A stretch of DNA of 64,000 nucleotides from a virus: positions 1 through 64,000 of IMG/VR virus record IMGVR_UViG_3300005537_000022; one strand, given 5' to 3'. Each line of letters opens with the position of its first letter. Positions within the stretch are counted from its first letter, which is position 1. Position numbers and translations under genes: made by a program. The notes under the pieces were generated by a model that saw nothing but the letters and a program-made list of their open reading frames with translations, had not been told where the DNA came from and did no database searches. Positions 1 through 64,000 of this stretch are shown one piece after another.

Positions 1-25
1 CCCAACCGAAGGGACAAGCACCATC

Positions 26-778
26 ATGACCGAAACCACTGGCCGTATCGAGACCGGCGGCCCGGACCGCACCCCGCGCTCGGAGATCACGGGCATCCGC
101 AAGCCGGGCCGGAAGTACGAGCCCGGTCTCGCCCTCGACTTCTCCCCGTCCATGTACTGGTCGGCGCAGAACGAGGACAACGCGGCCGAGGAGTACCCGC
201 ACCCGAACTCGCGGCGCGCGATCCTCGAGGCGTTCCTGCCGCTGTTCATCGTCGCCCTGGCCAAGTGGGATTCCGAGGCGGCGGCCGAGCAGGCGGACGG
301 GGATGACGAGAAGGGCGGCACCATGACCGTCGGGTTCGCCGGGAACCTGATCGACGTCGGGGATCTCAACGAGTCGAACATGGCCCGCAAGCTGGAGCGG
401 GCGTGGGAGGCGGCCCGGGGCGGCACCATGATCGGCCCGGCGATCCGCAGGCTGATCGACAAGTACGACGCCGAGTTCGAGGACGACGACCCGGCTGTCA
501 CCCGCGTCCACGAGATCGCGGTCATCACTGACGGCGAGCCCGAGGACCCGGAGGCGCTGCTGCCCTACCTGAGGGCGGCGAACTCCAGGCGCGTCTACAT
601 CGTCGGCATCCTCGGCCACGGCCCGAAGGCGAAGGCCGCCTACGACCTGTACAAGAAGGCCGCCGACGACAACCAGGCAGCCGACGAGTTCGGCAAGCGG
701 CACGTTCACGTCGTGCTGTTCGACGGCGTGACCAACCCGATGGAAATCGCCGAGGATCTCGTCACCCTCGCGGGCTGA
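26..778 (+). CDS. von Willebrand factor A (vWA) domain protein, 250 aa
   Basis: A metal-ion-dependent adhesion site is visible: DFSPS at residues 38-42 (DxSxS), T134 in GGTMIG, and D169 in ITDGE. Such domains bind proteins through a divalent metal; the partner is unknown. No signal peptide or membrane segment is present, so it is probably cytosolic. The ATG is preceded by a GAAGGGA ribosome site. An acidic linker (residues 85-97) interrupts the fold. A second vWA gene lies at 14497-15162, near the other end of this gene block. Domain confident, role unknown. Confidence 0.8.
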   Translation: MTETTGRIETGGPDRTPRSEITGIRKPGRKYEPGLALDFSPSMYWSAQNEDNAAEEYPHPNSRRAILEAFLPLFIVALAKWDSEAAAEQADGDDEKGGTMTVGFAGNLIDVGDLNESNMARKLERAWEAARGGTMIGPAIRRLIDKYDAEFEDDDPAVTRVHEIAVITDGEPEDPEALLPYLRAANSRRVYIVGILGHGPKAKAAYDLYKKAADDNQAADEFGKRHVHVVLFDGVTNPMEIAEDLVTLAG

Positions 779-796
779 CCCCCGCCCACGCTGATC

Positions 797-837
797 GTCC
801 CGTCTGTCCCGCGAACCCGGGACGGGGCGGACGGGAC
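797..837. terminator. stem-loop between the first two genes
   Basis: GTCCCGTC (797-804) pairs with GACGGGAC (830-837), with further inner pairing. No T-run follows, so it could be a terminator of the GC-rich type or an RNA-processing hairpin. A GATAAC -10-like hexamer at 851-856 follows it and may start a new transcript for the gene at 883. Confidence 0.4.
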
Positions 838-882
838 CCCGGCGAACCCTGATAACCACGATGAATCGATGGGAAACGCACA

Positions 883-1914
883 GTGAGTGAGATTTCGCGG
901 GAACCGGCGGACGTGCCGGGCACCGCCCGAGGAGAACTGATGGCCGCCCGGGTGGTAACGCCCGGCGGCAGGGCGTTCGCGGCGTACACCGAGGTGATCG
1001 TCAGGCAAGGGCGCGGCGGCTACGCCTCCTACGAACTCCTCCACCCCCTTGAGCAGGAGGCATGGGAAGCGGCCGGCGTCGGGGGTGCCGAGGCGTACGG
1101 AGACGACGCGGTCCTGGTCGCCGAGCGGGACGCCGCCGTGGCGGAAGCACGGCGCCTCCGCGAGCTGCTCAACGAGGCCCGCATCGCCGACCCCGACGAC
1201 GACGGCCCCCTTGAGGACGCCGCCTCTCTCCACGAGGACCCGTCTGCCGATCCGTTCGCGGACGCGGACCCGCAAGCGGACGCCGAGGAATGCCTGAACG
1301 CCATCATCGAGATCCTGGCTCTCTTCGACGACGACCCGCAGATGACCGGAGAGCTCCTGTCGCCCCACCGGGACCAGACCGCTGAGAGTTCCGCGCTCAT
1401 CACCATCCGCGAGATCGGCCGCCGGGTACTGGAGGGCCGCTCGTCCAGCCTGGGCGGCCTCGCCGACAGCCTCGACCGCCAGGCCGCAGCGCTCGGCGGG
1501 TGCGCCCGGCAGCTCCGCGCGGAACTGGGACGGCAAGCCGCGATGGACGTCGTAGCCGCCCGCGAGTCAGAGATCCCCGTCCGCCTCGTCCAGCTCTGGC
1601 TCTGCGACCCGTGCATTGACGGCAACGGCCAGGAATGCCACACGCCCGGCTGCTCGCTGTGGCTCAACCGGCCGCCCAGCCGCGCCATCCGCGACGGCGT
1701 GGGCGTGACCATCCTCGCCGCCGCGCCGGAACCGCACGCGTCGCCCGACGATCAGCAGCGCTACATCGAGAAGCTCCACGACCTGCTCCGCGACATGTTC
1801 CAGTCGCTGCCGGATACGGCAGACGAGCAGGAGTGGCGCGACCGGGCGGGGGCGCTCAGCGTCTGCGACCTCGACGGCCAGCCGTACCGCGCGTACACCG
1901 AGGACGACCTGTGA
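883..1914 (+). CDS. hypothetical protein with PGxAxYE-type module and Cys cluster, 343 aa
   Basis: Function not recognised. The N-terminus carries a module (GGRAFAAYTEV ... ELLHPLEQEAWEAAG) resembling those in the genes at 2084 and 2638. A coiled-coil-like segment follows at about residues 80-110. Near residues 235-255 lies the Cys cluster CDPCIDGNGQECHTPGCSLW, a likely zinc knuckle that recurs in shortened form in the next gene. The GTG start has only a weak GGGAAA ribosome site. Its stop overlaps the next start by 4 bases, so the genes are probably translationally coupled. Confidence 0.7.
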   Translation: MSEISREPADVPGTARGELMAARVVTPGGRAFAAYTEVIVRQGRGGYASYELLHPLEQEAWEAAGVGGAEAYGDDAVLVAERDAAVAEARRLRELLNEARIADPDDDGPLEDAASLHEDPSADPFADADPQADAEECLNAIIEILALFDDDPQMTGELLSPHRDQTAESSALITIREIGRRVLEGRSSSLGGLADSLDRQAAALGGCARQLRAELGRQAAMDVVAARESEIPVRLVQLWLCDPCIDGNGQECHTPGCSLWLNRPPSRAIRDGVGVTILAAAPEPHASPDDQQRYIEKLHDLLRDMFQSLPDTADEQEWRDRAGALSVCDLDGQPYRAYTEDDL

Positions 1915-2087
1915 ACGCCGCGACGCCAGCGCAGGCGGACGAGATCTTCCCCTGCTGCCAGCACTGCATCGACGGGGACGGGATGCTGCCCTGCGTCGAG
2001 GTTCACGACGAGCCGTGCGGCACCGGCGACTGCGGCCTGGTTACCGACACCGAACTGGCCCGGTGGCGGAAGGGACTCCAGCTGTGA
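1911..2087 (+). CDS. small Cys-rich protein, 58 aa
   Basis: Starts MNAATPAQADEIF and carries CCQHCIDGDGMLPC followed by CGTGDC, closely matching the Cys cluster of the preceding protein; zinc binding is likely. The GTG overlaps the previous stop by 4 bases (GTGA) and its own stop overlaps the next start in the same way. It may be a duplicated, shortened copy of the neighbour's C-terminal module. Function unknown. Confidence 0.65.
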   Translation: MNAATPAQADEIFPCCQHCIDGDGMLPCVEVHDEPCGTGDCGLVTDTELARWRKGLQL

Positions 2088-2638
2088 CCGCCGTGACGCC
2101 AGGGCAGGCGGCGTACGAGGCTGCCGTCCGCGTCATGCTCGACGGCGAGCCTGACACATCCGGTGAAGGCCCGGACTTCGCGTGGAACGCGATCGGCAAC
2201 CATGAGCGCCGGAGCTGGGAAGCCGCCGCGCAGGCCGTCGCCGCGCCGCTTGAACGCGAGCTGGCCGCGCTCCGCGAGCTGCTCGACGAGATCGGCGTCA
2301 TGGCGGCCAACGCGCCCGAGGACGGCGACTCGTACGGGCTCCTTGAGGAGATCGCCATGCGGATCGCGGCAGCCGGCGTGCCGGACACCACGCCGATCGA
2401 TGAATGGCCCGACCCGGAGAACCCCGTCACCGGCCGCACGCCCGGAGACGTGATCTGGGTCACTCCGGGCGACGGCACCCCCATCGGCGGCCTCCTGGCC
2501 CACGTCGGCATACGGCCGAATCCCGCGCCCGAACAGGAACGCGAGGACGCAGAAGCCGGCCAGTGCCCGCTGTGCGAGGCGCCGCTCAACCGGGACGGAA
2601 GCTGCTCGCGGTCGTGCGCAGGCGTGGGGGACGGGTGA
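2084..2638 (+). CDS. hypothetical protein with PGQAAYEA module and C-terminal zinc motif, 184 aa
   Basis: Residues 5-55 form a module PGQAAYEAAV ... RRSWEAAAQAVA that also appears in neighbours. A helical segment LERELAALRELLDEIG follows, and the C-terminus has CPLCEAPLNRDGSCSRSC, a likely zinc ribbon. The GTG start overlaps the previous stop by 4 bases. The module arrangement suggests a family built by duplication. Function not recognised. Confidence 0.65.
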   Translation: MTAVTPGQAAYEAAVRVMLDGEPDTSGEGPDFAWNAIGNHERRSWEAAAQAVAAPLERELAALRELLDEIGVMAANAPEDGDSYGLLEEIAMRIAAAGVPDTTPIDEWPDPENPVTGRTPGDVIWVTPGDGTPIGGLLAHVGIRPNPAPEQEREDAEAGQCPLCEAPLNRDGSCSRSCAGVGDG

Positions 2639-3375
2639 TGAACGCCACGACGCCAGGGCGGGCGCTCTACGAGGTCATCGCCGCGCGCTTCACCGACGAA
2701 CTGGACACGTGGGTCGACTGGGACGAGCTCGAAGACCACGCCCGCACGATCTACGAAGACGCCGCCCAGGCCGCCATCGCCGCGCAGCAGCCGCAGGCCC
2801 GGTCGGGGCAGGCGGTCTACGAGATATGGCGCGCCGCTATCCCCGACTGGGTGTGCAACGTGCCCGGCGGCCCGTGGGAAGGCCTGCCGGAAACGGTCCG
2901 GGCCGGATTCAATGCCATCGCCGCGCAGATCGAAGCGGCCGGCCAGGTCGTCCGCGACATCCTCGAATCCCTCTGCCGGCGTGACGGACTGCCCCTGGAG
3001 AGCGCCGTCGTACCCGGCGAGCCTGCCGGGAACTACGAACTCGCCGGGCGGCTCGGCATCGGCCACGTCTTCGGCCTGCCAGGCGAAGCGCCAGCCTCCC
3101 CGCAGCCCGCGCCCGAGCTAGCCGCCGCGATGGCGCCAATGCCGAAGTGGGACGACCTGTCATACCAGGACAAGCTCATGCTCGCCGCGCTAGGCGATAC
3201 GCAGCCGCAGGCCGCGCCCGAACTGGCCGCCGCACCGCCCGACCTCCGCACCGCCTGGCGGCTGGCTGACGAGCGCCTCGCCCTGCTCAGCGAGATCCTC
3301 GGCCACCCCGGCATCGGCCAGGTACCCGCCGGGCTCCGCGCCAAGTGGCACGAGCGTGCCGGGCTGCCGTCATGA
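2638..3375 (+). CDS. hypothetical protein with two tandem PGxAxYE modules, 245 aa
   Basis: Two copies of the local module are visible: PGRALYEVIAARF ... IYEDAAQAAIA (residues 6-48) and SGQAVYEIWRAAI ... FNAIAAQIEAA (about 56-100). The remainder is Ala/Pro-rich with repeated PQ(P)APELAAA segments near residues 160-170 and 190-200. The ATG overlaps the previous stop by one base (TGATG). No catalytic motif is recognised. Probably a soluble accessory protein of the early operon. Confidence 0.65.
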   Translation: MNATTPGRALYEVIAARFTDELDTWVDWDELEDHARTIYEDAAQAAIAAQQPQARSGQAVYEIWRAAIPDWVCNVPGGPWEGLPETVRAGFNAIAAQIEAAGQVVRDILESLCRRDGLPLESAVVPGEPAGNYELAGRLGIGHVFGLPGEAPASPQPAPELAAAMAPMPKWDDLSYQDKLMLAALGDTQPQAAPELAAAPPDLRTAWRLADERLALLSEILGHPGIGQVPAGLRAKWHERAGLPS

Positions 3376-3767
3376 CCGCAGCACCCGGCCCACCCCCGTA
3401 CACCGCCGTGCAGATCGCGCAGGTCTGCCACGAGGCCAACCGTGCGATGCAGCTCGTCAACGGCGACCCGTTCCCGTCGCTCCCCTGGGAAGAGGAGGAC
3501 GAGGAGACGCGCGAGTTCGCGACGGCGGCGGTCGGGTTCGCGATGCGGGGCGGCACGCCCGAAGAGCAGTTCCGCGAGTGGTCCCGTGCCAAGGCTGACG
3601 GCGGCTGGACGCACGGCCCGGTCAAGGACCCGGACGCTAAGACGCACCCGAGCCTGGTCCCCGACTATGCGGCGCTTCCGGCGTGCGAGCGGGCGAAGGA
3701 CGCCGTGTTCGCCGCGGTGGTGCGGGCGATGACGGACGGGCGCGAGGCGGACGGCGGCACGCCATGA
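3372..3767 (+). CDS. RyR-domain protein, 131 aa
   Basis: Residues 64-120 match the RyR repeat pattern: a Trp (REW), then GWTHGPVKDPDAKTHPSLVP and a following LPACERAKD segment. RyR repeats are named from ryanodine receptors but also occur in bacterial and phage proteins, where they probably bind a ligand; their phage role is not established. The N-terminus (PPYTAVQIAQVCHEANRAM) resembles the local PGxAxYE module. ATGA overlaps with both neighbours indicate operon translation. Domain call fairly confident, function unknown. Confidence 0.7.
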   Translation: MTAAPGPPPYTAVQIAQVCHEANRAMQLVNGDPFPSLPWEEEDEETREFATAAVGFAMRGGTPEEQFREWSRAKADGGWTHGPVKDPDAKTHPSLVPDYAALPACERAKDAVFAAVVRAMTDGREADGGTP

Positions 3768-3988
3768 TGGGCACCCAGTGCGACACGTGCCGGACGTTCG
3801 AGCCCGGCACCCCGAACGGGTGGCTGGTCCTGGTCCAGGTCCAGCCCGTCACGTCGCCGTTCGCGGCCATGATCGGGGGCGGGGGCGGCGGCAATGCCGA
3901 GCCGGTGGCGACGTTCTGCTCGCCGAAGTGCGCCGCCGATTACTGCTACGTCCTGGCGTCGGCGGGAAGCACCGGAAGCCCGCCGTGA
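3764..3988 (+). CDS. small zinc-finger-like protein, 74 aa
   Basis: CDTC near the N-terminus and CSPKCAADYC near the C-terminus form two Cys pairs around a Gly-rich loop (IGGGGGGN), the pattern of a small zinc ribbon. Two adjacent ATGs (3764 and 3767) are possible starts; the first gives the usual ATGA overlap with the gene before. Function unknown. Confidence 0.6.
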   Translation: MMGTQCDTCRTFEPGTPNGWLVLVQVQPVTSPFAAMIGGGGGGNAEPVATFCSPKCAADYCYVLASAGSTGSPP

Positions 3989-4251
3989 ACGACCTGAAGG
4001 CGGCGACAGAGCCCTGCATCCACGACCTTGACCCTGCGTGGTGCGCGGTGTGCAACGGGGCCGACAAGCGGGCGCAGGCGGAGAGCGGCGAATACGGGCA
4101 CGGTGACGGGCCGGATGCCCGTGGCCCGTGGTTCGCCGCCCGGTACCCCGGTCACTGCGGCGGCTGCCTGGAGCGCGTCGAGCCCGGCGACATGATCCGC
4201 GCTGACGGAGACGGCGGCTACCTGTGCCTGGATTGCGGCGAGGGATCATGA
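3985..4251 (+). CDS. small Cys-pair (zinc ribbon) protein, 88 aa
   Basis: Four Cys pairs or groups are seen: CIHDLDPAWCAVC, then CGGC and CLDC. The segment RYPGHCGGCLERVEPGDMI is a pattern common in actinophage zinc-ribbon proteins that bind nucleic acid or act as adaptors. The GTG overlaps the previous stop (GTGA). It is the last gene of the first rightward block before the leftward HTH gene. Confidence 0.6.
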   Translation: MNDLKAATEPCIHDLDPAWCAVCNGADKRAQAESGEYGHGDGPDARGPWFAARYPGHCGGCLERVEPGDMIRADGDGGYLCLDCGEGS

Positions 4252-4283
4252 CCGGGCCGAGGGGTGCCGGTCAAATGACGGGC

Positions 4284-4493
4284 TCAGGACTCGCTGCGCT
4301 CGATCGATTTGATGATCGCGTCAACCGTCGTTCCCTTGGCGCCGAGTCTCGCGGCGATGCGGTACTTGGTCCAGCCTGCATCCAGGGCACGCTTAACGGC
4401 CTTCTGCCGCCTGAGCTGTATCTCGCGAATCAGGGGCATCGCCGCCTGTGCTTCGTCGAGCTCGCGCCCGATCTCCTCGTTGACGTCTTCCAT
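4284..4493 (-). CDS. small HTH DNA-binding protein, probable autoregulator, 69 aa
   Basis: The second half (AGWTKYRIAARLGAKGTTVDAI) has the spacing of a homeodomain-like helix-turn-helix; the first half is a charged helix suited to dimer formation. It is the only leftward gene in the left arm. It faces three 18-bp inverted-repeat units at 4504-4557 that cover both divergent promoters, so it probably represses itself and the gene at 4568. A -10-like TAGACT (minus strand, 4506-4501) would start the RNA at 4494, one base before the ATG, so the mRNA is probably leaderless. Binding is inferred. Confidence 0.7.
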   Translation of the reverse strand: MEDVNEEIGRELDEAQAAMPLIREIQLRRQKAVKRALDAGWTKYRIAARLGAKGTTVDAIIKSIERSES

Positions 4494-4503
4494 GACGGCG
4501 AGT

Positions 4504-4557
4504 CTACATCAGCGGATGTAGCTACACCGATTGACGTAGCTACACATGTGGGTGTAG
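4504..4557. promoter_or_regulatory. three tandem 18-bp operator units
   Basis: Units at 4504-4521, 4522-4539 and 4540-4557 each begin CTACA and end GTAG: CTACATCAGCGGATGTAG, CTACACCGATTGACGTAG, CTACACATGTGGGTGTAG. Each is itself an inverted repeat, and unit junctions make GTAGCTAC palindromes. The array fills most of the 74-base gap between divergent genes and ends inside both -10 elements. It is probably the binding array of the adjacent HTH protein. Confidence 0.75.
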
Positions 4558-4561
4558 TGTT
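4531..4561 (+). promoter_or_regulatory. promoter for the SWIM-protein gene, probably leaderless
   Basis: TTGACG (4531-4536) and TAGTGT (4556-4561) are -35/-10 candidates 19 bases apart. A start seven bases after the -10 falls exactly on the A of the ATG at 4568. No ribosome-binding site precedes that ATG, which fits a leaderless transcript. Operator units overlap both elements. Confidence 0.55.
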
Positions 4562-4567
4562 TCACTC

Positions 4568-4978
4568 ATGAGCAACGACGCGACCACCGCCAGCAGCGAA
4601 ACCGGGCACCGCTGCCTGGCCTGCGGCCGGAAGCTGACCGTCACCACGGCCCCCTACGGCCCGGCCTGCGCCCGCAAGATCCGCCAGGCAGCCGCCCGCG
4701 TCACCGCAGGCTGCACCGCCGCGCAGCGCGACGACGCGGCCGAGCTGATCGCAGACGGCGGGATCGTCCCCGTCCGCGAGACGGCGAAGAACGGGACGCT
4801 CTACCAGACGGTCAGCAGCGGCGGCACCGAGGTTCACCTGACCACGGTGAACGGGTGCAACTGCACGGCAGGGCTTCGCGGCAGGCACTGCTACCACGTT
4901 CTCGCCGCCCGCATCCTCCGCGCCGCGAACCGCCGCCCCGCGACCGCGAAGCGCAACGACTACGTGAAGGCGGCCTGA
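4568..4978 (+). CDS. SWIM zinc-finger protein with N-terminal zinc ribbon, 136 aa
   Basis: The N-terminus has CLACGRKLTVTTAPYGPACARK, a DUF6011-like zinc ribbon. The C-terminal half has CNCTAGLRGRHCYHVLAARI, the CxCx(n)CxH SWIM motif used in DNA or protein binding. The C-terminus is basic. It is the first gene after the operator array and probably the main target of the adjacent repressor. It may be a nucleic-acid-binding regulator; the target is unknown. Confidence 0.7.
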   Translation: MSNDATTASSETGHRCLACGRKLTVTTAPYGPACARKIRQAAARVTAGCTAAQRDDAAELIADGGIVPVRETAKNGTLYQTVSSGGTEVHLTTVNGCNCTAGLRGRHCYHVLAARILRAANRRPATAKRNDYVKAA

Positions 4979-4979
4979 C

Positions 4980-5303
4980 ATGCCCACATGCAAGTTCGCA
5001 GGCATGACCGACGACGCCGAAACCATCACCCGTCTCCGTGCCGCCATGGCGGGAGAGACCCCGCTTGAGCAGCTAGACGAGCACCTGATCCCCGAAGGAG
5101 CGCACTGGACCCCTGAAGGCCCGCACGGGGAACTGTGGGCGGTCCGCTGGTACTCCGCGACAGGGATCGTGGAGGCGCGAGGCTACCCGCACGGGAGCGG
5201 GGAGTTCCACGGGAAGGCGGCAGACCTGCAAGCGGCGAGGCGGGAAGCGCTCAGGATCGCCGGACTAATCAGCAACGGACAGACCGGGGAGGACGGCCAA
5301 TGA
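4980..5303 (+). CDS. hypothetical protein, 107 aa
   Basis: ATG one base after the previous stop. The middle (GELWAVRWYSATGIVEARG ... EFHGKAADLQAARREALRIAGLI) reads as a small alpha/beta domain of a kind often seen in actinophage early regions. No catalytic residues stand out. Its stop overlaps the next ATG. Confidence 0.6.
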   Translation: MPTCKFAGMTDDAETITRLRAAMAGETPLEQLDEHLIPEGAHWTPEGPHGELWAVRWYSATGIVEARGYPHGSGEFHGKAADLQAARREALRIAGLISNGQTGEDGQ

Positions 5304-5434
5304 CCAGCGTCCAGCGCCCCGAGCGCCCGTTCCGCACGATCCCGCTAGGCGAGTCCATGTGGTACCGCGCCGAGTACGGGACTGGCATCCCGGTGACGGA
5401 CGACGCCGGCGACGAGACCGAGGGGGACAACTGA
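5300..5434 (+). CDS. very small hypothetical protein, 44 aa
   Basis: ATGA overlap with the previous gene and tight spacing to the next support translation. The protein starts MTSVQRPERPFRTIP and has an acidic C-terminus. No motif recognised. Confidence 0.5.
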   Translation: MTSVQRPERPFRTIPLGESMWYRAEYGTGIPVTDDAGDETEGDN

Positions 5435-5436
5435 CC

Positions 5437-5814
5437 ATGAGCGACGCAACCGGGGGAATCCTGCTGCGGCCCCGCGAGGTGCTGGAGCGGATCATCACGC
5501 CCGAATCCGAGGGCGAGCGCTGCACCTACTGCAAGAAGCCGATTGCCCAGGGGAGCTTCCACTGGCTGGGCGAGGACGGCCAGCCGCGACGGTCGGACCC
5601 CATGTACGGCGGCCAGATCCAGAGCTTCCGGGACTGGCGGCACGCGGACGGCACGCCCGGCCACGGGCAGGACGGGCACCTGGTCCTGCGCGACAGCCAC
5701 CGCTGCCCGCAGTGCAGGGAGTTCGACACGATCACCCGCCGGGACACCGGCTACGGCACCGACAGCGCCTGCACCGCGTGCGGGTGGAGCAAGTACTACG
5801 ACAGGGGCGACTGA
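5437..5814 (+). CDS. zinc-ribbon protein, 125 aa
   Basis: Three Cys pairs: CTYCKKPI (about residues 29-36), CPQCREF and CTACGWSKY near the C-terminus. The last pattern is typical of a zinc ribbon. The ATG is three bases after the previous stop (TGACCATG). Function unknown; perhaps nucleic-acid binding. Confidence 0.6.
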   Translation: MSDATGGILLRPREVLERIITPESEGERCTYCKKPIAQGSFHWLGEDGQPRRSDPMYGGQIQSFRDWRHADGTPGHGQDGHLVLRDSHRCPQCREFDTITRRDTGYGTDSACTACGWSKYYDRGD

Positions 5815-5816
5815 CC

Positions 5817-6047
5817 ATGGCGAACACCACGACGCCGGCCAGGATCCACGCGGCGGTCACCGCCGCGCTCGCGGACCGCGCGGCCGGGCAGCGGAAGATC
5901 GCCGCCGGCCACGGGATGACCGGCCCGGCGTACGCCGGCACTCGCGAGGCACTGCGCGCCGAGGCGCGGCTGTGCGAAGACCTTCAGCGCATCCTCGGTC
6001 ACGTCACCCCGGAGGCGCTGGCATCGGTACTGGAGGCGCGGCCGTGA
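5817..6047 (+). CDS. small helical protein, 76 aa
   Basis: Starts MANTTTPARIHAAVTAALADRA; predicted largely alpha-helical from its Ala/Arg/Glu pattern. It follows the zinc-ribbon gene after a TGACC spacer and overlaps the next GTG by 4 bases. No known motif. Confidence 0.6.
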   Translation: MANTTTPARIHAAVTAALADRAAGQRKIAAGHGMTGPAYAGTREALRAEARLCEDLQRILGHVTPEALASVLEARP

Positions 6048-6319
6048 GCCGGTCATCGGAACTTCTCAAGGCCGCCGCCGAGGCGCTCGACGACGGGCGC
6101 GACCCGCTCAACAGCGCCTTCCTGGACGAGCACGGCGTGACGCTCGACGAGTGCTACGACCTCGCCGAATCGCTGGCCATGGGTGGCCGCCTGATCGCGT
6201 GGGCGATGGAAAACCCTGTGCAGGCTGCCGCGTTCGCCGCGAACGGCTCGGCCGGGATGGCGATGGACGCGTTGACCAGGGCAATGGCCAAGATCAACTT
6301 GAGCGCGAAGGGGGACTGA
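6044..6319 (+). CDS. small hypothetical protein, 91 aa
   Basis: Begins VSRSSELLKAAAEALDDGRD and continues through HGVTLDECYDLAESLA; helical with no catalytic signature. The pattern LLxxAAxxLxxGxDP recurs in phage small proteins of unknown function. The GTG overlaps the previous stop by 4 bases. Confidence 0.6.
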   Translation: MSRSSELLKAAAEALDDGRDPLNSAFLDEHGVTLDECYDLAESLAMGGRLIAWAMENPVQAAAFAANGSAGMAMDALTRAMAKINLSAKGD

Positions 6320-6320
6320 C

Positions 6321-6650
6321 GTGCCGACCACGTTCACGATGTCCGCGCCGGCCGCAAGCCGCCCCCAGGCCCCGAAGCCGAAGGTCACCCTCGCCCCGGT
6401 CAGGAAGACCCGCATGGTGGGCGGCGTCTGCTGGGGTGCTGAAACGACTGACGGCGAGTGGGGCATGGACCGCCTGGAGGACACGGGGACGACGTGGGAG
6501 GTCACCCACAAGCCGACCAGGAAGGTCGTCGCGGACTTCCTCGGCTCCCTCCACCAGTGCCGCGCCTACGTGGGCTCGGGCGACGCACAGGATGCCCTGG
6601 AGCGCCTCCGGGCGCACGACGGCAGCGAAAGGACGGTGCCCGGTGAGTAG
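6321..6650 (+). CDS. hypothetical protein, 109 aa
   Basis: Pro/Lys-rich N-terminus, then a compact beta-rich segment (WGMDRLEDTGTTWEVTHKPT). The GTG lies one base after the previous stop. It overlaps the next gene by 8 bases. Function unknown. Confidence 0.55.
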   Translation: MPTTFTMSAPAASRPQAPKPKVTLAPVRKTRMVGGVCWGAETTDGEWGMDRLEDTGTTWEVTHKPTRKVVADFLGSLHQCRAYVGSGDAQDALERLRAHDGSERTVPGE

Positions 6651-7119
6651 CTACACGCGCGTCGGCGAAGGCAAGGACGAGTTCGGCCGCCCGTGGAAGG
6701 TGTTCAAGCTCGGCGATGACGGCCTGGTCATCGACACCCGAACGGAGCTGGTGCTCGACGGTGCCGAGCGCGACCGCTTCGCCGAGGCCGTCGCCCGCGC
6801 GGTGACGCCGGGGCATGTGCCGCCGGCGGCCGGGAGTGACGAGTCCCCCGTGATCGAGGGCACCGTCACGCCGGAAGACGAGGCGTGCCCCTTCTGCAGG
6901 CCTGACGAGAACGGCACCCCCTGGCCGTGCGTGCTCGGCATGGCCCACAACAACCAGGGCCCGGACTACGACCCGCAGGAGACGGTGCACAGGGACCAGT
7001 CCGGCACCGAGTGGCGCGTCGCCCGCTGCCAGGACCCGGCCGCCCACGGCATGCCGCACTGCTGGTGCGCGATCCCCGGGCACCACAAGCCGATCGAGCG
7101 TGATGAGGAGACAGCCTGA
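6643..7119 (+). CDS. Cys-rich hypothetical protein, 158 aa
   Basis: The N-terminal 50 residues look like a small beta-fold (GEGKDEFGRPWKVFKLGDD). The C-terminal half has CPFCRPDENGTPWPC and CQDPAAHGMPHCWC, two likely zinc-binding knuckles of a kind also seen in other proteins of this block. The GTG is inside the previous gene; the stop overlaps the next ATG (TGATG). Confidence 0.6.
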   Translation: MSSYTRVGEGKDEFGRPWKVFKLGDDGLVIDTRTELVLDGAERDRFAEAVARAVTPGHVPPAAGSDESPVIEGTVTPEDEACPFCRPDENGTPWPCVLGMAHNNQGPDYDPQETVHRDQSGTEWRVARCQDPAAHGMPHCWCAIPGHHKPIERDEETA

Positions 7120-7601
7120 TGGAGATCACCGAGAGCAGTATCGCGCCGGCGCTTGAGGGCCTCTGGGTGTACGCCAGGAACCGGGACGGCACCCACCACG
7201 CCCAGGTCATCGCCGACGAGGACACGGCGGCATCACTGTGGGAGAAACTGGCCGCGCAGAACTTGGCCGCCCCGGTCGCCGCGCCCGGGAGCGGCGACCT
7301 GGAACGCGCCTACGTCATCAACGGCGACGACCTGCGCATCGCGCTCAGCGGGCGCAACGGGAGCCCGCCGCTCGTCCCCAACCCCCGCGACGTCGCCGCG
7401 TACATCCTCGACTGGATCGCGCGCCCCCTCGACGCGAAGCCCGGCGGCGCGGTCGACGCGCACATCTGCTGCGATCACGCCGCCGCCGACCCGGAGGTGT
7501 CGTTCCTCGCCGGCGTCGTCCGGGCCCTCGACGAGATGGGCGACCTCGCCGTCGCCCGCGTCATGGCCTACCTGTCCGACCGCTACCCGGCCGACAACTG
7601 A
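7119..7601 (+). CDS. hypothetical protein, 160 aa
   Basis: Starts MEITESSIAPALEGLWVYARN. It contains HICCDHAAADPEVSF and a helical C-terminus. No recognisable catalytic motif. The ATG overlaps the preceding stop by one base. Confidence 0.6.
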   Translation: MEITESSIAPALEGLWVYARNRDGTHHAQVIADEDTAASLWEKLAAQNLAAPVAAPGSGDLERAYVINGDDLRIALSGRNGSPPLVPNPRDVAAYILDWIARPLDAKPGGAVDAHICCDHAAADPEVSFLAGVVRALDEMGDLAVARVMAYLSDRYPADN

Positions 7602-7609
7602 GGCCCCCG

Positions 7610-8065
7610 GTGGCTGAGCTGACCACCGTCCGCCCGCGACCGTGCCCGTCGTGCCCCTACCGGCGCGACGTCCCGTCGGGAATCTGGGACGCGTCCGAAT
7701 ACGACCGGCTTCCCGTCTACGACCTGGGCACCGGAGAGCAGGCCCTCGCGGGCGCGTTCTACCTGTTCCACTGCCATTCGGCGCCCGGGCGGATCTGCGC
7801 CGGGTGGGCCGGCTGCCACGACATGGAAGAGAACCTGGCGGTCCGGATGAACATCCGCGACATCGACCCGGCCGTCTTCGAGTACGTCTCCCCGGTGCCG
7901 CTGTTCGCCTCCGGTGCCGAGGCCGCGGAGCACGGCAAGCGGGACCTGCCCGCGCCGGGACCGGAGGCGGTGCGCAAGGCCCGGCAGCTTCTCGGGCTTC
8001 AGGCCAGGAGGAACCGGAACGAGAACGCCGCCACGGCGGCACGCAAGGAGGGAAGTCATGGATAA
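7610..8065 (+). CDS. DUF6283-like protein, 151 aa
   Basis: CPSCPYRRDVPSGIWDASEY near residues 12-31 is the signature I associate with the DUF6283 family of actinobacteria and their phages. HCHSAPGRICAGWAGCHD supplies more Cys and His ligands. The C-terminus is basic. The family has no known activity; metal binding is likely. The next gene's ATG lies inside its end. Confidence 0.65.
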   Translation: MAELTTVRPRPCPSCPYRRDVPSGIWDASEYDRLPVYDLGTGEQALAGAFYLFHCHSAPGRICAGWAGCHDMEENLAVRMNIRDIDPAVFEYVSPVPLFASGAEAAEHGKRDLPAPGPEAVRKARQLLGLQARRNRNENAATAARKEGSHG

Positions 8066-8462
8066 TCCGCGGCTCGGGCGCAAGGTGCTCGACTTCGTGA
8101 CCGCGCACCGCGATCAGTTCGACATGGGGGCGTGGGGCTACACGAGCCACGCCTGCGGCACGACGGGCTGCCTGGCCGGGTGGGCGATGATCCTCTCTGG
8201 CTACACGCTGGCAGTGAACCAGTCGTCCGGTGCCGAGACTTTCCGCCGCCCGGACGGCTCGGAGGTTTCCGACGAGGGGGGCGAGGCGCAGGAGCTGCTC
8301 GGGCTGACGGCCGGCGAGCGCGATAACGGCAGCGGGGCCTCCCCGCTGTTCCTCATGTATGAGGACGAGGCGATCGAACGGTTCCGGGAGCTCGTGGAAG
8401 CCTCCGAGGCGCGGGCCGCAGAGAGGGCTGCCACGGCGGCGCGAGAGGAGTGCCGGGCATGA
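8058..8462 (+). CDS. actinophage-type conserved hypothetical protein, 134 aa
   Basis: HACGTTGCLAGWAMILSGY (about residues 32-50) is a motif I recognise from actinophage proteins of unknown function. The acidic C-terminal half ends in a helix rich in Ala and Glu. ATG with a GGAGGGAAG ribosome site inside the previous gene. Confidence 0.6.
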   Translation: MDNPRLGRKVLDFVTAHRDQFDMGAWGYTSHACGTTGCLAGWAMILSGYTLAVNQSSGAETFRRPDGSEVSDEGGEAQELLGLTAGERDNGSGASPLFLMYEDEAIERFRELVEASEARAAERAATAAREECRA

Positions 8463-8746
8463 CCTTCGCAGAGATCCGGCGCGGAGTCCGGCCGGGCCAG
8501 GAGTACACGGTCACGAACGCCCAGGTTCCGGAACTCGGCCCGGTCACGGTGCGGGTCGGGCGCGTGCTCGACTACGCGTTCTTCGTGGAGCACGGGTCCG
8601 GCGAGTCGAAGATCGCCTGGCCGCCTTCGCGCTACGTGACGCTTGACGACGACGGCACGCTGCACCTGTGCGGCACGGGAGATCACATCGGGCGCCCGTT
8701 CCTGACGCTCGTCCCGGTCGGGCCGCGCGGGCAGGTGAGCAACTGA
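8459..8746 (+). CDS. hypothetical protein, 95 aa
   Basis: Beta-rich: VRPGQEYTVTNAQVPELGPV, then VGRVLDYAFFVEHGSGESK, perhaps a small barrel. ATGA overlap with the gene before; its stop overlaps the next ATG. Function unknown. Confidence 0.6.
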   Translation: MTFAEIRRGVRPGQEYTVTNAQVPELGPVTVRVGRVLDYAFFVEHGSGESKIAWPPSRYVTLDDDGTLHLCGTGDHIGRPFLTLVPVGPRGQVSN

Positions 8747-8934
8747 TGGAAGTTACCCTTGAGCAGCTCGCCGCTGCGGTCCGGGGCATCCCGATGGAAG
8801 CGCACCGGGGCGATATCGACGCCCACGACGACCCGCAGTACTGCCTCGTAATCCCTGCGGATCCTGAGGCGTACGCCAGCATCCTGCTCGACTACGTCGC
8901 CGCGTATTTCCCCGAGCAGGTGAGCGGACAGTGA
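8746..8934 (+). CDS. small hypothetical protein, 62 aa
   Basis: Starts MEVTLEQLAAAVRGIPMEAH. Tight overlap with both neighbours (TGATG and GTGA) supports translation. No motif recognised. Confidence 0.55.
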   Translation: MEVTLEQLAAAVRGIPMEAHRGDIDAHDDPQYCLVIPADPEAYASILLDYVAAYFPEQVSGQ

Positions 8935-9167
8935 ACAAGCGCGAGAAGGCGATCCTCGCCAAGGTGTACGAGGGCCTGAACCAGATGACGGGCCTCAGCC
9001 CGCTCAATCCGATGGACATCCGGGCGGTGAGCGCCAGCCTGAAGACTTGCACCGGGGCGGCGCGGGACCTGCTGTCCGCCGTCTCGAACCTCGGCTTCGG
9101 CGACTACGACGAAGCCGAGACCTGTGCCGACGAAGCACTGAGCACGCTCGCGGCAGGCCGCAAGTGA
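8931..9167 (+). CDS. small helical protein, 78 aa
   Basis: Starts MNKREKAILAKVYEGLNQMTG and is predicted all-helical. GTG start overlapping the previous stop by 4 bases; the next gene begins in its stop. Function unknown. Confidence 0.6.
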   Translation: MNKREKAILAKVYEGLNQMTGLSPLNPMDIRAVSASLKTCTGAARDLLSAVSNLGFGDYDEAETCADEALSTLAAGRK

Positions 9168-9679
9168 GCGACCTCTACGGCCTCGACGACGACTGGCGTG
9201 AGGACGACGACGAGGACCGGGAGCCGGACGACGACTGGTACGACGACGATGATTACCGGGAGCCGGACCCCGAGGACGGCGATATTGCCAGGGCGTACGA
9301 GGAGCATTACGAGCACCTCGACACGGTCCACGGCGGCGGAGAGTGCGACTGCCGGCCCTCCCTGGCCGACCGCCTGTCCCGGCGGGCAGAGGACGCGGCG
9401 TACTGGCTGCGAGGCATCCGCAACCGGATGGCCGCCGCCACCCGGAGGCCGTGCACGCTGCGGCTCGGCCCGGCCGAGATCACCGTCCGCCTGAGCGCCG
9501 GCCGGGCATGCGGTGCCTGCGGCGGCAGGGGATGGTCCTACGGCCTCGACCGCAGCCGTCCCGACGAGAGGCCGCCCGGTTACAACACGGTGTCCCTGTG
9601 CGGGTGCGGGGCCGCGATCGGGCAACTCGCCGAAACGCGCCGCTACCTGCGGAGCACCGACAAGGCACCACCCTTCTAG
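9164..9679 (+). CDS. acidic protein with C-terminal zinc motif, 171 aa
   Basis: The first 40 residues are extremely acidic, which may mimic DNA or serve as a binding tail. CDCRP follows, then CGACGGRGWSY and CGCG near the C-terminus, resembling a DnaJ-type CxxCxGxG zinc repeat. GTG overlaps the previous stop. The acidic N-terminus makes an inhibitor or DNA-mimic role imaginable, but nothing in the sequence proves it. Confidence 0.6.
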   Translation: MSDLYGLDDDWREDDDEDREPDDDWYDDDDYREPDPEDGDIARAYEEHYEHLDTVHGGGECDCRPSLADRLSRRAEDAAYWLRGIRNRMAAATRRPCTLRLGPAEITVRLSAGRACGACGGRGWSYGLDRSRPDERPPGYNTVSLCGCGAAIGQLAETRRYLRSTDKAPPF

Positions 9680-9700
9680 CCACCACGAGAGGACAACGCA

Positions 9701-10231
9701 ATGGGATTCCCGATCGGGGCAAGGTTCGCCCATCCGGACGCCGGATGGAAAACGGACCAGCAACTCGCCGCGAGGCACCTGAAGCCCGGCCAGGTGTACG
9801 TGGTGCTCCGGCTTGAGGTGGGCCAGTCAGGCAGCACCCTGTACCTCAACGAGCCCGGCCTTCGTTACACCGCGTTCAACTCGGTCATGTTCGAGCCGGC
9901 CGCGCTGCCCGGCTTCGAGGACGACGAGGCGGAGGACGGCGAGCCTGGCATGTCCACGGCGGGCGACCTGGCCGACTACCTCGCCGCCCAGCCGAGGGAC
10001 CGCAAGGTGATCCTCCGCAAGGACGCCGAGGGCGACGGGCACTCTCCCCTCGCTGATGCCTGGGAAGCCCTGTACGTGGCCGACAGCACTCATTCCGGCG
10101 AGGTCTACCCGACCCCGGAGGACGTCGCCCTGTGGGTGGCGGCAGGTTCGTGGAGCGAGGCGGACGCGGCCGACCGGTACGAGCCGGGCGACGCCGCCGA
10201 GCGCGTCATCGTGCTGGGACCGGTGAACTGA
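9701..10231 (+). CDS. hypothetical protein, 176 aa
   Basis: ATG preceded by a GAGAGGA ribosome site 21 bases after the previous stop. The N-terminal half is beta-rich with LKPGQVYVVLRLEVGQSGST; an acidic linker precedes a second domain with STAGDLADYLAAQPRDRKV. Function unknown. Confidence 0.6.
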   Translation: MGFPIGARFAHPDAGWKTDQQLAARHLKPGQVYVVLRLEVGQSGSTLYLNEPGLRYTAFNSVMFEPAALPGFEDDEAEDGEPGMSTAGDLADYLAAQPRDRKVILRKDAEGDGHSPLADAWEALYVADSTHSGEVYPTPEDVALWVAAGSWSEADAADRYEPGDAAERVIVLGPVN

Positions 10232-10572
10232 TGGCTGACTTCGGCGAGCTTGTGGCCGCGCTCCGCTCTTGGACCAGGAACCACGACCCGCACGTCCGGG
10301 CCGCTGTCGAACTGCTGATTACGCACGGGCACTGGCTGCGCCGCGAGGACTTCACCAGTGAGTGCGTGCGCCAGGTCGGCGGCGTCACGGTGATCGACTG
10401 GAACCATGCCGCCGGACCCTGGTACGCGTCCTCGTCCGAGGTCGCGATGCTTGACCTGGCGGTCGCGATCGGCTCCGACAGGTACCGGCTGTCCCGCATG
10501 GACGACGAGAACGCAGGGGCGATCGTGAAGGCGTTCGCCGCCGCGCTTGCCGTGGGGGCCCGCCGTGGCTGA
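10231..10572 (+). CDS. hypothetical protein, 113 aa
   Basis: Starts MADFGELVAALRSWTRNHDP. It contains LITHGHWLRREDFTSECV and VTVIDWNHAAGPW. A mixed alpha/beta protein with no catalytic motif recognised. TGATG overlap with the gene before and an 8-base overlap with the next. Confidence 0.6.
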   Translation: MADFGELVAALRSWTRNHDPHVRAAVELLITHGHWLRREDFTSECVRQVGGVTVIDWNHAAGPWYASSSEVAMLDLAVAIGSDRYRLSRMDDENAGAIVKAFAAALAVGARRG

Positions 10573-11077
10573 CCGTCCCCTGATGCTGGTCGACGTTGAC
10601 GGCGTGCTGAACGTGATCACATCCGCGAAAGAGCGCCGCCGCCTGTGCCACTACGAGGGATGGCGGCAGAAGCGAGTGGACGCGGGCGGCCTCTCGTACC
10701 GGCTGACGGTCAACCCGGCGCACGGCCCGATGCTCCTGCGCCTGGCGGCGGAGACGGGTTCGGAACTCGCCTGGGGAACGACCTGGGAAGAGTACGCCAA
10801 CCTGTGCGTCGGCCCGCTGGTCGGCCTGCCAGAGCTGCCTGTCTGCCCGGTGGTGAGGTTCCCGCACAAGGCGGACGGGATCGTCCCGTGGACCGGAGGC
10901 CGGCCGTTCGTGTGGTTCGACGACGAGCCTGACGCCGCCGAGGTCACGGCACGGCTGGCGGGCGCGCAGGCGCATCTCGTGGTGGCCGTGGACGAGCGGG
11001 AAGGGCTGGCCGGGCGGCACATCGACGCTGCCCGCGAATGGCTTCTCGCGCTGACGCCGGAGGCTGGCCGTGGCTGA
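10565..11077 (+). CDS. HAD-superfamily phosphatase-like protein, 170 aa
   Basis: Residues 8-14 read VDVDGVL, the HAD nucleophile motif (D10, D12). WGTTWEE supplies motif II Thr, and WFDDEPD near residue 118 is a motif IV acidic cluster. The family includes the HAD domains associated with RNA-repair proteins and small-molecule phosphatases. Probably a soluble phosphatase with unknown substrate. GTG start; both ends overlap neighbours by 8 bases. Confidence 0.7.
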   Translation: MADRPLMLVDVDGVLNVITSAKERRRLCHYEGWRQKRVDAGGLSYRLTVNPAHGPMLLRLAAETGSELAWGTTWEEYANLCVGPLVGLPELPVCPVVRFPHKADGIVPWTGGRPFVWFDDEPDAAEVTARLAGAQAHLVVAVDEREGLAGRHIDAAREWLLALTPEAGRG

Positions 11078-11408
11078 CGAACCGCTCACCCTGCTCCAGG
11101 CCGCGCTCCTTGAAGCGGTCAGGCCGACCCCGGCCGGGCGGCCTCCGCGACGCCACGCCCCGGACCCGCTGGCCGCCCACGGCTGCCTCCACGCCGCCGT
11201 GCTGGTCACTCCGCGCGGGGAGCGGGTCTGGTACCCGTGCCGCAGCCACGACGGAGGACACCACCGCTTCGCCGCGCACTGGCCGCCGTGCCCCGCCCCG
11301 TGGTGCAGGCTCCCGGCCGGCCATGCCGCGGAGGGAACCATGCACGACATCCCGCCGGGAACCGTCGAGTACCACGACGAGACAGGAGTGACAGGCCATG
11401 TGCGGTGA
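11070..11408 (+). CDS. hypothetical Cys/His-containing protein, 112 aa
   Basis: Contains a repeated Pro/His-rich pattern (HWPPCPAPWCRLPAGHA) that could bind zinc. GTG start 8 bases inside the HAD gene. It overlaps the next gene by 11 bases. Function not recognised. Confidence 0.55.
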   Translation: MADEPLTLLQAALLEAVRPTPAGRPPRRHAPDPLAAHGCLHAAVLVTPRGERVWYPCRSHDGGHHRFAAHWPPCPAPWCRLPAGHAAEGTMHDIPPGTVEYHDETGVTGHVR

Positions 11409-11886
11409 GTGCGATATCGGCTCCGGCCGGTTCGCGGACATCGGGGCGGTCATGGACCAGGTGCGCGCGAACGTCCGCCGTCACGGCTGGCATGCCACCG
11501 CCGTGACGGAAATGCCCCCCTGGGCTTACACGACCGGCCTGGCCGGAACGTACGGCCATCCGGAACTGCTGGTCGCCGGCCTGGACCCGGGCACCGCGCA
11601 CGGCCTGCTCAGCGCGGCGGCGCGCCTGATCAAGGACGGGCGGCGCCTTGAGCCCGGCGCGGACATCACCCGCGTCGCCCGGGGCTTCCCGGTCCGGGTG
11701 GCCGACGTCTACCGGGGTTCGTGCCGCCTGTCGTTCGGGGTGGCGGACCGCTACTACGGCAGGCCGGTCCCGGTCCGCCAGATCCTCTGGCCCGACCCGG
11801 CCGGCCGGTTCCCGGGCGAGCCCGGCTGCGACCCGGAGATGGCGGCCGTGCAGGACACCGGAAGGGGAGACCGCAATGGCGGCTGA
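11398..11886 (+). CDS. DUF4262-like protein, 162 aa
   Basis: The order VRRHGWHATAV, PPWAYTTGLAGTYGHPEL and LLVAGLDPGTAHGLLSAAA matches what I know of DUF4262, a widespread bacterial family of unknown function also carried by actinophages. CGEC at residues 2-5 adds a possible metal site. Start and stop overlap neighbours. Confidence 0.7.
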   Translation: MCGECDIGSGRFADIGAVMDQVRANVRRHGWHATAVTEMPPWAYTTGLAGTYGHPELLVAGLDPGTAHGLLSAAARLIKDGRRLEPGADITRVARGFPVRVADVYRGSCRLSFGVADRYYGRPVPVRQILWPDPAGRFPGEPGCDPEMAAVQDTGRGDRNGG

Positions 11887-12286
11887 CGACCCGGTCTCGG
11901 CCGTCCTGGCGGAGATCCGCGACCGCAACGAGGCGTGGATCAAGAAGGCGCGGTTCACCGAGTGGACGGTGTCCCGCCAGGGCGAGGGGGATATCCGCCG
12001 CCTGCTGGCCGCTCTTGACGCGGTCCTGAAACGCCACCGGCCCGTCCAGCTCTACGGCATGGCGGAGGACTTCTCCGGCCGCCCGGCGTGCGCTCACGGC
12101 CCGGACTACGACGGGGACGCGCATTACGAGGGCGACGACGGGATCTGGTACTGCATGGGCGAGCCGACCGTTGTCGTGTGCGGTTCCTGTGCCGACCAGA
12201 GTGACAGCGACGCGTGGGTGTGGCCGTGCCCGACCTATGAGGACATCGCCGGGGCACTGGCCGGGAAGGGGAACGACGGTGGCTGA
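11876..12286 (+). CDS. hypothetical protein, 136 aa
   Basis: N-terminal helix AVLAEIRDRNEAWIKKARF, a second helix LLAALDAVLKRHRPV, then CAHG...CMG...VVCGSC, a possible zinc site near residues 75-103. The ATG lies inside the DUF4262 gene; the stop overlaps the next GTG by 8 bases. Function unknown. Confidence 0.6.
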   Translation: MAADDPVSAVLAEIRDRNEAWIKKARFTEWTVSRQGEGDIRRLLAALDAVLKRHRPVQLYGMAEDFSGRPACAHGPDYDGDAHYEGDDGIWYCMGEPTVVVCGSCADQSDSDAWVWPCPTYEDIAGALAGKGNDGG

Positions 12287-12599
12287 GGGCGGCACCGGGA
12301 CCGCCCCGTGCTTCCTTGACCTCCAGTGGCACGGCTACTGGGGAGACAAGCCGTCCGGCGTTGCCTGCGGTGAGCCGTCGTCCGCCGCAGTCGGCCTTGC
12401 CTGCGTTCACGAGCATGTCGACGGGGGCCGCATCTGCGCCGGGTGCGCCGCGGATGTCCAGCAGGCAGCCGGGACGCTCACCTGCCCGCGCTGCTGGAAC
12501 AGCCAGGAGCGTCATGCCTGCTACTGCCTGGTCGTCATCTACTGGGATGGCGGCGGGAAGACAATCGTCCAGGGGAAGACGGGAGGCGCCGGTGCCTGA
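12279..12599 (+). CDS. zinc-ribbon protein, 106 aa
   Basis: CVHEHVDGGRICAGCAADV followed by CPRCWNSQERHACYC gives at least two metal sites. The pattern resembles actinobacterial small zinc-ribbon proteins that read 'C.H....D..RVC..C'. Function unknown. GTG start overlapping the previous gene. Confidence 0.6.
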   Translation: MAEGGTGTAPCFLDLQWHGYWGDKPSGVACGEPSSAAVGLACVHEHVDGGRICAGCAADVQQAAGTLTCPRCWNSQERHACYCLVVIYWDGGGKTIVQGKTGGAGA

Positions 12600-12906
12600 A
12601 CCAGCGACCGGGGAGGCAATGCCCGACAACGGCCCGTACGACAGCGACCGCCAGGCGCACGCCGCCGCCGTGGCCGCGATCCCGCCCGAAGGCGGATGGA
12701 GCATCCTGCGACGGGACCAGAACCGGGAACTCCTCGCCCGCGCACTCGAATCCGCGGGCGTCGAGCGCGGCCGGTACGACGACCGGGTCATCGAATGGCT
12801 GTCCGGGTACGGGGACGCGGTCTGCGCCGTGGTGGCCGGGCTGATCGCCCGTGCCCATGAGGCGGGGAAGGCCGCCGCCCCGGCCGGCGCGGAGGAGAGC
12901 CCGTGA
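12592..12906 (+). CDS. helical hypothetical protein, 104 aa
   Basis: Starts VPEPATGEAMPDNGPYDSD; an internal ATG follows at residue 10. Contains RYDDRVIEWLSGYGDAVCAV, a pattern seen in several actinophage small proteins. GTGA-type coupling to the next gene. Function unknown. Confidence 0.6.
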   Translation: MPEPATGEAMPDNGPYDSDRQAHAAAVAAIPPEGGWSILRRDQNRELLARALESAGVERGRYDDRVIEWLSGYGDAVCAVVAGLIARAHEAGKAAAPAGAEESP

Positions 12907-13235
12907 TCGCGGTCCTGAACTGGGCGCTGGCCCACTGGTTCCTGATCTTCCTGCTGTTGGGCGTCTTCGGGGGCGTCCGCGACTTCTTCGTCGGCGCCTG
13001 GAAAGAGGTCGCCGGCGTCCGGCACAAGCGCCGCATGAAAGAGCTGCGGGCGCAGGAGCGGATCGCCCGCGCAGCCCGGCAGGCGGCACCAGCCGGGCTG
13101 CCGAAGCCAGGGCCGTGCGTTCACCGCAACGTCGCCGCCGTGGTCTCGAAAGCCGACGAGGTCGTGGGATGGCTCTGCAGGACGTGCGACACCCAGCTTC
13201 CCGCCGACTGGGCAGTGAGAGAGGAAGACCTGTGA
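12903..13235 (+). CDS. membrane-anchored zinc-ribbon protein, 110 aa
   Basis: Residues 5-25 (LNWALAHWFLIFLLLGVFGG) form one transmembrane helix; a basic helix follows (HKRRMKELRAQERIARAARQ). The C-terminal part has CVHRN and CRTCD, a likely zinc ribbon on the cytosolic side. GTG overlaps the previous stop by 4 bases. It may tether a complex to the membrane; that is inference. Confidence 0.6.
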   Translation: MIAVLNWALAHWFLIFLLLGVFGGVRDFFVGAWKEVAGVRHKRRMKELRAQERIARAARQAAPAGLPKPGPCVHRNVAAVVSKADEVVGWLCRTCDTQLPADWAVREEDL

Positions 13236-13882
13236 GGTTCAAGATCCGCCCGATCGGCCTGTGGACCGACCCGGAAACCCCGGACCGCCGGTCGTCGGGC
13301 GTGTTCCGTGCCACGTGGGACTCCACGCTGGACCTGCTGGGCCGCGAGGCCGAGAGCCTCGGGGCCGGCCTGGTCGTCGTCCAGGTCGACGTGCGGGAGG
13401 TCGACCTGCGCCTTGACGGCACCCTGAAGGCGCGGGCGAGCGTCAGCCATCCCGGCGTCGCCGTGTCGTTCGAGTCGGAGTACGGCCCGCTGCGGTACGC
13501 GACCGACCAGTACGAGCAGCAGTGGCGGGGGGCGATGCCCGGATGGCAGGCGAACGTGCGTGCCATCGCGCTCGCCCTCGGGGCGCTCCGCGCGGTCGAC
13601 CGCTACGGGGTCACCAGGCGCGGCGAGCAGTACCGCGGGTGGACGGCCATCCCGTCCGCGCCGCCGGGGCGCGGCCCGTTCACCGGGCGGGACGACGCCG
13701 AGGCGTGGATGATCCTGTGCGCCACGGAGTGCGGCATCGGAACCTGGGATGACTGGGAAGCCCTCTATAAGGCGCTGGCCAAGCGGATGCATCCCGACAC
13801 GGCCACCGGAAACCCGGACCTGTGGGAACGGCTCGACGCCGCCGCGACGCTGCTCGGGGCGAGAGGAGGCCCCCGTGCCTGA
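13232..13882 (+). CDS. DnaJ-like (J-domain) phage protein, 216 aa
   Basis: Beta-rich N-terminal domain (residues 1-125) with HPGVAVSFESEYGPLRYATD, then RYGVTRRGEQYRGW, and a C-terminal J-like segment with the diagnostic HPD at residues 187-189 (KRMHPDTATG). Similar proteins are called DnaJ-like chaperonins in actinophages. J domains stimulate Hsp70 ATPase, so it may recruit host DnaK. GTG overlaps the previous stop by 4 bases. Confidence 0.7.
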   Translation: MRFKIRPIGLWTDPETPDRRSSGVFRATWDSTLDLLGREAESLGAGLVVVQVDVREVDLRLDGTLKARASVSHPGVAVSFESEYGPLRYATDQYEQQWRGAMPGWQANVRAIALALGALRAVDRYGVTRRGEQYRGWTAIPSAPPGRGPFTGRDDAEAWMILCATECGIGTWDDWEALYKALAKRMHPDTATGNPDLWERLDAAATLLGARGGPRA

Positions 13883-14234
13883 CATCCCGATGACCGGCCT
13901 GGCAGCGGTCCCGTGGCGTACCGGCCGCACCCTGGGCCGTACCCTCTACGCCCGTACGGGCGGGGACGACTGGAAGGCCGACACCGCGATCGGCATGCTC
14001 GACACGCCGGAGCTCGCGGCAGAAGCATGCGCGGCGCACAACGCGGTGCTCAGCCTAGAGCAGCTCGCCGCCGCCGGGTACGACGTCTGCACCGGCACCT
14101 GCAAGGGACCAGGCCAATCGGGGATGTACGCGTCCCTTGAGCACCTGGGACTTGACGAGCCGGAGGAGTTCTACGGGCAGACCGTAGCCGAGGCGCTGGC
14201 GAAGGCCCGTGAGTGGGCGGAGGGGAAGCCGTGA
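13875..14234 (+). CDS. hypothetical protein, 119 aa
   Basis: Contains GRTLGRTLYARTGGDDWKAD and a C-terminal helix; residues 45-60 (MLDTPELAAEACAAHNAV) match a pattern common in phage small proteins (DTPELA..v..HN). Function unknown. GTG start inside the J-protein gene. Confidence 0.6.
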   Translation: MPDIPMTGLAAVPWRTGRTLGRTLYARTGGDDWKADTAIGMLDTPELAAEACAAHNAVLSLEQLAAAGYDVCTGTCKGPGQSGMYASLEHLGLDEPEEFYGQTVAEALAKAREWAEGKP

Positions 14235-14500
14235 TCTGGCAGATGATCTTCGGCGCCCTCGGGGGCGTCGCCTTCGTCGCCTTCGTCGGCGGCGGCGCCG
14301 CCGCGCTCTTGCTCGGGGCGCCAGGCCGGCGGCCGGGAGCGCCGGAACCGCCGCGCGCCGCCGCCCCGGCCACGCTGCACCCCCTGGAAGGGGTGCGGCT
14401 CGGGCTGCTGCTGAGCTTCCCTGACGGGGAGCCCTGCGAGGATGATTACCTCGCCCGCGAGCCGCCGCGGGAACGTAAAGAGACAGGAGACGCCAAGTGA
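14231..14500 (+). CDS. small single-pass membrane protein, 89 aa
   Basis: Residues 2-28 (IWQMIFGALGGVAFVAFVGG and onward) form a transmembrane helix; the rest is Pro/Ala-rich and charged. GTG and stop both overlap neighbours by 4 bases. No motif that would tell its role. Confidence 0.55.
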   Translation: MIWQMIFGALGGVAFVAFVGGGAAALLLGAPGRRPGAPEPPRAAAPATLHPLEGVRLGLLLSFPDGEPCEDDYLAREPPRERKETGDAK

Positions 14501-15162
14501 CCCAGTCCGGTTACCGGCACCGCATCATCGTCATGGACAGGTCCGGCAGCATCGCGAACATCCTCCTAGGGCAGCAGGGCGGCCTGGAAGAGTTCTTCTC
14601 CAGCGAAGGCGCCGTCGCCGCAGGACACCCCTCGGGCAAGGCCACCTACTCGCTGTGGGACTTCGACGACGCGATCCGCTGCGTGCACTCGCTCGCCCCG
14701 CTTGACGCAGTACGGGGCTATGTCATCGAACCGCGCGGCATGACCGCCATGTACGATGCCGTCGGCGACGCGGTGACCGCCGAAGGGGAGAAGCTCGCCG
14801 CCCTCCCCGAAGACCAGCGGCCCGAGGACGTGACCGTCATCATTGCCAGCGACGGCCTGGAGAACTCCTCCCGGCGCCGCGCCGGCCACGAGGTCAAGGC
14901 CATGCTGGACCACCAGCAGGACGCCTACGGCTGGCGGGTCATCTACATGGGCACCGGCCAGGACGCGTTCGCCGAGGGCGCGAAGATGGGCGCACGCGGG
15001 AACCTGACGCTGAACTACGTGAACACGAACACGGGATCGGCGAACACGTGGGCCGCCGCGTCGGCGATGCTCTCCCGCGCGCCCGTCGCCATGGCAACCC
15101 CGGCCGGCTACGAGTTCACCGAGGGCGAGCGGGATCTCGCCGAGTCCGGCGGCACGGACTAG
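14497..15162 (+). CDS. vWA domain protein, 221 aa
   Basis: The metal-binding motif is complete: DRSGS at residues 14-18, T83 in GMTAMYD, D119 in IIASDGLEN. This variant is familiar in actinophages. It is only distantly like the vWA protein at 26-778. The protein is soluble. vWA domains mediate metal-dependent protein contacts; neither an AAA ATPase nor another obvious partner is encoded near it. GTG overlaps the previous stop by 4 bases. Confidence 0.8.
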   Translation: MTQSGYRHRIIVMDRSGSIANILLGQQGGLEEFFSSEGAVAAGHPSGKATYSLWDFDDAIRCVHSLAPLDAVRGYVIEPRGMTAMYDAVGDAVTAEGEKLAALPEDQRPEDVTVIIASDGLENSSRRRAGHEVKAMLDHQQDAYGWRVIYMGTGQDAFAEGAKMGARGNLTLNYVNTNTGSANTWAAASAMLSRAPVAMATPAGYEFTEGERDLAESGGTD

Positions 15163-15181
15163 CTGAACGCATCATCGCCTC

Positions 15182-15457
15182 ATGCCGCCCCGCGACCCGA
15201 GGCTCTGCCCCGCGCTCGAACGCGCCCTCCCCGCCGGCGACGTCCCCGGCGGGGAGTACCGGCCCGTCCGCGAGCCCTGCCTCGTCATGTTCGGCGACGG
15301 CCAGTGGCACCAGGTGACCGTCAGGGCGCGCAGGAAAGACCGGCTGGGACGCGACATCATCGACATCGAATGGCACGCGGCCTGGTCGACGTGGAACGAA
15401 AGCTACGTCGCCACGCCGGAACTCATGAGGGAGCCCCCCGGGCCGGACGGCCCCTGA
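15182..15457 (+). CDS. hypothetical protein, 91 aa
   Basis: Last rightward gene before the attachment region. Beta-rich centre EPCLVMFGDGQWHQVTVRAR and WHAAWSTWNESY. ATG 20 bases after the vWA stop; ribosome site weak. Function unknown. Confidence 0.6.
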   Translation: MPPRDPRLCPALERALPAGDVPGGEYRPVREPCLVMFGDGQWHQVTVRARRKDRLGRDIIDIEWHAAWSTWNESYVATPELMREPPGPDGP

Positions 15458-15466
15458 CGGCGGTCC

Positions 15467-15601
15467 TCAGATCGAGGACTGGAAGCAGGCCGGCTTTTCC
15501 GGCGCGTGCTCCGGGGCGAGCACATGGACGGGAACCGCGGCGAGCTCCGCGAGCGGGACGTCACGGAGATCGCGGATCGATGAGACTGCGCTACCGGTCA
15601 T
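15467..15601 (-). CDS. FxSxx-COOH-type peptide, possible RiPP precursor, 44 aa
   Basis: The peptide contains SSIRDLRDVPLAELAAV and ends CFQSSI, so its last five residues are F-x-S-x-x-COOH. That terminus and the DLxxVPLxxL leader element are what I know of FxsA peptides, which radical-SAM enzymes convert to cyclophanes in actinomycetes. No maturase gene is in this window. A minus-strand TAGCAT (15614-15609) would start RNA at 15602, one base before the ATG, so it is probably leaderless. It is shorter than most family members as I recall them. It lies between the left arm and attP. Alternative: chance ORF. Confidence 0.5.
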   Translation of the reverse strand: MTGSAVSSIRDLRDVPLAELAAVPVHVLAPEHAPEKPACFQSSI

Positions 15602-15646
15602 GCGGCTGATGCTAGCGGGCGGCGCGCTCCCCCGGCGGCACTCTCC

Positions 15647-15668
15647 GGCACGCACGGCGCACGCACGG
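15647..15668. promoter_or_regulatory. candidate integrase arm-type sites (left arm)
   Basis: Two copies of GCACGCACG, at 15648-15656 and 15659-15667, lie 11 bp apart, about one helical turn. The same pair in the same orientation occurs on the other side of the tRNA remnant at 15916-15935. Paired short direct repeats flanking a core are typical of tyrosine-integrase arm sites. Confidence 0.55.
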
Positions 15669-15679
15669 AGATCCCGGTT

Positions 15680-15707
15680 CATCCCGTCGCATCCCGTCGC
15701 ATCCCGG
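15680..15707. repeat. short 10-bp tandem repeat beside attP
   Basis: CATCCCGTCG is repeated with a 10-bp period (CATCCCGTCG CATCCCGTCG CATCCCGG). The helical period next to the attachment core suggests a protein-binding or bend-prone stretch used in recombination. The rest of 15602-15943 holds no convincing gene. Confidence 0.45.
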
Positions 15708-15776
15708 CAACCCGATCCGGCCGTGAGCAGCCAGGACGCCTGCCGCCGTCGCATCGCGGTGGGTCCCGGCAGGGAA

Positions 15777-15844
15777 GGCGCCGCACTGCTAATGCGGTTA
15801 GGGTCTACAGCCCTTCCGGGGTTCAAATCCCCGAGCCTCCGCCA
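15777..15844 (+). other. attP: attP core: 3' part of tRNA-Ser(GCU)
   Basis: The stretch carries an anticodon arm CCGCA-CTGCTAA-TGCGG (15781-15797, anticodon GCT at 15788-15790), a long serine-type variable arm, a T arm CGGGG-TTCAAAT-CCCCG, the 3' acceptor strand AGCCTCC and an encoded CCA (15842-15844). The 5' acceptor strand GGAGGCT and the D arm are missing upstream, so it is not a functional tRNA gene. Integrating phages carry exactly this kind of 3' fragment to restore the host gene. It lies 100 bases from the integrase stop. Confidence 0.8.
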
Positions 15845-15914
15845 GTTCCAGCGGGATTTCCGAATACCCGGCCCGTTCCGTGCGGCTGCCCGTTCTGTCC
15901 CTGTTTGACGGCCG

Positions 15915-15936
15915 GGCACGCACGAAGCACGCACGC
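15915..15936. promoter_or_regulatory. candidate integrase arm-type sites (right arm)
   Basis: GCACGCACG at 15916-15924 and 15927-15935, again 11 bp apart and in the same orientation as the left-arm pair. It lies between the tRNA remnant and the integrase gene. Presence of both arms on one molecule argues for attP rather than attL or attR. Confidence 0.55.
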
Positions 15937-15943
15937 GCATGTT

Positions 15944-17407
15944 TCAGCGGCCCTCCCCGGCACCCGCGGGGCGCGCCCTCCGGGGGACGATCGCCGCGGC
16001 GCGCTCCGCCGCGGCGGCGGCCACTTCCGGGAACACGGTCACGTACACGGCGTCGGTGAACGACGTCCGGGAATGGCCGAGTATGGCCGAGATCACCCGC
16101 GTGTCCTCGCCAGCGGCCTTCAGCAGCGACGCCGTCCCGTGGCGCAGGTCGTGGAACCTCACCGGCGGCAGGCCGGACCTGAAGGCGAGGATCTCGAACC
16201 GCACCGAGGTCCACTGCGCCGGAACCTCCGACCCGTCCTCCCGCGTGAACACCAGGTCGGTGTCGGGCCAGTCGCGGCCCCACGCGAGACGGTCGGCCGC
16301 CTGGGCCTTCCGCCACGCGCGCAGCGCCGCCAGGGCCGGGCCGGGGATCGGGACCGCGCGGACGGACGTCTCCGACTTCGGCCCGCTGCCGCTGCCGGTC
16401 TTCCGCACCCAGATGACGCCCTGGTCAAGGTCGGCCTCGGCCCACGTGAGCCCGAGGATCTCATCCCGGCGCAGGCCGCAGTACACGGCGACGGCGAACA
16501 GGACGGCGAGCCGCTCGCGTTTCTCGTCGAGGTAGTCGAGGAACCGCCCGGCGTGCCAGGGCATCCACACCATGACCGGGCAGGGCCGCAGCGCGGGGGC
16601 CGCCCAGGCGTCCTGCCGCTCGACCGAGGACAGGGAGCGGCCCGCCTCCCATTCCGCGGCGGCCATGTGCTTCGCGAGCTCCCTGCGGAACTTCGCTTCC
16701 CGCGCGGGGGTCCACGCCAGGGGCTTCACCATGTCCGCGTGCGGGAGCTCGACCCCCGTGCACGGGCTGAGGGGGATCTTCTTGGTCGCCGCGGCCGCCT
16801 TCATCGCGGTCCTGAACGGGGCGAGCATCCGCTCGACGCGGGCCGGGGACAGCGGCCTGGTCGACTTCTTCCTCCGCGCCTCGCCCTCGGGCAGGTTCCG
16901 CCGCGCGTCGTCGGCCCGGGCCGCAGTCATGCGCAGCAGCATCTCCGACGGCTTCTCCCCGGCCGGGAGGGGCCGGTTGACCCGCAGCATCTCGGTGATC
17001 ACCTGGGACACCTGGTCGTCGCGGACGTCGGCCAGGCGCAGCTTCCCCAGGGCGGGCTTCCAGTACAGGCGGAACGCCTCTTCGTAGCTTTCGCGCGTCC
17101 GCGGCTTGAGGTTCCGCTTCCCTGCCAGCCAGGTGTCCAGGTAGGCCGCCACGCGCAGGGACCTGTCGGCCTGGCGCCGGCCGCCGCCGCTGCGCGCGAT
17201 CGCCTCGGCGAGGTCGTCCTCGGCTTCCTTCTTCGTGTCGAACGGGCCGAGGACCGGCTGCCTGCGCTCTTCTGTCATGGAGTCGTAGCGGGCGTACCAC
17301 TTCCCGTGCTTCGGGGACTTCAGCTTCGGGCAGGGGGACGACTTGGGGTACCGCCTCCGCGTTTCCGGGTTCCGGCACCAGCACTGCCGGTAGACGCTGC
17401 CCCTCAC
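15944..17407 (-). CDS. int: tyrosine site-specific integrase, 487 aa
   Basis: The C-terminal catalytic domain has GLRRDEILGL (Arg near 313), HDLRHG (His 419, Arg 422), LGHSRTSFTDAVY (His 445, nucleophile Tyr 455). The N-terminal part has CWCRNPETRRRYPKSSPCP, an arm-binding zinc-like domain typical of actinophage integrases, and a SAM-like core-binding domain around residues 85-290. It is slightly longer than the common 380-450 aa. The GTG overlaps the repressor stop by 4 bases, so integrase is translated with the repressor. Acts on the adjacent attP. Confidence 0.93.
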   Translation of the reverse strand: MRGSVYRQCWCRNPETRRRYPKSSPCPKLKSPKHGKWYARYDSMTEERRQPVLGPFDTKKEAEDDLAEAIARSGGGRRQADRSLRVAAYLDTWLAGKRNLKPRTRESYEEAFRLYWKPALGKLRLADVRDDQVSQVITEMLRVNRPLPAGEKPSEMLLRMTAARADDARRNLPEGEARRKKSTRPLSPARVERMLAPFRTAMKAAAATKKIPLSPCTGVELPHADMVKPLAWTPAREAKFRRELAKHMAAAEWEAGRSLSSVERQDAWAAPALRPCPVMVWMPWHAGRFLDYLDEKRERLAVLFAVAVYCGLRRDEILGLTWAEADLDQGVIWVRKTGSGSGPKSETSVRAVPIPGPALAALRAWRKAQAADRLAWGRDWPDTDLVFTREDGSEVPAQWTSVRFEILAFRSGLPPVRFHDLRHGTASLLKAAGEDTRVISAILGHSRTSFTDAVYVTVFPEVAAAAAERAAAIVPRRARPAGAGEGR

Positions 17408-18057
17408 GGCTGCCGCCGCTTCGCCAGGGCGCGCTCGAGCACGTCCTGGAGGAGGGCGTTCTGCTCCAGGAGGGTGCCGATGACGGGATGGGCGCGCTGG
17501 AGTTCCTCCCGGGCCGCGCGGGCTTCCGCGAGCGCGGCCGTGATCTGCTCCGCCGCGGCGAGGCCGGGTGCCGAGGGGACGGCCGCGGCGACTTCCGCGG
17601 CGGCCTCGCTGCCGACGTACCGGGCCTCGGCGGTGATTACGGCCTGCTGGTAGGCGGCCCCGGCGCGGGAGTCGGCTTCCCAGTTGAGCTCGGTCATGAG
17701 GCACCGGTAGTACTCCTCCATCGGGACGCTCCCGCTGGCGATGACGTAGCGGCAGGCGGTGCCGTCGTCGTCGGGCGGCAGGAAGAACGCCGGGATGGGG
17801 ATGCGGAAGATGCTGGCCAGGTCGGCGAGTTCGTCGGCGTCGAACTTGCGGACCCGCCTGCCGTCCCATGACCGCTCGGCCGCCGACACCGCGGTCTTGG
17901 TCCAGCCGCCGAGCTCCGCGCCGAGCTGCTCCTGGGTCATGCCGGCCGCGCGCCGCCACCGGGCGATGTTGTAGGCGACGAGCATGTTCACGGTGATCGC
18001 GCGTTCCGGCGGGGCCGCCCGGCCCGGTTCCCTGCCCGCGTCGCTGATGTCATCCAC
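17404..18057 (-). CDS. XRE-family HTH repressor, 217 aa
   Basis: Residues 27-80 form an XRE-type helix-turn-helix (NIARWRRAAGMTQEQLGAEL ... SAAERSW). The middle is unlike peptidase-type CI repressors, and the C-terminal 90 residues are Ala/Glu-rich helix suited to oligomers. It is transcribed divergently from the excisionase-like gene across a region of repeated CAGACTT sites, and coupled to the integrase. It is the likely immunity repressor; an activator role cannot be excluded. Confidence 0.75.
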   Translation of the reverse strand: MDDISDAGREPGRAAPPERAITVNMLVAYNIARWRRAAGMTQEQLGAELGGWTKTAVSAAERSWDGRRVRKFDADELADLASIFRIPIPAFFLPPDDDGTACRYVIASGSVPMEEYYRCLMTELNWEADSRAGAAYQQAVITAEARYVGSEAAAEVAAAVPSAPGLAAAEQITAALAEARAAREELQRAHPVIGTLLEQNALLQDVLERALAKRRQP

Positions 18058-18075
18058 GGGCGGAGCATAACCGGT

Positions 18076-18198
18076 CAGGTCTGCGCGGGGACAGACTTTC
18101 CGTCAAGGTCTGGCGTGTTGCGGTAAATCGCGGTGCGGTGCGGTAATGTCGGCGCGATGGCAGACTTCACTGAAAGTCTGCGTTGTGACAGACTTTCC
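18076..18198. promoter_or_regulatory. immunity operator region with CAGACTT/AAGTCTG sites
   Basis: A perfect inverted repeat CAGACTT-CACTGA-AAGTCTG lies at 18161-18180. Half-sites or looser pairs lie at 18092-18112 (CAGACTT ... AAGGTCTG) and 18189-18198 (CAGACTTTCC); CAGGTCTG is at 18076-18083. GACAGACTTTCCG occurs twice (18090-18102 and 18187-18199). The sites lie between the repressor and the excisionase-like gene, as expected of the switch. Confidence 0.7.
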
Positions 18199-18213
18199 GC
18201 GCGGGAGGCGCGC

Positions 18214-18453
18214 ATGATCCGCAATCCCATGACGGTCGACGAGCTGCGGGCGCTTCCCGCCGCCGTGCCGATAGCCCTCGCCTGCCGGGCACTGGGCATC
18301 GGCATCACGAAGGGCTACTACCTTGCCAGGAACGAGCGGTTCCCGGTGCCGCTGAAACCGGTCGGCGGCGCGAAGTACCGTGCCCAGCGCAGCGCGATCC
18401 TCGCCTACCTCGGCGTCTCGGAAACGGCACCCGGCCGGGAGATCGCAGCGTGA
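18214..18453 (+). CDS. excisionase-like small HTH protein, 79 aa
   Basis: The protein (MTVDELRALPAAVPIALACR ... ALGIGITKGYYLARNERFPV) fits the winged-helix AlpA/Xis type: HTH followed by a basic wing and YRAQRSAILAYLGV. I chose the ATG at 18214 because GGGAGG sits 5 bases before it; longer forms from 18157 would run through the operators. It probably directs excision and may regulate the switch. It heads a chain of 4-base-overlapping genes reaching 22147. Confidence 0.75.
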   Translation: MIRNPMTVDELRALPAAVPIALACRALGIGITKGYYLARNERFPVPLKPVGGAKYRAQRSAILAYLGVSETAPGREIAA

Positions 18454-19139
18454 GCGAGAAGACCCCGGCCGCCCTCTACCGCGTCTTCGGCGCCGAGGAC
18501 ATGCTGCTCTACGTCGGCATCAGCGAGGATTTCGGCACGCGCTGGAAGCAGCACGCGAAGATCCAGCCCTGGTGGGACGAGAAGCGGCGGCTCACGGTCG
18601 ACTGGCACGAATCGCGGCCGGAAGCCGAGGCAGCGGAGCGCGCCGCCATCAAGGCAGAGAAGCCGAAGTACAACCTGGTGCACGCAGTCACCGCCGAGGC
18701 CGCGGAGCGCCGCAGGCGGAGGCGGCCGGCCGCCTCGCTGCCGGCGGCGCGGCGAGTCCCGCCCGGCGGCCTCCGGCTGTCCATCCCGCGGCTTGAGCAG
18801 ATGGAGCCGCTGGCGTCCCTGGCCGGATTTTCCGTGCTGAGCTACTTTCCGGTACCTGAGGCCGGCGACCCGGGCATCGAAGCCTGGGCGGCGGGCCTTT
18901 ACGCCGACCTGACCCTTGCCCATGCCCGCGGGCTGCACCGGATGGGGGCGATGCTGGAGAATTCGCGGGATGCCGAGCGCATCGCGGGCACCCCCGAAGC
19001 CGCCGCGGTCGCCAGGAAGTTCCGCCGCGGGCTGTACGGTTTCACCGGCATCCCGTGCCCGCGCTGCTCTGGCGCGCCGCCCTCGGGCATGACCTGCCTT
19101 GAATGCGGCTCCGGCGCCGTCGCGGATGCCGCCGCGTGA
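18450..19139 (+). CDS. GIY-YIG nuclease-domain protein with zinc ribbon, 229 aa
   Basis: Residues 8-75 fit the GIY-YIG fold: ALYRVFG, LLYVGIS, Arg 31 in FGTRWKQH, and a downstream Glu helix ending KPKYNL. The C-terminus has CPRCSG...CLECGSG, a zinc ribbon likely to bind DNA. The middle is a basic linker (RRRRRRP). Could be a stand-alone homing or defence nuclease. GTG overlaps the excisionase-like stop by 4 bases, so it is expressed with the integration/immunity genes. Confidence 0.75.
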   Translation: MSEKTPAALYRVFGAEDMLLYVGISEDFGTRWKQHAKIQPWWDEKRRLTVDWHESRPEAEAAERAAIKAEKPKYNLVHAVTAEAAERRRRRRPAASLPAARRVPPGGLRLSIPRLEQMEPLASLAGFSVLSYFPVPEAGDPGIEAWAAGLYADLTLAHARGLHRMGAMLENSRDAERIAGTPEAAAVARKFRRGLYGFTGIPCPRCSGAPPSGMTCLECGSGAVADAAA

Positions 19140-20623
19140 CCCCTTACCCTGCGGGCGCGGACACCGTCCCCCTGCCCCTCGCAGAACCGTCAACCGGCCC
19201 GCCGACGGGCGGGCAGCTCGCCGCCCTCGGCGCCCTGCGCCGGGTCGCGGAGGAGCAGGCCCGCGGAACGGCGCAATCCCCGCCCCACCGTTCCCGCGGC
19301 GAGCGGCTGCGCCCCCTCATCGCGGCCGGGGTCATCACCGGGACCGTGCTCGGGATCGTGATCGGCATGCGCGCCGCATGGCACCCGGGCGGGCGGCCGG
19401 AGGTGCGGCTCGGCTGGTACGGCACCGCGGTGTCGCTGCTGCTCGGGTCGAAGCTGCTGCTTTCGCTGCTGGCCCGCCCGGTCCCGGACTCCCCGCGGGC
19501 GCGGGCCCTGCTGGCCCGCGCCCGGGTCGCCGCGGTGATCACCCTGTACAACGAGGACCCGGCCGCGTTCGCCGCGTGCCTTGACTCGCTGCTGGCGCAG
19601 ACGTCGATGCCCGCCGCGGTGACGGTGGTCGACGACGCGTCCGCCGGCCCGCGGTGCGCGGAGCTGGCCAGGTCGCGGGTAGGGGAGTTCGCCGCCCGCG
19701 GCACGCTGCTGCGGGTCGTCACGTTCCCGGAGAACCGGGGCAAGCGGGAGGGGCTCGCCGCCGGGTTCCGCGCGGATCCGGAGGCGTTCGCGTACCTGTG
19801 CGTGGACAGTGACACGATCCTGGCCCCGACGGCGCTGGAGCGGCTGATGCGGCCGATGACGTCGCGGAAGGTCCAGGCGGTGACCGGGTGCGTGCTGGCC
19901 GCGAACCGGGACAGGAACGTGCTCACGCGCCTGATCGACCTGCGCTACGCGTACGCGTTCCTGGGCGAGCGCGCAGCGTACAGCGTTCTCGGCTCGGTGC
20001 TGTGCGTGTGCGGGAGCCTCGCCCTGTACCGCGGCTCGACTGCCCGGAAGTACCTGCCGGCGCTGACCGGGCAGCGGTTCCTCGGCCTGCCGTGCACGTA
20101 CGGGGACGACAGGCACATGACGTTCCTCTGCTTGAAGGAGGGGAAGGTGGTGCTCGCGCCGGACGCCGTGGCGTGGACGCTCGTCCCGTACCGGATGGGG
20201 CATTTCCTCAGGCAGCAGCTCCGGTGGAGCAAGAGCTTCTTCCGCGAGTCGGCGTGGATGCTGGCCAGGATGCCGCCGTGGCGTGCCTGCTGGTGGCTGG
20301 CCCTGGTCGAGACGGTCACGTGGCTCGGGTTCACCGCAGCGCTCACCTGGTCGCTCGCGGTCCGGCCGGCGTTCACCGGCCAGTTCGCGGCGCTCGCCTA
20401 CCTGGCGTCGGCCCTGCTCCTGTCATATGCGCGGGCCGGTCATTACGCGCGGGCCGAGCACCCGGGGATGACCTGGCGGGGACGGCTCCTGACGCTGGCG
20501 ATCGCCCCGCTGTACGGGGCGATCCACATGGTCCTGCTGCTCCCGCTGCGCCTCGTCGCCCTGGTCACGCTGCGCGACCCGAGGTGGGGGACGAGGAAGA
20601 CAGTCGAGGTCGAGGCATCATGA
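19136..20623 (+). CDS. processive family-2 glycosyltransferase (polysaccharide synthase), 495 aa
   Basis: GT2 motifs are complete: VVDDAS (D166, D167), VDSD (D224-D226), GDDRH (323-327) and QQLRW (360-364), the QxxRW signature of processive synthases such as hyaluronan, chitin and cellulose synthases. Two N-terminal membrane helices (about 60-80 and 97-113) and three or more C-terminal ones (388-409, 415-432, 450-475) suit a polymer-exporting inner-membrane enzyme. The sugar is not predictable. GTG overlaps the nuclease stop by 4 bases. It partners with the GH26-like lipoprotein that follows. Confidence 0.85.
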   Translation: MTPYPAGADTVPLPLAEPSTGPPTGGQLAALGALRRVAEEQARGTAQSPPHRSRGERLRPLIAAGVITGTVLGIVIGMRAAWHPGGRPEVRLGWYGTAVSLLLGSKLLLSLLARPVPDSPRARALLARARVAAVITLYNEDPAAFAACLDSLLAQTSMPAAVTVVDDASAGPRCAELARSRVGEFAARGTLLRVVTFPENRGKREGLAAGFRADPEAFAYLCVDSDTILAPTALERLMRPMTSRKVQAVTGCVLAANRDRNVLTRLIDLRYAYAFLGERAAYSVLGSVLCVCGSLALYRGSTARKYLPALTGQRFLGLPCTYGDDRHMTFLCLKEGKVVLAPDAVAWTLVPYRMGHFLRQQLRWSKSFFRESAWMLARMPPWRACWWLALVETVTWLGFTAALTWSLAVRPAFTGQFAALAYLASALLLSYARAGHYARAEHPGMTWRGRLLTLAIAPLYGAIHMVLLLPLRLVALVTLRDPRWGTRKTVEVEAS

Positions 20624-21555
20624 GGACCCGCATCCTGGCTGTCGCGGCGGCCGTCTCGGCGTGCGCGATGGCGGCGGCCTGCACGGCGGCAGTCCGCACC
20701 GGGGACGCGCCCCGCGCCGCCGCGGCCGTGCCCGCGGTGACGGCACTGCCCGCGCATCCCGTGGGCATCGTGACCGGGGACCTGGCCGGGTTCGGCGCCC
20801 GCTGCGGGTGCTCGCCGGATCTCGCCGTCAGGTACGTCCGCTGGGGCGAGACCGCGCAGTCAGCCGGGCTGGCCTACGACCTCGGGCGGGGGGCGGTGCC
20901 GCTCGCGGAGCTGGAGCCGTACGGGGTGAGCCTGGCGCAGGTCGCGGACGGCTCCGGGGACGGGTACCTGGCGGCGTTCGCACGGCAGGTGTCCGCGCTG
21001 CGCGGCCCGGTGCTGCTGTCGTTCGCGCCCGAGGCCAACAACGACTCCTACCCGTGGGGCTGGCGGCGTTCGGGCGCCGCTGAGTACCGGGCGGCGTGGC
21101 GGCACGTCGCCGCCGTGTTCCGCGCGGCCGGGGCGCGGAATGCGCGGTGGGCGTGGATCGTGAACGCGGCCAGCATCCACACCGGGCCGCTGCCGCCCCT
21201 GTGGCCCGGCCCGGGAATCGTCTCGTACATCGGGATCGACGGGTACGCCACCCATGAGTACACGACGTTCGCCGGCCTGTTCGGGCCGACGATCGGGCAG
21301 GTCCGCCGCCTGTCCCGCGTCCCGGTGCTGATCACCGAGACCGCCGCCGACCCGCAGGCAGGGCAGGCCCGGTGGATGGCCCAGGTGACGGCCGGAGTGC
21401 GCTCCTACGGGGCGGCGGGGTTCGCCTGGTTCGACGTCGACCAGGAGAACGGCATGGACCCGGACGCCCCCCGGGGAAACCGGCACGACTGGTCTCTCGA
21501 CGGCGACCCGGCGGCCCTCGCCGCGTTCCGGGTAGCAGCGGAGGCGGCGCGGTGA
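20620..21555 (+). CDS. GH26-like glycoside hydrolase lipoprotein, 311 aa
   Basis: A lipoprotein signal (residues 1-20, Cys 21 after AMAAA) predicts a surface-anchored enzyme. The fold resembles GH26: candidate acid/base Glu 138 in LLSFAPEANNDSYPWGW and nucleophile Glu 240 in VPVLITETA, with WAWIVN and YIGIDGY between. GH26 enzymes cut beta-mannans and some beta-glucans. Synthase operons often include a cognate hydrolase, so it may trim the polymer made by its neighbour. ATG overlaps the synthase stop by 4 bases. Confidence 0.75.
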   Translation: MRTRILAVAAAVSACAMAAACTAAVRTGDAPRAAAAVPAVTALPAHPVGIVTGDLAGFGARCGCSPDLAVRYVRWGETAQSAGLAYDLGRGAVPLAELEPYGVSLAQVADGSGDGYLAAFARQVSALRGPVLLSFAPEANNDSYPWGWRRSGAAEYRAAWRHVAAVFRAAGARNARWAWIVNAASIHTGPLPPLWPGPGIVSYIGIDGYATHEYTTFAGLFGPTIGQVRRLSRVPVLITETAADPQAGQARWMAQVTAGVRSYGAAGFAWFDVDQENGMDPDAPRGNRHDWSLDGDPAALAAFRVAAEAAR

Positions 21556-21806
21556 CCGTCTTCCTGGTCGCGTACGGGCTGTTCTTCCCGCCGGCGTGGG
21601 GATTCTGGTACGCGCGGTTCCTGCGCCGCCGGGGGATCAGGGCGTTCAGCGGGCAGGCCTACTGGTTCATCGGCGGGGTAACGGTGCTGGCCGTGTTCGC
21701 CTTCGCGGGCAGCCCGGCCGCCGTCGTGGCCGCCGACCTGTCCGCCATCGCGGCGTCCGTCGCCCTCGGGGTCCGCTGGGAGCTGGGCAGGAGGCGGGGA
21801 CGGTGA
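21552..21806 (+). CDS. small membrane protein, 84 aa
   Basis: Three hydrophobic segments are visible (residues 2-20, 36-50, 52-72), with RFLRRRG between the first two. GTG overlaps the hydrolase stop by 4 bases and its stop overlaps the next GTG. Probably belongs to the glycan module, perhaps as a subunit of the exporter; this is inferred from position only. Confidence 0.6.
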   Translation: MTVFLVAYGLFFPPAWGFWYARFLRRRGIRAFSGQAYWFIGGVTVLAVFAFAGSPAAVVAADLSAIAASVALGVRWELGRRRGR

Positions 21807-22147
21807 CGATCGCGGAAGGCGTCGTGGCTGCGTGCTGGGCGGCCACGATCGTGAATATCGGCGTGGCGAGGCGGCGCGGCTTCATGTCAGGCGTGGCGCG
21901 CATGGCCTGGGTCTCAGCCGCCTCTTACGGCACTGCGGCGCTGTTCCTCGCGCTGGGGCGCGACTGGCCGGCGGCCGGCGGGGACGCCGCGCTTGCCGCC
22001 TTCTGGCTGTGGCTGTGGTGGCGCGGCCGGCGCGGGAAGCGGCGCAAGGCACTCAAGGCGATCGGGGACAAGTCCCGGGCGGTCCTCGCCGCGATGGCAA
22101 GGAACATGCCCCGGCCGGCTCCCCGGCTGGCACCGCAGAGCGCATGA
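21803..22147 (+). CDS. membrane protein with basic C-terminus, 114 aa
   Basis: About three transmembrane helices in the first 75 residues, then a strongly basic tail (RGRRGKRRKALKAIGDKSRA). Last gene of the 4-base-overlap chain that starts with the excisionase-like gene. Function unknown. Confidence 0.6.
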   Translation: MTIAEGVVAACWAATIVNIGVARRRGFMSGVARMAWVSAASYGTAALFLALGRDWPAAGGDAALAAFWLWLWWRGRRGKRRKALKAIGDKSRAVLAAMARNMPRPAPRLAPQSA

Positions 22148-22180
22148 AAAAACGGTTCCGGCCGCACGGAAGCAGCCGGA
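22146..22180 (-). terminator. rho-independent terminator for leftward transcripts
   Basis: GTTCCGGC pairs with GCCGGAAC around a 12-base loop. On the plus strand six A precede it, so on the minus strand a T-run follows the hairpin. It would stop leftward transcription before it enters the glycan operon; for rightward RNA it lacks a T-run. Confidence 0.65.
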
Positions 22181-22214
22181 ACGGCTACACGATCAGCCAA
22201 GGAGGAGTTCGCCG

Positions 22215-22727
22215 ATGTCCCTGTACGACGCGGCCGTCGCTGACGGCCGCCAGCATGAGCGAGGCGCTGTACTGCTCGCGATCCTCGGGAACCCTGTCGT
22301 CGCGCGGTTCCGGGACGCATGGGTGGAGAAAAGCGGCGACGGCCCGGTCATCGCCATCTACACGAGGCAGGGCGGCGGGAACCGCGAGTGCTACTGCGAC
22401 GGCGGCGACCCGGGCCGGGCCCACGTCCCGGAGCAGTGCTACGCCGCCTGCAACGAGGCGCTGGCCGCCCATCCGCTGTACCTGCGGGACGCCGACGACG
22501 GATTCGATGCCACGTACGCCACGTTCTACTTCCGGGTGCCCGGTGAATACCGTGACGCGCTCGCGGAGGCGGCAGGCGACCCGGTGGACACCGATGCCCG
22601 CTGGCGGGAGGCGATCGAGCGCATCCGGCGCGGCGAGATCCGGCCTGCGGAAACCGCGATGATGGACCAGATCGCAGCCGCGCTCGGCGACCCGTCACCG
22701 GACAGCCCCAAGATCATCAGGATCTAG
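22215..22727 (+). CDS. hypothetical protein, 170 aa
   Basis: ATG with a strong AAGGAGG ribosome site (22199-22205). It contains VIAIYTRQGGGNRECYCDGG and EQCYAACN, a Cys-containing centre that may bind metal, and an acidic C-terminal helix. Not coupled to the genes before. Resembles actinophage conserved hypotheticals. Confidence 0.65.
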   Translation: MSLYDAAVADGRQHERGAVLLAILGNPVVARFRDAWVEKSGDGPVIAIYTRQGGGNRECYCDGGDPGRAHVPEQCYAACNEALAAHPLYLRDADDGFDATYATFYFRVPGEYRDALAEAAGDPVDTDARWREAIERIRRGEIRPAETAMMDQIAAALGDPSPDSPKIIRI

Positions 22728-22732
22728 GGCAC

Positions 22733-22996
22733 ATGATGTCGGGCGGGCAAGAACCCGGGCGCGAGGCGGCGCGGGAGGGCTTCCGGACTGTTACGGAGTC
22801 CGGGGAGCAGATCGTCGTGGTTGACGGCTATAGCTACCGCTGGCGTGGCAATCCGCTTGCCGTCGGGGATCGCGTCATGCTGCCCGAGAACTGGCTGAGC
22901 GCACTGAAGTACGGAAGCGGCCCGTTCCCGGGAACTGTAACCGGCATTGGCAGCAGCTATCAAGGCGAGCTGGCGGCGGTTTTGCGCAAGCTCTGA
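22733..22996 (+). CDS. small beta-rich hypothetical protein, 87 aa
   Basis: VVVDGYSYRWRGNPLAVGDRVML, then GTVTGIGSSYQGELAAVL, suggests a small barrel (KOW- or SH3-like). Two ATGs, at 22733 and 22736, are alternative starts. Last rightward gene before the strong hairpins at 23010-23164. Confidence 0.6.
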   Translation: MMSGGQEPGREAAREGFRTVTESGEQIVVVDGYSYRWRGNPLAVGDRVMLPENWLSALKYGSGPFPGTVTGIGSSYQGELAAVLRKL

Positions 22997-23009
22997 TGCT
23001 GGGCACGCG

Positions 23010-23052
23010 AAAAAGCGCCTCCCGCGAGCCTGTGACGGCTCACGGGAGGCGC
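23010..23052 (-). terminator. strong terminator at the end of the late region
   Basis: GCGCCTCCCGCGAGCC (23015-23030) pairs with GGCTCACGGGAGGCGC (23037-23052) with one mismatch. Five A on the plus strand become a T-run for leftward RNA. On the rightward side only TT follows, so it may work in both directions but best leftward. With the next hairpin it fills the 206-base gap between genes. Confidence 0.75.
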
Positions 23053-23123
23053 TTCGGTACGGTGCCGGTCCGCAGGCGTGGACCTTGCGGCGGGATAAGG
23101 CTTAAGGCTCGCTAACGCGGGAA

Positions 23124-23164
23124 GCGCCGCCGGGCGGCCCGTGTGAAAGGCTGCCCGGCGGCGC
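23124..23164. terminator. second long hairpin between converging operons
   Basis: GCGCCGCCGGGCGGCC (23124-23139) pairs with GGCTGCCCGGCGGCGC (23149-23164) around a 9-base loop. No T-run on either side. It directly follows the last leftward gene and may act with the terminator at 23010-23052. Confidence 0.55.
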
Positions 23165-23202
23165 TTCGCCGTGAAATCGCGAGAGCTGTTGCGACAGGAA
23201 GC

Positions 23203-23472
23203 TTACAGTGCCGCGATCATCGCCAGGATGCGTTCCGCGTCGGGGATCAGCCCGGCGATGGCCTGCTCGACGGCGGGGTCGGCCTTGGCGGCGGCGAGGA
23301 TCTTCGGCAGGTACGCCTCGATCTCGGGGATGACGGCGCGGGCCTTCTCCGCGTCGGCGGCGATCGTCTTGAATCCGGGAACGAGGTGCTCTTCGACCCA
23401 GCCGGCGAACCCGGACGGGTGGGTCGAAGGGGCGGGAGGGGCCGGGACCGGGGCTGAGGTGGGGGTGTTCAC
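23203..23472 (-). CDS. small late protein, 89 aa
   Basis: The N-terminal third is Pro/Thr/Ala-rich (TPTSAPVPAPPAPSTHPSG); the rest is helical (GWVEEHLVPGFKTIAADAEK ... AYLPKILAAAKADPAVEQAI). A GGAG ribosome site 8 bases before GTG 23472 fixes the start. It is the last gene of the leftward region. Function unknown. Confidence 0.65.
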   Translation of the reverse strand: MNTPTSAPVPAPPAPSTHPSGFAGWVEEHLVPGFKTIAADAEKARAVIPEIEAYLPKILAAAKADPAVEQAIAGLIPDAERILAMIAAL

Positions 23473-23524
23473 GGGGCTTGCTCCGTTCGGTTCGGGGGCT
23501 GGCGCGGGGAGCGCGCGAGTGCGG

Positions 23525-23530
23525 GAGGAT
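23525..23530 (+). promoter_or_regulatory. -10-like hexamer, leaderless moron promoter
   Basis: GAGGAT lies 6 bases before GTG 23537, so a start seven bases after it falls on the G of GTG. The geometry matches five other rightward islands. GGAGG here could also act as a ribosome site, so this is the least clear of the six. Confidence 0.4.
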
Positions 23531-23536
23531 GGGTGC

Positions 23537-23791
23537 GTGAGCGGCCAGGACGATAACGATGCCTTCTGGCGGCGCAAGATCGCCGAGGCCGATGCGGCGG
23601 GGGGCCCGGTGAATGTGCGCCTCGGTGACATTCCCAAGGTTCCGGGTGCCAGCGCGGCGTTCGTCCTTCCGCGCCAGGATGTCACCAGAGGGCGGAAGGT
23701 GATCCTCGACTGCCACGGCCAGGTGATCACCGAGACGTCCGAGGACGTGGTCCTGACCTTGACCGTCTGGTCGCCGGCGGGCCGTCAGTAG
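23537..23791 (+). CDS. small rightward moron-type protein, 84 aa
   Basis: Begins VSGQDDNDAFWRRKIAEADA and contains FVLPRQDVTRGRKVILDCHG. Located between two leftward genes; its end overlaps the tail-fibre stop by 7 bases. Probably expressed on its own. Function unknown. Confidence 0.6.
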   Translation: MSGQDDNDAFWRRKIAEADAAGGPVNVRLGDIPKVPGASAAFVLPRQDVTRGRKVILDCHGQVITETSEDVVLTLTVWSPAGRQ

Positions 23792-26700
23792 CTGACGATC
23801 TCGTAGTAGACGGTGCTCGTGTCCGTGGCGGACGAGCTGTTGACCGTGAAGCTGGTCCCTGCCGTCAGCGCGACGGACAACTCGCCGAGGGTGCCGCCCG
23901 CGGCCTGCCGGTTCAGGCGGACAATCGAGCCGGCCGTGATCTCAGTGTTCGCCACGGTGACGGTGCCCGCCGCCAGGGTGACGGTGCCCGATGCGACGGA
24001 CGGCATGGGCGGGACGGCATCCTGCGCGCCGAACCAGGTGACAGCGGTTACCTGGTCGGCCAGGAACAGCAGCCCGTCCAGTGTTGTGGCGAAGCCTCCC
24101 ACGGGGTAGGGCGGCGAGCCGTTGCCCGTCTGGAAGTTCAGCGCGGCCGACTGGGCGGCGGTCAGGCCGTAGGCGGCTTTCTGGACGCCGCCGACGTACA
24201 GCGCGACCCATACGGGGACGCCGAGGGCGTTGCAGATGACCTCGATCCCGATCGTGACGGTGGCCGGCGGGGTCACCGTGGCGGCGCTGGCGATGAGGGT
24301 GGTGAGGGTCGTGCCGGCCCCCGTCACCAGATCAATGGCTCCCCCGCCGTGGACATGGGCGCCGATCCAGTTGTTGGCGTTGGTGCCGCCCCGGCACCAG
24401 CCGGCGATAAGCGCGACGTTGAAACCCGATGAGGGCAGTACGAACGTTGCCGATGTCAGCCGGGAGACGCCGTTTTCCTTAGTCGGAACCAAGGCGATTG
24501 AATTTCCCGACGACGTCGATTTCAGGCCGGTGCCGCTGGTGATCGTGAAAGTGTTCTGGTGCAGTGACCAGGGGTGGAACGTCGGGTTCGTCAGGCCCAA
24601 TGACGTCATCGGGGAATAGATGCGGCTGAAATTGTCCTGCGGGTGGATGCCCTTCCAGCTCTGGTCACGGTACCCGCCGGCGTTGACGATCTCCAGGCGG
24701 CCGAGCAGGTTGCTCGCCCCGGCGGTGCCGAGTGACAGCGGGAAGCTTCCGCCCGTAACGCTGTGGACTTTCACGCTACCGACGAACGAGCCGTTGTTGC
24801 CGTTCGGGTTCGGCTGGCTCACGAAAGCCGTCATCTGGACGGAGTTGTACTCGTAGTCGAGCGTCCCGTATACCCTGACCGGATTAGAGGACAGGTCAGT
24901 GGTCGCGTTGAAGATTATCGCGCAGTTCTCGACGTCAAGCTCATTGAAGAACAGGCCGTGGCCGGTGTTGGTCGTCGTCGCGTTGATGACGATGTTAGCG
25001 AAATAAACGCTCACATAGTCGAGCAGCATATGCTCGCCGAACCGGAAGGCGATCGGGAGGTTGCGGAATCCGCACTGCTCGAAGACGTTCATTCCCTCGC
25101 TTTCAAATCCGGGGATGACGATCGCCTCGTTGGTGCCGGTCAGCGTCTGCGCCCCGTCGAATGAGGTCATTCCGTACAGCCGCCGGCCCCTGATGGAAAG
25201 GCAGCACAGGGCGTTGACGATGCCGCACTGCGGGTTGGACGGCAGCTCGACGGTCACGTCCTCAAATGCGAGGGTGACATTGGTCCACGGCTGCGGGGCC
25301 GAGAAAGCGGTGTTGGCGGGGATGCAGTCGAACACCCATCCCCCCGTCGCGTTGGAGACCAGTGTCACGCCGCCGCTGATAGGGCGCTCCTCGCCGGGCC
25401 ATCCCGGTGACACCATCCCCTTGATCGTTATCGCCAGGCCGGTGGTGTCCGACGCCGACACTGCGGGAACGAGGATCTGGCCGTTGTAGGTGTAGCCGAG
25501 CACGGTGGCGCTCTGCAGCGCGCCGTTGATCGTGTACGTGCCGGGGATGCTGATGACGACTTCGCCGCCGGTGCCCGCCGTGGCGAGCGTGTTCAGTGCG
25601 CCCTGGATCGCGGCGGTCACGTCATTGCCGGGGACGACCCCGTAGGCCCGGCAGATGTCGATGCTCGCCGGGCTGCTCAGTGCGTTGCCCGCGTTGTAGG
25701 CGGTGTTCGCGGCCAGGTACCGGGTGTCGAGCTGCGTCAGCGCCAGGTCGTCGGCAAGGACGTACCAGATGCCGCCAGATGCCTTGTACTGGAGCAGAAG
25801 CCCCTGGGCTAGAAGGGTCAGCGTGGCCGAAGTGGCACCGGCCGTCTTATTGAACACGTCCGAGCCCGCGCAGGCGACAGTGACCGTGCTCGTGCCGCCC
25901 TGGATCACCATCTTGACGCCGACGACGGTCAGGTCCGCCGGGGCGTTCGGCAGGGTGACGGTGAAGGACCCGCCCGTCGTGTCGCACGGCACGTAGTCTC
26001 CGGCCGCCGCACTGTAGGCGGACGTCTTGACCGCTGTCGGGGTGAGCAGGCCCGCGAAGTTCCGGGTGCTGCTGCCAGTGCCGCCCTGTCCGATCGTGAC
26101 CGTGTTCCCGCCCGCCGGCGTCTGCCCGAAGGCCGCGCTGTCGGTGCTGGCGGACCCGTTGGCGAGGCCGGTGAGCTTGTGCCCGTTCATCGGCACGCTG
26201 CCCGCCGTCGCGTTAGCGCCGGCGATGGCCGACAGGTCGTCCGTCGAGGGGAGCGCGCCGACCTGTGCCGCCGTGTAGTCTCCGGACTGCGCCGTCACCG
26301 CTCCCGTGCGGCCGAACACGCTGGCGACCGCGCCGCCGGTCCCTGGCGGCACCGCCCACGTCCCGTCGCCCCGCAGGAACTCGGTGCTGCCGCCCGGCGG
26401 GGCGGCGACAGGGGTGCCCTGGATCTTCGCCACCGTCGGCGCGGTCGCGGTGCCCCCGATGTCCCCTGCGGGCGGGAGAATGCCGGCCGGCCCGGGGCCG
26501 GTATTCGCCAGGGCGAACAAGTCGACGCTGGACGGGGTATGCGGGAGGAAGAACGACCACGGGGCGAGAACCTCGCCGGCCAGGGTGACGGTCACGGTGT
26601 AGAACGCGAACGACGTCTGGCCCCCGAAAGTAAGGCCGCCCTGGTCCGTGGCCAGGAGCTGGAGCGTCCCGCCGGACAGGTTCTTCAGGGTGCCGTTGAC

Positions 26701-26847
26701 GATCTCGCCGACCACGGGCACGCCCGGCTGGAGGACGGGGATGCCGGCGGCGTACACCGTCGTGTTGACGGCGAACGACGCCGTCCCGGAAAGCGGGCTG
26801 CCCTGGGAATCCTGGAACGTCCCGGTGATCTGGGTATACAGCAGCAT
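23785..26847 (-). CDS. long tail fibre / receptor-binding protein, 1020 aa
   Basis: The N-terminal region (SGTASFAVNTTVYAAGIPV) is typical of actinophage tail-tip fibres. FLRGDGTWAVP near 155 and FGRTGAVTAQSGDYTAAQ near 175 are common fibre-shaft motifs. From about residue 410 (YGVVPGNDVTAAIQGALNTL) a pectate-lyase-like right-handed beta-helix follows, which may bind or cut host glycans. The ATG has GGAGGG about 9 bases upstream. The gene lies downstream of a terminator at 26911-26939, so it may need its own promoter or antitermination. Local GC is lower than in neighbours. Confidence 0.8.
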   Translation of the reverse strand: MLLYTQITGTFQDSQGSPLSGTASFAVNTTVYAAGIPVLQPGVPVVGEIVNGTLKNLSGGTLQLLATDQGGLTFGGQTSFAFYTVTVTLAGEVLAPWSFFLPHTPSSVDLFALANTGPGPAGILPPAGDIGGTATAPTVAKIQGTPVAAPPGGSTEFLRGDGTWAVPPGTGGAVASVFGRTGAVTAQSGDYTAAQVGALPSTDDLSAIAGANATAGSVPMNGHKLTGLANGSASTDSAAFGQTPAGGNTVTIGQGGTGSSTRNFAGLLTPTAVKTSAYSAAAGDYVPCDTTGGSFTVTLPNAPADLTVVGVKMVIQGGTSTVTVACAGSDVFNKTAGATSATLTLLAQGLLLQYKASGGIWYVLADDLALTQLDTRYLAANTAYNAGNALSSPASIDICRAYGVVPGNDVTAAIQGALNTLATAGTGGEVVISIPGTYTINGALQSATVLGYTYNGQILVPAVSASDTTGLAITIKGMVSPGWPGEERPISGGVTLVSNATGGWVFDCIPANTAFSAPQPWTNVTLAFEDVTVELPSNPQCGIVNALCCLSIRGRRLYGMTSFDGAQTLTGTNEAIVIPGFESEGMNVFEQCGFRNLPIAFRFGEHMLLDYVSVYFANIVINATTTNTGHGLFFNELDVENCAIIFNATTDLSSNPVRVYGTLDYEYNSVQMTAFVSQPNPNGNNGSFVGSVKVHSVTGGSFPLSLGTAGASNLLGRLEIVNAGGYRDQSWKGIHPQDNFSRIYSPMTSLGLTNPTFHPWSLHQNTFTITSGTGLKSTSSGNSIALVPTKENGVSRLTSATFVLPSSGFNVALIAGWCRGGTNANNWIGAHVHGGGAIDLVTGAGTTLTTLIASAATVTPPATVTIGIEVICNALGVPVWVALYVGGVQKAAYGLTAAQSAALNFQTGNGSPPYPVGGFATTLDGLLFLADQVTAVTWFGAQDAVPPMPSVASGTVTLAAGTVTVANTEITAGSIVRLNRQAAGGTLGELSVALTAGTSFTVNSSSATDTSTVYYEIVSY

Positions 26848-26910
26848 TGGGCCGCGCCCTCCATTTCACAGGTGATCCGGAACAGGGGAAGGGCACGGGG
26901 TGAGGGCATG

Positions 26911-26939
26911 AAAAAAGCCCCGTGCCGGACGGCAGGGGC
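26911..26939 (-). terminator. rho-independent terminator after the endolysin
   Basis: On the minus strand GCCCC-TGCC pairs with GGCA-GGGGC (one bulged G) around a 4-base loop, followed by six T. It lies between the endolysin stop and the tail-fibre start, splitting the late region. Confidence 0.75.
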
Positions 26940-26957
26940 CTCGGGAAGCGGCGCGGG

Positions 26958-27800
26958 CTAGACGGCGAGCAGCGCCGCCCAGGTCAGCGGGCCGACCTTG
27001 CCGTCAGGGTAGAGCCCACGCGCCGTCTGGAATGCCTCCACCGCGGCGAGGGTTTCCAGGTCGAACGTCCCGTTGACCGTCACGGCGTGGCCGCGGGCGC
27101 ACAGGAGCCCCTGGACGGTCCGCACGGTCTCCGCGCCGGGGAAGCCGCTGATCACGAGCGGCAGCCTCTTCAGGAACGGGTCTTCCCATGCCGGGGGCAC
27201 TGGCGGCTGCTTCTTCACGTAGGACGCGATCCACGTGCCGAGCTGCTCTGCGGTGCCGTTGAACGCGTCGGCGTCCCCGCCGTCCGTGCCGCCCCCGTCG
27301 CGCCACTGCCAGAACGTCCAGCCGTCCCACGGGGCGACCGACGCCGGGGCGGCGGGCTCGAACCAGGCGATCCACAGCGGGTAGCCCGCGCAGTCCGCCA
27401 GGCCGGCGAGCGACGACAGGTCCGAGTAGGCGAGCACCGGCGACCGCGGCCCCGCGAGCTCCGCCGTCTTGCCGAGGAACGCCTTCGCCTGGGCCCCGGT
27501 GACGCCGGCGTAGTCCGACAGGGACACGGCGAGCATGTCGCCCGGCTTCAGCCCCTGGGCGGCGACGGTGGCGACGAAATGCTCCGCCTGGGCCACGGGG
27601 TCATCGGCGGTGAACTCGTGATACGCACCGCGCCAGATCCGGGCCGATCCGATGGCGGACCAGTTGGCGGCGAAGTGCGGATCAACTCCGGTGACGCCAT
27701 TGGTCGCCTTGCAAAAGGCGAAGTGCAGCCCGCTCAGCATCTCCTCGTCAACCGGCTGCTGGTATGCGCTGACATCGACTCCCTGGGCGCTGTCCGTCAT
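26958..27800 (-). CDS. endolysin: GH25-type lysozyme fold with peptidoglycan-binding domain, 280 aa
   Basis: Residues 7-14 (GVDVSAYQ), FAFCKATNG, WRGAYHEF, LWIAWFE and WTFWQWRDG follow the order of a GH25-like barrel. The place where GH25 enzymes have D-x-E reads AVSLSDYAG, so the usual catalytic Glu is not obvious. Residues about 205-278 form a PG_binding_1 domain (VRTVQGLLCARGHAVTVNG ... VGPLTWAALL). Probably degrades the wall at lysis. It is followed by a strong terminator and preceded by an HNH gene. Confidence 0.78.
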   Translation of the reverse strand: MTDSAQGVDVSAYQQPVDEEMLSGLHFAFCKATNGVTGVDPHFAANWSAIGSARIWRGAYHEFTADDPVAQAEHFVATVAAQGLKPGDMLAVSLSDYAGVTGAQAKAFLGKTAELAGPRSPVLAYSDLSSLAGLADCAGYPLWIAWFEPAAPASVAPWDGWTFWQWRDGGGTDGGDADAFNGTAEQLGTWIASYVKKQPPVPPAWEDPFLKRLPLVISGFPGAETVRTVQGLLCARGHAVTVNGTFDLETLAAVEAFQTARGLYPDGKVGPLTWAALLAV

Positions 27801-27821
27801 CGCCAGAGCACCTCTCCTCGT

Positions 27822-28370
27822 TTATGCGCGGCGGGAACCCAGTGCTTCGCTCGCGCGCCGCTGCTTCCGTCGTTGACGTTGATAGGCCGCCCCGCGGGCG
27901 CGCATGCAAATGCGGCAGTAGCGTCCGCCGCGTCCCGGGTCGACGTAGGTGTTTTCCGTGCTGTACTCGTGACCCTGCGGGCAGTGGGTCTTCCCGGCGT
28001 TGTTGCGACCATGCTCAACCATGTCCCGCATGTTTTCCGAATGGGTGCCCCATTCCAGATTGGAAACGGCATTGTCGGATGGATCGCCATTGCGGTGACA
28101 GCCCTCAGTACCTTCCGGGGCCGGGCCGACGAATGTCTCCAGCACGAGCCGGTGCACGTACTTGGTAACAGGCGTGCTGTGCTGCCAGAAGTTCACGTAG
28201 AGGTGGCCTCGCGCGCCTCGTCCGGGCTTCAAGATGCGCCCGCTGCTGAGATACGGCTTGCCGCCATTCGTTATATAGCGATCCACGCTCCGCACACGGC
28301 CGAGGTCGCTGACCTCGTAGAACCCTTCCCAGCCGGTGACGGACGCCCAGCGTTCACTAAGCTCACCCAT
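27822..28370 (-). CDS. HNH homing endonuclease with NUMOD4 domain, 182 aa
   Basis: VTGWEGFYEVSDLGRVRSVD (residues 11-30) is the NUMOD4 motif. The HNH core follows: YVHRLVLETFVG, CHRNGDPSDN, NLEWGTHSEN. A C-terminal zinc pair (CPQGHEY ... CRICMRARG) and a basic tail follow. Such free-standing genes move by cutting uninserted relatives. It has a GAGGAG ribosome site and sits between the holin-like and endolysin genes. The 110 bases upstream (28371-28481) hold no gene and are AT-richer at 28430-28470. Confidence 0.85.
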   Translation of the reverse strand: MGELSERWASVTGWEGFYEVSDLGRVRSVDRYITNGGKPYLSSGRILKPGRGARGHLYVNFWQHSTPVTKYVHRLVLETFVGPAPEGTEGCHRNGDPSDNAVSNLEWGTHSENMRDMVEHGRNNAGKTHCPQGHEYSTENTYVDPGRGGRYCRICMRARGAAYQRQRRKQRRASEALGSRRA

Positions 28371-28481
28371 GTCGGTCTGCTCCTCAGATCGGCCAAGCCC
28401 CGGGGTGCTCGCAACGCCGCCGGGGCACTTAGAACATTTTATCGCTTATCTGGCTTGATAGTGGCGAGATCAATGCACGCG

Positions 28482-28874
28482 CTAGCTACGCCCATGACCG
28501 TCCTTCCCTGCCGCGATCTTCGCGAGCGCGGCCTTGATCTCGTCGACCGTGTTGTGGATGGACGTGAGCGCCTGATGGTCGGCGTCCGCCTTGGCGTTCT
28601 GGGACTTGCCGAGCTGGTTGCCGACGAAGGTCATGACCGCGCAGAAAACGAGCTGGACCCCGTTTGACCAGTACAGCATGTGGTTCTGCGTGCCGTTGGA
28701 GACGACCGCGCCGAGCATCGAGTAGAGGGCGAAGATCCAGATCGCGGCGGCCGAGCCGTAGAAGGCGGCGACCTTGAATGCCGCTGCCCTGTTCAGTTTC
28801 TGGGCTGCGCTGCTTTCGCGCTTCAGGAGTTCGCGGGGGTGCGGGACGTGCGCATGCGGGCGCGGGGCGGTCAT
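28482..28874 (-). CDS. holin-like membrane protein, 130 aa
   Basis: Two membrane segments (FKVAAFYGSAAAIWIFALYS and VQLVFCAVMTFVGNQLG) joined by a short loop, a basic N-terminal tail and a helical charged C-terminus. Size, topology and proximity to the endolysin fit a holin. A GGAGG ribosome site precedes ATG 28874, which overlaps the previous stop by 4 bases. Confidence 0.6.
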   Translation of the reverse strand: MTAPRPHAHVPHPRELLKRESSAAQKLNRAAAFKVAAFYGSAAAIWIFALYSMLGAVVSNGTQNHMLYWSNGVQLVFCAVMTFVGNQLGKSQNAKADADHQALTSIHNTVDEIKAALAKIAAGKDGHGRS

Positions 28875-29065
28875 CGGTACGCCTCCGTGTTCTCTGGACT
28901 GGCGCATGCGGCCGTGAGGACAGGCGGTGCGCCTGGCCGTGGTCCCGTCCGGGCCGGGACGCCTGCGGGCGGATCCTCGGACGGCGGCGTGCCCGCCCCC
29001 GAAATCCGGGTGACCGTGATACTGCCGCCGTTCGCCATGGTGCTGGTCCTCGTGAAGGCGGTCAC
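28871..29065 (-). CDS. small hypothetical protein, 64 aa
   Basis: MANGGSITVTRISGAGTPPS within a Pro/Thr-rich sequence. Both ends overlap neighbours by 4 bases, the main support for translation. No motif recognised. Confidence 0.5.
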   Translation of the reverse strand: MTAFTRTSTMANGGSITVTRISGAGTPPSEDPPAGVPARTGPRPGAPPVLTAACASPENTEAYR

Positions 29066-29478
29066 GCCGTCCCCCAGTCGGGCGTTCCGTCGCCGCCGCC
29101 CGCGAAGATCCGCGCAGCGGCACCGTCCATGCCGAGCGGGTTGCGGGGCTTGCCGCCGAACCGTGCACGGGCCTCAGTGGCCCGCTGCACCTGGAAGTCG
29201 ATCTTGAGACCGCCCGTGCGCTCGCCCAGGTAGGCGCCGATCGCGACGCACAGGAGTTCCCAGCGCTCGCGCGTCGGGCATGCCTCCGCGAACTCGTCGT
29301 CGTCGAGTATCAGGCGCACGTCGATATCCCGTGGCGGAGTCCCGTCGTTGCCGACCCCGGCCGAGCCGACCAGGTACGGGTGCTCGCCGCCGAACGCCCT
29401 GCTGACCACCCGGCACGCCTGGTCGAGATGGTAAAGCTCCGTGGTCGTCAGCAGGTCGGTGCGGCGCTTCGCGCTCAT
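29062..29478 (-). CDS. nucleotidyltransferase-fold protein, 138 aa
   Basis: YLVGSAGVGNDGTPPRDIDV gives the GS(x)nDxD signature of the polymerase-beta-like nucleotidyltransferase fold, with a third acid likely in KIDFQV near residue 105. Such proteins transfer nucleotides to RNA, proteins or antibiotics; some are toxins or toxin antidotes. The substrate is unknown. It sits between a DUF6527-like gene and a small gene, all with 4-base overlaps. Confidence 0.65.
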   Translation of the reverse strand: MSAKRRTDLLTTTELYHLDQACRVVSRAFGGEHPYLVGSAGVGNDGTPPRDIDVRLILDDDEFAEACPTRERWELLCVAIGAYLGERTGGLKIDFQVQRATEARARFGGKPRNPLGMDGAAARIFAGGGDGTPDWGTA

Positions 29479-29789
29479 GCGTCGACCAGTTCGCCGCCGC
29501 GGATCCAGCCGTGCCACGGCCGGTTCGGGTCGGTGTCGTTGATCGACGGATTGACCGTGATGTTCGGGGCCTCGCCGGTTACCGTCCAGCAGGCACCGGA
29601 GGCTGACGCGATGCCCGAATACCAGACCGTCATGTTCGGCAGCACAACAGCCCAGCACTCGTGCACGAACCACATGTCGCCCGGCTTCAGGTCCGGGTGC
29701 GGCGCATCAGCCTCGGGCGTTCCGGGCACCGGCAGGCGCGGGCCGCCGATATCCGGCACGGGAACGATGCGCAGCGGGATGCCGGTCAC
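29475..29789 (-). CDS. DUF6527-like phage protein, 104 aa
   Basis: The C-terminal half (CWTVTGEAPNITVNPSINDT ... WHGWIRGGEL) follows the W-x-x-x-G...P-x-x-x-x-x-PSI...HGxI pattern I associate with DUF6527-type proteins common near phage tail genes. Function unknown. ATG overlaps the PLD stop by 4 bases. Confidence 0.5.
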   Translation of the reverse strand: MTGIPLRIVPVPDIGGPRLPVPGTPEADAPHPDLKPGDMWFVHECWAVVLPNMTVWYSGIASASGACWTVTGEAPNITVNPSINDTDPNRPWHGWIRGGELVDA

Positions 29790-30331
29790 TTCGCCGCCTT
29801 CGCCGCGGCGGCGGTCAGCATCGCCTCGTGGATGAGGTCGATCTTCGCCCGCGCGTCGGCTGCCTGGACCCGGTCGCGGGTGACGGTCAGTTCGTTGTCT
29901 TGCAGCGTCTCGCCTGCCGCCGACAAGTTCGTCGACCCGGTTACCCGGTAAAGCATGTCGATCACGGCGACCTTAAGGTGCATGATCCGGTGCTTTTCCG
30001 ACTGGCCGATCGCGATGGAGTTCGACGGGAATGCGGACTTGGCGAGGATGTTCCGCTCGTGCACTCCAGCGGCCTGCGATGAGTCGAGCGTCAGCGACAC
30101 GTAGCAGCCAGGGTCATCGAGCCGGTCATGGACGGCCGCCGCGATCTCGTCGTCAGCAAACCCGTACATCGCCAGTATCAGGCTGTGGGTCGCGGAACGG
30201 ATCATCGTCATGAGCACGCCGTGGAGGTCGTCGTCTGGCGCCCAGAATGTGTAGGTGTCCTTGGGCTGGTCCGGTGGCCACGGGCCGCGCTTGCGGTATC
30301 CGGCGAGCTCGGACAGGTCAGCGAGGGCCAT
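29786..30331 (-). CDS. phospholipase-D-fold (single HKD) nuclease-like protein, 181 aa
   Basis: HLKVAVID (H118, K120, D125) followed by TGSTNLS is a complete HKD motif of the PLD superfamily. One motif per chain indicates an active dimer, as in the Nuc and BfiI nucleases. ATG has an AAGGAGG ribosome site. It leads a chain of five genes with 4-base overlaps ending in the holin-like gene. Substrate may be DNA or phospholipid. Confidence 0.75.
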   Translation of the reverse strand: MALADLSELAGYRKRGPWPPDQPKDTYTFWAPDDDLHGVLMTMIRSATHSLILAMYGFADDEIAAAVHDRLDDPGCYVSLTLDSSQAAGVHERNILAKSAFPSNSIAIGQSEKHRIMHLKVAVIDMLYRVTGSTNLSAAGETLQDNELTVTRDRVQAADARAKIDLIHEAMLTAAAAKAAK

Positions 30332-30453
30332 GCAGCCTCCTTGCCGCGAAGTTGATGAGGGAGAGGCCCGCCCCGCCCGCTGACGTCGCTCGGCTTCACG
30401 GGCGGCTGGGTCGGGTCAAAGCGACAGAAGGCCCCGAGACTGGCCTCTCCCGG
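30332..30453. other. 122-base gap with long-range inverted repeat
   Basis: GGGAGAGGCC (30359-30368) is complementary to GGCCTCTCCC (30442-30451), enclosing 73 bases; inside, AGGCC/GGCCT (30429-30446) can form a small hairpin. It may be a processing or termination structure between the membrane genes and the PLD chain. No gene seen. Confidence 0.45.
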
Positions 30454-30807
30454 TCAGGGGGCGGCATCCGGGGAACGGTGCCGTGCGAGCTGACGGCGGA
30501 CCCGGATGTCAAGCGCGGAATTGACGAGCCATATCGCCTGGACGCCGCTGAACACGATGAGGGCTTCCGGGCTGAGAGTGCCCGCGCCGGGGATCCGGAC
30601 GCCGATGATGTCGAGCAGCGCGACCGCCGAGTAGACCGCGGCGGCCAGGACCCGGCACGCCGCGGTGCGGACGTAGCCGCGCCCGGCGAGCCCCTCGGCG
30701 GCGTAGGAGGCGTGCTGCCGGCGCAGGTGGACGAGGGCACCGGACTGGAGGACCAGCGATGTCCACGACACCAGCAGCATCAGCAGCAGGAGCGCCCGGC
30801 CCGTCAC
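30454..30807 (-). CDS. small membrane protein, 117 aa
   Basis: Three hydrophobic segments: the N-terminus (ALLLLMLLVSWTSLVL), the middle (VLAAAVYSAVALLDIIGV) and ALIVFSGVQAIWLVNSAL. A basic C-terminus follows. The ATG overlaps the gene before by 4 bases. Part of a three-gene membrane block that may act in lysis. Confidence 0.6.
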   Translation of the reverse strand: MTGRALLLLMLLVSWTSLVLQSGALVHLRRQHASYAAEGLAGRGYVRTAACRVLAAAVYSAVALLDIIGVRIPGAGTLSPEALIVFSGVQAIWLVNSALDIRVRRQLARHRSPDAAP

Positions 30808-31139
30808 GGGCCGGGGCCGCGCAGGGCCCGCTGGAGCGCGGCGACTTCCGCCTCAAGCTCGGTGATCCGCTTGCGCGCCCCGTCGAGCTGGGCCTGGTAG
30901 TCGCCCCTCAGCCCGTCGAGCTGCCGCTGGTAGTCGGCCCGCTGCCGTTCCAGTTCCCCTGTCACCCGCTTGATCTCGGCCTGGAGGGCTTCGTTCAGCT
31001 CCGCCCATGAGGAGACCGCGTCGCGTTTCTCGTCGCCGGCGTCCTTGCTCTTGACGAGGCGCACGGGGACCACGTAGGCGGCGACGAGGGCGCCCGCGCC
31101 GAGAACAAGCTCGGTGAGGAGCGTCGGGTCAACCGCCAT
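30804..31139 (-). CDS. membrane-anchored coiled-coil protein, 111 aa
   Basis: One N-terminal membrane helix (LLTELVLGAGALVAAYVV), then a long heptad-pattern helix (residues 45-105, LQAEIKRVTGELERQRADYQ ...). The layout resembles spanin- or Rz-like lysis accessories, or a holin partner. Overlaps both neighbours. Confidence 0.6.
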   Translation of the reverse strand: MAVDPTLLTELVLGAGALVAAYVVPVRLVKSKDAGDEKRDAVSSWAELNEALQAEIKRVTGELERQRADYQRQLDGLRGDYQAQLDGARKRITELEAEVAALQRALRGPGP

Positions 31140-31596
31140 TGCCGTCTTCCGCGTCGCGGGGGCGGGACGGGACGAGCACTTCCCGGTAGTCGAGGAGGAC
31201 GGCGGCCCGTGCCAGCAGGTAGGCGTTGAACGCCCATGAAACCCAGGTTTCCGGGGTGGTGGAATCGTTGGTGGCCCACCGGACGATGAACGCGAGCGTC
31301 CATGCCAGGGTGATGATCCCGGCCGCGGTCAGGGCGGCGACGGACAGCCACCGCATCCGGTAGGCGGCGACGGCGGCGAGCAGGGCGGCGGACACGCACG
31401 CGAAGCACAGTCCCCACGCGGGGGCGGGCATGATCGCGAGGAGGTTGCTGTAGGCGGGGGTCCGGGACCACCGGGCGCCCTGGAGGAGGAGGGAGAGGGC
31501 GTAGATCCCGTACCCGGTGCCGATGACGGTCATGTTGGCGCGGCTCGCCCCGATGGTGCGGGCGAACGGCCTGGACAGCCTGGGCATCGTGAGCAC
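31129..31596 (-). CDS. four-helix membrane protein, 155 aa
   Basis: Four hydrophobic segments (about residues 22-40, 50-75, 84-106, 118-136). Acidic C-terminus. It follows the tail genes and starts the membrane block; a holin or lysis-control role is possible. No specific motif. Confidence 0.55.
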   Translation of the reverse strand: MLTMPRLSRPFARTIGASRANMTVIGTGYGIYALSLLLQGARWSRTPAYSNLLAIMPAPAWGLCFACVSAALLAAVAAYRMRWLSVAALTAAGIITLAWTLAFIVRWATNDSTTPETWVSWAFNAYLLARAAVLLDYREVLVPSRPRDAEDGNGG

Positions 31597-31630
31597 CCCC
31601 TGGCTGCGTGCGGATGCGGGATCACGGCGG

Positions 31631-33556
31631 TCAGGCGAGCTGGGCGAGCCCGGACGGCTGCCCGGAGGAGTACGTCACCTGCGTGACGGCGGGCAGCATG
31701 GCCGCCGGGGAGCCGGGCGGGAACGCGGTCGCCTCGAGGACGCCGAGGAGCTGCCCGGTCGATGACCCGTAGGCGAGGGTGACGGCGCGGGCCCCGGAGT
31801 CGTCCAGCAGGTGCATGAGCGGGCCGGACGGGGACTGGTCGTAGATGTCGGCCGGGATGACGTGCCCGGCGTGGGCGGTCCACGGGCCGCCGCTGCCGGG
31901 TGCCGAGTACAGCCACGGGGCAAGCCCGGATGACGCCATCTCCCCGAGTTGCAGGTAGTTCACTGCCGCGTCGCCTCCGGCCTGGTGGAAGACCAGGTGG
32001 TAAGTGGATCCGGCGACCAGGCCGGAGGCGGCCAGCGGCACCGGCACCATGGGCACCGGCTGCAGAAGCCCGAGCTGGTAGGAGGTGAGCTGGAAGGTGA
32101 ACGCCTCCCAGTTCCCGGCGAGCCCGGACGGGTAGGCGGCGCACTGGAAGGTGCCGGCCACGTCTCCCCAGTCCTGGAGCTGCCACTGCGGGGCGGGCCC
32201 GTCGGCGGTGAACGACAGGATCTGGGTGCACGCGGAGGCGGTCGGCGTGTTGGAGTTGAGGCCGGAGATGATGAGGAGGACGTTCCCGGCGGTCGCCTGG
32301 TTCCAGCCGGGGACGAACGCGGCCGCCGGCTCGGGCAGCGGCGGGCCGGGCGCCCAGGACTGGAGCGACCCGTCGGGGTTGATGCCCGCGATCCACGTCT
32401 CTGCGAGGAAAGTTCCGGAGGAGTCGGTGCCCCCGGTGATGACCAGCCAGTTCCCGATGACGGCGCAGAACGGCCGGTACAGGCCGCGGGGCAGCGACTG
32501 GCAGGTTACCCACGCGGAGATCTGCCCGTTGCTGACTTGCGCCCGGTAGACGGCCGGGGACGCGGTGGACGCTCCCCCGGTCGCGGTGGCGCCGCACGCG
32601 AGGTAGACCGTGTCGTTCCAGGCGGCCATGCCCGCGCAGACCGCGGGCTGCGGGAGGGCCTGCTGCGCGGACCAGGCGCCCACGGTGCCGGTGCCGGGCG
32701 CCCACGGCGCGGTCCACACGTTCGCGAAGGCGGTCGAGCCGGAGAACCCGCCGGCGACGACGATGGTGTCGGGGGTCGCGGCGGCGCACACGGTGGAGGC
32801 GGCCTGCGGCAGCGGCGGCTGGGGGATGGCGCCGGAGACGGCGCTGCCGCCGAGGTACTGGACGGCGGAGACGCCGGTGATCGCGGCGAGGGTCACCCCG
32901 TCGGCCCCGCCGACGAACAGGGTCCAGTTCCCGCTGGTGACGGGGGTGGCGTAGTTGCCGGCCCCGTTGGCGGACACGGCCGGCTGGCTCCACGTCGTCG
33001 CGAACGCCGTCCCGAGGCAGGCGGTGTTGTACCGGGACAGGGCGAGGGGGCCGGCGGCGGCGAGGCCGGACGGGGCGGACAGGGCGGTGATGTGCGCGGC
33101 GGGCACGGTCGCCTGGGCGGCCGGCGATGACGTGCGGGGGGCGCCCGACCCGTTGTCCGGGTACAGGGTCACCTGGAGGTCGGCGCCGTTCCCCGCGGCC
33201 AGGACGGGCACCTGGACGCGGCCGACCTGGTTCGAGCCGAACGGCATCGTGAACGGCTGGTCGACGTCATGCAGCGGCAGCGCGCCGATGCCCCCGATGG
33301 ACGACGGCGGGAGCCAGAAGAAGTTGCCGGCCGACGGCGTCCCGCTCACGGACGCGGCGGTCCAGATCCGGTTCCCGGCGTACAGGGGGACGATGCCGTG
33401 CACCGTGAGGAACTGGGCGACCTGGACCGCCGCGTTGACCGCGCCGGCGTCGGCCGGCATGCCGGCCCGCGCCGCCTGCCAGTACGGGCTGACGTACGGC
33501 GGGCTGGGATAGGAGCCGTAGTTGGCGTAGTACTGCGCCGGGTAGAGGTCGCTCAC
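31631..33556 (-). CDS. kelch-like beta-propeller tail protein, 641 aa
   Basis: Repeats with the kelch spacing are seen, e.g. DTIVVAGGFSGSTAFANVW, DTVYLACGATATGG, NWLVITGGTDSSGTF, VLLIISGLNSNTPTAS. The flanking parts are beta-rich with GSTYHLVFHQAGGDAAVNYL, a jelly-roll-like segment similar to that in the protein at 35975. Probably a distal tail or receptor-binding protein. GTG 33556 chosen, 2 bases after the neighbour's stop. Confidence 0.7.
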   Translation of the reverse strand: MSDLYPAQYYANYGSYPSPPYVSPYWQAARAGMPADAGAVNAAVQVAQFLTVHGIVPLYAGNRIWTAASVSGTPSAGNFFWLPPSSIGGIGALPLHDVDQPFTMPFGSNQVGRVQVPVLAAGNGADLQVTLYPDNGSGAPRTSSPAAQATVPAAHITALSAPSGLAAAGPLALSRYNTACLGTAFATTWSQPAVSANGAGNYATPVTSGNWTLFVGGADGVTLAAITGVSAVQYLGGSAVSGAIPQPPLPQAASTVCAAATPDTIVVAGGFSGSTAFANVWTAPWAPGTGTVGAWSAQQALPQPAVCAGMAAWNDTVYLACGATATGGASTASPAVYRAQVSNGQISAWVTCQSLPRGLYRPFCAVIGNWLVITGGTDSSGTFLAETWIAGINPDGSLQSWAPGPPLPEPAAAFVPGWNQATAGNVLLIISGLNSNTPTASACTQILSFTADGPAPQWQLQDWGDVAGTFQCAAYPSGLAGNWEAFTFQLTSYQLGLLQPVPMVPVPLAASGLVAGSTYHLVFHQAGGDAAVNYLQLGEMASSGLAPWLYSAPGSGGPWTAHAGHVIPADIYDQSPSGPLMHLLDDSGARAVTLAYGSSTGQLLGVLEATAFPPGSPAAMLPAVTQVTYSSGQPSGLAQLA

Positions 33557-33558
33557 GG

Positions 33559-35403
33559 CTAGCTCGCCGGATATGCCTGGACCGGCTCGACCGAGTAGCC
33601 GTCGCAGGTGATCGTCGGGGAGCCGGCAGCCGACGCCCATGCCGCGTTCAGGACGATCGCCTGGGCGGACTGCGTGCTGACCGTGATGCTGGGGTTGGAG
33701 TGCTGGGACGCCGCGCCGTTCCACGCGTACTTCTCGTTGGCGGAGAAGGTGCCCGACGTGCCGGTGGCGGTGACCGTGATCAGCGCCTCGTATTCCCACG
33801 TGAAGCTGGCGGCGGCGGCCGGGTTGGTGCCCGGCGTCCAGGTGCCGAGGGACGCGGAGCCGAGCTTGGCCTGGAGGCTGAGGTTAACGGCCGTGCCCGC
33901 GGCCTGCGTGCCGTGGCCCCACGCCCGGACGCGGTAGACCTTGTTCGTCACCATGTCATAGGCGGGAACGGTCACCGATCCGGACAGGGCCGTGAGGGTC
34001 ACCACGGTCACCGTGGCGCCCTGGCCGGCCGAGGAGTCCGCCAGGCCCAGGCCGATGTTCCCGCGCTTCATCACGATGCCAGCCGTGCCGTTGTCGACGA
34101 CGGCGGCCGTGCCGTACCCGGTGCCCGGCCCCTTGGAGTTGCTGAGCGTCACCTCGGTCGCGCCGGAGGCCACGTAGACGGCGGAACGCGGAACGCTGCC
34201 GCTGCCCAGGCCCGCGTTGGCATTGACATTGAAGTGGCAGGCGTCGATTGTCACCTGCGCGACGCCGCTCGCGATGTTGATCTCGTCGTAGGTGTTGCTC
34301 GCGAACTTGTAGCCGCTGCCGCCGCCGAACACGCAGTCCGTGATCGTGTACCCGGTGCCCCCGTTGATGGCGATCGAGTGCCCCGGCTGGCCGATGAACT
34401 TGCACGCCACGACGGTCGCGTCACCCTGGAAGCTGCTGCCGAACAGCAGGCCGGGCACGTTTGCGGCGACCGCCGCGCCGGAGAAGATGCAGTCGTTGAG
34501 GTAGGCGTGCACGCCGTAATCGAACTCGACGGCGGCAATGCTGTGATTGTTCAGCTCCAGGTCGTAGGCGAAGAAGATGTGCGGCTGCTGGGGAATCGCG
34601 TCCTGCGTCCACAGGATGCCCCGGTCCCCGTCGTGGCAGATGACGTGCCGCAGGTTCACGCCGAGCGTCTGCCCCTGGAAGAGGACCGACGCGGCCGTGG
34701 CCACGCCGGTCCCGGCCGGCTGCCAGACGGACGTGTTCGTGACCTCGCACACCTGGCATTCGCCGGTGAAGGCGATCCCGTTGACGGCGGTGTACAGGTT
34801 GGCGTTGTCGATCAAGAGCTGGTTGCAGGCGTTGGCCACGATGCCCTGGTTGAGGCGCTGCGAGGCCCCGCCCTGGTAGAAGCCGCAGTTGCGGACCGCC
34901 CCGTAGTTCACCCCGGACAGGTACAGGCCGATGTCCGTGTCGGCGAACGCGCCCGGCCAGTGGTCGGAGTAGAACGACAGGTCGTCGATGATCACGGTGC
35001 CGTCGTTGCCGGACTGGCTGCCCCACGAGCCGGTCTGCGTGATCGACAGGCCGGTGACGCTCGTGCCCGTGGCCGCGAGACGGAGCTGGGTGGCCTGCGG
35101 GCCGTCCCCGGTGATCGCCAGCGGCGCGGTGCCCGAGTAGGTGAGCCCGGACGTGATCTTGTAGCTGCCGGCGGGGATGCGGATGCGGCCGCCGTAAGTG
35201 GCGCCCGCGACCGCGGTCAGGGCCGCCTGGAACGCGCCGGTGGAGTCGGCGGAGCCGGTCGGGTCGGCGCCCCCGGCGAGTGCCGTGTTCAGCACGTTCA
35301 GCGGGGCGCCGAGGCCGTTGAGGACGTCGGCTATGTTGTTGTGGTCGGGGGTGTGCCCCGGGTTGCCGACCGCGTGCGCGTCCGACGGGACGGTGAAGCT
35401 CAA
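33559..35403 (-). CDS. pectate-lyase-like beta-helix tail spike, 614 aa
   Basis: After a short adaptor (GHTPDHNNIADVLNGLGAP), residues 55-420 have the spacing of a right-handed parallel beta-helix starting DSTGAFQAALTAVAGATYGG, the Pectate_lyase_3 pattern of phage spikes. The C-terminus has a beta-sandwich (WEYEALITVTATGTSGTFSA) that may trimerise or bind sugar. Likely recognises or degrades a host surface polysaccharide. Confidence 0.78.
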   Translation of the reverse strand: MSFTVPSDAHAVGNPGHTPDHNNIADVLNGLGAPLNVLNTALAGGADPTGSADSTGAFQAALTAVAGATYGGRIRIPAGSYKITSGLTYSGTAPLAITGDGPQATQLRLAATGTSVTGLSITQTGSWGSQSGNDGTVIIDDLSFYSDHWPGAFADTDIGLYLSGVNYGAVRNCGFYQGGASQRLNQGIVANACNQLLIDNANLYTAVNGIAFTGECQVCEVTNTSVWQPAGTGVATAASVLFQGQTLGVNLRHVICHDGDRGILWTQDAIPQQPHIFFAYDLELNNHSIAAVEFDYGVHAYLNDCIFSGAAVAANVPGLLFGSSFQGDATVVACKFIGQPGHSIAINGGTGYTITDCVFGGGSGYKFASNTYDEINIASGVAQVTIDACHFNVNANAGLGSGSVPRSAVYVASGATEVTLSNSKGPGTGYGTAAVVDNGTAGIVMKRGNIGLGLADSSAGQGATVTVVTLTALSGSVTVPAYDMVTNKVYRVRAWGHGTQAAGTAVNLSLQAKLGSASLGTWTPGTNPAAAASFTWEYEALITVTATGTSGTFSANEKYAWNGAASQHSNPSITVSTQSAQAIVLNAAWASAAGSPTITCDGYSVEPVQAYPAS

Positions 35404-35425
35404 CGCGGCGCTCCCCTCCGGCCGG

Positions 35426-35971
35426 TCACGGGGTGATGGTCAGGAACGTCGACCCGTAGGTCGCCAAACCCTGGCCGGAGGACGAGGCGCCGAACAGGTA
35501 GCCGAGCGCGATGTTGTCGGCGGCGGCCACGGTGAGGGTCTGGGACAGGGGGGCGAGCGGGACGGACCCGGAGCCGGGCGTGACGCTGCTGGCCGTCTCC
35601 CCGATCGCGCCGGCAAGCGCGAACCGGGCTGTCGTCGCCGACAGCACCCGGACGGTGAGGACCAGCCAGCCCGCGATCGTCGCGCCGGAGGAGAACGCCC
35701 CCGTGCCCACGGAGGGGGCCATCGACGTCCACGTCCCGGCGACGTCGACGGCGAACGCGAGCGCGTTCCCCTGCCACGTGCCGGTGAACTCGGTGCTGAT
35801 CATGTAGACGGTGCCGGCCGAGGGGGTGCCGGGGAGCATCGTCCAGAATTTCGTGAACGCGGTCGCGGTGGTGACGTTGCCGGGGTTGTAGGAGGTCGGG
35901 TCGGCGGAGCAGGCGACGGGGGCGTTGCCGCCGGTGAGGCTCGCGAGCAGCAGGACGGTCGCCGAGTCCAC
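35426..35971 (-). CDS. minor tail protein, beta-rich, 181 aa
   Basis: Starts MDSATVLLLASLTGGNAPVA; Ser/Thr/Ala-rich strands throughout (TVYMISTEFTGTWQGNALAF). Such proteins are common beside actinophage spikes. Position and composition support a virion role; no enzyme motif. Confidence 0.6.
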   Translation of the reverse strand: MDSATVLLLASLTGGNAPVACSADPTSYNPGNVTTATAFTKFWTMLPGTPSAGTVYMISTEFTGTWQGNALAFAVDVAGTWTSMAPSVGTGAFSSGATIAGWLVLTVRVLSATTARFALAGAIGETASSVTPGSGSVPLAPLSQTLTVAAADNIALGYLFGASSSGQGLATYGSTFLTITP

Positions 35972-35974
35972 GCC

Positions 35975-36706
35975 CTATGCCACCCCCGTCAGCAGCGGCC
36001 CCGAGTAGGACAGGGTGCGCTTCGCGACCGCGTACCCGTTCGCCGACTGGCCCGCGGTGTATTCCTGGCTGCCGGTGAGCAGGCCGGCCGTGTAAGTGAG
36101 CCACGTCCACCGGGCGCCGGAGTCCTCCCACGTCCCGGCGAGCGGCAGCAGGGGCGACTGGTCCCAGACCTGGTACGTGAGCCCGTACGGCTGGGCGGTC
36201 CACGTCGCCCCGTCCGGTGAGGTCGACGCGCCGGAGGACTGGTTGGACTGGTGCCAGCCGTACCAGTCGCCGGAATCGCCCGTTTCCTGGGCGACGATCC
36301 AGTACCGGGTGCCCGCGACCAGGCCGGTGAAGGGCAGCGGGACCGGTATCCACCCGTAGGAGCCGGCGGCGAACTCTTTCGGGAGTGCCGCCTGCGACAG
36401 GATCGTGCCGGACGGGGCGCCGGAGCCGTTATCGGTTTGCAGGGTGAGCGGCCAGGGGGGCGGGGAGCCGGTGACCGCGGCGTATACCTCCACGTAGCCG
36501 GCCTGGTTATGGCCGAGGGCCGCGGTGAACGACTGGGCGTACCAGGCGGCATTGGACTGCTCGCCCGTGCCGCCGGCCGTCGCCTGGGATACGGCGAGCG
36601 CCCCCTGGTAGAGGTAGGTGACGGTGTGGGAGGCGAGGAACTGGTTGACCTGTCCCGCCTCGCCGGGGTACCCGGTGGTGGCGGCGAGCCATGTCGGGGC
36701 CGGCAT
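35975..36706 (-). CDS. minor tail protein with jelly-roll repeats, 243 aa
   Basis: The segment PLPFTGLVAGTRYWIVAQET ... GDWYGWHQSN resembles carbohydrate-binding-like domains in other tail proteins here. Starts MPAPTWLAATTGYPGEAGQV. ATG follows a GAGG-type ribosome site. Likely part of the baseplate or adhesion device. Confidence 0.65.
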   Translation of the reverse strand: MPAPTWLAATTGYPGEAGQVNQFLASHTVTYLYQGALAVSQATAGGTGEQSNAAWYAQSFTAALGHNQAGYVEVYAAVTGSPPPWPLTLQTDNGSGAPSGTILSQAALPKEFAAGSYGWIPVPLPFTGLVAGTRYWIVAQETGDSGDWYGWHQSNQSSGASTSPDGATWTAQPYGLTYQVWDQSPLLPLAGTWEDSGARWTWLTYTAGLLTGSQEYTAGQSANGYAVAKRTLSYSGPLLTGVA

Positions 36707-36726
36707 CCGCTCACCGCCTCGCGTGG

Positions 36727-36732
36727 GATGCT
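36727..36732 (+). promoter_or_regulatory. -10-like hexamer, leaderless moron promoter
   Basis: GATGCT with a 6-base spacer (GTCGGG) before ATG 36739 places the start on the A of ATG. Same geometry as the other rightward islands. No -35 is recognisable. Confidence 0.5.
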
Positions 36733-36738
36733 GTCGGG

Positions 36739-37050
36739 ATGAGCCCTGTCACTGTCTTCGGCGCAACGGCCGATCCTGACGAGCTGCGCGAGATCGCCGC
36801 GCTGGCCGGCGCTGGCCGCTCACCCGGGCTGGCTGAGCGGCTGGCCGTCTATGGCCTCAAAACCACGCCCGCCGTCGACAGGAACGGCAACTACGGGCCG
36901 GCCGGGATGTTCCTGGTGGCGGCCCCTCCCGGCGGCGCGGCCTTCGTGTCCGAGGGATTCTGCCCGGACTGCCGGGTGCCGCTCGCAGGCGACGCGCGCA
37001 ACTGGTGCCCGTCATGCACGGCCACCTGGCACCGGGCGCCGCGCGCCTAG
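36739..37050 (+). CDS. rightward moron-type protein with zinc motif, 103 aa
   Basis: Contains ATADPDELREIAALAGAGRS and a C-terminal zinc ribbon CPDCRVPLAGDARNWCPSC. It lies alone between leftward tail genes, and its end overlaps the next leftward gene by 4 bases. It is probably transcribed by its own promoter, perhaps in lysogens. Function unknown. Confidence 0.65.
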   Translation: MSPVTVFGATADPDELREIAALAGAGRSPGLAERLAVYGLKTTPAVDRNGNYGPAGMFLVAAPPGGAAFVSEGFCPDCRVPLAGDARNWCPSCTATWHRAPRA

Positions 37051-37637
37051 CTGCCCGCGACGCTGAGGGCCACCTGCAAGAGCACGGTATCCGGCGACGT
37101 GACGGTCACCGGCGACCCGAGCGCGTAATGGTCGAGCATCGTCCCGCTCCCCGCCGATGAATTCGCGCCGGCGAACACCCCGGCCTCGGCGACCGTCCAC
37201 GGCGAACTCGGGGGCGGGAAGTAGAACAGCCACGTCACCAGCGCCGGGATCGACGGGGTCGCCGGCGAGTACGCCCCGGCCCCCACGGTTTCCCGTCCGA
37301 GCTCGGCGTACAGCGCGGTATCGGACGCGGCCGGGGTGCCGGTCCCGGACCCGACGGCCCCGTACAGCGGGGTCAGGTACGTCGCGGCGGTGACGCCGAG
37401 GTTCGCGGCCTGGTCCTGGATCCCGGACCATGCGAGGGCGGCGGCGAACGCGGTCAGCCCGTTCGTGCAGGTCACGTTGTCGCCCTCGCACCGGGCGGTG
37501 ACGGCCTCCGGCGGCGGGCTCAGCACGGCGCGGATGTCGCGGCGGTGCGCGCCCAGCCATGCGCCGTTGACGGCGGTGACCGTGATCCGGGCGTGCAGGC
37601 CGAGGGACGCGCCGGAGCGCGCACGGCTCAAGACCAT
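37047..37637 (-). CDS. baseplate/minor tail protein, 196 aa
   Basis: Contains ALYAELGRETVGAGAYSPAT and WTVAEAGVFAGANSSAGSGT, segments often seen in actinophage proteins near the baseplate ('aEaGvFnaa.gGtml.h'). The ATG at 37637 has a GGGGG ribosome site and overlaps the previous gene by 10 bases. Confidence 0.65.
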   Translation of the reverse strand: MVLSRARSGASLGLHARITVTAVNGAWLGAHRRDIRAVLSPPPEAVTARCEGDNVTCTNGLTAFAAALAWSGIQDQAANLGVTAATYLTPLYGAVGSGTGTPAASDTALYAELGRETVGAGAYSPATPSIPALVTWLFYFPPPSSPWTVAEAGVFAGANSSAGSGTMLDHYALGSPVTVTSPDTVLLQVALSVAGS

Positions 37638-37843
37638 ATGAACTGCCCCCACTGGCCTGCGTCCCAGGCCGGGCTGACCTGGGCCGTCACTGTCGCGGAG
37701 TCGGTGATGCCGAGGGTCTCGTCGGCCTCGGTGAAGTGCCCGGTGCCGGTCGCGGTCGTGTCCCCCGCCGTGGCCGCGCCGATCTGGTCCGACAGGGAGC
37801 CGAACACGTCGGCGAACGAGTACGGGCGGAACACGCCGGGCAA
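37628..37843 (-). CDS. small tail-region protein, 71 aa
   Basis: Probable TTG start at 37843 (GGGGTG ribosome site); a GTG slightly inside would give a protein starting VFRPYSFADVFG. Ends ...QWGQFIWS. Position between baseplate genes suggests a virion protein. No known motif. Confidence 0.5.
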   Translation of the reverse strand: MPGVFRPYSFADVFGSLSDQIGAATAGDTTATGTGHFTEADETLGITDSATVTAQVSPAWDAGQWGQFIWS

Positions 37844-37870
37844 GGCACACCCCCCGGCCGGACTGCCTGA

Positions 37871-39262
37871 TCAAAGCCGGATCCCGGTTATCTGGCAGGT
37901 CCGGTAGCCGGCCTCGCCGAAAGTGACCTGGTTGGCGATGGCGATGAACGTGTCGTTGATTCCCCACGCCGACCGCTGCACGTCGTAGACAAGCGGCGTG
38001 TCGAGGGTGAACGTCTGCCCGGCCCGCACCCACCCCACCCAGTCCGGGGAGGTGTTGAACGTGACCCGCTCAGCGATGAACGCGTACTCGGTGCGGTCCT
38101 GCATCGCCCTGGCGAGCGCCATCGGCATCGACGTGAGCGACGAGTCCGAGATGTACTCGGCGTACACGCCCCCGTTCGGCCCCGTGTAGGCCGCCTGGGA
38201 CGCGGCGTCGTTCGCCTGGGCGATGACCGGCACCTCGTAGGAGTACCAGGCCTCGATCACCGTGCCGGCCGCCGGGGGGAACTCTGCGACGAGGAACCAG
38301 CCGCCGCCCGCGTTCTGCACGATGGACCACGGCCCGGACGGCGCCTTCCCCGACGATTCGACGGTGACCGCGGTCGCGGCGCCCCCCACGTACAGGGCCG
38401 GGGCGGGCGAGGATGACACCGTGTACCGCAGCGGCCACGACGCGGCCGTCCCGTCCGCCCGCCACGTGTCCGTCGGCCCGGACGCGTACGACCACCGGAT
38501 CACCTGGGTGGCGCCCTGCACCAGCACCCGGTTGCGGACGGAGGTGCCGTCGTACTCGTAGGCGAACTGGGAGTCGTTCAGGACGTGGCCCTCGTACAGC
38601 GATCCCATCGTCGTCGGCGACGTGGTGAAGGTGACGCCGGAGTCCTGTGCCGTGGACTGGTCGTAGAAGTGGAGCCGGCGGAACTCGTCGACGTACCAGC
38701 CGTAGGGGGTGACCTGTCCCATGGCGGCGGCCAGGGTCCGCCACGCCCCCGACAGGGTGGTGTAGCCGGAGGTCCACTGGGGGAGCGCGGGGCCGGGGGC
38801 GACGTAGCCGCCGGCGGCGTAGGCGACGGCGGTGATGCCGCAGCCGGCCCCGTTGGTGAGGGCGATCACGATCTGGTCCCCGGCCTGCACTGATGACGGG
38901 GGCCAGCGGACGATCGCGTTGTCCGCGTAGGCCGTGTAATCGGTGCAGTTCAGGTACCATTCGTTGCGGTTCGGGCCGTCCGGGCGGAGCACCGGCTTGG
39001 TGATCACCCCGGCGAACAGCGTCTGCCCCGCCGTCGTGTCGTGGAGCTTCACCTGGGACATGGCCGGGATCTCGATGGCCGGGGTCCCGGAGTGCTCCTC
39101 GACGAGCGTGAGCGCCGCCGTGTCGCCCTGCCGGCCGAACGACTGGGTGATCGTGCATCCCTGGTCCGCCCCGTCGTACGCCAGGTACTGCGTGTAGTAC
39201 GACGTGGAGCCGCCCGGCGGGGTGACCGCGAGCTGCACGTCCGGCAGGGGGATGCCCGGCAC
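37871..39262 (-). CDS. distal tail / baseplate hub protein, 463 aa
   Basis: The first gene after the tape measure, where siphovirus hub proteins are expected. Beta-rich start MPGIPLPDVQLAVTPPGGST; contains FAGVITKPVLRPDGPNRNEW and YGWYVDEFRRLHFYDQ, typical of the late-control/hub fold. Probably forms the tail tip ring to which fibres attach. Confidence 0.7.
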   Translation of the reverse strand: MPGIPLPDVQLAVTPPGGSTSYYTQYLAYDGADQGCTITQSFGRQGDTAALTLVEEHSGTPAIEIPAMSQVKLHDTTAGQTLFAGVITKPVLRPDGPNRNEWYLNCTDYTAYADNAIVRWPPSSVQAGDQIVIALTNGAGCGITAVAYAAGGYVAPGPALPQWTSGYTTLSGAWRTLAAAMGQVTPYGWYVDEFRRLHFYDQSTAQDSGVTFTTSPTTMGSLYEGHVLNDSQFAYEYDGTSVRNRVLVQGATQVIRWSYASGPTDTWRADGTAASWPLRYTVSSSPAPALYVGGAATAVTVESSGKAPSGPWSIVQNAGGGWFLVAEFPPAAGTVIEAWYSYEVPVIAQANDAASQAAYTGPNGGVYAEYISDSSLTSMPMALARAMQDRTEYAFIAERVTFNTSPDWVGWVRAGQTFTLDTPLVYDVQRSAWGINDTFIAIANQVTFGEAGYRTCQITGIRL

Positions 39263-39263
39263 G

Positions 39264-42200
39264 TCAGCCCCTGATGCTGATCTTGCGGCCGGCGGCGGGC
39301 AGGAGCTGCGACGCGACCTGCCTGCCGATCTTCGCGGTCAGCTTGTCGATGTCGGAGTCGGACATGACGGTGTTGCCGTGCACGTCGATCACCACCGTTA
39401 TCCCGCCGCCGCCCCCGTAGCCGCCGCCTGCCGGGGCGACGGCGGAGGCCGCCAGCGCCGACCCTGCCGCGGCGCCGCCCGCGCCCAGCCCCGCCGTGGC
39501 CGACAGGGCGCTGCCCGCGACCCGGCGCGCCGCGCCGAGGATGTACGGGATGGAGGCGATGAGCCCGTTCCCGAGGCCCATGCCGAGGTACATGCCGTGC
39601 GGGTAGGTTTTCTTCGACGGGGAGGAGATGCCGAGCGCCGACCCGATGCCGCTGATGATCGACGACGCGAATCCCTCGATCTTGGACATCAGCCAGCCGG
39701 CCGCCCCGGAGATCCCGTTCCAGATGCCCTGCACGATGCCGGCGCCGATGGACACCATCTGCCCCGGGAGGCCGGACAGCCAGCCGAGGATCTTGCCGGG
39801 CAGCGACGAGTACCAGGCCAGGAACCTCGTCCCGGCGTTCCAGACCGCAGACGCGGCCCCGGCGATCCACCGGCCGAACATGCCCGGCAGGCCGGTGAAC
39901 CAGGAGAGCACGTGCTGCACGAACTGGACGCCGTCGGAGAACCAGTGCTTGATGTCGTCCCAGTGCCTGACGATCTGCGTGACGGCCAGGCCGAGCGGCC
40001 CGGCGACCAGCCCGACGATCAGCGTCCAATGCGACTTGACGAAAGATATTACGTCAGAGATAATTTTCGAAATAAAGTCGTAGACATCATCCCACGCGAC
40101 CTCGACGCCGTGCACGATATCGTGCCAGTGCGTGACGATCTCGTAGACGGCGCCGGCGACGGCGGCGACCACGAGCCCGATCCCGAGCAGCATCACCGCG
40201 TTCGCCGCCACCCACGCCGCTGCCGTGGCCAGGGCCCCGGCGATGTTCCCCGCGACGACGACCGCGACCTTCGCCAGGCTCTGCGCTGCCCAGACCGCGC
40301 CCTGGACGGCCATCCCGGCCGCCGACGCCGCCCACGAAGCCGCCGTCGCAGCGGCCCCGGCGACGTTCCGCGCCACGACCACGGCGACCTTCGCGACGGA
40401 CTGCGCCGCCCAGGAAACGCCGGCCGCGGCCTGCTGCCCCATGGACGCCAGCCACGACGACGACGACTCCGCCGCGCCCTCCTCGTTCGCGACGGCGACC
40501 GCCCCCGCGTCGGCCTCCTGCTCGGCCGCCGCCGCGTCCGCCGCGGCGGCCTGCTCGCCGGAGGACTCCCCGGAGATGATCCCGAGCTTCTTCAGCAGGC
40601 CCATCGCCGCATTGGCGGCCTTGCCGACGTCGTCGATGGCGCCCTTGACCGCCTTGTAGGCTTTCGCGGCCCCGGCGATCACCGCGATCGTCGCGGCGAT
40701 CGCGGCCACGCCGACGAACAGGATCTCGGTCAGCGTCTTGTTCTTCGCCGTCCACTCGGCGATCGGGATGACCACCTTCGTGACCGCCGACAGGATGGCG
40801 GTCACCGCAGGGAGGAGCGCGGTGCCGATCGCGATCCCGGTGTTCTCCACCCCGGTCTTCGCCTGGTCGAGCTTGAAGTTGAACGTGGACTGGATCTTGC
40901 CCCAGTTGTCGACGGTGTCGCCGCCCTTGCGGGCCGCCGCCGCCACGGTCGCCGCGTTGTGCTGGAACGTCGACAGCCGGCCGCCGGTCAGCATCAGGGC
41001 GGTGGTCAGCCCGGTGGTGCCGCCCATCGCCTTGTACATGGCCTGCGTGTACGTCTGGCCCAGTGCCCCGGAGTGCTGCTTCGCCGCCGTGGCGACCATG
41101 TTCAGGGTGGCGGCCAGGCCCCGCTTGCCCATGTTCTTCGACAGGTCCGTGGCGGACAGGCCGAGCGCGCCCAGTTCCTTCTGCGCGACCTTATTCGGCG
41201 ACTGGAGCGAGAGAATCGTGTGCCGTAGGTCCTGCGTGGCTTGCTGGGCGGACATGTTCTGCGCCGTCATCGTGGCCAGCGCGCCGCCCACGTCGGAGAA
41301 GCGGATCTTCGCGGCGGCGGCGACCGGGGCGACGTTGCCGAGCGAGGACGCGAGATCCTGCATCCGCATGTCGCCCGCGCCCACGGTGGCGATGAGCTGG
41401 TTCATCATCGACGCCGCGTAATGCGTCTGCTTCCCGGCGTTGCTGCTGGTCATGCCGTAGGCGTTGAGGGTGCCGGTGAGGGTCTTGCCGATCGTGTCGA
41501 GGTCGGCGCCGCCGACCCGCGCGCCCTCGGCGGCGATCTTCAGCACGGCCAGGCCCTGCGCCCCGTGATAGCCGGCGCTCTCCACGTGATACATGGCGGC
41601 GGTGATCGCCTCGGCTGAGGTGCCGGTTGCCGTGGACACGTTCAGGATCCCGGCCCGGACCATGGCGAGGTTCCCCTGGGTCTCGCCCGCGTCCGTCACG
41701 AGATGCTGCGTGGAGTCCTGGAAGTTGCCGGCCGCCTTGACCATCACGCCGGCGGCGACCCCGAGGCCCAGCGCCATGATCCCGGCGATCTTCCCGGCCT
41801 TGCCGAAGCTGGCGCCCGACTTCTCGCCCGCCTTGCCGGCCCGGGTCTGCGCGGCGGCGGCCTCGTCGTTCTTCGCCGCTACCGCCTTGGCGGTGTCCGC
41901 CTGGAGCTTCTCCGCACCGGAGAGGGTCTTCTGCGCGGCGGCGTTCTCCTTGGACGCGGCGGCGAGCCGTTCGTTCGCCTCCATGAGCCGGTACTGCGCG
42001 GCGACGTCGTCGTCCGCGGCCCCGGCCGCTGCCTGGTGCGCTTCCAGGAGGCCGCGCTCGGCGTCGGCCTGCTCTTCCGCCGTCCGGGTGGCCCTTTCCT
42101 GGGCCGCGCTCACCCTCGCGGAGGCCAGTTCCAGCGCGTCGGCACCGGAGGCGGTCTTGAGCAGCGACTCGTCGATCGAGTCGCCGGCGCCCTTCGCGGC

Positions 42201-42323
42201 GCCCGCGGCACGCTCGGCGGTGCCGGCGAACTTGTCGAGGGACTCGTCGACCTTCGCGAAGATCTCCGACGCCCGGTCGCGGGCCTCGAGGATCGCCAGG
42301 AGCGTGAAGGACTCGGCACCCAC
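39264..42323 (-). CDS. tape measure protein, 1019 aa
   Basis: Long helical N-terminus, a phage tail TMP-like domain (MMNQLIATVGAGDMRMQDLA), hydrophobic stretches around residues 525-560 and 610-720, and a Gly-rich C-terminus. Length sets tail length; by the usual 1.5 angstrom per residue it predicts a tail near 150 nm. GTG start with a poor ribosome site directly after the chaperone genes. A sharply AT-rich patch lies at about 40036-40076. Confidence 0.9.
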   Translation of the reverse strand: MGAESFTLLAILEARDRASEIFAKVDESLDKFAGTAERAAGAAKGAGDSIDESLLKTASGADALELASARVSAAQERATRTAEEQADAERGLLEAHQAAAGAADDDVAAQYRLMEANERLAAASKENAAAQKTLSGAEKLQADTAKAVAAKNDEAAAAQTRAGKAGEKSGASFGKAGKIAGIMALGLGVAAGVMVKAAGNFQDSTQHLVTDAGETQGNLAMVRAGILNVSTATGTSAEAITAAMYHVESAGYHGAQGLAVLKIAAEGARVGGADLDTIGKTLTGTLNAYGMTSSNAGKQTHYAASMMNQLIATVGAGDMRMQDLASSLGNVAPVAAAAKIRFSDVGGALATMTAQNMSAQQATQDLRHTILSLQSPNKVAQKELGALGLSATDLSKNMGKRGLAATLNMVATAAKQHSGALGQTYTQAMYKAMGGTTGLTTALMLTGGRLSTFQHNAATVAAAARKGGDTVDNWGKIQSTFNFKLDQAKTGVENTGIAIGTALLPAVTAILSAVTKVVIPIAEWTAKNKTLTEILFVGVAAIAATIAVIAGAAKAYKAVKGAIDDVGKAANAAMGLLKKLGIISGESSGEQAAAADAAAAEQEADAGAVAVANEEGAAESSSSWLASMGQQAAAGVSWAAQSVAKVAVVVARNVAGAAATAASWAASAAGMAVQGAVWAAQSLAKVAVVVAGNIAGALATAAAWVAANAVMLLGIGLVVAAVAGAVYEIVTHWHDIVHGVEVAWDDVYDFISKIISDVISFVKSHWTLIVGLVAGPLGLAVTQIVRHWDDIKHWFSDGVQFVQHVLSWFTGLPGMFGRWIAGAASAVWNAGTRFLAWYSSLPGKILGWLSGLPGQMVSIGAGIVQGIWNGISGAAGWLMSKIEGFASSIISGIGSALGISSPSKKTYPHGMYLGMGLGNGLIASIPYILGAARRVAGSALSATAGLGAGGAAAGSALAASAVAPAGGGYGGGGGITVVIDVHGNTVMSDSDIDKLTAKIGRQVASQLLPAAGRKISIRG

Positions 42324-42342
42324 GGGGGATCACCCCCGCCCG

Positions 42343-42537
42343 CTAGCGACCGCCGCCGGCCCGCGCCCGCGCGGCCCTTGCCTGCTCCTCGCGGCGGATC
42401 AGCGAGATGAACAGGGCGTAGTCGTCGATCTCGCGGCGGGGCCTGTTCTCCAGGTCGTCCCGCGTCCAGCCGAGTTCCCTCCAGAACTCACGCTGGATCA
42501 GGAACGCCGTAAGCTGCGGCGGGCCCTCCGTCCCCAT
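42343..42537 (-). CDS. tail assembly chaperone, downstream (T-like) part, 64 aa
   Basis: QLTAFLIQREFWRELGWTRD and PRREIDDYALFISLIRREE are typical of the C-terminal part of gpGT-like chaperones. It overlaps the upstream chaperone gene in the +1 frame. ATG 42537 has no good ribosome site (GAGGAC is 16 bases away), so it may be made by frameshifting within 42488-42560. The exact slip site is uncertain. Confidence 0.65.
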   Translation of the reverse strand: MGTEGPPQLTAFLIQREFWRELGWTRDDLENRPRREIDDYALFISLIRREEQARAARARAGGGR

Positions 42538-42961
42538 CCGGATCGCCGCCGAGGTCCTCGCCAGGAAACTGGGCCGCTTCCTTGGAACTGCGCGGCCCGT
42601 TGAGGTCGTCGCACACCTCGTAGACCTCCATGCGCACGGCTACGGGAAGGGCGGCGATCGCCTTGCGCTTTTCCTTCTCCGGCTCCAGGGGCCACGGGGT
42701 GCCGTCCGGCCACGGGGCGCCGTCCAGGTTCCAGGCCGTGACCGACTGGAAGAGCATCTCTTCCTGGGCGCTGCGCGGGTCGACCGTGATCGTCTGCGTG
42801 CCGCCGTCGACCCTGACCGCCATGCGCCCGGTGCCGAGGTGCCTCTCGACGGGGGCGTACTCGGCACTGGAAAGGGCGCGCTTGACTTCGATCCAGTAGC
42901 CGCCGGGGAGGTCGATGCGCTCCGTGCCGCCGTATCCGGCGGCATCGAGGAAACCTGGCAT
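42488..42961 (-). CDS. tail assembly chaperone, upstream (G-like) protein, 157 aa
   Basis: Located between tail tube and tape measure, the position of gpG-like chaperones that coat the tape measure before tail polymerisation. MPGFLDAAGYGGTERIDLPG start; WNLDGAPWPDGTPWPLEPEK in the middle is typical of actinophage members. Its last 50 bases overlap the downstream chaperone frame. Confidence 0.75.
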   Translation of the reverse strand: MPGFLDAAGYGGTERIDLPGGYWIEVKRALSSAEYAPVERHLGTGRMAVRVDGGTQTITVDPRSAQEEMLFQSVTAWNLDGAPWPDGTPWPLEPEKEKRKAIAALPVAVRMEVYEVCDDLNGPRSSKEAAQFPGEDLGGDPDGDGGPAAAYGVPDPA

Positions 42962-42984
42962 TTATCGCCTTTCGCGGTCGCGGG

Positions 42985-43959
42985 TTAGTAGGGGGTGGTT
43001 ACGCCGTTGGTGATCACGGCCTGCACCGTGTACTGGGAGCCGCCCGTCAGCGGCCTGGACGCCTCGAACGCGAGCGTCGACATGACGACGTCTTCGAGCT
43101 TCACGTCGGGCGCCACCTTGGTGAGCGCGACCTGCGGGAGGGTGAACGCCACCGAGTAGCCGCCGCCGCCGGGGTGGGTGAACGACAGGGCCAGGGCGCC
43201 GAGGGTGCCGTTCACCATCGTCGTGAAGTCGCCGTAGGTGGAATCGGTGAGCGACGACCAGACGACGTCGATCGTGCCGCTGGCCTTGACGGTCACCGGG
43301 GTGATGAAGCTGGGCCCGTGGTTGCCGGAGAACGTCCACGTCTCCTTGAGCCCGTTGTCGATTTCGAGCTGGATGCTGGAGACCTCGGCGCGGGCGTGGC
43401 TGTCGAGGGTGACCGACGCCTCGGAGAACACGAACGGCAGCTCGTTCGTGATGCTGACCGCGGTCGGGGTGGTGAGGGCGGTGACGGACTGGGCGGACAG
43501 GTCGGCGCTCACGGACACGGCCTCGTTGCCCGCCGCCGCCTTGACGGTCAGCTTCCCGACCTTGCAGCCGGCGAACTGGAGCGACTGGTAGCCGCCGATG
43601 TTCTTTTCCACGGTCAGCGAGGCGAGCGTGTTGGCCTGCGAGATCGTGTGGACGTACGGGCCGGTGCCGGTCACGGCGTCGGTGCCGACCGACGCCCTGA
43701 TCAGCGCCGCCGCGTTGGACGGGAACAGGGCGCCGTCGATGCTCCCGGTGCCCTTGGCTTCCCCGTACAGGTTGAAAACCTGCCTGTCGCGGACGTTCAT
43801 CATCAGGCCGGGAGAGAACCAGCCGGGGTCCCATTCCAGGCCGTTGGTGGTCATCGGCAGGAAGGTGGAGGCGGCCACGGGCACGCCGAAGGACGTTTCG
43901 ATGGCCAGCCCGGTGGCGGAAAGGGAACCGGCGCGCTCGGTGATGGTCGGGAACGGCAC
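42985..43959 (-). CDS. major tail tube protein, 324 aa
   Basis: TSFGVPVAASTFLPMTTNGL and VYTGTGSID-like segments (GTGSIDGALFPSNAAALIRA), with repeated beta strands and a C-terminal QYTVQAVITNG, fit siphovirus tail tube proteins. GTG 43959 with GGAGG 9 bases before was chosen over longer forms. Located just before the chaperones and tape measure in transcription order. Confidence 0.8.
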   Translation of the reverse strand: MPFPTITERAGSLSATGLAIETSFGVPVAASTFLPMTTNGLEWDPGWFSPGLMMNVRDRQVFNLYGEAKGTGSIDGALFPSNAAALIRASVGTDAVTGTGPYVHTISQANTLASLTVEKNIGGYQSLQFAGCKVGKLTVKAAAGNEAVSVSADLSAQSVTALTTPTAVSITNELPFVFSEASVTLDSHARAEVSSIQLEIDNGLKETWTFSGNHGPSFITPVTVKASGTIDVVWSSLTDSTYGDFTTMVNGTLGALALSFTHPGGGGYSVAFTLPQVALTKVAPDVKLEDVVMSTLAFEASRPLTGGSQYTVQAVITNGVTTPY

Positions 43960-43987
43960 GGATGCCTCCTTGCTCCGCCCACGGCGG

Positions 43988-43993
43988 CAGAAT
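43988..43993 (+). promoter_or_regulatory. -10-like hexamer, leaderless moron promoter
   Basis: CAGAAT with a 6-base spacer before GTG 44000 places the RNA start on the G of GTG. No ribosome site lies in the spacer. It begins a four-gene rightward island. Confidence 0.5.
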
Positions 43994-43999
43994 GGGCGG

Positions 44000-44470
44000 G
44001 TGAGCGAAGAACTGGCCGCGTGGCGGCAGGCGGAAGGCCGGCCTGGCGCGGAATGGGCGACCCCGCGCGAGGTGGCGCGCATCCGCGTTGAGGTCGCCTA
44101 CGGCGACGGGACCGCGATGACGTTCGCGGCCGACCGGCCGGAGAAAGCCGAGATCGACTTCGACTGGGCGCTTCCGGTCGCGCCGTTTCCCTGGGAGCCG
44201 CCGGCGCTCCAGGTCGCGCGGCCTCCTGTGCTCCGGGTGTCCGTCTCATTCGAGGCGCACCCGGCGCGGCCCGCGACCTCCGAGATCCGCACGGCGCCGG
44301 CTTGCGAAGCCCGGCTGACGGACAGGGAGCTACTTGACCCGGTCCTCGGCAGCCCCTGGATGCGCGCGCTCGCCGGGCGCGACCGGGAAGCGTGGGCCGC
44401 CACGGGCGACCTCATCGCGCAGGCGTTCGAGGCAGGCAAGTTCGCGGCCGGTCCCGGCAGGAAGCCGTGA
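44000..44470 (+). CDS. rightward moron-type protein, 156 aa
   Basis: VRIEVAY-like beta strands (ARIRVEVAYGDGTAMTFAAD) followed by a helical C-terminus (WAATGDLIAQAFEAGKFAAG). First gene of an island of four rightward genes inserted between tail-tube and connector genes. Function unknown. Confidence 0.6.
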   Translation: MSEELAAWRQAEGRPGAEWATPREVARIRVEVAYGDGTAMTFAADRPEKAEIDFDWALPVAPFPWEPPALQVARPPVLRVSVSFEAHPARPATSEIRTAPACEARLTDRELLDPVLGSPWMRALAGRDREAWAATGDLIAQAFEAGKFAAGPGRKP

Positions 44471-44874
44471 GTGATGCCAGCGGCCTGGCCAGGTTCTTCG
44501 CGGCCCGGCTGGACGACGACGCGCGCTACTGGCGCGTCATCAGTGAGGCGAGAGAACGCCGGTGGGCCAGCCCGAGCCCGAAAGACATCGCCGACGTGAC
44601 GGCACTGTTCCTTGACCTGCTGTCCGACCCGGCGGTTCTTGACGAGTGCGAGCGGTGGGAGGCAGTCCCCACGCCGAACGCGATAGAGAGGGGACTCGCT
44701 GACATCGAGGCCGACCGGGCGATCCTGGCCAGGTACGAGACGCTGCTGTGCCCGTCGTCGCCAGCCGACCGCCTGACGTTCCCGGCGCTGGCAGAGGCGG
44801 TCCTGGCGTGCATCCGCGACCGGGCGGCGAGGTACGCGGGGCACCCGGATTATGACGAGAGGTGGAAGCCGTGA
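44467..44874 (+). CDS. DUF6221-like protein, 135 aa
   Basis: Starts with FFAARLDDDARYWRVIS, contains ERGLADIEADRAILARYETL and ends YAGHPDYDERWKP; this order matches DUF6221, a family widespread in actinomycetes and their phages with no known function. GTG overlaps the previous stop by 4 bases. A second family member is at 53062. Confidence 0.65.
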   Translation: MSDASGLARFFAARLDDDARYWRVISEARERRWASPSPKDIADVTALFLDLLSDPAVLDECERWEAVPTPNAIERGLADIEADRAILARYETLLCPSSPADRLTFPALAEAVLACIRDRAARYAGHPDYDERWKP

Positions 44875-45218
44875 CCGCCACGTGGGACTGGCGCAAGCAC
44901 TACCGCCAGACGCTGGAGATCGAGAGCCCGCTGGCCACCTGCGGCGGGTGCCGGTTCACCACGGCGCTTTCCGGGACGTGGACAGTGGAGGACAGCAGGC
45001 TCGTGTTCCGCGCCGACCTGAACCCGCTGGCGAGACGGGGGCCGGGCATGGACTCCTGCTGCGAGGGAACCCACGAGGGCACCCCTTCCGGGGTGCTCGA
45101 TTTCCGGTACCTCACCGTGGACGGCAAGCCGCTGGGCGATGAAGAGTACGCGGCGCTCAAGGCGAGCGCGGCATCCCCGGAAGCACGGGAAGAGGAGATG
45201 GGACATGAGCGGCGGTAG
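44871..45218 (+). CDS. hypothetical protein, 115 aa
   Basis: Cys pairs CGGC and CC lie in ATCGGCRFTTALSGTWTVED ... MDSCCEGTHEG, giving a possible metal site. GTG 44871 gives the usual 4-base overlap. The C-terminal helix overlaps the next gene by 14 bases. Function unknown. Confidence 0.6.
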   Translation: MTATWDWRKHYRQTLEIESPLATCGGCRFTTALSGTWTVEDSRLVFRADLNPLARRGPGMDSCCEGTHEGTPSGVLDFRYLTVDGKPLGDEEYAALKASAASPEAREEEMGHERR

Positions 45219-45510
45219 CTACAACTATCTCTACTGCCACGTCCGGGGCCTCGAAGGGCAGCGCGAGGACATCGAGAAGATGGAGCGCCGCCTCCAGTCG
45301 CACGGCTACTACGCGGCGGCGAGGTCAACCCGCGAGGTGCTGCGCGCCCTGGACGCCGCCGAGCGGATCGCGGAGAGCCTTGAGGATGTCTGGCTGGCGG
45401 TCGAATGGGCCGACTCGGGCGACAGCGGCGAGGAATCGGTGCGGAAGGCCGTGGAGGCGTTCAGTCCCTGGCCGCCCGAGGGCGGCGCGGCGGCCCCGCT
45501 GCCGGGCTAG
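45205..45510 (+). CDS. conserved actinophage protein (MSGGSYNY type), 101 aa
   Basis: MSGGSYNYLYCHVRGLEGQR and VWLAVEWADSGDSGEESV match a conserved bacterial/phage family without known role. Ends the rightward island; its stop overlaps the next leftward gene by 4 bases. Confidence 0.65.
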   Translation: MSGGSYNYLYCHVRGLEGQREDIEKMERRLQSHGYYAAARSTREVLRALDAAERIAESLEDVWLAVEWADSGDSGEESVRKAVEAFSPWPPEGGAAAPLPG

Positions 45511-45719
45511 GCGGCCGGCTCCCCGTTCCCGCCCTGGCCCGGCACCGGGCGCTTGCGCCGGGCGGCTTCCGCCTCTTCGATGTCCGGCCTCCGCAGGTAG
45601 CGTTCCGCCTGGTCCTCCGGCACCTCGAACTCGTCCCCCGGTTCCAGGTGCCCGGCTTCGGTGAACGCCTGCGGGTGCGTCCCGGTGTACCTCAGCCGCA
45701 CTGTGCCGTCGCCGCTCAC
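45507..45719 (-). CDS. small late protein, 70 aa
   Basis: VRLRYTGTHPQAFTEAGHLE and EVPEDQAERYLRRPDIEEAE is a familiar small protein of head-tail gene clusters. 4-base overlap with the gp10-like gene. Probably structural or assembly-related. Confidence 0.6.
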   Translation of the reverse strand: MSGDGTVRLRYTGTHPQAFTEAGHLEPGDEFEVPEDQAERYLRRPDIEEAEAARRKRPVPGQGGNGEPAA

Positions 45720-46159
45720 AGCCCCATCGTCTCCTTAACGGACGCCTCGAACAGCGCGGCCACGGCCGGCCCGATGGCGGCCATCGCGTCCTCGGCGAAC
45801 CTGTTCGGCCGCGTTCCCGGGTGGTTCACCCGCTTCGCGAACATGACGGCCCCGTGCCCGCTGTTGCCGACCCAGCGCAGGGCGCGGGCGTGGCGGGCCG
45901 CGATCGGGTGCGGCCCCGTGCCGCCGATGATGTACTTCGCGTACGAGGCCTGGCTGTAGTACATGACCAGCCGGGAGCCCGCCGAGGCTTCCTGCCGGTC
46001 AGCGACCGACTCGCGGAACGCGCCGGTCCGGAACGGGGCGCGGGCCCGCAGCATCTGCCGTCCGAGCGGCGCCGCCCGCGAAGCCCACAGGCCCGAGGCG
46101 GCCTCCCAGTCGAGCTTCGGGAGCCGGCCCTCGCGCTCCACCGTCATCCTGATGCTCAC
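45716..46159 (-). CDS. HK97 gp10-like tail completion protein, 147 aa
   Basis: ARAPFRTGAFRESVADR followed by YASYAKYIIGGT-like (SQASYAKYIIGGTGPHPI) and an FAEDAM C-terminal helix is the HK97-gp10 pattern. These proteins cap or complete the tail at the connector. It lies in the usual order after the connector genes. Confidence 0.7.
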   Translation of the reverse strand: MSIRMTVEREGRLPKLDWEAASGLWASRAAPLGRQMLRARAPFRTGAFRESVADRQEASAGSRLVMYYSQASYAKYIIGGTGPHPIAARHARALRWVGNSGHGAVMFAKRVNHPGTRPNRFAEDAMAAIGPAVAALFEASVKETMGL

Positions 46160-46662
46160 CCCTGCTTCACCTCCGTGATGCGGAGCTGTATCTCCGTCGA
46201 GAACCAGAGCTGCCGCAGGGACATGGTGGTCCGCTCGGGCGGGTAGTCCATGCCCCAGTTCTCGCCTATGGACGTGATCTGGGTGTCGGTCGCCGCCGTG
46301 GCGTTCGGCCCGACCGGATTACCGGCCGCGTCGATGAACAACGGCATGACAGTGGTCTCGAACACGTCCGTCACCGCGTCGATCACCTGCGTGAACGGCT
46401 CGTTCGCGAGCGCGTCGTCCGGGGTGTCGAGGTAGGCGAGGTAGAGGCTGACCGGCCAGGTGCGCTTGCGGAAGCCGGGCCCGCGCGGCGCGGACTGGCG
46501 CACCACGTCGACCCGGCCCGGCCAGATGTAGGCGCGGGGCTCCTTCAGCTTCTCCGACGTAGGCGGCGTGATGTACGCCTTCAGCGGGCCGGGAACGCCC
46601 GGCGGCATGGCCAGCCCGTCGGCCAGGCCCCGGATATAGCGCGCCACGCTGTACAGCCCCAC
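46156..46662 (-). CDS. head-tail joining / tail terminator-like protein, 168 aa
   Basis: Mixed alpha/beta: VARYIRGLADGLAMPPGVPG, then KEPRAYIWPG and WPVSLYLAYLDTPD, ending in FSTEIQLRITEV. The beta-alpha-beta layout and place between connector and gp10 fit a tail terminator. No catalytic motif. Confidence 0.55.
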   Translation of the reverse strand: MGLYSVARYIRGLADGLAMPPGVPGPLKAYITPPTSEKLKEPRAYIWPGRVDVVRQSAPRGPGFRKRTWPVSLYLAYLDTPDDALANEPFTQVIDAVTDVFETTVMPLFIDAAGNPVGPNATAATDTQITSIGENWGMDYPPERTTMSLRQLWFSTEIQLRITEVKQG

Positions 46663-46666
46663 GGGC

Positions 46667-46813
46667 TCACCAGATCCCCTTCGGGGCGTTGACCGTCTTC
46701 TTCCCGGCCCCGGCGGACTTGCCGGCGACGGCGCCCTTCGCCTTCTTCGCGGCCAGGGCTGCCGCCCGCCGGTTCCGGCCGGTCCTGCGGCTGCTTCCGC
46801 GCTTGTTCGCCAC
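46667..46813 (-). CDS. very basic small protein, 48 aa
   Basis: A GAGGAGG ribosome site precedes GTG 46813. The product is MANKRGSSRRTGRNRRAAAL followed by Lys/Ala-rich sequence, ending NAPKGIW. About one third is Lys or Arg, suggesting nucleic-acid contact. Position among head genes suggests a minor capsid or packaging accessory. Confidence 0.6.
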   Translation of the reverse strand: MANKRGSSRRTGRNRRAAALAAKKAKGAVAGKSAGAGKKTVNAPKGIW

Positions 46814-46824
46814 GATGCGCCTCC

Positions 46825-47785
46825 TCAGATCACTCTCTTGAAGGGGTCGAGCAGCAGTTCCATCTCCGTCGCGATGTCCGAGATCCCGGAGCCGGAGGAA
46901 ACCTTCTCCCCGGTCAGGGTCTGGATCGTCACCGAGTCGATGCCGCCTTCCAGCGCCTGGATCGCCGCGGCGTAGACCGCGCTCTCGATGACCGTCGCGG
47001 GAAGCGCGGACACGACCGTGCCCGCCTCATGCTGGTACTGGAGCGGCGACGACAGGGTGAGCATGCCGGGGCCGGACAGGGCGAATCCCGCGCCGTTCGG
47101 CAGGGGGAACGCCGTGTTCGCGGTCACCGACGCGACGACGGCCTGCTCGGTCGCGCCGCCGTCGTAGGCGAAGCCGGCCGCCCCCGCCCACCCGGTCACG
47201 TCGTCGACGTACAGCGTTTCCGCCCCCTCCGGGGCGTCCTCGGTGAGCGACGTGTGCGGCCAGCCGTTCACGTGCGACGCCTGGACGAGCAGGCCGCCCC
47301 TGCGCCTGGCCGCCGCCTGCCACGAGATATAGCCGGGGGCGACGTCGACCGTCCAGCTCCCGTCCGGCCCGGTCGGGGCCGCGGAGTCGCCGGAGAAGAC
47401 CAGCGGGTGGCGGATCCGCCACTGCCCGGCCGGAACCGGCGTCCACGCCGCGGGGAACGACCGCGCGGGCGACGTCTGGATCGCCAGGACCTCGGTGACC
47501 GGCCAGCGTTTCATGATGAGCACGCCGTTGCCCGTATCCGGGTCGACGTTGCAGCGGGGCATCCCCGGGCCCGCGGGGTACTCGGTGTTCACCGTGGCCC
47601 GCAGCACCTGGTGAACATAGGTGTCGATGCGGCTGGTGGCCTGCCAGCACATCTGCCGGGCGGCGGCGAGCTGGTCGGCCTCGGTGGACTGCGGGGCGGG
47701 GATGATCGACCACGACACGCCGGGGTAAACCAACCGGGGCGTTGATCAGCATTTGAGGGCTGACATAAGGCGTCCCGAGTGACAT
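46825..47785 (-). CDS. head-tail connector protein, frame broken near its start
   Basis: The body (VSWSIIPAPQSTEADQLAAA ... ending LLLDPFKRVI) is a connector typical of this position. Its frame opens only at a TTG (47733) without ribosome site. The well-placed ATG 47785 (GGAGGTG upstream) starts MSLGTPYVSPQMLINAPVGL in the frame from which a +1 shift at CCC-C (47725-47722) leads into the body. Either a programmed +1 shift or a lost/added base in a C run explains this. Confidence 0.6.
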
Positions 47786-47844
47786 TGGCATCACCTCCCG
47801 GGGAAGACGCTGGGCGATCGGCAGCTTCGCGAACTGGCCGGCCG

Positions 47845-48210
47845 CTAGCAGCCGACGGCGGCCTGGGTTGCGAAGGCCGTCGTCGTCCCCGCCCACTTGA
47901 GGTACCAGCCCGCGGGCAGCCGGACGGTGTACACCGTCCCCGCCGTGGCCGCGGCCGACGCCATGATCGTGGCGGCGTTCGCCGCCGACGTGGGGCCGAT
48001 CGTGATGGACGTCGCGGTACCCGAGGTCGTGCACTCCAGGTAAACCTGGTAATCCCGGGTGGTGTCCGAGAGCTGGGCCGCGGTGCCGCTCGCGAACGAC
48101 GGGGTGAGGACGGGGGCTGAGGCGGCCGTGCTCGTCCCGGCCGGGAACGACACGGGGTCGGTAGGGACGCCGGCCAGGCTGCCGGGGCCGGACGCAAGGG
48201 CGTTGGACAT
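47845..48210 (-). CDS. small capsid decoration-like protein, 121 aa
   Basis: Ser/Thr/Ala-rich and beta-patterned: YLECTTSGTATSITIGPTSA, VRLPAGWYLKWAGTTTAFA. ATG 48210 with GGAGG upstream. It follows the capsid gene in transcription order, where decoration or spike proteins often sit. Role inferred from place and composition. Confidence 0.55.
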   Translation of the reverse strand: MSNALASGPGSLAGVPTDPVSFPAGTSTAASAPVLTPSFASGTAAQLSDTTRDYQVYLECTTSGTATSITIGPTSAANAATIMASAAATAGTVYTVRLPAGWYLKWAGTTTAFATQAAVGC

Positions 48211-48327
48211 GAAAACCTCCGGGCATGGGAAAGCGCCCCGGGGCGGTCGCGTCCGGGGATGGAACGAGCGGTGCAGGGGTTTTCTCACGCGGCCTGGCGC
48301 GGGTCGCGCCGGGTTCGCGGCGGCTTG

Positions 48328-48771
48328 TCAGGCGGACTTGTCCGCCGGGGCCTTCCGCCGCGGTGCGGGCTTGTCCGCAGGCTCGGCGTCGCCTGCGGCG
48401 TCACCTGGCTGCCCCGCGGCGGGACTGGCGGCGGCGCGAAGCTCGGCAAGCTCCCGGCGCAGCTCGGCAAGCTCGGCCGCCAGGTCCGCCGGGGCGCCCG
48501 CGCCATGCGCCTGCTTGCTCAGCTGTACCAGCTCGGACACGGCGGCGTACAGCACGGCCGGGTCCCGGTGCCGCTGCTCGGCTTCCTGGTGCATGCGCTC
48601 GGCGCGCATTTCCTCGTCTTCCCACATCCGCTTCTTGCGGACGTGCTGGCGCAGCAGCCGGTCCGACAGGTCGTCCGGGAAGGTGAACCCGCCGTCGCCG
48701 TCCGGCTCGAACCGGCCGTATTCCGGGTCCTCGTGCGCGATCGCGCCAATGCGCGAGTACAGCCTGGCCAT
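48328..48771 (-). CDS. head region protein with coiled coil, 147 aa
   Basis: DPEYGRFEPDGDGGFTFPDD then a charged helix (RKKRMWEDEEMRAERMHQEA) and a heptad helix (DLAAELAELRRELAELRAAA), ending in a Lys/Pro-rich tail. AAGGAG precedes ATG 48771. Probably a head-tail joining or capsid accessory protein. Confidence 0.6.
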   Translation of the reverse strand: MARLYSRIGAIAHEDPEYGRFEPDGDGGFTFPDDLSDRLLRQHVRKKRMWEDEEMRAERMHQEAEQRHRDPAVLYAAVSELVQLSKQAHGAGAPADLAAELAELRRELAELRAAASPAAGQPGDAAGDAEPADKPAPRRKAPADKSA

Positions 48772-48792
48772 GCCTGGCGCTCCTTTGAACAC

Positions 48793-48838
48793 GCCGGAAG
48801 CCCGGGAGGCGGAGCAGAATCCCCCCGGGGCTTCCGGC
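48793..48838. terminator. long hairpin downstream of the capsid gene
   Basis: GCCGGAAGCCCGGG (48793-48806) pairs with CCCCGGGGCTTCCGGC (48823-48838). It lies just after the major capsid gene in transcription. Without a T-run it may attenuate or protect the capsid mRNA 3' end. Confidence 0.5.
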
Positions 48839-48901
48839 ACGGGCGTTTGAGCCGCGATGCCGCGGCGGTGCTTTTCGGTGCAGTCGGCCGGTTACGTTCG
48901 G

Positions 48902-50404
48902 TTAGCCCACGTTCTGGAGCACGGACATGGCGAGCGGGGCGCGGTTCACGAAGGCGCCGTTGCACCTCAGCTCCGTCTCGCGGCGCGGGCCGCCGCCGGC
49001 CGTGTTCGCGATCCGGGAGGCGGCGTACTCGAACTGCGTCATGTCCCGCAGCGCCCGGTAGGCGAGCACCGAGGAAATGTTGGCCTGCGGGAACGGAACG
49101 CGGTCGCTGCGCGCGATGATCGTGCCCGGGGGCACCGACACGTGGACCTCGATCGGCACGGGAATGCCGCCCGCGGGGGCGTTGAGCACGTGCCCGACCC
49201 GGCCGCCGGCCACGACGTCGACACGGCCGTTCTTGTCGGTGTTGAGGAACGTCGTCGCCGAGTTGCTGCCCAGGATCAGGTTGGCTATCTCCTGCGCTTG
49301 GGCCGCGTTCACCATGATCGCGGTCGGGGAGACCTTGATCGACTGCCACAGCGCCAGGAACAGGTACTGCTCGATCTCGGTGACGGTGCCGCCGGTCAGG
49401 GTGAGGGCGGCCCCGTTGAGGCTCGTGTTGATCGACGGGTTAGCAGTGCCGGTGCCGGTGGTGACCCACTGGCCGGTGGCGTTGTAGTCGCCGGACAGGG
49501 TGGCGAGCAGGCCGTCCATGTCCGCGGCGTTCGCCGACCCGTTGTCGGCGCCGCTGTTGAAGGTCGGGACCGTGTTCGCGATGCCCTTCCAGCCGGTCGA
49601 CAGGTCCGGGACGGTGATGGCGGACGGGAGCGCCTGATTCGAGGTGATGACCTTGGTCATCGTGACCGCGTTGGTGGTCGTGGTCGTGTAGTAGTACCAG
49701 GTCGTGCCGTTGCTGGACTGGAACCAGTCGTAGCAGACCGCGCCGCGTACGCTGGCCACCGAGGCGGTGATCGAGTTCGTCGTCCCGGACCCGAACGTGG
49801 TGCTGCTGCTGTTGCCCTGGCTGTTGCCCGAGCCGTAGTAGTACCCGCTGCCAGTCCGGGCCGCAACGCCGACGTACACCTGGACGGCGCCGATGGTGCC
49901 GCCTGTGCCGACCTGGGTGAGCGACGGCGCCGCCGGCTGGACCAGCGCGAACGACTGCGCGCCGATGAACTTGCGGTCCTTCGCGATCAGCATCTGGTTG
50001 ACCAGGTTGAACGTCGCGACCGCGAAGGGGTCCGCGTATCCCAGGGCGAGATCGTAGGAGTCCTGGGTGACGATGGTGTCGAACGACAGCACCTTGTATG
50101 CGGCCTGGAAGTCCTGCTCGCTGAAGACCAGCTCGGAGCCGGCGTAGTCGAACGGGGTGGCCGGGTCGGGCTGGGCGGCGTTGGTGTTGAGGATCGCCCG
50201 CCAGACGGCGTACTTGTTTCCGTCCTGGCTCTTCTCCGTCGGGATCATGTCGAAGAACGGGGTGACGACCGGGACCTGGGAGACCAGGCCGGACAGGTCG
50301 TAGGACGTGATTCCGGTGGCAGTGGTGATGCCGGTGGTCTGCGCCTTGGCGATATCCGCCATGGCCGCGAGGGTCTCCTCGGAGATCTCCTGCTGCGTGG
50401 GCAC
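48902..50404 (-). CDS. major capsid protein, 500 aa
   Basis: Large protein in the place of the capsid gene after protease and scaffold. It contains SYDLSGLVSQVPVVTPFFDM, AAYKVLSFDTIVTQDSYDLA and a C-terminal MTQFEYAASRIANTAGG, fitting an HK97-type fold. A Gly/Ser/Thr-rich middle with YYYTTTTT could be a surface insertion domain. GTG 50404 with GGAGG 4 bases before. A hairpin-rich leader precedes it. Confidence 0.8.
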   Translation of the reverse strand: MPTQQEISEETLAAMADIAKAQTTGITTATGITSYDLSGLVSQVPVVTPFFDMIPTEKSQDGNKYAVWRAILNTNAAQPDPATPFDYAGSELVFSEQDFQAAYKVLSFDTIVTQDSYDLALGYADPFAVATFNLVNQMLIAKDRKFIGAQSFALVQPAAPSLTQVGTGGTIGAVQVYVGVAARTGSGYYYGSGNSQGNSSSTTFGSGTTNSITASVASVRGAVCYDWFQSSNGTTWYYYTTTTTNAVTMTKVITSNQALPSAITVPDLSTGWKGIANTVPTFNSGADNGSANAADMDGLLATLSGDYNATGQWVTTGTGTANPSINTSLNGAALTLTGGTVTEIEQYLFLALWQSIKVSPTAIMVNAAQAQEIANLILGSNSATTFLNTDKNGRVDVVAGGRVGHVLNAPAGGIPVPIEVHVSVPPGTIIARSDRVPFPQANISSVLAYRALRDMTQFEYAASRIANTAGGGPRRETELRCNGAFVNRAPLAMSVLQNVG

Positions 50405-50416
50405 GATGCCTCCTTC

Positions 50417-50459
50417 CGGGGGGCATGCGAAAGCCCCCGGAGCGGTGCTCACGGGGGCT
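50417..50459 (-). promoter_or_regulatory. alternative hairpins in the capsid gene leader
   Basis: AGCCCCCG (50432-50439) can pair with CGGGGGCT (50452-50459), giving a terminator-like hairpin followed on the minus strand by TTTC. The same GCCCCCGG (50433-50440) can instead pair with CCGGGGGGC (50417-50425) close to the ribosome site. The two are mutually exclusive, as in attenuators. Confidence 0.45.
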
Positions 50460-50481
50460 GGTTCGGTCTTAGGGCGGAGCG

Positions 50482-52500
50482 CTACCGGCGGGCGCCGTGG
50501 ATGGCCTCAAGGTGCGTGATGGCCGACCGGTTCAGCTCGGCCGCGATCCGGTTGGCCTCGGCGGGGTCCGCCGTGTACATGCGCTGCTTCATCTCCCTGG
50601 CCTTGGCCACGTCGATGAGGGGCGCCGCCCCGTGGTCCTGTCCGCGAAGCTGGCTCGCCGGGGGGACCTGCCCGTTCGTGAATACCTTCGGCGCGGCGGG
50701 CGTCTCCTCCACCTTCGCGATGCGGGCCTCCAGCTCCCCGACCTTCGCGAGCGCCCCGGCGACGTCGGCCTGCTTGGCCACGTCCTGTGCCGGGGGCATC
50801 GCGCCGAGCGCTGCTGCCACTGCCTTCGCGACGGCGCTCTCGAGCGCGCCTTCCGTCACCGTGATCACGCCTGTGCCCGCGGCCTTCCCGACCGCGTCGG
50901 CGGGGGTTCCCGCGTCGGCCGGGGGCTGCGGGGTCATGTCGCCGGCATCCGGGGCGGCGTCCTGCGCCCCGTCGCCGTCCGTGCCGTCCGCGGCGGGCTT
51001 GCCGCCCGCGCCGGTGACCGGCTGGATCGCGTCGGGGTCGACGATGCCGATGAGGTCGCCGTCCTGGTCGAACACGGCCTGCATCGCCTTCTTCTCCCCG
51101 TCGCCGTCGGCCTTCGCGACGCGGAGCGCGATCGACTCCGTGTCGGTGACGCCGACGAGGCGCCGGCCCTGGTCGTAGACGAGGGTGAGCGCGGCCTTGA
51201 CGACCTGGCGCCCGGGGACGTCGCCGGGGAGCGCCGCGGCGGAGCCGGCCGCCACGGGCTCGCCCGGGGCGGCGTCGCGGGCCTGCCCGGCGGGGGATGC
51301 GGTCTCCTTGGCGACGTCCGCCGCCTTGGTCTCGGGCACGGTGCCCTCCTTCTCCTTGGCGACCGGCTCTGCGGCCTGGGGTGCGGACGGGAGGCTCGCG
51401 AGCACGTCGCCGAGGGCCTGCGCGGCGTCCCGGATCTTCGTCTCGTTGCTGGCGGACAGGACGCGGCCGGACTTGGCGACGGCCGCCAGTCCCTCGGCGG
51501 CGTCAAGGTGCGCGGTATCGAACCCGGCGAGCGCCTTGCACATCTCCGCCATCTCCGCGCCGATCTCCGCCTCGGCCTGCTCCCCGGCGGCGAACACCGC
51601 GAGGTTCCCGATGGCGTAGTCGATGGCGCAGGCGGCGTCCTCAAGGCTGAACGCGTTCTCCGCGTCGGACGGGTCGGCGGAGGCGGCTTCGAGCATTTCC
51701 CGCTCGGCGAGCATGCACAGGGCGTTCTTCGCGCGGGCGAGGATGCCCGCCCACTTCTGGGCGGTCGCCGCGTCGATCGCCTCCCACGCCGGGGAACCGG
51801 GGTCGGTCGGGTCGCCCGGGACGTCCATCTCGTCATCGGGGGCGGCGAGAGGAGTCGTCGGGTCCATGCCGTCGATGCCCTCGTCGAGGACGACGGCGTC
51901 CCCGGCCATGTCCATTACGTCCTTGCTCACCGCGTACGGCACGCCGGCCTCCTTGGAAACCTTCTTCTCGCCGAACCTCCGCTGGGCGGCTTCGACCTTG
52001 GGCTTCGCCTTGTCGCCGAACTTCGCGCCCTGGGCGATGCGGGCGGCGGCGTTGTCCGCGTGGGCCTTGTCGTGGATGGCGAAGTGCCGCAGCGAGCGCG
52101 GGGTCGTCTTGCCCTCGGCGTCCTTCTTGCCGCCCGGTTCGATGTAGGCGAATGCCGAGTCGGGCAAGTCGTTGAGGCTCTTCGTGCTCATGTCGGCCTT
52201 GGCGACGGAACCGGCTGGGTCCGCCTCGCGTACGCTCGCGGCGTGGATGAACGCGGCCATCGCCGCCGGGGAGCCCTTGATGACGATCCCGTTCGGCAAG
52301 GTCGTTTCCCCCGCCTCGGCTACGGCTGGCACGGGGGCCTCCTCGATGAGGTCGCGGACGAAATCAGGCTCGAGAAGACCGCCGCCTTCCGTGCCCTTCA
52401 TGACGAGCCACTCATCGACGCCGTGCGCCGGAGCGCTCACCAGGTCGGCGCGCGGCAGGTCGGCGTCGAACAGGCCCGTGAACTCCTCGTCGTCATCCAT
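50482..52500 (-). CDS. scaffold-type protein with DUF6582-like domain, 672 aa
   Basis: Residues about 105-175 (LPDSAFAYIEPGGKKDAEG ... GKTTPRSLRHFAIHDKAHAD) match the DUF6582 pattern. The rest is acidic, helical and low complexity, with two related units VYDQGRRLVGVTDTE and VFDQDGDLIGIVDPD. Between protease and capsid genes, it is probably the scaffold removed during maturation. Confidence 0.65.
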   Translation of the reverse strand: MDDDEEFTGLFDADLPRADLVSAPAHGVDEWLVMKGTEGGGLLEPDFVRDLIEEAPVPAVAEAGETTLPNGIVIKGSPAAMAAFIHAASVREADPAGSVAKADMSTKSLNDLPDSAFAYIEPGGKKDAEGKTTPRSLRHFAIHDKAHADNAAARIAQGAKFGDKAKPKVEAAQRRFGEKKVSKEAGVPYAVSKDVMDMAGDAVVLDEGIDGMDPTTPLAAPDDEMDVPGDPTDPGSPAWEAIDAATAQKWAGILARAKNALCMLAEREMLEAASADPSDAENAFSLEDAACAIDYAIGNLAVFAAGEQAEAEIGAEMAEMCKALAGFDTAHLDAAEGLAAVAKSGRVLSASNETKIRDAAQALGDVLASLPSAPQAAEPVAKEKEGTVPETKAADVAKETASPAGQARDAAPGEPVAAGSAAALPGDVPGRQVVKAALTLVYDQGRRLVGVTDTESIALRVAKADGDGEKKAMQAVFDQDGDLIGIVDPDAIQPVTGAGGKPAADGTDGDGAQDAAPDAGDMTPQPPADAGTPADAVGKAAGTGVITVTEGALESAVAKAVAAALGAMPPAQDVAKQADVAGALAKVGELEARIAKVEETPAAPKVFTNGQVPPASQLRGQDHGAAPLIDVAKAREMKQRMYTADPAEANRIAAELNRSAITHLEAIHGARR

Positions 52501-52519
52501 CAGCGACCGCCTTGCCTGC

Positions 52520-53038
52520 TCATGCCGTCTCGATCCGGCGGCGGGCCGCCCGGCCCTGCGGGGAGAAGCCGTTCACGCGCCGGGATTTCGCCAGGCTCCA
52601 CGCGTACTCGTCGCAGATCCCGCCGATCAGCCATGCCATGCCGGACTTGATCACCAGGCCGCTGGGCTGCTCCCAGTCCGGCCCCCGGTAGATGTAGTTC
52701 TCGGTGACCGTCATGTGGCCGAGGGTGCCGTCCAGGTGGGCGATGCCGATCTGGCCGCCGCCGGGAAGGAAACTCCAGCAGGCTTTCTCAAGCTCGTCGG
52801 GGGTGAAGGTGTCCCGGCCGCCGTCCTGGCCCTTGCGGATGCGCGGGTCGGGGCCCGCCTGGTAGGCCAGCCCGAGGAGGAAGCGCTTCTCGTCGCCGGA
52901 CTTGGCCACGGGAAGCGCCTGCCGGACCACGCCCCGCCGTACCGGGGCCGGGAGCTGGCGGGCGGCGTCCTCGGCGAGGATCTTTCGGATCTCCGCCCGC
53001 AGCGTGTCCGGGTCGATGTTCACCAGCACGGCCACCAC
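52520..53038 (-). CDS. XkdF-like capsid maturation protease, 172 aa
   Basis: YIYRGPDWEQPSGLVIKSGM, WLIGGICDEYAWSLAKSRRV and NGFSPQGRA follow the order in XkdF-family putative phage serine proteases, with His in GIAHLDGTLGH. It lies upstream of the scaffold and capsid genes. GTG starts are ambiguous over the first 5 codons. Confidence 0.7.
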   Translation of the reverse strand: MVAVLVNIDPDTLRAEIRKILAEDAARQLPAPVRRGVVRQALPVAKSGDEKRFLLGLAYQAGPDPRIRKGQDGGRDTFTPDELEKACWSFLPGGGQIGIAHLDGTLGHMTVTENYIYRGPDWEQPSGLVIKSGMAWLIGGICDEYAWSLAKSRRVNGFSPQGRAARRRIETA

Positions 53039-53049
53039 GTCACCTCCGC

Positions 53050-53055
53050 GAGAAT
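53050..53055 (+). promoter_or_regulatory. -10-like hexamer, leaderless moron promoter
   Basis: GAGAAT with a 6-base spacer (GAGCGT) before GTG 53062; RNA would start on the G of GTG. The hexamer lies 12 bases from the protease start on the other strand. Confidence 0.5.
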
Positions 53056-53061
53056 GAGCGT

Positions 53062-53526
53062 GTGAGCGAAGACATCCACCGGGAAGGGCGAAGGCCGGTG
53101 AGCGGGCGAGACGAGCTGGTCCCGTGGCTGCGGCAGCGAATCCGCGAGCGCCGCTACCTTGCCGGGCGGGCCATCGAGCTGGGCAACGCGGCCGTGTGGG
53201 AAGAGACGAGCAGCGGCGTCCTCGTTACCGGCGAGCCGACCGAGGCTGACGCCTGGCACGGCACCTGGGCGATGGGCGACTCGTCGCTAGCCCGGCTGAT
53301 GGAAGCCAACGACCCGAGGGACACGATCGCCCGGTGCGAGTCCGAGCTTGCGGTCCTTGACCTGCACGACGCCGAGCCGCTTGAGACGGACCTGCCTGAC
53401 GGCGACTACCGGGTCCGGCAGGTCTGCACTCGGTGTGATGACGGCTACTGGCCTTGCCGTACCGTCCGCCTGCTCGGCTACGGGTACCGCTGGCAGCCCG
53501 GCTACAGGGAGGAGTGGAAGCCGTGA
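53062..53526 (+). CDS. DUF6221-like protein, 154 aa
   Basis: ELVPWLRQRIRERRYLA, NDPRDTIARCESELAVLDLH and a C-terminus with CTRCDDGYWPC...GYRWQPGYREEWKP are the features I know of DUF6221. Cys pairs suggest metal binding. Second member in this window, again first or second gene of a rightward island. Confidence 0.75.
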   Translation: MSEDIHREGRRPVSGRDELVPWLRQRIRERRYLAGRAIELGNAAVWEETSSGVLVTGEPTEADAWHGTWAMGDSSLARLMEANDPRDTIARCESELAVLDLHDAEPLETDLPDGDYRVRQVCTRCDDGYWPCRTVRLLGYGYRWQPGYREEWKP

Positions 53527-53708
53527 GCGAAGACGACTGTTACGACGGCTTCCTGCCGGCACTCGCGCGAGTGGGCGACGACGTGACGCTGACGTGGGAG
53601 ATTGTCAGCCGCGTCCTTTACGAGATGCGGAACGCCGAGAACGCGTACGGGCCGGGCGGCCCGTTGCCGGCTCGGCGGCTGGGGCGGCCAGGTGCCCGCC
53701 TCGCCTGA
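53523..53708 (+). CDS. small protein overlapping an antisense gene, 61 aa
   Basis: VSEDDCYDGFLPALARVGDD and LTWEIVSRVLYEMRNAENA look coding; GTG overlaps the previous stop by 4 bases. The last 30 codons run through the end of the leftward gene 53618-53995, and that part is of low complexity. Either C-terminus may have been extended by read-through after rearrangement. Confidence 0.45.
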   Translation: MSEDDCYDGFLPALARVGDDVTLTWEIVSRVLYEMRNAENAYGPGGPLPARRLGRPGARLA

Positions 53709-53995
53709 TCTGCCAGTACGCGGATGACGCGCTCACTGAATGCCTCGTCGTCCTCCGGCTTCGCGACGGCCAGCCCTTCCCCTATGACGACGAGCACGCG
53801 GAACGGGAGGCCCTGCGCGTCAAGGACCTGCTGGTAGCAGTCGGCCTGGCCGGGCGTCCAGTCCGTGACCCGGATGACCAGCGTCTCGCCCGGCTTCACG
53901 ACGGCGTGCCCGGCGATCACCTCGATGATCCGGTCGCGGAGTGCTTCCTCGTCGATCTCGGGGACGAGTTTCACGTGCATGGCCGCGTCAGCCAT
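53618..53995 (-). CDS. hypothetical protein, 125 aa
   Basis: MADAAMHVKLVPEIDEEALR, then GETLVIRVTDWTPGQADCYQ and VVIGEGLAVAKP, a small alpha/beta protein. A GGAGAGGG ribosome site precedes ATG 53995. Its last 91 bases overlap the rightward gene at 53523. Function unknown. Confidence 0.6.
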   Translation of the reverse strand: MADAAMHVKLVPEIDEEALRDRIIEVIAGHAVVKPGETLVIRVTDWTPGQADCYQQVLDAQGLPFRVLVVIGEGLAVAKPEDDEAFSERVIRVLADQARRAPGRPSRRAGNGPPGPYAFSAFRIS

Positions 53996-54443
53996 GACCC
54001 TCTCCCAGAGCGCCGATCTCGGCTGCGGCACGGGCCCGGACCCGCATCTCGCCGACGAGGAACGGGAACGTGGCCGTCCGGAACCCGCCGCCGTCCGGCA
54101 CCGGCTCGCCGAACAGCGGCTCGCCGTCCTCGTCCGTCAGCATGGTCAGGTCGGCGGTGACGAGCGCCTCGGCATTCGCGCGGATCGTGATGTCAGTGCA
54201 GGTCTTGATCTGCGCGCCCGACACGGCGTCGGTGACCGTCAGCAGGCAGCCGGCCATGACGTTGTACGGGCTGCCGGCGTTCACCGGGGCCGGCCATTCG
54301 ATGATGATCACGCCCCGGTACGGTGCGGCTTCCCGCTCCTGCCTCGCGCCCTCAGCGGGAACGCGCAGGACCGTCAGGCCCTCGGGCACCGCGAAGCCGC
54401 CGTCGCCGACGGGGCATGGGCTGTCGTCGCTCAAGCTGCGCAC
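53988..54443 (-). CDS. hypothetical protein, 151 aa
   Basis: Contains YRGVIIIEWPAPVNAGSPYN and TDITIRANAEALVTADLTML, beta-rich, with similarity to a common actinophage protein in which 'DITIHA.a..i.A.lT.l.d' recurs. GTG 54443 with GGGGA ahead. Overlaps both neighbours. Function unknown. Confidence 0.6.
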   Translation of the reverse strand: MRSLSDDSPCPVGDGGFAVPEGLTVLRVPAEGARQEREAAPYRGVIIIEWPAPVNAGSPYNVMAGCLLTVTDAVSGAQIKTCTDITIRANAEALVTADLTMLTDEDGEPLFGEPVPDGGGFRTATFPFLVGEMRVRARAAAEIGALGEGHG

Positions 54444-54865
54444 TCCCCGGTAATCGTCACGCCGCCGCCGAATACCGCCGGCCGGCTTTTGGTTGCCGTC
54501 GCCCACGAGACAAGCCCCACCGCCTCGTCGGCTCGCTTTTCGTCGGCCACCGCCATGTACCGGGCGCGGCCGGCGTCCCCCTGGCAAGAGGCGAATGTCC
54601 AGATGCCGGCTTCCCACAGGAGCCTGGCGTCGGCATGGATTCCCAGGTCCACCCACGCGACGCGACCGCCGGCTATCAGCAGTTCCTGCCGGTGGCGGGC
54701 CCCCGCCCAGAGGTACCCGGCCCCGCGCTTATGGGCCGCGCCCCCAGGGCAGTCGCACTGGACGAAGCCGGAGTGGAGCCCGGCCCAGGGCGTCGGGTAC
54801 ATCAGCGCCCCGTAGCACTTAACGCACCCGGCGTTGAGAACACGGGGCATCAGGCGCTCGTTCAC
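54431..54865 (-). CDS. hypothetical protein with Cys motifs, 144 aa
   Basis: CVKCYG and CDCPGG near the N-terminus, then LGIHADARLLWEAGIWTFAS and CQGD, a pattern found in phage and bacterial proteins of unknown role. GTG 54865 is divergent from the rightward gene at 54902; only 36 bases separate them. Confidence 0.6.
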   Translation of the reverse strand: MNERLMPRVLNAGCVKCYGALMYPTPWAGLHSGFVQCDCPGGAAHKRGAGYLWAGARHRQELLIAGGRVAWVDLGIHADARLLWEAGIWTFASCQGDAGRARYMAVADEKRADEAVGLVSWATATKSRPAVFGGGVTITGECAA

Positions 54866-54888
54866 GCCTGCTCGCCGCGTTCGCCAGG

Positions 54889-54894
54889 GATGAT
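54889..54894 (+). promoter_or_regulatory. -10-like hexamer, near-leaderless moron promoter
   Basis: GATGAT with a 7-base spacer before ATG 54902 places the RNA start one base before the A. It lies in the 36-base gap between divergent genes and begins an island of four rightward genes together with the promoter at 55800. Confidence 0.5.
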
Positions 54895-54901
54895 GGCCGG
54901 C

Positions 54902-55234
54902 ATGACCCCTTCCGAGTACGTCCACCCCGAGTCCGGCCGCCTCTACCGGGAGGGCGACCCCGCGCACCATTTCGCCCTGCTCGCCGCAGGGCTCGCAAGG
55001 GAATGCGAGACATTCCTCCGCCACTACAACGAGCGGCTCAAGAACGCGGACTACCTGGCCCAGTACCATGAATGGCCGTCCGATCCCGGCAGCATCGCAC
55101 GGTCCATGGCTCACACCATCGAGGCGCTCGACAAGGCGTACACGGCCATCACGGTCGACCGGGACCTGCACCTGTTCGGGCTCGGGAGGCAGGACGAGGA
55201 GTGGCACCGCAAGTACGGGAGACTTGAGGAGTGA
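54902..55234 (+). CDS. rightward moron-type protein, 110 aa
   Basis: MTPSEYVHPESGRLYREGDP then a helical region (CETFLRHYNERLKNADYLAQ). No known motif. First of three coupled rightward genes between the MuF gene and the leftward gene at 54431. Confidence 0.6.
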   Translation: MTPSEYVHPESGRLYREGDPAHHFALLAAGLARECETFLRHYNERLKNADYLAQYHEWPSDPGSIARSMAHTIEALDKAYTAITVDRDLHLFGLGRQDEEWHRKYGRLEE

Positions 55235-55551
55235 CTGATCCCCAGGCGGCGGGCGTGTACGGGCCGCCACGCCGGCCAGAGCTCAACCGGCGGTTCCCCG
55301 CCTGCGCCTGGATCGCCCGCAGGCTCCTGGCCGAGGTGTACGGCTGCCAGCCCGGGGACCTGATTCCCGGCGAAGACGAGCTGCTCGCGCACGCCCGCAC
55401 GGTCATCGCGGCCGAGAAGGAAGCGGAGCGGACGCGACGCGGCCTTTTCAGGGTTGTCGGCGGCAAAGCGCAGTACGCGGTCGCCATGGTGCAGGAAATC
55501 GGCGGCATCTTCGACCGGGCCGATGCCGACGAAAAGGGCAGCGGGGAGTGA
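55231..55551 (+). CDS. hypothetical protein, 106 aa
   Basis: GVYGPPRRPELNRRFPACAW then a long basic-acidic helix. GTG overlaps the previous stop by 4 bases. No motif recognised. Confidence 0.55.
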   Translation: MTDPQAAGVYGPPRRPELNRRFPACAWIARRLLAEVYGCQPGDLIPGEDELLAHARTVIAAEKEAERTRRGLFRVVGGKAQYAVAMVQEIGGIFDRADADEKGSGE

Positions 55552-55555
55552 GCAC

Positions 55556-55804
55556 GTGAACGAGGCCGCCGGCGAGACGCCGGGCGGCGATGAGACCGTC
55601 TTCGGCGTCCCTCTGCTGGCCCTGGTGCGCAGCTTCCGGAGCGACCCGCTCGCCGCGAAGGCGTTCCTCGCCGCCGAGGGCTACCTGCTGGCCGTCGAGC
55701 GGCTGAAGACGGACCCCGGCGTGACCCTGGAGGAGGCCGCCGCGCTCAAGGCCGGCATCCACGGCACCGCCGGGGACCCTGGGCACGCGCCGCATCCGGG
55801 ATAA
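55556..55804 (+). CDS. small hypothetical protein, 82 aa
   Basis: GTG 55556 with GGGGAG ahead. VFGVPLLALVRSFRSDPLAA and AEGYLLAVERLKTDPGVTLE suggest an all-helical protein. Its end lies over the promoter of the next gene. Function unknown. Confidence 0.55.
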   Translation: MNEAAGETPGGDETVFGVPLLALVRSFRSDPLAAKAFLAAEGYLLAVERLKTDPGVTLEEAAALKAGIHGTAGDPGHAPHPG

Positions 55805-55805
55805 T
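55800..55805 (+). promoter_or_regulatory. -10 hexamer GATAAT, near-leaderless promoter
   Basis: GATAAT, five of six bases of the consensus, with a 7-base spacer before ATG 55813. RNA would start at 55812, one base before the ATG. It overlaps the stop of the previous gene. This is the clearest of the six. Confidence 0.6.
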
Positions 55806-55812
55806 CGCAGGC

Positions 55813-56313
55813 ATGACCGACAGTCCCGCAGAGATCCCCGCCGCCTTCAGCGGGCGGGTGAACGGCTCCCTGACTTCCGCGCAGCAGACCGCCGAGAACA
55901 CGGCCCGGATCGCCGCCCTGGTCGCCCAGATCCCCCAGGCGATCGGGATGATGCTCGCCCAGGTGGCCCGCGCCATACCCTCGGGCCACCTGTGCGCCAC
56001 GTGCCTGGCGAACAGGATCGCCTGGGAAGTGGCGAACCGTTCCCACGTCGAGGCGGCTATCGCCGGCGCGCGGGCGGCGCACGGGCTCGCTGAAGGGGAC
56101 CCGGTGCCGCCGGGGTTCGACCCGGCCCCGTTCCTGCCGGCGGACCTGCGGCCCGGCGCGGTGCGCGGCATGCCGCCGCTCACGGCCGCCATCACCACGG
56201 TCGCCGGGACCGACACCTGCTCCGAGCACATTCCCGGCCGGGCCGGGGGCCGGACGCTGCTGGTCGCCTCCGGGGCGCTGTCCCCGTCGGGGATGGCGCG
56301 CTTCGGCACCTAG
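55813..56313 (+). CDS. rightward moron-type protein, 166 aa
   Basis: Helical N-terminus (AENTARIAALVAQIPQAIGM), CATC metal-type pair near residue 61, and Pro/Gly-rich C-terminal half. Its end overlaps the MuF stop by 4 bases. Function unknown; the promoter position suggests leaderless, independent expression. Confidence 0.6.
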   Translation: MTDSPAEIPAAFSGRVNGSLTSAQQTAENTARIAALVAQIPQAIGMMLAQVARAIPSGHLCATCLANRIAWEVANRSHVEAAIAGARAAHGLAEGDPVPPGFDPAPFLPADLRPGAVRGMPPLTAAITTVAGTDTCSEHIPGRAGGRTLLVASGALSPSGMARFGT

Positions 56314-57110
56314 GCCGGGACTATCGCGCACCGGCAGCCGCCCGGGTGGGCCGGCGGGCACAGGTCGCCCGAAGGCCACTCGATCCCGGCGGGACGGGGA
56401 TCGGCGGCGGCATTGTCCAGGCACGCCTTGCAGGTCCGGGAGTCCTGTACGGCGGCCCACCGGAGCAGTCCCGCGCCGTTCGCCTGGTACCACTCCAGCG
56501 CGGCCAGGCCGCCCGCGACCGTGATCTGGGTGACGGCCAGCCCCTCGGCGTAAGCCCCGTCCGCCACGGCGGTCTCCAGCATGCCCGCGAGCTCGGACGC
56601 GGCCGTGTCCGGATCCCAGCCGGCGAGCACGCGGGAGACTACGTTCAGGTAGCCGTCCCCGATCGCCTGGGCGATGCCCGGCCCTTCCCCGCCGCCGGAG
56701 CCGCCGGCGAGCGAGGCGAGCAGCGCGGCCAGGCCGAGCGCCTCCGCCAGCCGCCTCGCCTTCGCCGTGTCTCCCGGGGTCCAGCCGGCCGTGTCCGCGT
56801 CGGCGCTGCCCGCCATCGCGGCCTGCGCCGACGTCCCGCCGATCGCCAGGGCGTCGGCGGCGATCCGCTCGGCCAGGTCCCCGGCCGGGACCGTGATCCC
56901 CTGCGACCGCAGCCAGGCGAGAGCCGCCGCGTTCCGCTCCCGCTTGCCGGGCGCGCTGCCGTCCTGATCCGGGTGGCCGGCCGTGTACGCGGAGGCGATG
57001 GCGTCCAGTTTCCCGCGCGAGAGCGCCTGCCGCGCCGCGGCGGTGACCTTCGGGGCCCACCAGGCGGCGGCGGCCAGGTCTAGCTTCCAGCCCGGCCAGT
57101 CACCAGGGCT
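56310..57110 (-). CDS. MuF-like head morphogenesis domain, expressed by -1 frameshift from the portal
   Basis: The C-terminal part has WAAVQDSRTCKACLDNAA, WPSGDLCPPAHPGGCRC, the MuF signature. MuF proteins bind the portal inside the head. The coding signal begins at the portal stop (GDWPGWKLDLAAAAWWAPKV), but the frame has no ATG, GTG or TTG there; the only upstream ATG (57236) lies 157 bases inside the Nudix region. The frame is -1 to the portal frame and a C CCA AAA heptamer (57116-57110) joins them. The result would be a portal-Nudix-MuF fusion. Confidence 0.75.
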   Translation of the reverse strand, partial: SPGDWPGWKLDLAAAAWWAPKVTAAARQALSRGKLDAIASAYTAGHPDQDGSAPGKRERNAAALAWLRSQGITVPAGDLAERIAADALAIGGTSAQAAMAGSADADTAGWTPGDTAKARRLAEALGLAALLASLAGGSGGGEGPGIAQAIGDGYLNVVSRVLAGWDPDTAASELAGMLETAVADGAYAEGLAVTQITVAGGLAALEWYQANGAGLLRWAAVQDSRTCKACLDNAAADPRPAGIEWPSGDLCPPAHPGGCRCAIVPA

Positions 57111-59443
57111 TTTGGGACGGGCATCGCCGCCTTCACCGCGACGGTCTCTTCCGGCTCGCAGCCCAGCAGCGGCAGCACGTCGCCGAGGGAGGCGGCCAGC
57201 TCTTCCCGCAGCATCGGGTTGCCGGGCAGGTCGCACGGGTCAGCCCACATGATCGCCTCGACGGCGTCGCCGTCCGGGTCGTCCGGGTTCGGCACCACGG
57301 CACCGCCGCGGACGGGGACCGCGGCCTCGGACTCGGTCGTCCACACGATGCCCCGGTAGATGCCGTCCCCGGCCGTCCACTCGCCCGTCACCGAGCCGGG
57401 AGGGGGAACGGCCCCGGTTTCCTCTGCCCATTCGCGCCATGCGGCGCGCAGCGGGGACTCATCGCCCTCGACGTGCCCGCCGGGGAACTCGATCTTGCCT
57501 CCGGCCGGGTCGCCGGGGTCGAGCGCCCGCTGGATCATCAGGACGCGGCCGGTGTCGGCGGCGAGGACCGCGAGGCCCGCGACCGCGACCTCGCCCGCGG
57601 CCTTGCGGACCGCGAGCCTTCCGTCGTCGTTGAGGTTGTGCGCCCAGACCCCTGGCACCGAGCGGAACTCGAAGTCCCGCCACTCGCCATCCTTGCGGCG
57701 GGCCTTCGCGAACCGGCGGAATGCCCGCATCTCCTTGAGGACGGCCGTGCTGCGGACCGCATCCGCGTCCTCGTCATCGTCGTCATCGCCGGCGAGGTCG
57801 TAGGAGTAGATCCCCGTCTCCGCGGTGATCCCCGCGGAGGCGTTCCCGGCCGGGGCCGCGCCCTCGCCTTCCTTGGCGACGGGCTGGCCGGGCCCGGCCT
57901 CGTCGGCCGGCGTCATCTTCGGCTGCGGGGGCGGCGCCGGTGGCATCGCGGACTCGCCGAACTCCCGCTCGGCCAGCGACATGACCTTGATCGGCGGGTT
58001 CGGCAGGACGCCCTCCGTGCCGCCGAAGACCGTCCGCGGCAGCTCCGCGCCTTCCTCGGGCAGCCCGTCCGCCGGGTCGACGTCGCCCGCGACGGCCAGC
58101 AGCGAGGAAACCGGGATGGGCCCGGCTCTCTCCGTGTAGATGAACCGGGGGATCGGCCGGGCGTCGGTCAGCCCGTAGCGCATCTCGCGGATCTCGGACG
58201 GGCCGATGACGCCCATCTTCATGTACTTGTCGTCGGCGTTCGCCTGGTCTACGCGGTCGTCCTGCTCCTCGCCGAGGTCGAACGCGAACTTGAGCGGAAG
58301 CTGCATGTCGTCTTGCAGGAAAGCGGTCAGGATGTCCTGCACGTGGTGGGCGAGCGGGAGGTCGCCGACGCGGTGCTGCACGTCGGCCTGCGACTCGCCG
58401 CTGCTGCGGTTCACGCTCTCGGTGAACCCGAGGTCGCTGGGGACCACGGAGTAGGCGGCGCACGTCTTGCGCATCAGGAACAAGCTGAACTTGTCGTCGA
58501 AGTCCTTCTCGCTGCTCCACGCGAACGACGAGCCGCCCGGGATCCACCGGATCTGGTGCTTGCCCTCCTGGTTGCCCAGCATGAAGCCGTCCCAGTATTC
58601 CTGGAACTGCTCGATCTGCTCCGGGGTCCAGCTTTCGGGGGCGCCCGCGAAGGCGGCGGGCAGGTTCCCGGCGGTGAACCGCTGGAGGAAGTAGAGCTGG
58701 AACCGGATGTCGGTGTTGGCGTTGAGGAGGATGTCCTCCAGCGGCGCCCGGCCGTAAGCCGAGTCGTCCTGCGGGTCGTACGGCTCGTAGATCAGGTCGT
58801 CGCGGGTCAGCCAGTCCCAGGCCAGCCCGTTGACGTACTGGACGTAGGCGGGGGCGGGAGAGTCCGGGGGGTCGCCCCAGTAGTCGAGCAGCGGCGCGAT
58901 CGTGGTGCCGTCGACGACCCTCAGGCCGACGCACCGGCCGGCCCGGTTCCGCATCCGGGCCAGGGTGCCGGCGTCGTAGGACAGTACGCCCCTCATCCAC
59001 TTGGCCAGCCACGGCTTGAACAGGGTCTTGCGGTCCGGCCGCTTCAGCGCGCGCATCCCGGCGGCGATGTCATCGGCGACGTCGCCGTCGTGGCCGTCGG
59101 CGGCGACGAGCTTCCAGTCCAGGCTGCGGAGGCTGGCGATCCTGTGGCGGATGCAGAGCTGGGCTACGTCGTAGGAGCCGATCAGGCCCTTGAGCGTCTC
59201 GAAGCTGACCCGTTCGTGGGTGCGCGGCCGGGTGGCCACGTTGTACTGCGGGACGTACTCCTTGGACCGCGGGGTGCGGGAGAACCCGTCGTACGGCGCG
59301 ATCGGCTCGCCTGGCGAGAACGGGGACGACGGGCCCATCTGGGCGCGTTCCTCGGCTGCCTCGATCGCGGGCGGGACGGAGCTGCCGAAGACCTTCGCGA
59401 CAGGCACCGGCGCGGCGGCGGCGGCGCGGGAACGGACGCTCAT
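57080..59443 (-). CDS. portal protein fused to a C-terminal Nudix hydrolase domain, 787 aa
   Basis: Residues about 70-470 are the portal (RHRIASLRSLDWKLVAADGH, DDLIYEPYDPQDDSAYGRAP, LEDILLNANTDIRFQLYFLQ, PSDLGFTESVNRSSGESQAD). An acidic linker (DDDDDEDAD) follows. Residues about 615-760 form a Nudix domain; the box GHVEGDESPLRAAWREWAEE-TGA (656-678) keeps every key residue of Gx5Ex7REUxEExGU, so it should be active. Nudix enzymes cut nucleoside diphosphates linked to other groups. The portal places it in the capsid interior or neck. Fusion is read through without frame breaks. Confidence 0.88.
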   Translation of the reverse strand: MSVRSRAAAAAPVPVAKVFGSSVPPAIEAAEERAQMGPSSPFSPGEPIAPYDGFSRTPRSKEYVPQYNVATRPRTHERVSFETLKGLIGSYDVAQLCIRHRIASLRSLDWKLVAADGHDGDVADDIAAGMRALKRPDRKTLFKPWLAKWMRGVLSYDAGTLARMRNRAGRCVGLRVVDGTTIAPLLDYWGDPPDSPAPAYVQYVNGLAWDWLTRDDLIYEPYDPQDDSAYGRAPLEDILLNANTDIRFQLYFLQRFTAGNLPAAFAGAPESWTPEQIEQFQEYWDGFMLGNQEGKHQIRWIPGGSSFAWSSEKDFDDKFSLFLMRKTCAAYSVVPSDLGFTESVNRSSGESQADVQHRVGDLPLAHHVQDILTAFLQDDMQLPLKFAFDLGEEQDDRVDQANADDKYMKMGVIGPSEIREMRYGLTDARPIPRFIYTERAGPIPVSSLLAVAGDVDPADGLPEEGAELPRTVFGGTEGVLPNPPIKVMSLAEREFGESAMPPAPPPQPKMTPADEAGPGQPVAKEGEGAAPAGNASAGITAETGIYSYDLAGDDDDDEDADAVRSTAVLKEMRAFRRFAKARRKDGEWRDFEFRSVPGVWAHNLNDDGRLAVRKAAGEVAVAGLAVLAADTGRVLMIQRALDPGDPAGGKIEFPGGHVEGDESPLRAAWREWAEETGAVPPPGSVTGEWTAGDGIYRGIVWTTESEAAVPVRGGAVVPNPDDPDGDAVEAIMWADPCDLPGNPMLREELAASLGDVLPLLGCEPEETVAVKAAMPVPKALVTGRAGS
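57110..57116 (-). other. -1 slippery heptamer C CCA AAA
   Basis: On the minus strand the portal frame reads GTC CCA AAA GCC; the last C plus CCAAAA makes X XXY YYZ in the correct phase. Slipping back one base continues as AGC CCT GGT GAC TGG in the MuF frame. A GAAGGCGG sequence about 12-19 bases upstream could act as an internal stimulator. Confidence 0.7.
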
Positions 59444-59498
59444 CCGGCCGACCCCCCGCGTGCCGCGTGGCGGCGGTAGGCGTTGCCGTTCGCGCCCG

Positions 59499-59759
59499 TC
59501 ACCCTGGCGGAGGCGTCCAGCCGAGCGAGACCAGCGCGTCCCGTGTCGCGTCGGTGACCTGCACCCGCGCGCCGGGGCCGAGCAGGAGCTTCAGCGCCCC
59601 CTGGTCGACCAGGCCGAGGGTGACCACGGGCACCCCGTCAGAGGCCGCGGCGACCGACCAGGAGGAGACGGACGAGAGGGGGTGGCCGTTGACCTTGACG
59701 GCGCCCGTGAACGGCCACTGCCCGTCGACCTCGAACACCGGGGGCTGGTCGTCAGCCAA
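59499..59759 (-). CDS. small late protein, 86 aa
   Basis: VFEVDGQWPFTGAVKVNGHP and a C-terminal LLLGPGARVQVTDATRDALV; beta-rich. Located between terminase and portal; overlaps the previous gene by 8 bases. Probably an accessory of the packaging or head genes. Confidence 0.6.
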   Translation of the reverse strand: MADDQPPVFEVDGQWPFTGAVKVNGHPLSSVSSWSVAAASDGVPVVTLGLVDQGALKLLLGPGARVQVTDATRDALVSLGWTPPPG

Positions 59760-60150
59760 GTCGCGCTCCAGTCATGTCGTGGCGGACCATCCCGGTGGCC
59801 GCGTCCCAGGGCGCCCCGTCCCGCGAGATCACCGCAGGCGTCAGCGGCTCCGGGGCGCGGCCGGTCCGCTCGTAGAAGTCCTGCTCGGCCCCGGCCAGCA
59901 GGCCGATGTCGCGCCGTGCCTCGTCCCGCGCGGCGCCCTCGGACGGCTGCGGGAGCCCCGCCGGGCAGATGACCCGGCCGTCGGAAGCCAGGCGGAGCGG
60001 GTAGAACCAGTCCTCCCCGGCCCAGGGCTCAAGCGGGGGCGGCAGGCCGGAGCCGCGGACGACTGCCCAGCGGCAGCCGAACAGGGTAGCGGGACGCTGT
60101 TCGGGGACCGTGCGGGCGAGGGTGACGGGGCCGGGGTCGACGGAGGGCAC
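59752..60150 (-). CDS. hypothetical protein, 132 aa
   Basis: Pro/Gly/Arg-rich start then WAGEDWFYPLRLASDGRVIC and LLAGAEQDFYERTGRAPEPL. Lies directly after the large terminase. No known motif. Confidence 0.55.
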   Translation of the reverse strand: MPSVDPGPVTLARTVPEQRPATLFGCRWAVVRGSGLPPPLEPWAGEDWFYPLRLASDGRVICPAGLPQPSEGAARDEARRDIGLLAGAEQDFYERTGRAPEPLTPAVISRDGAPWDAATGMVRHDMTGARLG

Positions 60151-60172
60151 AGGCGGTCGCCTCCTCGCCTGT

Positions 60173-61837
60173 CTACCGGCCTGTCATGCGCGCCCGCATC
60201 GCCGCGTCCCTCGCCAGCTTCCTCGCGGTCACCGGGTCGGGAGGGACTGGCGGTTCGGGTTCCGGGGCGTCCTCGGGGGCCGGGGCGCGGCGCGGGGACG
60301 GCGCGGGGTTCCCGGCTTCGGCCTCCGCGAGTTCGGCTTTTCTTTTCGCCCAGTTAATCCAGGCTTCAGCACCGCCGCCGACATTCAATAGCCAGTACCT
60401 CAATGCGTCCATGAGGTGGTCGGGGGCGCTGGAGTTCGCATCTTCAGGGTCGCCCCGGGTCGCGTGCGGGAGATTGGATAGTTCCCACCACGTCTTCGGC
60501 AGCGTCCGGAAGAAATGGATCATCGGGCAGGTTTCCCAGCCCATCCCCCGGTGCATCAGGCAGGCAGGGCCTTCGGCGAGGTAGGAGTGGACGCGCTGCC
60601 ACCCCGAGACCCTCGATCCCGGACCCTTGCCCGCAGGCGTCAGGTGGACGCCGTTGTCCGAGTAAATCCGGGAGATCGCCTTGGCATCGCCCCTGGTGGC
60701 AAACATCGCGTCGTCGCCGTACCGCGCCGCGATGTGCTCGGCCTCGCCCTCGGACGCGAGGATGCGCTTCGCCTGCTCCGCTTCGCCGACCTGGGTCTCG
60801 TAGATCTCGCGGTAAGCCCAGCATCTGCCGTCCTCGTCGACCGCGCCCCACAGCACAGCCCACGGTGCCGTGTAGCCCCAGTCAACCGAGCAGTACCGGC
60901 GCCACGAGGCGGGGAGCGTGAACGGGTCGACAGAGTGCCGGTCCCAGCGGAGCTCGGGGAACATCTGCCCGGCGAACTGGCCCCAGTCGCCGTCTCGCAT
61001 CGCCGCGCGACGGGCCGGGTCGGGGATGGCGTCCAGGCGGCGGAAGTACGCCTCGTCCAGGTGGGGGTTGTCGGTGGCCTTCGCGGGGATGAACCGCACC
61101 GTGAGGCCGTGGTCGTCAGTGACGACCTTGCGCCCGTGCTCCGTCGGGTCGATGTACCGGGCGCGGACCTCGCCGTGACCGGGGCCGCCCGGGTTGGACG
61201 TCGACCGGATGCCGATCACCGGGACGCCGTGCGCCGACCGGAGCCGCTCAAGCGCGATCACGTCAACGATCCCCGGGGCGAGCAGCGTGCGCTCGTCGAC
61301 GAACACGAGCTGGTACGCGCCGCCCTGGCGCCGGGACGCGTCGTCGAGCGTCTCCATGTAGCGCAGCCGGATCAGCGAACGGTTCGGGAAGGCGACTTCC
61401 TTCTCCGTCTTGTTCAGCCTGCCGCCGAGGGCCTCGCCCCAAGCGAACCGCTGGAACTCCGGGTAGATCGACTCCGCGAGCTCGTCATAGGAGCGGCGCA
61501 GGATCAGGACGCGGATTCCGGGGTACCGGGCACAGGCCCGCAGTGCCTCGGCGACGATCGCGGCCGTCTTGCCGCCGCCCGCCGATCCGCCGTACAGGAC
61601 GTCGTCCTCGGTCGCCGCATGGAACTGCTCTTGCGGGCACTGGCCGCAGGGCTCGGGAACAATCGCGTCGCCCCGCTTGCGGGCCGCCTGGCGCGGCAGG
61701 CAGATCGGCTCGTAGCCCAGCACCTTGAAGGCGTCTACATTGCGGAGCCGCTCTTCGTCGGCCGCGCGCTTGCGCTCGCGGAGCTCGGCGAGACGGCGGA
61801 GGGTGTCAGGCGACGCCAGGACGAGGGGTGCCGGCAT
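60173..61837 (-). CDS. terL: terminase large subunit, 554 aa
   Basis: Walker A at residues 83-91 (GGSAGGGKT), Walker B VFVDE at 178-182, and a C-terminal nuclease domain beginning YCSVDWGYTAPW (Asp 319). Together these define the packaging motor and DNA-cleaving subunit. N-terminal Cys pair CGQC at residues 64-67 is an extra. The start overlaps the small subunit by 32 bases. Confidence 0.95.
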   Translation of the reverse strand: MPAPLVLASPDTLRRLAELRERKRAADEERLRNVDAFKVLGYEPICLPRQAARKRGDAIVPEPCGQCPQEQFHAATEDDVLYGGSAGGGKTAAIVAEALRACARYPGIRVLILRRSYDELAESIYPEFQRFAWGEALGGRLNKTEKEVAFPNRSLIRLRYMETLDDASRRQGGAYQLVFVDERTLLAPGIVDVIALERLRSAHGVPVIGIRSTSNPGGPGHGEVRARYIDPTEHGRKVVTDDHGLTVRFIPAKATDNPHLDEAYFRRLDAIPDPARRAAMRDGDWGQFAGQMFPELRWDRHSVDPFTLPASWRRYCSVDWGYTAPWAVLWGAVDEDGRCWAYREIYETQVGEAEQAKRILASEGEAEHIAARYGDDAMFATRGDAKAISRIYSDNGVHLTPAGKGPGSRVSGWQRVHSYLAEGPACLMHRGMGWETCPMIHFFRTLPKTWWELSNLPHATRGDPEDANSSAPDHLMDALRYWLLNVGGGAEAWINWAKRKAELAEAEAGNPAPSPRRAPAPEDAPEPEPPVPPDPVTARKLARDAAMRARMTGR

Positions 61838-62399
61838 CCGCCTCTCCGAGTTCGGCCGCCAGCCGGGCTATCTCGGCGTTCACCACGTCATCGGTGATGA
61901 CCTCGATGCGCGACTGGGACGGCGCGTCGTAGCCGATCATCTTCGCGCGGCGCTCGACGAGGGCACGGATCTCGCGGATCGCCGCGACGGCCGGGGCGTC
62001 GTCCATGACGTCTTCGTACAGCGGGAGGGGTGCCCCGTCGCCGTCACGCAGAACCTCGCCAGTCTCGGGATCCCGCTGCCAGCCGATCTGCTTGCCGACC
62101 ACATGCCCCTGGGAAACGGTGACGTGCGGGCGGAGCATGATGTCCCATGCCTGCTCGATGAGGCGGTCGATCCGTTCGAGGTCAAGCTGCTTGGCCTGCT
62201 TGACGTCCTCGGAGGGGATGTCGGCGTAGGCGCGCATGACCGCGTCGTGGGCCTTGCCCTTGGAGGCGAAGCCGAGCTTGTCGGCGATGCGCTGGAAGCT
62301 GTAGCCGCGGGCGCGGAGGGCGGCGGCCTCGGCGTCGCGCTTCACGCTGCTGGCGGTGCGGGCGAAGCGGCCGTTGCCGCCCCGGGTTCCCGTGGTCAT
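61806..62399 (-). CDS. terS: terminase small subunit, 197 aa
   Basis: N-terminal HTH (EAAALRARGYSFQRIADKLG), a helical core (LDLERIDRLIEQAWDIML) and a C-terminal segment RIEVITDDVVNAEIARLAAE. This is the usual layout of actinophage TerS, which binds the packaging site and feeds DNA to TerL. ATG start; overlaps terL. Confidence 0.85.
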   Translation of the reverse strand: MTTGTRGGNGRFARTASSVKRDAEAAALRARGYSFQRIADKLGFASKGKAHDAVMRAYADIPSEDVKQAKQLDLERIDRLIEQAWDIMLRPHVTVSQGHVVGKQIGWQRDPETGEVLRDGDGAPLPLYEDVMDDAPAVAAIREIRALVERRAKMIGYDAPSQSRIEVITDDVVNAEIARLAAELGEADAGTPRPGVA

Positions 62400-62421
62400 G
62401 GGTTCCTCCCGTCGCCAGTGC

Positions 62422-62616
62422 TCAAGATCGCGCCCGGGACCCGGCGCCGCACGGGGCTGCCGCCGTCTTGCGCGTGATTGCCCGCGCCAGCTTCTGCGCG
62501 TGGCGGGCGGCGGAGAGCGCGTCCGGGTGGCCTGCCGTGCAGCAGGGGAAGGACTGCCCCTCGAACGGGATGATGGCGCGGTGGATGCCGTTGTCGTTTT
62601 CGACGGTGACGGTCAC
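62422..62616 (-). CDS. small hypothetical protein, 64 aa
   Basis: VTVTVENDNGIHRAIIPFEG then CCTAGHPDALSAARHAQKLA; a strand-helix protein. GTG overlaps the HTH gene stop by 4 bases. Function unknown. Confidence 0.55.
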   Translation of the reverse strand: MTVTVENDNGIHRAIIPFEGQSFPCCTAGHPDALSAARHAQKLARAITRKTAAAPCGAGSRARS

Positions 62617-62867
62617 GCGGCGGCGGTCGCCGGCCGGGGTACGGCCCGGCGTGCCCGGTACTTCGTCGCGTGGTCGGCCTTGGCGACCTCGACGGGGTCG
62701 AGCAGCACGGTCCTGCCCTCGCGCGCGGCGACCGGGAGCTTCTTCTTGGCGGCTCGCGGCCCGTAGCCGCGGCTGATCCACTGGGAGATCGTGTCCGGGG
62801 TGACGCCGCACAGCCGGGCCGCGGTGTCCCTGTCGATCAGGCCGTCGTCGCGGGTGATGGCCAGCAT
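62613..62867 (-). CDS. small HTH (MerR/excisionase-type) protein, 84 aa
   Basis: IDRDTAARLCGVTPDTISQW followed by ISRGYGPRAAKKKLPVAARE is an HTH with a basic wing. A GGGAGGTG ribosome site fixes the ATG at 62867. Upstream of terS, it could regulate the late operon or help packaging. Confidence 0.65.
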   Translation of the reverse strand: MLAITRDDGLIDRDTAARLCGVTPDTISQWISRGYGPRAAKKKLPVAAREGRTVLLDPVEVAKADHATKYRARRAVPRPATAAA

Positions 62868-62947
62868 CCGGGGCACCTCCCGGGAACTGGAAAGGCCCCG
62901 GGCCTGGCCGAAGCCTGATCCGGGGCACACGTCTCCTGGGCCTGATA

Positions 62948-62959
62948 CTGACATGTCAG
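62948..62959. promoter_or_regulatory. palindrome CTGACATGTCAG upstream of the HTH-terS genes
   Basis: A perfect 12-base palindrome within the 118-base gap 62868-62985. On the minus strand CTGACA resembles a -35 and the region holds CAGTAT-like -10 candidates, but spacing is not ideal. It could be an operator for the HTH protein. Nothing else is seen in this gap except GC-rich hairpins. Confidence 0.35.
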
Positions 62960-62985
62960 GAACGGGAGCGCAATCCGGCGCGCGG

Positions 62986-63891
62986 TCAGGCGAGGGTTTC
63001 GGGCTGCCGGCCGTCCGCCCACCGGGCGTAGCGCCTGGTCCAGTCCCGGTACCCGGCCTCGGTCATGACGTCGCCGCACTCGGCGCACACCGACCACGGA
63101 GGGTCCTGGCCGGGGTCGTCGGGCAGGTCGGCCCGGCGGAGGGCGAGCATGTCGCATTCCGGGCAGGGGACGCCGAGCAGCTCGACCGGGCGGGGCCGGG
63201 TCTCGCCGAGGGCGGCCCGTGCCATGCGGTGGAGCCAGAGGATCTCCAGTCCCGCGTCGGCGCCGCCGAGCTCGGGGCGCATGGCGGCGTAGCCGGAGCG
63301 GACGGTGCCGTCGGGGGCGGCGTCGCCGAGCATGGCGATGAGATGGTGGGCGGCGGCGCGGCGCACCGGCTCCGGCTCGAGGGCGAGCAGGGCGTCCAGG
63401 CGGGGGGACAGCACTTTCACGGCCCGGTCCACGAGCCAGCCGTCCCGGACGATCCTGCGGCCCTCGCCGTCGCGGTCGGGCAGTTCCGCGAGCGAGGCGA
63501 CGCCGGCGACGCGGTCATGCCAGGAGGCGAGGGACTCGGTGATGGCGCGCATGAGGGCCTCGGTGCCGAGGCCGAACGGGATGCGGGGGCCGAACGGGGA
63601 GCGGACCGCCGTAGTGCCCTGTCCCGGGTTCCGGAGGTCCCCGGCGAGCGCGGCGTAGTCGCGGGGCAGGGCGTCCAGGGCGGTGGCGGCCTTGCCCCGG
63701 TCGGGGTCGCAGAAGGCGCGCGGGCCGCGGAGGGGGATGCGTTCCGGCCCGTCGGGGCCGTCGGCGGTGACGGCGGACGCGCAGTGCTCCCCCAGGGCGC
63801 AGGGGCGGCCGTCCAGGGGCCTGCCGTCGCGTTCCGGATCGCCGCGGAAGCTGGTTGACGGGGGTGAATATGCCCAGGGAGGCAGTGCCAT
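62986..63891 (-). CDS. late-region hypothetical protein with C-terminal zinc ribbon, 301 aa
   Basis: Helical central part (RAAAHHLIAMLGDAAPDGTV) and a C-terminal zinc ribbon VPCPECDMLALRRADLPDDP ... CAECGDV, ending YRDWTRRYARWADG. Similar proteins stand near terminase in actinophages. CALGEHC and FCDPDRG near the N-terminus may form another metal site. Function unknown. Confidence 0.65.
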   Translation of the reverse strand: MALPPWAYSPPSTSFRGDPERDGRPLDGRPCALGEHCASAVTADGPDGPERIPLRGPRAFCDPDRGKAATALDALPRDYAALAGDLRNPGQGTTAVRSPFGPRIPFGLGTEALMRAITESLASWHDRVAGVASLAELPDRDGEGRRIVRDGWLVDRAVKVLSPRLDALLALEPEPVRRAAAHHLIAMLGDAAPDGTVRSGYAAMRPELGGADAGLEILWLHRMARAALGETRPRPVELLGVPCPECDMLALRRADLPDDPGQDPPWSVCAECGDVMTEAGYRDWTRRYARWADGRQPETLA

Positions 63892-63942
63892 GCGCCCATG
63901 ATCACCTACCGGGGCATGCGGGGCGAACGAGGCGCGCGGGTC

Positions 63943-64000
63943 CTATCCCGTCTCGCCGAGTGAGCGCTTCAGGAACTGCTTCTTGTGCTCCTGTCCCCAC
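63943..64000 (-). CDS. C-terminal end of a leftward gene (partial)
   Basis: The last 58 bases read on the minus strand as WGQEHKKQFLKRSLGETG and a TAG stop. Basic and helical. The rest lies outside the window; function cannot be judged. Confidence 0.45.
   Translation of the reverse strand, partial: WGQEHKKQFLKRSLGETG

Follow-up and report, generated by a model that had tools for sequence, protein, structure and literature searches.

By its sequence, the gene at 57080..59443 of the window (the whole 64,000-nucleotide stretch of viral DNA analysed) encodes a portal protein that ends in a Nudix cassette and belongs to a tailed phage of actinobacteria, and we think it likely, given a slippery heptamer at the end of the gene, that a programmed -1 ribosomal frameshift joins MuF to some of the copies. 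What can be read directly is the architecture, its conservation, and the slip site with its phase and accompanying signals. The fusion itself is already known; what appears to be new is the proposed frameshift at the end of the portal-Nudix gene. No report of a portal-MuF frameshift was found in the literature searched, a search outside which most subscription papers lay. A passage on PRFect names 'MuF-like' among genes called joined yet not so annotated, and this may be an earlier glimpse (PMC10885494).

The portal-Nudix chain and its linker

The portal gene lies after that of the terminase large subunit (terminase, 60173-61837) and before the protease and capsid genes. The features of this region are as follows.

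57080..59443, minus strand: portal-Nudix gene, zero frame, 787 aa, one uninterrupted frame
58181..59155, minus strand: Phage_portal domain PF04860, residues 97-421 (Pfam)
57794..57832, minus strand: capsid-like linker peptide GITAETGIYSYDL, residues 538-550 of portal-Nudix (sequence comparison)
57209..57574, minus strand: NUDIX domain PF00293, residues 624-745 (Pfam and domain model)
57410..57478, minus strand: Nudix box, residues 656-678 (sequence and alignment)
52520..53038, minus strand: head maturation protease, Peptidase_S78_2 (profile matches)
48902..50452, minus strand: major capsid protein, MCP (PHROGs; aligned with the annotated MCPs of Sonali and Mufasa8)
50294-50332, minus strand: matching peptide GITTATGITSYDL in the major capsid protein (sequence comparison)

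A first-pass annotation had described a single open frame here, with no strand given, in which a portal, an acidic linker and a Nudix domain with an intact box form one chain, and each part of that description held up. In the Pfam profile search both domains score above their cut-offs (PF04860, E 4.1e-15, 56.2 bits vs a curated cut-off of 39.1; PF00293, E 1.1e-14, 55 bits vs 21.1), and PHROGs assigns the two parts to portal protein phrog_2662 (E 4.3e-43) and MutT/Nudix phrog_1198 (E 2.9e-11). The acidic stretch begins after residue 550. When checked against the Nudix box formula the box keeps its catalytic positions, with G656, E662, R670, E671, E674 and E675 identical in all 50 aligned rows, window included, and G677 kept in 41 of the 50, the rows having been selected by their match to the Nudix part. 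The plus strand across the same interval is likewise stop-free and, by eye, was not recognised as any protein.

The annotators knew of no described portal-Nudix fusion, but Iyer et al. 2022 had already reported Nudix domains fused to Portal, MuF and capsid protease and had predicted their packaging and injection (PMC9503650), which rules out the fusion as a new discovery. An assembly error or chance misjoin of two genes, an outcome that would have undone the earlier description, is excluded as well, because the same architecture is shared by the cultured phages Sonali and Mufasa8, six bacterial genome contigs and most of the viral contigs found. A search for further fusions, which had been proposed, found them in these two phages, in prophages (Streptomyces and Kitasatospora carry some of this family) and in many contigs; one cultured phage record annotates this gene as a MutT/NUDIX hydrolase. 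Modelling of the whole chain, to see where the Nudix domain lies with respect to the portal crown, had also been proposed, and here the full-length single-chain model was too poor for the purpose (mean pLDDT 57.3, pTM 0.34).

Modelled alone, the Nudix domain has a predicted Nudix fold (pLDDT 88.1). Foldseek with this model gave MutT-type chains at a best E of 3.3e-7, and MutT-type and ADP-ribose pyrophosphatase chains were about equally alike in fold. Between them the PDB profile search and Foldseek mixed MutT, RppH-like, ADP-ribose pyrophosphatase and NUDT types, and no substrate was assigned from sequence or fold. PADLOC gave a single Nudix-type match (PDC-S07, E 1.6e-7). In some relatives a 2H phosphoesterase takes the place of Nudix in the same slot, and this exchange supports the published idea of portals carrying enzymes towards the host. 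By analogy with known portals, the C-terminal tail (capsid-like peptide, acidic linker and Nudix cassette) would face the head interior. All copies in the head would bear the enzyme, which we infer to be packaged there and which, after delivery, may act on host nucleotide compounds.

Of the portal ORFs, 77 of 91 contain the linker peptide, as do 45 of 48 MCP ORFs; ORFs of all other kinds are without it. This confinement, along with the S78_2 protease encoded nearby, favours the possibility that the peptide is a head-protease site and that the Nudix or 2H cassette is released in the head, in which case the enzyme would be a free internal protein and not part of the portal ring. We are inclined to doubt such a release, since about 13 residues are conserved, seemingly more than a protease site needs, and could form a docking strand of the same type as the capsid N-arm, and since the peptide is missing from the portal linkers of Sonali and Mufasa8. 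Release of the cassette would in any event be compatible with a frameshift.

The proposed slip site at the junction with MuF

The elements at the end of the portal-Nudix gene are listed here in the order in which a ribosome would meet them.

57127..57133, minus strand: SD-like AAGGCGG, 10 nt before the heptamer (sequence; a family signal, weak in the window alone)
57116..57110, minus strand: slippery heptamer CCCAAAA (GTC CCA AAA in the zero frame; X XXY YYZ, zero-frame phase)
57050..57109, minus strand: downstream stretch predicted to fold as RNA, though only weakly in the window (fold prediction)
56310..57110, minus strand: MuF-like protein, read in the -1 frame for 266 codons from the slip to a stop (PHROGs, gene order)

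CCCAAAA sits just before the portal-Nudix stop, and we propose that a fraction of ribosomes slips there by -1 and reads on into the adjoining MuF frame. Two products with a common portal-Nudix body would result, one of 787 aa without MuF and a portal-Nudix-MuF protein of 1044 aa. The conserved MuF start reads WPGWKLDL in the -1 frame of the window. We name the -1 frame product MuF-like only, from PHROGs minor-head matches and gene order, as its match to MuF PF04233 lies below the curated cut-off (21.9 bits vs 29.6, E 3.1e-4). The first-pass annotation, while correct on the fusion and the intact active site, had ended the gene at its stop codon and for that reason missed the proposed shift into MuF. 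Within the window the flanking signals are modest: the downstream fold is no better than shuffles (z -0.87, with 21% of the sites in its gene equally stable) and the SD-like site ranks in the top 10% of its own gene. An Rfam search of window positions 55000-60500, and of eight loci where the portal frame is interrupted, gave no match.

Across relatives, CCCAAAA or GGGAAAA stands at the junction in 75 of 94 distinct portal ORFs, equal to 70 distinct junctions (62 with CCCAAAA and 8 with GGGAAAA, in zero-frame phase), these being related sequences and not independent events. A count over 97 distinct portal ORFs (292,329 nt) gave 69 copies of CCCAAAA, every one in zero-frame phase and by context at the junction, compared with a mean of 0.7 and a maximum of 3 in 20 runs of synonymous-codon shuffling; GGGAAAA occurs 9 times in zero-frame phase and 4 times in other phases. 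The codon pair CCA AAA encodes Pro-Lys 69 times, and the remaining 119 Pro-Lys pairs in 145 distinct portal and MCP ORFs all use other codons. MuF is in the -1 frame at 10 of the 70 junctions and in frame at the other 60, in which the -1 frame reaches a stop 1-25 codons further on, so that a slip would yield two isoforms in either arrangement; in relatives with in-frame MuF it would make the short form.

The accompanying signals are clearer at the level of the family. SD-like pairing peaks 15 nt upstream of the heptamer (z -10.4 vs in-phase sites of the same genes), and the first 30 nt downstream (n=70) have a fold energy averaging -13.7 vs -7.5 kcal/mol. The covariation score for the hairpin pairs is 0.306 vs 0.159 in shuffles, in a subset that is biased because its 22 of 70 junctions were chosen for having a stem. 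In loci fetched after the hypothesis was formed, the heptamer is present in 6 of 6 from genomes (three repeat earlier junctions) and in 4 of the 5 viral loci that cover the junction (L139 repeats L072). Three relatives without the MuF core (L029, L054, L061) have no heptamer, which agrees with a frameshift. On the other side, junction-spanning relatives with neither heptamer are L053 and L022/L081 (a single contig whose MuF-like part differs); L135 has CCCTTTA in the heptamer's place and L034 (29% identical) has AAAAAAA, and sixteen further ORFs of the 94 were not judgeable or were without MuF. The C-terminal parts of the distant portals THSA-485A, Polewnik, MMB025, phiYS40 and Jeremy contain neither CCCAAAA nor GGGAAAA; Lalka8, another distant portal, was below the score limit and so outside that comparison. 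Relative scans starting from L003 and L033 gave no further close relative.

These data bear on the possibility that the two proteins are expressed separately, with portal-Nudix ending at its stop, MuF started by coupled or internal initiation, and the heptamer either incidental or part of a ribosome-binding site. The sequence CCAAAAGG is indeed purine-rich, the window has a GTG 40 codons upstream in the -1 frame, and GG or GGTGA follows the heptamer in many relatives. We nevertheless find separate expression improbable given that: (i) in five relatives (L005, L006, L043, L071 and L072) a stop closes the -1 frame 2-13 codons ahead of the heptamer and the next ATG, GTG or TTG comes no sooner than 53 codons past it, so that the conserved MuF start requires a shift; (ii) the exact codon phase of the heptamer is kept even where in-frame MuF needs no start and (iii) the SD-like run is absent from relatives whose heptamer is followed by GCG, GTC or CGG. 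We attach just as little likelihood to the gene being a portal-Nudix fusion only, that is, a virion enzyme of about twelve copies at the vertex, injected to remove host signals, with MuF irrelevant to how the gene is read. The invariant Nudix box, the published packaging prediction (PMC9503650) and the Nudix/2H exchange all agree with this, but such a reading accounts neither for the heptamer and its phase nor for the occurrence of MuF in two polarities. Transcriptional slippage or sequencing error as the source of the frame change could be argued from the broken frames of some metagenome contigs, but is scarcely credible for a run of only four A and for a phase and heptamer repeated in 70 distinct junctions, isolates and genomes.

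Related systems and implications of the proposed frameshift

The layout that we favor for the portal-MuF junction resembles that of dnaX-type sites, which have an SD-like element about 10 nt upstream, a heptamer and a 3' hairpin. dnaX also gives two products (PMC5009743), and its slip-made short form matches the relatives with in-frame MuF; the heptamer and the gene are different. Precedent for -1 slips in phage structural genes comes from capsid proteins of A2, T3/T7 and Privateer, from SPP1 17.5 and from lambda-type tail chaperones (PMC5009743, PMC7881722, PMC6316719). As described in the passages concerned, a slip close to the end of a structural gene there too gives some of the copies an extra C-terminal part; those are capsid, tail or chaperone genes, whereas here it would be the portal gene that slips and MuF that is added. 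As in published accounts of SPP1 gp7 and MuF proteins, the MuF gene directly follows the portal gene and would specify a portal-bound minor head protein, but SPP1 gp7 is a separate protein, while here the prediction is of a covalent link between MuF and some portal subunits. Portal-MuF fusions are also described for Microbacterium phages of clusters EA and EB (PMC7302621).

Gene 3 of the Arthrobacter phages Sonali and Mufasa8 has the same portal-Nudix-MuF order (about 46% identity), and at its junction CCCAAAA is followed by a hairpin. Besides the linker difference given above, MuF is in frame in these phages, so that a slip would produce the short form, and their records are without frameshift annotation. 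The fusions of Iyer et al. 2022 also join a Nudix enzyme to a head protein with predicted packaging and injection; theirs are called T4-NudE-like, the fold neighbours here are MutT and ADP-ribose pyrophosphatase, and the relevant passages of that paper do not mention frameshifting (PMC9503650).

We infer that slipping occurs at some efficiency and that the ring would be mixed. We would put at about an even chance the fuller scenario, in which a conserved -1 frameshift of either polarity in this actinobacterial phage family provides a portal ring with a set fraction of MuF-bearing subunits (a low, Gag-Pol-like MuF copy number), a linker peptide shared with the capsid protein tethers the enzyme arm to the shell or marks its release by the head protease, and a Nudix or 2H enzyme, each exchangeable for the other, accompanies the DNA on delivery. 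How only one or a few copies of an internal protein come to be built into a portal ring is a head-assembly question that does not lend itself to easy testing. If our model is correct, a conserved frameshift would set the MuF:portal ratio genetically, which is directly testable in two cultured phages, and present annotations, which give one portal protein or one fusion, would miss a product.

The portal-Nudix gene and its distribution

The first-pass annotation had reported a portal and a catalytically intact Nudix domain in a single frame, and both points held. The frame is real and encodes a 787-aa product with a Phage_portal domain (residues 97-421) and a Nudix domain (624-745), each scoring well over the Pfam cut-off, and the linker has an acidic stretch. 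The catalytic residues G656, E662, R670, E671, E674 and E675 are shared by all 50 aligned rows, which had been selected for matching Nudix. The window is part of a 98,382-base virus record, and the neighbourhood of the gene is as follows:

60173-61837: terminase large subunit, upstream of portal-Nudix
57080-59443, minus strand: portal-Nudix
downstream of portal-Nudix: MuF-like protein
52520-53038: Peptidase_S78_2 head protease, downstream
50482-52500, minus strand: 672-aa protein between the protease and capsid genes
48902-50452: major capsid protein (MCP), downstream

The 672-aa protein is a candidate scaffold; it has a weak PHROG match (a family of unknown function) and no Pfam match in the profile search. 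ARAGORN called a tRNA-Asp at 58874-58969 (plus strand), antisense within the portal gene, which is probably a false call.

Among 50,697 phage records tblastn matched 26, and the portal and Nudix parts were both matched only by Arthrobacter phages Sonali and Mufasa8, with two records apiece and ~46% identity. Their gene carries the annotation 'portal and MuF-like fusion protein', with 'MutT/NUDIX hydrolase' given in one record. Of the IMG/VR scans, the first two found 30 and 80 loci (contigs partly shared) and three later ones 2, 6 and 16; a bacterial genome scan gave six, in a Catenulispora MAG, Kitasatospora mediocidica and four Streptomyces. Given these phages and genomes, the named hosts are Actinobacteria. 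The view that the fusion was undescribed has to be given up: passages of PMC9503650 report fusions of Nudix to MuF, to Portal and to the capsid-processing peptidase and predict packaging and injection, so that this idea, too, was already a published prediction. The same passages mention 2H fused to MuF or Portal, and another phage, Pam4, has Nudix within its capsid maturation protease gene.

In six relative loci (L014, L024, L026, L028, L082 and L093), a 2H phosphoesterase that has both HxT motifs occupies the Nudix slot of an otherwise similar portal; the two tested matched PF13563 (E 3e-9 and 7e-9). Outside portal genes, Nudix proteins ~48-55% identical to the portal domain are encoded by gene 52 of Streptomyces phage Gilgamesh and in three plasmid records from Streptomyces, and are a possible source of the cassette. 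Intein-like insertions interrupt the portal ORFs of L028 (~410 aa) and L032 (~365 aa) behind the counterparts of residues 183 and 328, respectively, each beginning with Cys and ending in GN before Thr or Cys. Portal frames are broken at nearly one Nudix position, after LMLQRA, in L020, L083, L086, L087 and L106, with no Rfam intron match at these loci; in L020, L086 and L087 a second ORF holds the remainder of Nudix together with the heptamer. The Nudix frame of L012, L023 and L076 stops at a similar NDRV-x-DR-x-GR site, followed in L023 by HNH-like sequence (read by eye).

A slippery heptamer at the portal-MuF junction

Many relatives have no stop after Nudix, and the frame continues into a MuF-like segment starting WPGW or similar. 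In the window a zero-frame stop lies nine codons past V-P-K and the MuF segment is in the -1 frame. Since V-P-K is encoded by GTC CCA AAA, C-CCA-AAA (57116..57110) is a zero-frame slippery heptamer, and the predicted -1 slip product (778 + 266 = 1044 aa) falls in one size class with the in-frame relatives. L012, L015, L016, L028 and L059 have a small module, CPCGTPVVYDEM-x-GWQHADG, after the Nudix/2H part and ahead of the slip site.

Of 94 distinct portal-matching ORFs, 75 have CCCAAAA or GGGAAAA close to the junction, the heptamer codon being above 550 save in three half-ORFs of broken frames, and the L033 site being hand-picked. These collapse to 70 distinct junctions (CCCAAAA 62, GGGAAAA 8). 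As for the remaining 19, four contigs stop short of the junction (L030, L031, L073, L079), L059 ends just before it, eight frames are broken within or before Nudix (L012, L023, L076, L083, L106 and the first halves of L020, L086 and L087), L029, L054 and L061 are without the MuF core, and L053 and L081 (L022 being the same contig as L081) span the junction with no heptamer; L034 (29% identity) has AAAAAAA. Loci L107 to L112, added later, all carry a heptamer, three repeating earlier junctions. Among the new viral loci examined, five span the junction: L134 (MuF in -1, as in the window), L138, L139 (repeating L072) and L141 have CCCAAAA, and L135 has CCCTTTA.

The 97 distinct portal ORFs contain 69 copies of CCCAAAA, all in slippery phase; 68 sites pass an automatic test for a nearby MuF start, and the other, in L014, sits in a K-A-G-G-x-R-P-K context as at the other junctions. 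GGGAAAA occurs nine times in phase and four times out of phase. Synonymous-codon shuffles gave a mean of 0.7 in-phase CCCAAAA and a maximum of 3 (20 shuffles, 98 ORFs). Across 145 portal and MCP ORFs, Pro-Lys is written CCA AAA after C in 69 pairs, and none of the 119 other pairs uses CCA AAA. Where Gly stands in for Pro the heptamer is GGGAAAA, which suggests that the slippery pattern is kept rather than the amino acid.

MuF is in the -1 frame at 10 of 70 junctions, with a zero-frame stop 7-27 codons past the heptamer, and in frame at the other 60, with a -1 stop 1-25 codons past it; slipping in either polarity would thus make two products, one short and one long. In L005, L006, L043, L071 and L072 a stop closes the -1 frame 2-13 codons ahead of the heptamer, after which no ATG, GTG or TTG occurs in that frame until at least 53 codons past the heptamer, so that the conserved MuF start is reachable by a shift only.

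Flanking elements and the linker peptide

SD-like pairing peaks in the 9-nt window beginning 15 nt upstream (mean -4.8 vs -1.6 kcal/mol, z -10.4), and the 30 nt directly downstream have a mean energy of -13.7 vs -7.5 at other sites in the same genes (n=70). An uninterrupted stem of at least 6 bp starting 4-8 nt past the heptamer is present at 25 of 70 junctions vs 265 of 6,759 control sites. Compensatory changes occur in a hairpin subset of 22 junctions, a chosen and hence biased set. In the window alone both the SD-like element and the downstream fold are weak, which counts against the frameshift reading there; slipping may be inefficient in the window, or may rely on structure that was not predicted.

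Of 91 distinct portal ORFs, 77 have a linker pattern around GI-x3-TG-[IL]-x2-YDL, and several of the other 14 have degenerate forms; 45 of 48 MCP ORFs have the pattern too. It is in no other kind of ORF (2.34 million residues, six-frame ORFs), the sole 'other' match being an MCP fragment; Sonali and Mufasa8 lack it. The portal peptide may dock like a capsid N-arm. That it is a protease site common to portal and MCP seems to us possible but somewhat doubtful.

MuF and Nudix copy number

The Nudix fusion is known, and for a portal-MuF frameshift our literature searches found no paper. Frameshifts of the -1 type are well known in other phage structural genes (papers including PMC6316719). For our proposal of a low MuF number we cite the words 'a few number of copies' in a passage of PMC6316719.

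Portal rings have about twelve subunits. MuF on every subunit would mean about twelve copies, and we infer that slipping would restore a lower number. Nudix lies upstream of the slip site and so would be carried on all portal copies.
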